Shown: piece by piece, positions 1-13,617 of the stretch
How the letters are laid out: every line of letters starts with the position of its first letter
Position numbering within the stretch: the first letter of the stretch is position 1
Origin: Nitrososphaeraceae archaeon
GTDB taxonomy: Archaea > Thermoproteota > Nitrososphaeria > Nitrososphaerales > Nitrososphaeraceae
Direction of reading: 5' to 3'
Assembly (NCBI GenBank): GCA_030038695.1
Contig: JASHSN010000393.1
Location: forward strand, 1-13,617
DNA: 13,617 nt
Notes under the pieces: model-generated
What the model saw: only the letters and a program-made list of their open reading frames with translations
Database searches by the model: none
What the model was told of the DNA's origin: nothing
Program-made: the position numbers and the translations under genes

Positions 1-74
1 TCTATAATACCAAAATCTAGAATAATCTCACCTCGTCTAACTAATGATTCATTGTAGGAAGCCCAGTTAAACAC
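1..74 (-). CDS. N-terminus of an IS5-like DDE transposase, cut by window edge
   Basis: Reading leftwards from a GTG at 74 the frame stays open to the window edge and gives 24 residues including NWASYNESLVRRGEIILDFG. From memory, this matches the opening of IS5-group transposases of archaea (form: W..YN.SLVRRGEI....F...). An in-frame TAA about 20 bases before the GTG limits the start. Only the N-terminus is visible, so I cannot tell whether the element is intact, and no clear terminal inverted repeat was identified. The family is recalled from the motif, not from a search. Confidence 0.5.
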   Translation of the reverse strand, partial: MFNWASYNESLVRRGEIILDFGII

Positions 75-92
75 ATGAAATGTCAGTTTAGG

Positions 93-260
93 TTAGCTAA
101 ACGTAGCTTGGTCAACTAAACCCGACAAATATGATAGTAATTTATGCAACAAAGCTTCATAACCGATTACTGATGGCTGACGCAGGGTCTTGCGCCGTTT
201 CACAGACACAATCTTATACAAATACGAAACAATCTGCATGCCTGGCTGCACTGTAAACAT
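93..260 (-). CDS. possible small basic protein, 55 aa, unrecognised
   Basis: An ATG at 260 opens a 55-codon frame ending in TAA at 93-95. The product has a basic patch (VKRRKTLRQ, about residues 20-28) followed by a Leu-rich stretch (EALLHKLLSYLSGLV). I recognise no family. It lies 18 bp upstream of the transposase fragment on the same strand and could be a fragment of a neighbouring mobile gene or a chance frame. No convincing TATA box or ribosome binding site was found. Confidence 0.18.
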   Translation of the reverse strand: MFTVQPGMQIVSYLYKIVSVKRRKTLRQPSVIGYEALLHKLLSYLSGLVDQATFS

Positions 261-892
261 AAGCTAACTAACTTGCTAAATCCTGAGTATATCCACGTTG
301 ACACTTTGTCAAAATCCCCTTCAGTGTTGCACCAAGTGGAGCGAATTCCTATAAGATTGCAGTTGAATAGCATGGATTCGACGTTTCTGATGGTTCACCA
401 TTGTTGACAATTTACCACTAGCTAGTGCCAATTTCTGTGAAATTTGAACAAAAATGGGTTTTGTCAGCTAGGCTTGACAGCTGCATAAGATTCGCGGTAG
501 TGACGATTGTTGATGAATACATATGCGCCTTGGTTGCTATGGATAGCTTGCGATCGTCCCGACGGTGGTGGCGAGGTGATGACTCCGAGCTTTTTCATAA
601 TTTTTTGCTTTTCTTGGAAAGGCTCTTACTATTTCGCCTGTAGGGTTAAGGACAAAGACATTATAAATAGATTCATACAACTTGTAATACCAGAATATAT
701 TCATATAACATTTCTACGAACGTCTGTTCTGTGTGATGGGTTCTGTTTCTGTCTACCCCCACATTTGGTAGTAAGGGATAATCTAAGGATATATATTCAA
801 TAGTTTTCGTGAAGAGGTTTCAAGAGCTTACTTTCTGTGTAGTAAAAGAAGGAAGGTAAAGTTCTCCTCCTTTTCCCGTTCTGGTAAATGGT
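261..892. other. gene-poor stretch
   Basis: I see no supportable gene here. Plus-strand open frames around 425-643 and 507-803 overlap each other and show no family motif or promoter. A perfect 12-bp palindrome CACTAGCTAGTG lies at 416-427, with no gene close enough to assign it as an operator. The stretch may be decayed mobile-element DNA linked to the transposase fragment on its left, but nothing in it proves this. Confidence 0.5.
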
Positions 893-903
893 AAAAATAT
901 ATT
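893..903 (+). promoter_or_regulatory. archaeal TATA box for the nucleotidyltransferase gene
   Basis: The AT-rich element AAAAATATATT sits 25-35 bp before the TTG start at 928, the usual distance from an archaeal TATA box to the transcription start. No Shine-Dalgarno sequence precedes the TTG, so the mRNA is probably leaderless, starting at or within a few bases of 928. Confidence 0.55.
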
Positions 904-927
904 GCGCCGTATTTTTTTTACAATAGT

Positions 928-1749
928 TTGAAGGCAGTACTTCTTGCAGGAGGTCGTGGTACTAGAGCAAAGCCTTACACTGACTATTTTCCTAAGGCAA
1001 TGATTCCAATTGCTGGGACACCAGTAATAGATCATGTCGTGAGATATGTGGCTAAGTTTTCTCAAATTAGCGATTTAATCATTTTGTGCGAATTTGATAA
1101 TATGGGTAAACAGATAATTAATTATTTTGAAGGGAAAGAAGCCATCGTAGGGAAACCTTTAACATTTATTGAAGACAAAAAGCAGGGGACGGGGGGTGCT
1201 CTACTAAAAATTGAACAGGAAGTGAGAGGAGATGAACATTTTTTAGTATGGTTTGCTGACAACTTGTGTGCCATAAGCATAGATGATTTGATACGGGAAT
1301 ATAATGGTGCATATAAACAGGCAAATGGAATTACAGCACTGATGGTGGTTCGAAAACAAAAGGTAGAAGAAACAGGTCGGGTTATTTTGGATAATTCTGA
1401 GGATTCTCTTCATAATATAAATGTTAACGACAGCAAGAAAACGTTTCTGATCAAACAATTTATTGAAAAAGGTGTGGTAAAACTTGAGCAGCCAGAAGCA
1501 ACTGGTATATATCTGTTTAACAACATTATTTTTGAATATCTGCACCGCACATCAAAGAAGATCCGAGGAGGAACCTTCGATTTATCTCATGACGTATTGG
1601 AGCCCATTAGTACTATTGGTAGCGAGCTTTATTCGTACATCCTGGATGAGGATACAGAGTGGCTGGATATAGAATCGCCATCATATGCTGATAGGCATAA
1701 AGCTATTGTAAATAAAATATTGTTGCAAATGCATATAGCCGCTATATAG
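928..1749 (+). CDS. sugar-phosphate nucleotidyltransferase (NTP_transferase family)
   Basis: Predicted to join a sugar 1-phosphate and an NTP into a nucleotide sugar plus pyrophosphate, in the cytosol. The family signature is complete at the N-terminus: LLAGGRGTR at residues 5-13, with PKAMIPIAG at 22-30 carrying the conserved Lys23. QGTGGAL follows at 86-92 and FADN at 109-112, whose Asp111 should bind Mg2+. ATGIYLF at 191-197 and WLDIESP at 245-251 complete the fold; Asp247 is the likely second metal ligand. At 273 residues it is a bare catalytic domain without the C-terminal left-handed beta-helix of bifunctional relatives. The TTG start is favoured because the GGxGTR strand begins at residue 4 and a TATA box lies at leaderless distance. 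Which sugar and which NTP are used cannot be read from the sequence. It stands alone, with no other sugar gene adjoining. Confidence 0.9.
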   Translation: MKAVLLAGGRGTRAKPYTDYFPKAMIPIAGTPVIDHVVRYVAKFSQISDLIILCEFDNMGKQIINYFEGKEAIVGKPLTFIEDKKQGTGGALLKIEQEVRGDEHFLVWFADNLCAISIDDLIREYNGAYKQANGITALMVVRKQKVEETGRVILDNSEDSLHNINVNDSKKTFLIKQFIEKGVVKLEQPEATGIYLFNNIIFEYLHRTSKKIRGGTFDLSHDVLEPISTIGSELYSYILDEDTEWLDIESPSYADRHKAIVNKILLQMHIAAI

Positions 1750-2583
1750 CAATGATAGTTCATGTATGGGAACACTAGTATGAATGTAGCGAAGAGTAGT
1801 AGTAATCTGCAGAATCGATCCCAGTATATTATATAGTCTAGTATTGCAACAGAAGATAGACAATGGATTTGCAGGAGATGCTCACACGAGCCGATTGACT
1901 ATGCTATCTACTCTCTAAGCTACTTAATTTTAAGCGTAAATGAAAGGTGTTTGGAGCATATCCAATTAGACAATCTACGTGAACGAATTCGGTCTGAATA
2001 CTGATATGGTCAAATTGCCATCCTTTATTTCTACTTCTGACTCTTGACAGTGCTATTTAGTTGATTACTGTTATCTTCTACTGTTATTTTATAAATTACA
2101 GCATTTTTCAGTACTGAATGAAAGAAGAGATAGAACTGGGCCTAGCAGATGACTCGTTAATATAACTCATCGTATGCGTAAGCGTCTTTTTTTCGTATTT
2201 ACTAAGTAAATCCCATAAGAGGTTCAAAATCATGATTTGCGATTTATTTTTGGTTTTCAATTTCGAAGCTGTTTTTAGAAACAAAGGAAGATAACGGCTT
2301 GTCTACATATTGCATATTAGGGCTCAAAATAAATGACTATTCGAGGTGCTATTATTGGATTTCAAGAGTGTAGACGGCCCAAATAAAAGAAAAAGATCAG
2401 AGATAGGAGAATTATGAACCACACAATAGCAAACTATCTCTAATTTCCTCTATTCTTTAAGCCAAATCTACACTCAAATTATTATTGTGCAAACGTAGAA
2501 TAAATAGGATTGCTAACTCTATACGCTACCTATAATCGATAAAAGATATCTGCGTCGTTAAAAGTACTATTTTCCCTCAATAT
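1750..2583. other. gene-poor stretch with one suspicious open frame (1837-2004, +)
   Basis: No complete gene is evident in these 830 bp. The plus-strand frame 1837-2004 is open for 55 codons and reads through QWICRRCSHEPIDYAIYSL and NLRERIRSEY to a TGA at 2002-2004. It has one CxxC pair and an amphipathic helical tail but no usable ATG, GTG or TTG near its beginning. It may be the C-terminal relic of a zinc-ribbon protein, or chance. A T7 run near 2187-2193 could end plus-strand transcripts. The rest is AT-rich without visible structure. Confidence 0.4.
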
Positions 2584-2823
2584 TTAATCTAGCTCTGATA
2601 TCAAATTAACCACAACGTTGCTAATACTGCAATCGTACCTGCAAGAATTTGCTAGGTGTTCATTCTTCTTTTTTGATTCAATCAGCTTTCCTTTAGGAAC
2701 AGAAGTAAGGATCGCTGATAGTTGTGTGTAAGTCATACCCAATAGCAATGATATAGAATTTTTCCATAATTATCTTCTCCCAAATGCACTACAAATTTTT
2801 TCCTGTATTTTTGATAAATTCAT
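2584..2823 (-). pseudogene. small unrecognised gene split by one in-frame TAA
   Basis: Leftwards from an ATG at 2823 the frame reads MNLSKIQEKICSAFGRR, meets TAA, then continues in the same frame with LWKNSISLLLGMTYTQLSAI and a further 41 residues to TAA at 2584-2586. Together these make about 78 residues. The composition is protein-like: two amphipathic helices, a Lys-rich turn (ESKKKNE) and a hydrophobic end (NVVVNLISELD). The downstream part could also start by itself at ATG 2736, giving 50 residues. It follows the signal peptidase gene on the same strand after about 50 bp. I recognise no family. Either one nonsense mutation killed a small gene, or only the 50-residue part is expressed, or the frame is fortuitous. 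Confidence 0.3.
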
Positions 2824-2876
2824 AAAGGTTAAATGTACAGTTATAGTAGTATTTACATGGTATAGATTTTATCTCG

Positions 2877-3395
2877 TCACTTTTGTTGTTCTCTTCTTCC
2901 TATTCTAGAATAGTAAACTACGGTTATCATTATAACCCCAATTATAATGTAGTAATTTGTTGGAGGACTAAGCGTCTTAGTAACTAATCCCAATTTTGGA
3001 ATTACGTATACCACCTTACCAATGTAATTCTGTTCTTTAAGAGGATAATCGATATATGGTATTGAACCATCGTTTGCATCCCCTTTCGTTGTAATAACTC
3101 TACCTTCAATTCCTGTAGAAATGTGAACAATTCTATGAACGATAGTCTCGTGTTGCTCATTCGGAATTAACGAGCCAGGTGACTTAAATACTATGATATC
3201 TCCAACCTTCAAATTGCTAAAAGGTATATTGTGATTTATAATTACAAAATCACTGATGTTCAGAGTGGGTATCATACTCCCACTAGCAACGATGAAGAAG
3301 GGATTAAAGGTGCCAAATGCGATTCTAATTCCAACATACATTATTGCAATGGCGATGACTATGATAGCCACATAAATAAAAACTTTTGAAATCAA
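2877..3395 (-). CDS. signal peptidase I, archaeal/ER type (S26B)
   Basis: Membrane-bound serine protease that removes signal peptides from exported proteins on the outer face of the membrane. Residues 5-27 form an N-terminal membrane anchor. Motif ASGSMIPTL at 37-45 carries the nucleophile Ser40. VHRIVH at 86-91 supplies His87, which replaces the Lys general base of bacterial enzymes and marks the archaeal/SEC11 type. KGDAND at 104-109 contains the conserved Asp106. A second membrane segment lies at about 147-163, followed by a basic tail. At 172 residues it has normal archaeal length. The TTG start comes directly after an in-frame stop and has a TATA box 25-33 bp upstream, so a leaderless mRNA is likely; the next possible start (Met19) would remove the anchor. 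It is transcribed away from the truncated macro-domain gene. The two small secreted proteins at 9137 and 9841 are plausible substrates. Confidence 0.93.
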   Translation of the reverse strand: MISKVFIYVAIIVIAIAIMYVGIRIAFGTFNPFFIVASGSMIPTLNISDFVIINHNIPFSNLKVGDIIVFKSPGSLIPNEQHETIVHRIVHISTGIEGRVITTKGDANDGSIPYIDYPLKEQNYIGKVVYVIPKLGLVTKTLSPPTNYYIIIGVIMITVVYYSRIGRREQQK

Positions 3396-3419
3396 TTAAG
3401 ATCAACAGTCGACTCTTAC

Positions 3420-3428
3420 TTTTATATG
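3420..3428 (-). promoter_or_regulatory. TATA box of the signal peptidase gene
   Basis: On the minus strand CATATAAAA lies 25-33 bp before the TTG at 3395, matching archaeal TATA-to-start spacing and supporting that start codon and a leaderless transcript. An A-rich stretch just upstream could serve as the BRE. Confidence 0.6.
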
Positions 3429-3494
3429 CTTTTATTATATCTCTCAAGTTTTCAAGCGTTTTAATTGTAGAATCGTATATCCTTATGTATTGAT

Positions 3495-3536
3495 TTACCA
3501 TATGGTACACGACCTCAGGAAAATTACCATATGGTG
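3495..3536. repeat. paired palindromes TTACCATATGGT, 29 bp apart
   Basis: TTACCATATGGT occurs at 3495-3506 and again at 3524-3535, so the repeats begin 29 bp apart, close to three helical turns. Each contains the perfect palindrome ACCATATGGT, and the first extends to 12 bp (TACCATATGGTA). They lie between the signal peptidase promoter and the macro-domain fragment; the second copy is inside the remnant coding sequence, encoding part of LPYGA. They could be a two-site operator, or the repeat may mark the deletion end that removed the N-terminal half of the macro domain. Confidence 0.45.
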
Positions 3537-3538
3537 CC

Positions 3539-3826
3539 GTGATACATACCGTTGGTCCAAGGATGGGTGAAGGGGATGAAGATAGTAAATTAAGGAAGGC
3601 TGTTCAAAGTTTTCTGAAACTTGCTGCATATCATGGATTCAGAAGCATCTCAATGCCAGCTATAAGTTCAGGGATCTTCGGGTTTCCAAAGGATAGATGC
3701 GCAAAAATGCTGATACGAGAATCAATAAGATTTCTCGAGTATGGCATGACGTCGATTCAAACGATAGAAATTTGTATATTTGACGATGAAAGTCTAGGTT
3801 ACTTCAGAAGTGAATTTCGAAGGTGA
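3539..3826 (+). CDS. macro-domain (ADP-ribose binding) protein, N-terminal half missing; probable remnant
   Basis: The product from GTG 3539 is the C-terminal half of a macro domain: VIHTVGPRMGEG at its start, SISMPAISSGIFGFP in the middle (the second ligand-binding loop, GIFG) and the closing strand IEICIFDDE. Family homology continues upstream of the GTG in the same frame (SGKLPYGAVIHTVGP) back to a TGA at 3491-3493, so the annotated start lies inside the domain. The first binding loop (normally around NAAN) and about 60 residues before it are missing; that space holds the signal peptidase promoter. Intact macro domains are about 170-190 residues and bind or hydrolyse ADP-ribose or O-acetyl-ADP-ribose. 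This 95-residue piece should not fold into a working site. I regard it as a gene fossil, possibly still transcribed. Confidence 0.75.
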   Translation: MIHTVGPRMGEGDEDSKLRKAVQSFLKLAAYHGFRSISMPAISSGIFGFPKDRCAKMLIRESIRFLEYGMTSIQTIEICIFDDESLGYFRSEFRR

Positions 3827-4051
3827 AGTTAGTATGTTGGTTTAAATGACTAGGATACTGGAATGTCTTCCGTATGACCGCCAACAACGACATAGGCGCC
3901 GAACAAATAACGCAAATGAGCAGGTTTGCACCTCCTCGCTTCCTATGTTGTCAAATTGAAGAGGAATATGGCAAGCTAAGTGGTTGCATGAGAACAAGAT
4001 CGTTAGGTATTACGCGCAGTTGCTGACGTGAGATGTAAACACTACCTCATG

Positions 4052-4060
4052 TTTTTTAAG
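4052..4060 (+). promoter_or_regulatory. probable TATA box of the AMMECR1 gene
   Basis: TTTTTTAAG lies 26-34 bp before the ATG at 4086 and no ribosome binding site precedes that ATG, consistent with a leaderless transcript. The match to a TATA consensus is moderate. Confidence 0.4.
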
Positions 4061-4085
4061 TCCAACTCCTATTTCTTATCTGATT

Positions 4086-4724
4086 ATGATTCTTGAGGAA
4101 GAGGGAGAGAAAGCAGTCAAATTAGCCAGGATGGCAGTAGAAGAACATCTTGACTTGTCATCTTCCGATTCTACCCATGATGGGAATACCAACAAACACT
4201 ATGATAATATTGGGCTTAATCGGCCTGCCAAAAGCTATGGCGTTTTTGTTACACTGAACTATATAAATAATCACAAACAACAGCGTTTGAGGGGTTGCGT
4301 TGGATTTCCGATCGCTGAGAAGAGCCTGTACCTTTCGATAATTGATGCTTCCATCGCAGCAGCAACACAAGACCCCAGATTCCCTCCAGTCGACAAAAAG
4401 GAACTTGCAGAGTTAGTTTTTGAAGTGAGTATTCTGACCCTCCCCCAAGAGGTCAAAGTTCAAAACCCGATGGAATATCTGAATGCCATAAAAATAGGCC
4501 GGGACGGATTAATATTAGCATGGAGACAATGCTCAGCACTACTACTCCCGCAGGTTCCAGTTGAGTGTAACTGGGACGTCGAAGACTATCTTGCAAATCT
4601 TTGCTATAAGGCTGGCGCTCCACCAGACATATGGCTCATGTCCGATTCAAAGATCCATTCGTTTCAAGCGAATATTTATAAGGAGTCCGATCCGAACGGC
4701 AACGTCGTAAGAATTGAACTCTAA
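4086..4724 (+). CDS. AMMECR1 domain protein
   Basis: Small cytosolic protein of a family conserved across archaea, bacteria and eukaryotes; its biochemical role is unsettled, and in many prokaryotes it occurs with MEMO-like and radical SAM partners. The hallmark LRGCVGFP is at residues 68-75, with the invariant Cys71. The second conserved block, AAATQDPRFPPV, spans 91-102, and the domain continues through VFEVSILTLP (about 110-120), IGRDGLIL and QVPVECNWD to YKAGAPPDIW near the C-terminus. At 212 residues it is of usual archaeal length and intact. Residues 25-48 form a polar, variable insertion rich in Ser, Asp and Asn. No MEMO or radical SAM gene lies in the window. It stands between the macro-domain remnant and the glycosyltransferase, each with its own spacer. 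Confidence 0.93.
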   Translation: MILEEEGEKAVKLARMAVEEHLDLSSSDSTHDGNTNKHYDNIGLNRPAKSYGVFVTLNYINNHKQQRLRGCVGFPIAEKSLYLSIIDASIAAATQDPRFPPVDKKELAELVFEVSILTLPQEVKVQNPMEYLNAIKIGRDGLILAWRQCSALLLPQVPVECNWDVEDYLANLCYKAGAPPDIWLMSDSKIHSFQANIYKESDPNGNVVRIEL

Positions 4725-4787
4725 GGTACCGGACTCATAAAAGTTAGGGAGAATACATGTCAGATCCTGTCAGGCATGACTAGGCCG

Positions 4788-4813
4788 TTTTTCCCACCGG
4801 TCGGAGGGAAAAA
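4788..4813. repeat. hairpin in the leader of the glycosyltransferase gene
   Basis: TTTTTCCCaCCG is followed almost directly by its complement CGGaGGGAAAAA, an inverted repeat with one A-A mismatch and a loop of about 4 nt once the innermost pair opens. It ends about 35 bp before the ATG at 4849. The adjoining upstream DNA (about 4759-4782) has further small dyads, CCTGTCAGG and GTCAGGCATGAC. No T-run follows on the plus strand, so it is not a simple terminator; it could be an operator or a leader structure. Position may be off by a base. Confidence 0.5.
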
Positions 4814-4848
4814 AGAAGTTATGGCCTTGGAGGGTAAAAACCAAATAC

Positions 4849-6057
4849 ATGTACAATCAAACTCATAACGACGAGCACTTGCTCCCAAAAGCATATTTTA
4901 CTCCATACGGAGTCGGTCTAGGTCATGCAAGCAGATTGATAATGATAGCACAGCAGCTTCAGAATTTAGGCGTCGATTTCAGATTTTCCTCTTCTGGAGA
5001 GGCCGTAGGTTACATCTCGATGCATGGCTACGATTGTATTTCAGTTCCGCCAGTTGAATTGGCGTGGAGCTCCGATGGAAGTTTTTCCATACAAGACAGC
5101 ATAGCAAAAATTCCGTATGTGTTCATAAATTTGGCTAGGCAGGTAAATATCGAAGCCCGCAATATGTTAGATTACGAGCCTCAAATCATTGTTTCTGATA
5201 CTAGGCTGTCCTCGCTCTTATCAGCTAGATTATTAGGAATACCGTCTTTAGTTATTTTGAATCAGATAAAATTATTACTCTCACCTAGGCTAAGAGAGCT
5301 AAAGATCGCAAGGACTTATGAGAAATTAAACGGTGAATTTCTAGGTATTATGTGGTCACTGGCAGACAAAATTCTCGTTCCTGACTTGCCTCCACCCTAT
5401 ACGCTAGCAGAGCACAACATATGGGACACCAACACGGTTGCTGGAAAATTAGAATATGTAGGCCTTACTACACCAAAAATCCATATCAGCGAAGAACAGA
5501 TTAACAAGGTTGCTCAATTTCTCGGTTTGCGAAGAAACAAACCAATTATTTTTGTCCACGTGAGTGGTCCTAGCAATACTCGAATGCCGCTGATCAGAGC
5601 AGCAATAGATGCATGCAAAGTCCTTCAATCTGATATTCAGTACGTTATTTCCGAAGGCAACCCGAAAGGAGATGCCAATCCGAAAAAACTATGCGGCTCA
5701 GGATGGTACTATGAATGGTGCCCAGTTAGAGACGAGATTTTTGCGATGAGTAATGCCTTGGTACTGCGAGGCGGACATGCCGCTCTATCGCAGGCAATTC
5801 AATTTGGGAAACCCATCCTCACTATTCCGATAGAAAATCATGGTGAACAATTAGGTAACTCACAGAAAATAGCAAAAATTGGCACGGGTATCATGTTAAA
5901 CGCAAAACGACTTAACGCGAGTCAAATTGCGAATGCAATAAATGAAGTCATCAACGATTCACAGTATCAGCAGAAGGCAAATCACCTTAAGAAACTCACA
6001 GAAAAATTAAACGGAATCGAGAATGTCGTGAAGATAATTTGGTCCTATCTCAAATGA
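4849..6057 (+). CDS. GT-B fold glycosyltransferase (MurG/UDP-glycosyltransferase-like)
   Basis: Predicted to transfer a sugar from a nucleotide-sugar donor to a lipid, glycan or small acceptor at the cytosolic side of the membrane. The N-terminal Rossmann lobe opens with FTPYGVGLGHASR at residues 17-29, the Gly-rich acceptor-side loop of MurG/GT28-like enzymes. The C-terminal donor-binding lobe (about 230-402) has RGGHAALSQAIQFGKPILTI at 307-326 and EQLGN at 333-337, matching the nucleotide-diphosphate binding signature of the superfamily. No membrane segment is evident. The length of 402 residues is typical. GGAGGG at 4829-4834 precedes the ATG by 14 bases, a long spacing, and a hairpin lies just upstream, so unlike its neighbours this gene appears to have a leader. 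Its last 51 bp overlap the convergent gene at 6007. Donor and acceptor cannot be deduced; the nucleotidyltransferase at 928 is a possible donor supplier. Confidence 0.88.
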   Translation: MYNQTHNDEHLLPKAYFTPYGVGLGHASRLIMIAQQLQNLGVDFRFSSSGEAVGYISMHGYDCISVPPVELAWSSDGSFSIQDSIAKIPYVFINLARQVNIEARNMLDYEPQIIVSDTRLSSLLSARLLGIPSLVILNQIKLLLSPRLRELKIARTYEKLNGEFLGIMWSLADKILVPDLPPPYTLAEHNIWDTNTVAGKLEYVGLTTPKIHISEEQINKVAQFLGLRRNKPIIFVHVSGPSNTRMPLIRAAIDACKVLQSDIQYVISEGNPKGDANPKKLCGSGWYYEWCPVRDEIFAMSNALVLRGGHAALSQAIQFGKPILTIPIENHGEQLGNSQKIAKIGTGIMLNAKRLNASQIANAINEVINDSQYQQKANHLKKLTEKLNGIENVVKIIWSYLK

Positions 6058-7311
6058 AATAGTTTTCATATTCTTTTTAGCGGATTCTGTCATTTTGTTT
6101 ATTGTCGTCCTGTATTTCGAATAGTCTTGTCTAGTGAACCTTATCATCCTATTCATCATGGAACTTTTGTCTGAAAATAACGTAAGCATATTTGTTTTTT
6201 CAATCCCCAGTTCCTCGGCAATATCATTGATACCCTGACTCGGTAGCAACAACGGCATCCAAGGAATCTTCTTCGAGGTCAGGATTTCTTTGAAAGTTGA
6301 TTGTATCAACCAAAGAGGATGGGTCACAACGCTCAAGGGAACGACGACTCCTTTTCCCTTCATCAAGGTCAGAATTTGAGTTGTAACGATCTCTTGCAGA
6401 ACTGCTTTATGACTGCTTTCTAGCTGCCGTATCATCGTCTTATGTATTCGTCGTCCATTTTTTTTGGGATTGAGAATTTTGCCAAAATCATCCCCGTAGT
6501 CTAATTCTACTAGTCGAATCGAATAATTCTTGATGCTCATCTTATTAACTATCATACCTAAAATCTTCAAATTTTTTCTAAGGTTGCAGTCGTCAGTATA
6601 AACAACGACTATCTCAGGAAAAAAGCCACACTTTAGTGTTATCATACAAGAAATGGCGGACAAGGTATCGTGTATACTGCACAATACTTTTTCCCCTTGA
6701 CATGCAAATGGAAGACCGCCTGGTCCTATATCTGTTTCAATAGTAACGTAAGCCGATTTCTTGCCTACGAAAATCTCAATAAGTCGGTCAGCTTCTAATT
6801 CATTTTTCGCCGGACGTGCAGATGATGAGTAATAACGTGAGGAGGAAATTGAAGAAACTGGAGAAAAAGTATAAGGTCTACGAGAAGATGAGAATGATGA
6901 TGATTGCAACGCTGACGTGAGATCGCCTGTAGAGGCAAATTCTAGATCTCTAGATTTATAATTGATTTTTGCATTACTGCTTATATGAACTTTAACATAG
7001 AATTTCTCGTTGGGTAAAACTTTCAATTTTCCGATCTTAACAACCTCTGCTTCGATATCTTGAAACTGGATACTAGACACCTTTTTTGCGATAGCAACTT
7101 TGTCAATCCCAAACATCCCACTTGTAACCCCAGCACCCCTTACTACGTCATCCATGTCAAAAACAAGCCAATCGGTTTCAATGACAGTATTCTTTAGTTC
7201 GATTTTCTTTGACTGAAACTGCTTCTTAATATTGGCAATCAGTTTATCAATTCTAGCCAGAGAAAAACGTCCAGGAAACACTAACAATACTGTTCTGCCT
7301 TGAATGCTCAC
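6007..7311 (-). CDS. ThiI-like THUMP protein with degenerate PP-loop and Ser-rich insert
   Basis: The layout follows ThiI, which activates tRNA U8 with ATP for 4-thiouridine formation. Residues 1-55 resemble the N-terminal ferredoxin-like domain, about 56-190 a THUMP domain (KFYVKVHIS, FVGKKSAYV) and 196-415 an adenylation-type domain starting with GPGGLPFACQGEKVL, as ThiI has GPGGLPVGxxGKVL. Where ThiI carries the ATP pyrophosphatase loop SGGIDSPVA this protein has CSIHDTLSA (211-219), with both glycines gone. The later block VVPLSVVTHP (323-332) replaces ThiI's GESLGQVASQT region, while MPLLLPSQGINDIAEELGI (352-370) keeps the shape of the PLIGxDKxEII block. ATP chemistry is therefore unlikely; RNA or protein binding through THUMP may remain. 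A Ser-rich low-complexity stretch (about 132-165) interrupts the THUMP region. The GTG start is embedded in GAGGTGA, a good anti-16S match, so the true start could lie slightly downstream. Its 3' end overlaps the glycosyltransferase gene; the C39/TPR gene lies 67 bp upstream. Confidence 0.8.
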   Translation of the reverse strand: MSIQGRTVLLVFPGRFSLARIDKLIANIKKQFQSKKIELKNTVIETDWLVFDMDDVVRGAGVTSGMFGIDKVAIAKKVSSIQFQDIEAEVVKIGKLKVLPNEKFYVKVHISSNAKINYKSRDLEFASTGDLTSALQSSSFSSSRRPYTFSPVSSISSSRYYSSSARPAKNELEADRLIEIFVGKKSAYVTIETDIGPGGLPFACQGEKVLCSIHDTLSAISCMITLKCGFFPEIVVVYTDDCNLRKNLKILGMIVNKMSIKNYSIRLVELDYGDDFGKILNPKKNGRRIHKTMIRQLESSHKAVLQEIVTTQILTLMKGKGVVVPLSVVTHPLWLIQSTFKEILTSKKIPWMPLLLPSQGINDIAEELGIEKTNMLTLFSDKSSMMNRMIRFTRQDYSKYRTTINKMTESAKKNMKTISFEIGPNYLHDILDSV

Positions 7312-7378
7312 CTCGTACGTCTGTCCCCCCTTCTTTCGCTCCCCGACTTCGACTCTTCACTTAGATAATATTCAAGAA

Positions 7379-8338
7379 TTAGAGCTGACCTATAGCATCT
7401 TCAATATTCTTTTTATCTGCTGCGTAGGGTGTTTGTTCCAGGTATGTTAGGAGGTCGTCTTTGGCACCAGAGGTATTTTCAAGTTGTAACCGGGTAAATG
7501 CACGATTCTTATATATTGGTCCAAATCTATGTGGATTAACAGCGATTGCCTTCGTATAATAATCTTCAGCTTTGAGATAATCTTTGTTTTTTAAATAATA
7601 GTTCCCTAGGCCACGATAAGCAAGATAATATTTGGGGTTTAGTGTGATTGTCTTCTGGTAGCAAGAAATGGCATCCTCTGAATTAATCTCATTATATATC
7701 CCTCCCAACAAGCACCACGGTTGAGGGTTGTCATTGTCCAATTCGATAGCTACTCGCAGCTTTTCCATGGCATCATTAATGTTTCCCTGCTGATGAAGTT
7801 TTTCTGCTTCAAAACAGATTCTGTTTGAATCACGAAACCTCAAGATGTCATTTCTGAAAATATCTTTCATATCCTTTGGGATCAACACTACTGTAATCAT
7901 ATCGTCTTGTTCCCAATCCAGCTCAAACTGAAATTCAGGAATAGCTCCTATAGTATCGGGTTCTGGTACATAAGTTATGATTCTGCGTTCTTCAGAATCG
8001 TAGCCTGATACAATGGATGCATGCTGTACTGTTTCGTGAATCCCAGGGAGGATAATGATTGAGGGAATACCTTGATCTATTCTTTTTTTTAGATCGTTTA
8101 TTGATCCTTTGTAAATGTATGTCATGAACCCAAGTTTTTCAGCAAGCTCTATTCCCTCCATCATTATAGGGCCTTTCATCCCGGGATATTTCTGGCCGAG
8201 TTTCAAAGCCTTATCTAACTCGATTTCCTCACCCCAATATCTCAAAACTACATTGATGACTAACGGAAGGCAGATGTTTTCTTCTGTCTTACTAACCAGT
8301 GGAAGTGTTATCATATGCTTTTCTGGCTGAGGTGTCAC
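7379..8338 (-). CDS. C39 peptidase-like domain fused to TPR repeats
   Basis: Residues 10-155 resemble the papain-like C39 family: ICLPLVINVVLRYWG (22-36) matches the DCGxAALxMxxxYYG helix with Cys23 as nucleophile, and QHASIVSGYD (105-114) matches the HxVVVxGYD strand with His106. The usual Gln ahead of the Cys (oxyanion hole) is not at its place and the acidic third residue is not clear, so activity is uncertain. Residues 170-305 form about four TPR units, typified by AISCYQKTITLNPKYYLAY and AEDYYTKAIAVNP, a protein-binding scaffold. No signal peptide or membrane segment is seen, so it is likely cytosolic. The start is taken as GTG 8338, with AT-rich TTTTTATTTG 23-32 bp upstream; ATG 8314 (codon 9) is an alternative. 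It is followed after 67 bp on the same strand by the ThiI-like gene, suggesting co-expression. Confidence 0.82.
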   Translation of the reverse strand: MTPQPEKHMITLPLVSKTEENICLPLVINVVLRYWGEEIELDKALKLGQKYPGMKGPIMMEGIELAEKLGFMTYIYKGSINDLKKRIDQGIPSIIILPGIHETVQHASIVSGYDSEERRIITYVPEPDTIGAIPEFQFELDWEQDDMITVVLIPKDMKDIFRNDILRFRDSNRICFEAEKLHQQGNINDAMEKLRVAIELDNDNPQPWCLLGGIYNEINSEDAISCYQKTITLNPKYYLAYRGLGNYYLKNKDYLKAEDYYTKAIAVNPHRFGPIYKNRAFTRLQLENTSGAKDDLLTYLEQTPYAADKKNIEDAIGQL

Positions 8339-8360
8339 GTAGGAAGGTATGCCTTTTAAT

Positions 8361-8370
8361 CAAATAAAAA
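8361..8370 (-). promoter_or_regulatory. probable TATA box of the C39/TPR gene
   Basis: On the minus strand TTTTTATTTG lies 23-32 bp before the GTG at 8338, suitable for a leaderless transcript that would probably continue through the ThiI-like gene. Confidence 0.4.
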
Positions 8371-8403
8371 TCATTCCTGCAGCACCACCGCCAATCAAAG
8401 ACG

Positions 8404-8526
8404 ATGGGACAACTAAAAGAGAGAAAAGACGACAGCAAGGTTCTTAATAATAAATTAAAAAAAGTACCCGGGGTAAGGACACGGTCATCCTATTCCAGCA
8501 CCATATGGGATTTCGGGTATATTTAA
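8404..8526 (+). CDS. possible small basic protein, 40 aa, unrecognised
   Basis: An ATG at 8404 opens a 40-codon frame ending in TAA at 8524-8526. The product starts MGQLKERKDDSKVLNNKLKK and is strongly basic, ending in an aromatic tail (TIWDFGYI). It lies in the gap upstream of the minus-strand C39/TPR gene. No Shine-Dalgarno sequence or well-spaced TATA box precedes it. A strong TATA-like tract (TATATTTAAATAAAA, 8518-8532) overlaps its end and could start a separate plus-strand transcript near 8550, with no obvious coding frame after it. Real small protein, relic or chance cannot be decided here. Confidence 0.22.
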   Translation: MGQLKERKDDSKVLNNKLKKVPGVRTRSSYSSTIWDFGYI

Positions 8527-8794
8527 ATAAAAGGTGTGGAAGGACTACGCAGAATTGTGATACAAAGCTAAAGATCCAAAATGCATAAATTGAAATGTTG
8601 GGTCTGAACAAGAAGGAATATACTCATTAACTAAAGATTAGTAGTATTAACATAGCGGACGGTCTTTGTTTTCCAGCTTCGAAATTATTGGGGATTCTGT
8701 TGATGTTGATGGAACTTAAGGTCAGGTCTTGCTAACTCCGACATAAACTTATACCATTTCGCTATTCGTCTGTTTGAGATTTGCAAGTTAAAGT

Positions 8795-8972
8795 TCAAGT
8801 GGTCTTAATCGACCACTTTCTCATCCATTGTAGTAATCCTATGACAGACTCGACAAGTTCCTGTCCCTGGTCTGTTAGTGGGTATTTACTATGGGTGGGA
8901 TTTCATTAAATGACTTGTCTTTTCTAGAAATCTATCATCATTGTAGTCAATCATCGTAGTTTTGCCTATTGG
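8795..8972 (-). pseudogene. fossil of an HxlR-type winged-helix regulator
   Basis: The minus-strand frame ending in TGA at 8795-8797 reads YPLTDQGQELVESVIGLLQW followed by MRKWSIKTT, a close fit to the HxlR C-terminus (YxLTxxGxxL...L..W). Just upstream, in other frames, are KDKSFNEIPP (compare the KRFNEL helix) and PIGKTTMI (compare IGGKWTMLIL). The order is right for HxlR but the pieces sit in different frames, stops intervene and the central recognition-helix region (about 35 residues) is missing. HxlR proteins are dimeric repressors or activators of about 110 residues; this copy cannot work. The gap continues upstream to about 9107 and downstream to 8533 without another gene that I can see. 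Confidence 0.6.
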
Positions 8973-9107
8973 TAAGAGATATGAAAGAGAACTTTACGAT
9001 TTAGTCTAGGGATTTTCTTTAGTTAAATCGTTGATACACTATAATGCTACTACACTTAGAAATAACTAGTACTCTGTTCCATTATCTAGATTATTAGTTT
9101 AAAATGC

Positions 9108-9115
9108 CTATATCT
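9108..9115 (+). promoter_or_regulatory. TATA box of the Cys/His-repeat secreted protein gene
   Basis: CTATATCT lies 22-29 bp before the ATG at 9137, which has no Shine-Dalgarno sequence. This fits leaderless transcription starting at or near the ATG. Confidence 0.5.
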
Positions 9116-9136
9116 ATTATTTCGTTTAATGGTTAA

Positions 9137-9415
9137 ATGGGTTCAAAGACATCCATTTCTTTCATTGGTATCACTATTGCAATACTAGTATTACTGTATA
9201 CGGAAGCTTACTTACCTGAAACCCAGATCGGATTAGCGCTTGGCTTCAACCTCAATAACTTACCCTGTGTATTGATACATGGAGGACACGTTCATTGTGC
9301 CGAAGATTACCTACCCGAAACCCAGAGCGGATTAGCGTCCATATACTACCACGGCTTCAACCTCAATAACTTACCATGCGTATGGACACATGGAGGACAC
9401 CTTCATTGTGCATAA
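9137..9415 (+). CDS. small secreted protein with duplicated CxxxHGGHxHC unit
   Basis: Residues 6-22 are a hydrophobic signal sequence or membrane anchor, with a possible cleavage near TEA-YLPE (residue 24). The rest is one unit repeated twice: residues 25-55 and 58-92 each begin YLPETQ, contain GFNLNNLPCV and end in HGGHxHCA. Each unit has two Cys and three His in the pattern C-x3-H-G-G-H-x-H-C (C44, H48, H51, H53, C54; and C81, H85, H88, H90, C91). That looks like a metal site (Cu, Zn or Fe) or a disulfide-closed loop outside the cell. I recognise no family and assign no function. The units differ by a short insertion (SIYYH) in the second. The ATG has a TATA box at leaderless distance. The Gly/His-rich secreted protein at 9841 lies 425 bp downstream on the same strand with its own promoter. 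Confidence 0.7.
   Translation: MGSKTSISFIGITIAILVLLYTEAYLPETQIGLALGFNLNNLPCVLIHGGHVHCAEDYLPETQSGLASIYYHGFNLNNLPCVWTHGGHLHCA
9209..9412 (+). repeat. tandem duplication inside the secreted-protein gene
   Basis: Two coding units, 9209-9301 and 9308-9412, are nearly identical at DNA level, sharing ACCTCAATAACTTACC and CATGGAGGACAC among other blocks. The second has a 12-base in-frame insertion (about 9338-9349). The close DNA match indicates a recent in-frame duplication rather than convergence at protein level. Confidence 0.85.
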
Positions 9416-9420
9416 TGTGA

Positions 9421-9759
9421 GTTGTAAAACATGGATTTGGAAACATGGACTTGGACATACAGGATTCTCACTTCTATCTAGATGACGGCAAACTCTGCTT
9501 CCTAGATATGGCTAAGTATCCACTCAAGGCCTGGAGATTGACTCTTTGCACAAAGCCATGTCATTGGATTTGTAACTTTGCCCTATGGACAGACCATATT
9601 TCTTAAATAAATGCATACGGAGTGCGGTACCTATTGAAATTGCTATACCAGGAACATTATAAGGATGTTGGTTTGAGTGTCGGAGAAAATACTAAAATTT
9701 CTCATGTCAACAAGAAGGAATTTGACCATAATGTTTCTAATGAAAATATCATAGTTTGA
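9421..9759 (+). pseudogene. possible decayed gene: long frame with a single stop
   Basis: One plus-strand frame is open from 9421 to 9759 apart from a single TAA at 9604-9606. The first part (usable ATG at 9445, 53 residues) contains DSHFYLDDGKLCFLDMAKYP and a Cys-rich patch CTKPCHWIC. The second part (GTG at 9622, 45 residues) reads YLLKLLYQEHYKDVGLSVGE and ends in a polar Asn-rich tail. I recognise no family; the first part faintly recalls the middle of TnpB-type transposases, but not enough to claim it. Options are a pseudogene with one nonsense mutation, two tiny genes, or a chance frame. Confidence 0.28.
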
Positions 9760-9810
9760 GTACACCGACGATTTCTACTATATTTCTACCAACTGCTGTT
9801 TGACACTCTT

Positions 9811-9820
9811 GATATATCAT
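9811..9820 (+). promoter_or_regulatory. TATA box of the Gly/His-rich secreted protein gene
   Basis: GATATATCAT lies 21-30 bp before the ATG at 9841 and no ribosome binding site is present, indicating a leaderless transcript. Confidence 0.55.
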
Positions 9821-9840
9821 AACAGGGAATAGTATTTAGA

Positions 9841-10200
9841 ATGAATACCAAGATACCAATATTCATTGCTGTTACTATTGGCTTGTCCATTCTGACTACA
9901 AGTGTTTCTGTTAATTCTGTTATTGCAAAAGATGATTGGGGATTTGGAGGGCATGGAGGAATGGGTTACGGAGGAATGGGATATGGAGGGCATGGAGGAA
10001 ATGGATTTGGAGGAATGAGCTACGGTGGGGTAGGGTCAGTAATCCAAGAACAAGTAGATACTGGTAATCCCAACCTAGACAAAGCAATTAACAAATTCTA
10101 CAATTGTCTATCGGACGCACACGAGGACCCACCAACTTTCCAAAAAGCAGATGGCTGTTATTATCAAACTTTAGGTAGTAATGGCGGTATGCAGACTTAA
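9841..10200 (+). CDS. secreted Gly/His-rich repeat protein
   Basis: Residues 1-29 form a classical signal peptide (Lys4, hydrophobic core 5-20, likely cleavage VIA-KDD after 29). Residues 34-65 are built of short Gly-Gly repeats of the type GYGGMGYGGHGG, with Gly, Met, Tyr and His. The C-terminal part (66-119) is ordinary sequence with Cys89 (FYNCLSDA) and Cys106 (ADGCYYQT), which could pair outside the cell. Such Gly/Tyr/His tracts are flexible and can bind metals or pack into surface layers; no catalytic motif is seen and I do not know the family. The His and Met residues within the repeats leave copper binding open, as inference only. The ATG has a TATA box at leaderless distance. A frame overlapping the 3' end (10181-10462) is not supported as a gene. 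Confidence 0.75.
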   Translation: MNTKIPIFIAVTIGLSILTTSVSVNSVIAKDDWGFGGHGGMGYGGMGYGGHGGNGFGGMSYGGVGSVIQEQVDTGNPNLDKAINKFYNCLSDAHEDPPTFQKADGCYYQTLGSNGGMQT

Positions 10201-10852
10201 ACCACAAGAAACTCTCTGGTTCAAGTACTACGAAGTTGTAGGGAATGTGTTTCCTCGAACTCAGTGTACCGGCTGGAATGTGCTTCCCTTATTACGCGCG
10301 CGCGACAATGGTCCAATTCTATTATTGACATATTGTGGCCAGAGTTTAGTCGGGGATTTTGAGCTGGATATGTCGCATTGCAGAATGATAGAGCGAGCCC
10401 AGACATGCCAAACACCCTACACTATAGTCAGATTGGTGCAGATGACTATGGCAGTAGTTTGATGAGAACTACCTAAGAACAATATTGTTTGTACTTTATA
10501 ACAATTGTAGTTTACTCGTCGAATGTACTATTTGAACCACATAAGAACAACCTAATAACTGTTGATGTTCTCTCGGAAAAAGACACGTAAATTTCTTAAT
10601 TCGGTACGGAAAGTATTAGGCTGTCCTACAGTTTAGTATGTAGCCCAATCTGCTAAAGAAGGTATCGTTATCATGCTTGGTTGTTTTTGTGCGAACAAGA
10701 TAGCAAGCCATGCAAGTTGCGATAGAAGAGTTTCATTGGTTTTCCATTTATGCATGGAATAACCTCAACTTCAGGAATAAGTACGTAGCACCATTAACAC
10801 GTCTTTACTATTAATATTTAGTACCGTTATGACAAACAGAATAGAAATACTG
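10201..10852. other. gene-poor stretch
   Basis: No well-supported gene. A plus-strand frame 10181-10462 overlaps the previous gene's end and shows no domain, promoter or ribosome binding site. A minus-strand frame 10633-10755 (ATG at 10755, 40 residues, beginning MHKWKTNETLLSQLAWLAIL) is short and unrecognised, though protein-like in composition. A GCGCGCGCG tract at about 10297-10305 is unusual in this AT-rich DNA. Confidence 0.45.
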
Positions 10853-11467
10853 TTATATGTTCAAAAACCTCGACAATATATACAAGCCATCATCCCCGCT
10901 TTTTTCCGGGTGGAATTGTGTTCCGAACATTTTCTTTTCTTTGTGCGAAAAGACCTCGTGTTCACATTCTAAAGAAGATGCTAGAGACTCGAAGCCTTCA
11001 GGCAATTTTGCAACACAATAGCGATGGCTCTCATAGACGAAGAGGGTCTTGTCTGCTCTGATTGCAGAAAGTAGGGAATTTGATTTCAACACTGTTATTG
11101 GAATAGTATCCTGAACAGATCTAGTCATTTTGCGGATAGATCCGCCGAATGTTAGCGCAAGAATCTCTGCGCCATAGCATATCCCAAGTAAGGGTATATT
11201 ACGTTTAAAACACTGTTTTATGATGCGAGAATTTACGAAGTTAATTTCCCTGGCGTTCTTGCGCCTCCCAGATAGAATTACTCTGTCATAGGAAAAATTG
11301 TTCCCCCTTTCATTATCAGTTAAGTCCAAACAGTTACTTTTTATCACGACATAATTAGCTCCCAATTTACTAAGACATGTAACAATATCCCTTGTAAAGG
11401 GAGACACATTATCTACAACAAGAATTGTTTGCGCCTTTTTTTTGTTAAATGTCATTCTTATCAACAA
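10853..11467 (-). CDS. class I glutamine amidotransferase (GuaA-N/GATase1-like)
   Basis: Predicted to hydrolyse glutamine and pass ammonia to a partner, or to act on a related gamma-glutamyl substrate. The nucleophile elbow is LGICYGAEIL at residues 94-103 with Cys97, and the catalytic pair His186 and Glu188 is in FGTQFHPEKSG at 181-191. The closest family type is the glutaminase subunit of archaeal GMP synthase. Two positions differ from that family: LSGRRKN at 65-71 replaces the LSGGP turn, and GAE replaces GMQ after the Cys. It is therefore likelier a paralogue with its own partner than the housekeeping GMP synthase subunit; no synthetase gene lies nearby. The start may be TTG 11467 or ATG 11455. 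It follows the UPF0182-family gene on the same strand after only 24 bp, which suggests an operon. Confidence 0.87.
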   Translation of the reverse strand: MLIRMTFNKKKAQTILVVDNVSPFTRDIVTCLSKLGANYVVIKSNCLDLTDNERGNNFSYDRVILSGRRKNAREINFVNSRIIKQCFKRNIPLLGICYGAEILALTFGGSIRKMTRSVQDTIPITVLKSNSLLSAIRADKTLFVYESHRYCVAKLPEGFESLASSLECEHEVFSHKEKKMFGTQFHPEKSGDDGLYILSRFLNI

Positions 11468-11475
11468 AGCAGTAT

Positions 11476-11499
11476 TCGGATAACATCTACGCTATCCGA
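11476..11499. repeat. inverted repeat between the UPF0182 and amidotransferase genes
   Basis: TCGGATA at 11476-11482 and TATCCGA at 11493-11499 form a 7-bp stem with a 10-nt loop, spanning the stop codon of the upstream gene and most of the 24-bp junction. No T-run follows on the minus strand, so it is not a standard archaeal terminator. It may modulate read-through or mRNA processing, or be chance. Confidence 0.4.
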
Positions 11500-13617
11500 G
11501 ATGGATGGAAATATAATGATTTTCCAATATTCCATTAACAACCTTAAGTAGTCCAAAGTTTACTACTTTGTTATTGTCGCTCAGCCATTCAAAAATACGA
11601 GGACCTATAGTGATACTACTGACAGTAGGGCTCGAGGCAGAACCTTTCAGACCGGGCGAAGAAAATTGTTTCAGAAAGTGAGTGATGACTGCTTTAACAT
11701 TGTCAAGCTGGGAATGCCCAATGTAGACGACATCAGCCTCCTTAAAGCTAAGAGGTACGAAAATAGCAGTTGGTCGTAGAACACTCAGCCCTGAATCGGC
11801 AACTATACTTTCTAGGCCGTGTATCCTTTGCGTCTCGGTGAGAATTGACGTTTCATTGGATTGTTCCTGTTCTTTGGTTGTGGCTGCGACCTTAGATGAT
11901 TCTTGAGGAGAAGTGGCATTTGTTGTGCTATTTGTTGTCACATTCGCGGAAGCTATTGGTCCACCGGATGTTTGATTTACAGGAATGAGTCCTGTTGCCC
12001 TTAACAGATAATCTTCAAAAGCCTCTTGTGATGTATTACCCAAACCGATGACTGGCGATGAGTTCTCCGTTATAGATGCACCTACCACAGCAATCATCCC
12101 TAACTGAGTCGCTACTCCATCTACGGTGTTCGATGTATACACCGGAATAAAGTAAACCTCTTGGTCTCCTATTCGATAAAGTAAGTCGTCACCCACCCTC
12201 GGGTTATGCAACAGTAACTTTTCTTTTGCATACACAGGATCCTTCTCCAAAGCATCTCTTGCTGCTCCCGCATCTAGGAGCTTTGTAACCGAGTCCGCAG
12301 GAACTGAATAAAAAATCATCTTACCGAAATTTTCCTGCTGATTTTGAACTATCATGTATCCTACCAGGGTATTGGAAGGAGAATTACTTAGCTCCAGAGA
12401 TTGTAATCCCACGAATTGTGGTTTATCAAAGCCAGGGGGTTTATTAATATAATAACTTACCGAACTTTGGTCAGGAACTTTATAGAACTGCTGCGCTTCG
12501 ATGAATGTCTTGGGATCAGTGACATGGTATTGATTAAATCTGTTAACTTTCCATAAAAACATCTCTTCTGGATAAACAAGTTGCTTACTTAGCCATCCTG
12601 GAGTTTGATTCAGTACAATACCGTATTTGGCATACTGTTCAAAGAAAATTTGCGAAAAAGCATCGTTATCACTAGTAGCGCTTTTTATTACCTTGACATT
12701 CCCATTATACGCATCTATTAATGCAAATCCAACCAACCTCAACATACCCTCGGAGCTCCAAGGAACATGGCTGGTATCCAGAAAAATGATAAGAGGTATC
12801 AACCAATACGTGTTCCTACCATCAGTAACAGGAACAACTCCTACGTTTCTTATGTTTAGATCAGTTTGGGAAGTTCCTTCGCTAAAATCATAGACAAAAT
12901 ATGGGAACATGACCGCCATTCTGTCAAATATGTCTTTGTACCGCATAACATGCATAGCACTATTTGTGTATGATAGCATAAATTTAGGCTCAAATACCCA
13001 GCTTAATGGCGGAGCTAGAGTCACTCCGCCAGCGCCCGTATAAAAAGTGCCTTCGATTTCGTCGCTTGTTGTTCTAGCTGCTGGAAAAGCAGACCAGGCT
13101 TGGTTGAAGATCCCTGTCGGACCACTATCGCCATAATAGATATTTTTTTGTTTAAAGAATTTGCTTGAATCTATCACATTACCTGTGCTGGCTCCCATCA
13201 TTAGGACTCCTTTCCCCGAGTGGGTGTATACAAAGTGTTCATTATACCAAGTATCACCGGGAGTGACGTCTTGTGGCAAATTCGGAGCAGTGGGAGCCAC
13301 CCAGTACATAGTATTATTGAACTGCATGATATTCGTATCTGCGAAATTAATGTCATTTTTTTGTCCTAATTCCGGCTTGAGTTTGAGTTCGGCTGCCTCC
13401 TGATCCCATAGCCGGATATTATTCAGGAGACCATTATTTCCTGCGACTATTGCGGAAATGCTTGCTGGATGTATTGAAGAGGAGGAGGGCGTGGAATAGA
13501 CGTAGGGCGAGGATGGAGATAAAGCCGGATTGTAGGTTACTACCTGTACCTGGTCGAGGTCGGCAATATAGCGATTTACAGCAATCTGTTGAGCAATGTA
13601 TGGTCCTTCCCATTCAA
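11492..13617 (-). CDS. COG1615/UPF0182 membrane protein, C-terminal part; 5' end outside window
   Basis: The frame is open from the right edge to TAG at 11492-11494, giving 707 residues in the window; the Met at 13327 is internal because family homology continues upstream of it. Family blocks in order: EWEGPYIAQQIAVNRYIADL (compare ERPYIxxNIxxTRxAY) and NNIRLWDQEA in the edge part, then TWYNEHFVYTHSGKG, and YPEEMFLWKVNRFNQYHVTD in the middle. Members are about 900-1000 residues with seven N-terminal membrane helices and a large extracytoplasmic domain; the helices must lie beyond the window. Function is unknown in the family. Near the C-terminus a low-complexity linker (11849-11977) holds five N-x-S/T sequons and separates a last conserved segment (VLRPTAIFVPLSF to the end). 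It is followed by the amidotransferase gene on the same strand. Confidence 0.92.
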   Translation of the reverse strand, partial: EWEGPYIAQQIAVNRYIADLDQVQVVTYNPALSPSSPYVYSTPSSSSIHPASISAIVAGNNGLLNNIRLWDQEAAELKLKPELGQKNDINFADTNIMQFNNTMYWVAPTAPNLPQDVTPGDTWYNEHFVYTHSGKGVLMMGASTGNVIDSSKFFKQKNIYYGDSGPTGIFNQAWSAFPAARTTSDEIEGTFYTGAGGVTLAPPLSWVFEPKFMLSYTNSAMHVMRYKDIFDRMAVMFPYFVYDFSEGTSQTDLNIRNVGVVPVTDGRNTYWLIPLIIFLDTSHVPWSSEGMLRLVGFALIDAYNGNVKVIKSATSDNDAFSQIFFEQYAKYGIVLNQTPGWLSKQLVYPEEMFLWKVNRFNQYHVTDPKTFIEAQQFYKVPDQSSVSYYINKPPGFDKPQFVGLQSLELSNSPSNTLVGYMIVQNQQENFGKMIFYSVPADSVTKLLDAGAARDALEKDPVYAKEKLLLHNPRVGDDLLYRIGDQEVYFIPVYTSNTVDGVATQLGMIAVVGASITENSSPVIGLGNTSQEAFEDYLLRATGLIPVNQTSGGPIASANVTTNSTTNATSPQESSKVAATTKEQEQSNETSILTETQRIHGLESIVADSGLSVLRPTAIFVPLSFKEADVVYIGHSQLDNVKAVITHFLKQFSSPGLKGSASSPTVSSITIGPRIFEWLSDNNKVVNFGLLKVVNGILENHYISIHLG

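Follow-up and report, generated by a model that had tools for sequence, protein, structure and literature searches.

Does the short open reading frame (ORF) at 9137..9415 of a 13,617-nucleotide stretch of archaeal DNA (referred to here, in its whole length, as the window) encode a genuine protein, and what might a peptide with two copies of a Cys/His motif do for its bearer, a soil archaeon and probably an ammonia oxidizer? The initial annotation, made from the letters of the sequence, had described a secreted mini-protein of two recently duplicated units, without a known family, and had thought a role in copper handling conceivable. The features of the gene are the following.

9101..9114, + strand: element resembling a core promoter, AAAATGCCTATATC, whose TATA-like box lies ~28-23 nt ahead of the ATG (copies in the genome)
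9137..9415, + strand: ORF of 92 aa with an ATG start, encoding the two-unit peptide (ORF call and homologues)
9137..9238, + strand: 34-codon leader, putatively of Sec type, with presumed cleavage after GLA (profile matches, DNA homology)
9203..9238, + strand: leader end EAYLPETQIGLA, first copy (DNA repeat)
9266..9298, + strand: unit 1 motif, CVLIHGGHVHC (repeat and subfamily comparison)
9302..9337, + strand: leader end EDYLPETQSGLA, second copy, between the units (DNA repeat)
9377..9409, + strand: unit 2 motif, CVWTHGGHLHC (repeat and subfamily comparison)

The two-unit protein and its relatives

The ORF proved to be as described, with 92 residues, a signal-like leader, and GFNLNNLPCV together with C-x3-H-G-G-H-x-H-C in both units, the motifs occupying residues 44-54 and 81-91. 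The duplication is equally plain in the DNA, where one repeat of 59 nt (92% identity; 9242-9300 and 9353-9411) and another of 36 nt (89% identity; 9203-9238 and 9302-9337) were found. Since the duplicated block starts within the leader (EAYLPETQIGLA and EDYLPETQSGLA), the presumed signal-cleavage region recurs in unit 2, and because unit 1 lacks four residues that are present in unit 2, SIYY, the repeats are offset by 111 and 99 nt. The AlphaFold model of the protein has a mean pLDDT of 51, i.e., it gives no evidence of a fold.

A search with the single sequence found two two-unit proteins, P0001 (87%) and P0002, and the one-unit P0003; in the own genome, a paralogue with one unit lies on contig C262. 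A profile built from these five proteins (window, C262, and P0001-P0003) added P0004-P0011, bringing the subfamily to 13 proteins. Ten of them (window, C262, and P0001-P0008) are intact and contribute the 14 units that were counted; P0009, P0010, and P0011 (3 of 13), being altered, broken, or truncated, were omitted from the count. Both Cys residues and HGGH are kept in all 14 units, and the third His in 11, the remaining three bearing Arg (both units of P0004 and one of P0008), so that the conserved core is the C...HGGH...C loop and a site of three His is not required. The subfamily motif, C-x3-HGGH-x-[HR]-C, is present in 14 of 14 units. Free variation of the Cys and His positions among homologues, which the initial annotation had named as evidence against its reading, is thus absent from the two Cys and HGGH, and some variation exists at the third His. 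Within P0002, and likewise within P0004, the two units are identical across the ALA...C stretch, which indicates that duplication or gene conversion has recurred and agrees with the recent duplication seen in the window.

To express this constraint in numbers, units 1 and 2 are separated by 3 synonymous changes on 12.8 sites and 3 non-synonymous ones on 47.2, and unit 2 and the C262 unit by 5 synonymous changes on 11.2 sites and 7 non-synonymous ones on 45.8, with both Cys and all three His kept across the three units. Substitutions among the units favor synonymous sites. An orphan ORF or a chance motif was rejected, since the relatives and the constraint speak against it. An N-terminal extension starting MPIS was also considered and rejected; it is open in P0001, P0005, and C262 and closed by a TAA in the window, and the MPIS block fits a TATA-type promoter better than a coding extension.

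The bare 11-residue motif is not diagnostic. As a DNA pattern it was found at at least 118 genome loci and 8 viral loci; the 126 loci listed contain 114 open frames with the motif, 92 of them in segments of less than 150 aa, and in one of these 114 frames LPC stood close to the motif. A wide spread of the HGGH protein was likewise rejected, since, in a single-sequence search of 70 genomes of the host's family, two genes of the own genome alone matched convincingly (E 3e-61 and 1.9e-9), and 13 further matches (E 0.007-0.7, eight with internal stops) were set aside. A related-locus search over genome contigs confirmed none of 153 candidate stretches, and weak matches with stops in G137 and G005 were set aside from a class-wide search.

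That the motif protein belongs to no known family was borne out in Pfam and NCBIfam, neither of which gave a match above cut-off. The sole Pfam match of the window protein was HMw1_D2 (E 0.0041, 18.3 bits versus a cut-off of 26.2), the one NCBIfam match lay far below its cut-off (17.1 of 93 bits), and no PDB match fell below E 0.2. None of the paralogues compared (six with NCBIfam and seven with Pfam) matched at E ≤ 0.01. No description of this peptide family was found in the part of the openly licensed PubMed Central literature that was covered, and the terms "histidine" and "secreted" are absent, by term search, from the main text of two Nitrosopolaris papers (PMC10117904 and PMC13006922).

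A leader joined to many different bodies

The initial reading was thus supported as far as it describes a small, apparently secreted protein that has constraint on its Cys/His motif and fits no known family; a large family sharing its leader, and inserted DNA around the gene, had not been seen. When the five-protein profile was run over 400 class genomes, matches at E ≤ 0.01 were found in four. The extra matches in the own genome (C667 and C450) and in the congener G022 covered only about the first 40 positions, i.e., the leader, and were followed by different bodies; those in the other two genomes contained internal stops. In the own genome, a five-row leader profile (A3) matched at 46 places (E ≤ 0.5) and a second one (A4) at 51 (E ≤ 0.01), the latter versus 0-4 in each of 69 other family genomes. 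Because A4, with 39 of its 44 rows from the own genome, leans towards that genome, a further profile (A5) was built without it, from five leaders of other genomes, of which congeners supplied three. A5 gave 39 matches in the own genome, versus 2, 0, 3, 3, and 3 in the congeners G020-G024.

The window leader itself scored E 2.2e-18 with A3 and 1.5e-10 with A4, but it is a row of both profiles; with A5, neither this leader nor that of C262 matched at E ≤ 0.01, and on this comparison the two are divergent family members. Their tie to the family comes from DNA homology across promoter and leader to C667, C168, and C309 (E 2.5e-10 to 3.5e-21). We are highly confident that the window gene is a member of a family of small ORFs that have this leader in common and stand at about 50 places in the own genome. 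Beyond the own genome, a 12-row full-length profile, scored against the 7,986 candidates with most words in common, matched at least 472 database clusters at E ≤ 0.001. The twin HGGH protein represents a single branch of a peptide family that has a common leader and a very large membership. Among the best 120 of the 472 clusters, three are named Bathyarchaeia archaeon and 17 Candidatus Nitrosopolaris, which suggests Nitrosopolaris as the probable genus; P0025, among the 120 matches listed, is labeled a Spy/CpxP chaperone by its source.

For the analysis of bodies, we used the 42 of the 51 places that have a full leader and a readable body. The nine left out were C312 (stop), C371, C679, and C549 (pieces), C185 and C9 (start unclear), and C192, C666, and C160 (different, non-repetitive bodies). 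The own assembly comprises 679 contigs at 78.5% completeness and 5.1% contamination, and some near-identical pairs could be strain variants. Leader ends, set by hand, are of A-x-A type in 36 of the 42 members. Read by eye, the window leader has an MGSK... start, a hydrophobic middle, and a GLA end; it reads as a Sec signal and probably ends after residue 34 (GLA), near a frequent end of DNA homology among the paralogues.

Upstream, AAAATGCCTATATC has three exact copies in the own genome, each ahead of a leader-family gene. When the 41 members with 60 nt upstream were aligned at the ATG, the majorities at -28 to -24 read TATAT (each 51-63%), a position that, in archaea generally, suggests a TATA box and a leaderless transcript. 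Judged by eye, different upstream blocks are common to other members. One of these blocks contains a dyad core, ATTCGTCGAAT, which occurs 16 times (reversed control, 0), seven of these directly before family genes. The dyad TACATTCGTCGAATGTA, or a near variant, also lies upstream of putatively MacB/FtsX-like permease ORFs on C9 and C158 (L278 and L283), and on C426 (L291/L292) a similar permease follows ~300 nt after the dyad site. From its placement, TACATTCGTCGAATGTA might mark a possible regulon of secreted peptides and an ABC exporter. As a partner of the family, the MacB permease was rejected, being found at only 3 of 42 family loci (permease at two, ATPase at one) and not at the window. 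Two regulators that are alike by eye (ESHILxxxRNxVARQIVFFILEH...; L254:888-1472 and L255:3850-4380) sit on contigs holding two leader-family genes each.

Most of the 42 bodies clearly differ from one another. Pooled, they consist of 29.6% G, 13.9% Y, 11.1% H, 8.3% F, 6.6% W, and 5.1% C, with D+E at 1.6% (versus 10.4% in the background) and K+R at 3.5%. The background values for the former are 6.5% G, 4.0% Y, 2.1% H, 4.1% F, 1.2% W, and 1.0% C, as determined from 31 mechanically called, partly overlapping ORFs of ≥150 aa from the loci of this analysis. Body types include WHHGWGW, HGHYFY, YYHHF, GGCCGCFSCC, and FHRGFFG. The 58-residue body of the window protein fits this pattern of a short body rich in Gly, His, aromatic residues, and Cys through its 12% H and four Cys, but it has only 12% G, 5% Y, 2% W, and 3% F and is among the least low-complexity of the set. 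In the congeners, all 11 leader matches (from the four genomes with matches) bear His or His/Tyr tracts.

Gene-sized copies and an inserted segment

We detected DNA homology in 167 of 861 pairs of the 42 members, and in 134 pairs it reached to within 30 nt of the leader end or beyond. It stops within -9..+6 nt of the leader end in 57 of these 134 pairs and at +7..+30 in 33, runs further than +30 in 25, and stops short of the leader end in 19. One member, C361, is a mosaic, being 90% like C179 over -5..119 (leader) and 80% like C594 over 106..201 (body). In the close pairs compared with long flanks, homology was confined to about the length of a gene (~300-650 bp), apart from short isolated pieces in two pairs, and the close copies lie dispersed.

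The bodies of close copies are under purifying selection. In the three pairs of equal body length (C450/C406, C168/C309, and C511/C315), the bodies carry 9, 3, and 2 synonymous changes, respectively, and no non-synonymous ones (neutral P 1.9e-11), and the leaders of the same pairs carry 11 synonymous and 17 non-synonymous changes. The bodies of C201a/C426 differ by 7 synonymous and 5 non-synonymous changes, and those of C222b/C236 by 11.5 and 10.5, plus indels. Summed over the bodies of these five closest pairs (≥85% DNA identity), 32.5 synonymous changes fall on 138.5 sites and 15.5 non-synonymous ones on 587.5, which gives a pN/pS of 0.11 (P 8e-13). In more distant or mosaic pairs, body pN/pS is 0.16-0.48, and the leader range is 0.16 to 2.9. 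These low body values indicate that the bodies are constrained and are not drifting filler.

The window gene itself stands in DNA that three congeners lack at the syntenic place.

8380..10870 (approximate), + strand: extra DNA absent at the syntenic place in three congeners (synteny)
8607..8619, + strand: 13-bp direct repeat AACAAGAAGGAAT, left copy, insertion edge (comparison with C38)
8620..9708, + strand: inserted segment relative to the paralogous loci C38, C8, and C235, which join ~8590-8619 to 9709
9709..9721, + strand: 13-bp direct repeat AACAAGAAGGAAT, right copy (comparison with C38)
9841..10200, + strand: Gly/His-rich gene of 119 aa with a signal-like start, from a multi-copy family, in the same extra DNA

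The order of the window neighbors (AMMECR1, a glycosyltransferase, 6007-7311, a C39-peptidase/TPR gene, a glutamine amidotransferase, and UPF0182) is the same from AMMECR1 to UPF0182 in G024, G021, and G020, the three congeners compared (G022 has no C39 match, and in G023 C39 is split over two contigs). In these three the interval between C39 and the amidotransferase is ~160-200 bp, versus 2.5 kb in the window. In the own genome, C38 (93%) runs from the equivalent of 8590-8619 straight into 9709 with AACAAGAAGGAAT present once, and the more diverged C8 and C235 join the same places. Because C38 joins the edges with a single AACAAGAAGGAAT, the window carries a 1.1-kb insertion with AACAAGAAGGAAT on each side; on the alignment, a deletion in the other copies would be the less simple reading. 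Because shuffling the window edges 1000 times also produced a shared stretch of 13 nt at least once, the strength of the case for an insertion lies in the exact position and the single copy in C38, and not on length alone. Flanking direct repeats as a general rule were ruled out by 12 other cassette edges, where the longest shared stretches (4-6 nt) were no more than in shuffles. Rfam gave no matches in 8300-10900, and no tRNA was found in the insert.

Several observations concern the surrounding genes. The protein of 9841-10200 has GGHGG/GYGG repeats and a Cys-containing tail, gave a Pfam Lamprin match under cut-off (E 5.4e-5), and has relatives, over parts of the stretch, on C38 (93%), C8, C564, C400, and C235 in the own genome. 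The amidotransferase at 10853-11467 has 204 aa and aligns over ~260 positions in the three congeners (53-56% identity), with an internal length difference that adjoins the inserted DNA. At 7379-8338, a C39-type peptidase domain is fused to TPR repeats (79-82% identity in the three congeners), and an S26-type signal peptidase (PF10502) is encoded at 2877-3395, ~5.7 kb from the secreted peptide gene.

What the peptides may do

Among four explanations of the family, the one we prefer is surface or matrix material that binds metal and can be cross-linked; the others are a soluble copper buffer, antimicrobial peptides, and passengers of mobile DNA. Taken whole, the preferred reading, an arsenal of secreted surface or matrix peptides peculiar to this lineage, able to bind metal and to be cross-linked, has a little under an even chance of being right, and its matrix and metal mechanism is put forward more tentatively still. 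According to this mechanism, the peptides would be exported and stay at or near the cell surface, their body His and Cys would bind metal (Cu/Zn), and their aromatic, His, and Gly tracts would self-associate, resulting in a metal-cross-linkable coat or biofilm matrix that also holds metal. Each C-x3-HGGH-x-[HR]-C unit would present its HGGH pair either on a small disulfide-closed loop or as part of a Cys2His2 site, and two units per chain would make the twin HGGH protein a divalent cross-linker. The squid-beak HBPs are alike in their His-/Tyr-rich modular repeats, a likeness of composition with no homology claimed, whereas the archaeal peptides are short and pair one leader with many bodies. 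In HBPs, His deprotonation and Tyr contacts are reported to drive phase separation (PMC6884462). Bolder, and in our judgment rather doubtful, is the proposal that some polar-soil archaea (probably Candidatus Nitrosopolaris) possess a combinatorial secretion repertoire, in which one leader and promoter would be joined to dozens of interchangeable metal-/aromatic-rich bodies as gene-sized cassettes, giving self-associating, metal-binding extracellular material with the HGGH-Cys twin as its disulfide or metal cross-linker.

The alternative that survives best, although we consider it unlikely, is an extracellular Cu/Zn buffer, i.e., soluble chelators serving a copper-rich ammonia-oxidation chain, with HGGH-Cys as the metal site. 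His and Cys are enriched 5.3- and 5.2-fold in the bodies over background, all 42 bodies hold one or the other, and the C and HGGH positions are invariant in the units, all of which such a buffer would account for; however, 9 of the 42 bodies have no His and 12 no Cys, the equally strong enrichment of aromatic residues and Gly is left unexplained, and no copper gene was recognized among the neighbors in the window. Hpn-type bacterial histidine-rich metal-storage proteins are alike in high His content and small size but are cytoplasmic, whereas the archaeal peptides carry an export-type leader. Bufferins, MNIO-modified copper-chelating RiPPs, are alike, by description, in their proposed action as small exported metal-binding peptides (PMC12452194). 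An MNIO-type RiPP was rejected because the enzyme family, PF05114, is absent from six of six genus genomes (it matched 2 of 14 control genomes); with the own assembly at 78.5% completeness, this negative carries more weight for the genus than for the own genome alone. Copper-acquisition genes are reported to be upregulated in biofilms of soil ammonia-oxidizing archaea (PMC12448741), which is in line with a buffer. Copper handling, as first suggested for this gene, is possible.

Secreted antimicrobial or signaling peptides, with one leader and diversified bodies as in animal and plant arsenals, are a less probable reading again. The leader is kept and the bodies are replaced, as the 57 of 134 homologous pairs that stop at the leader end and the mosaic C361 illustrate, and one upstream dyad is common to MacB/FtsX-like permeases in the own genome. 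An antimicrobial role would explain this layout as simply as surface or matrix material does, which counts against the latter. Conotoxin-like precursor families have a conserved leader and a variable body, and are alike in that homology is concentrated in promoter and leader while bodies are replaced; the archaeal bodies, however, are mostly low-complexity, and selection between close copies is purifying and not diversifying (pN/pS 0.11 in five pairs; 0 of 14 changes non-synonymous in three). In addition, K+R make up only 3.5% of body residues, unlike in cationic peptides, and the permease link is absent at the window gene. Finally, mobile-DNA passengers useless to the host, spread as leader cassettes by duplication or transposition and then drifting, would suit the 1.1-kb insertion with its perfect 13-bp direct repeat, the dispersed gene-sized copies, and the broken ones (C312, P0010, P0011, and probably C185), but are very improbable given the purifying selection on bodies, the absence of a terminal inverted repeat (longest shared stretch 7 nt) and of such direct repeats at 12 other cassettes, and an insert whose only other ORF of ≥50 aa wholly inside has 53 aa, too short for a transposase.

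Expansions of tiny secreted-peptide families of such size are familiar in animals and plants. We know of none in ammonia-oxidizing archaea, nor, to our knowledge, has a leader-conserved, body-diversified peptide arsenal been described in any archaeon, so this would be the first if true. If made, the peptides that we interpret as metal-binding surface or matrix material may be a major extracellular product of cold-soil archaea, with consequences for metal holding, attachment, and interactions with neighbors. Without the leader profile, single members look like unrelated hypothetical proteins, and A4 offers a simple handle for finding the family in metatranscriptomes and metaproteomes.

Another small family with a signal-like start was observed in related genera (G067, G065, and G004; L229/L236, L230, L240, and L246). 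Its bodies are of the KKKYxKSQALSQxNxCGNGxxPxNVxCQN type, and one G067 contig carries two copies in opposite directions.
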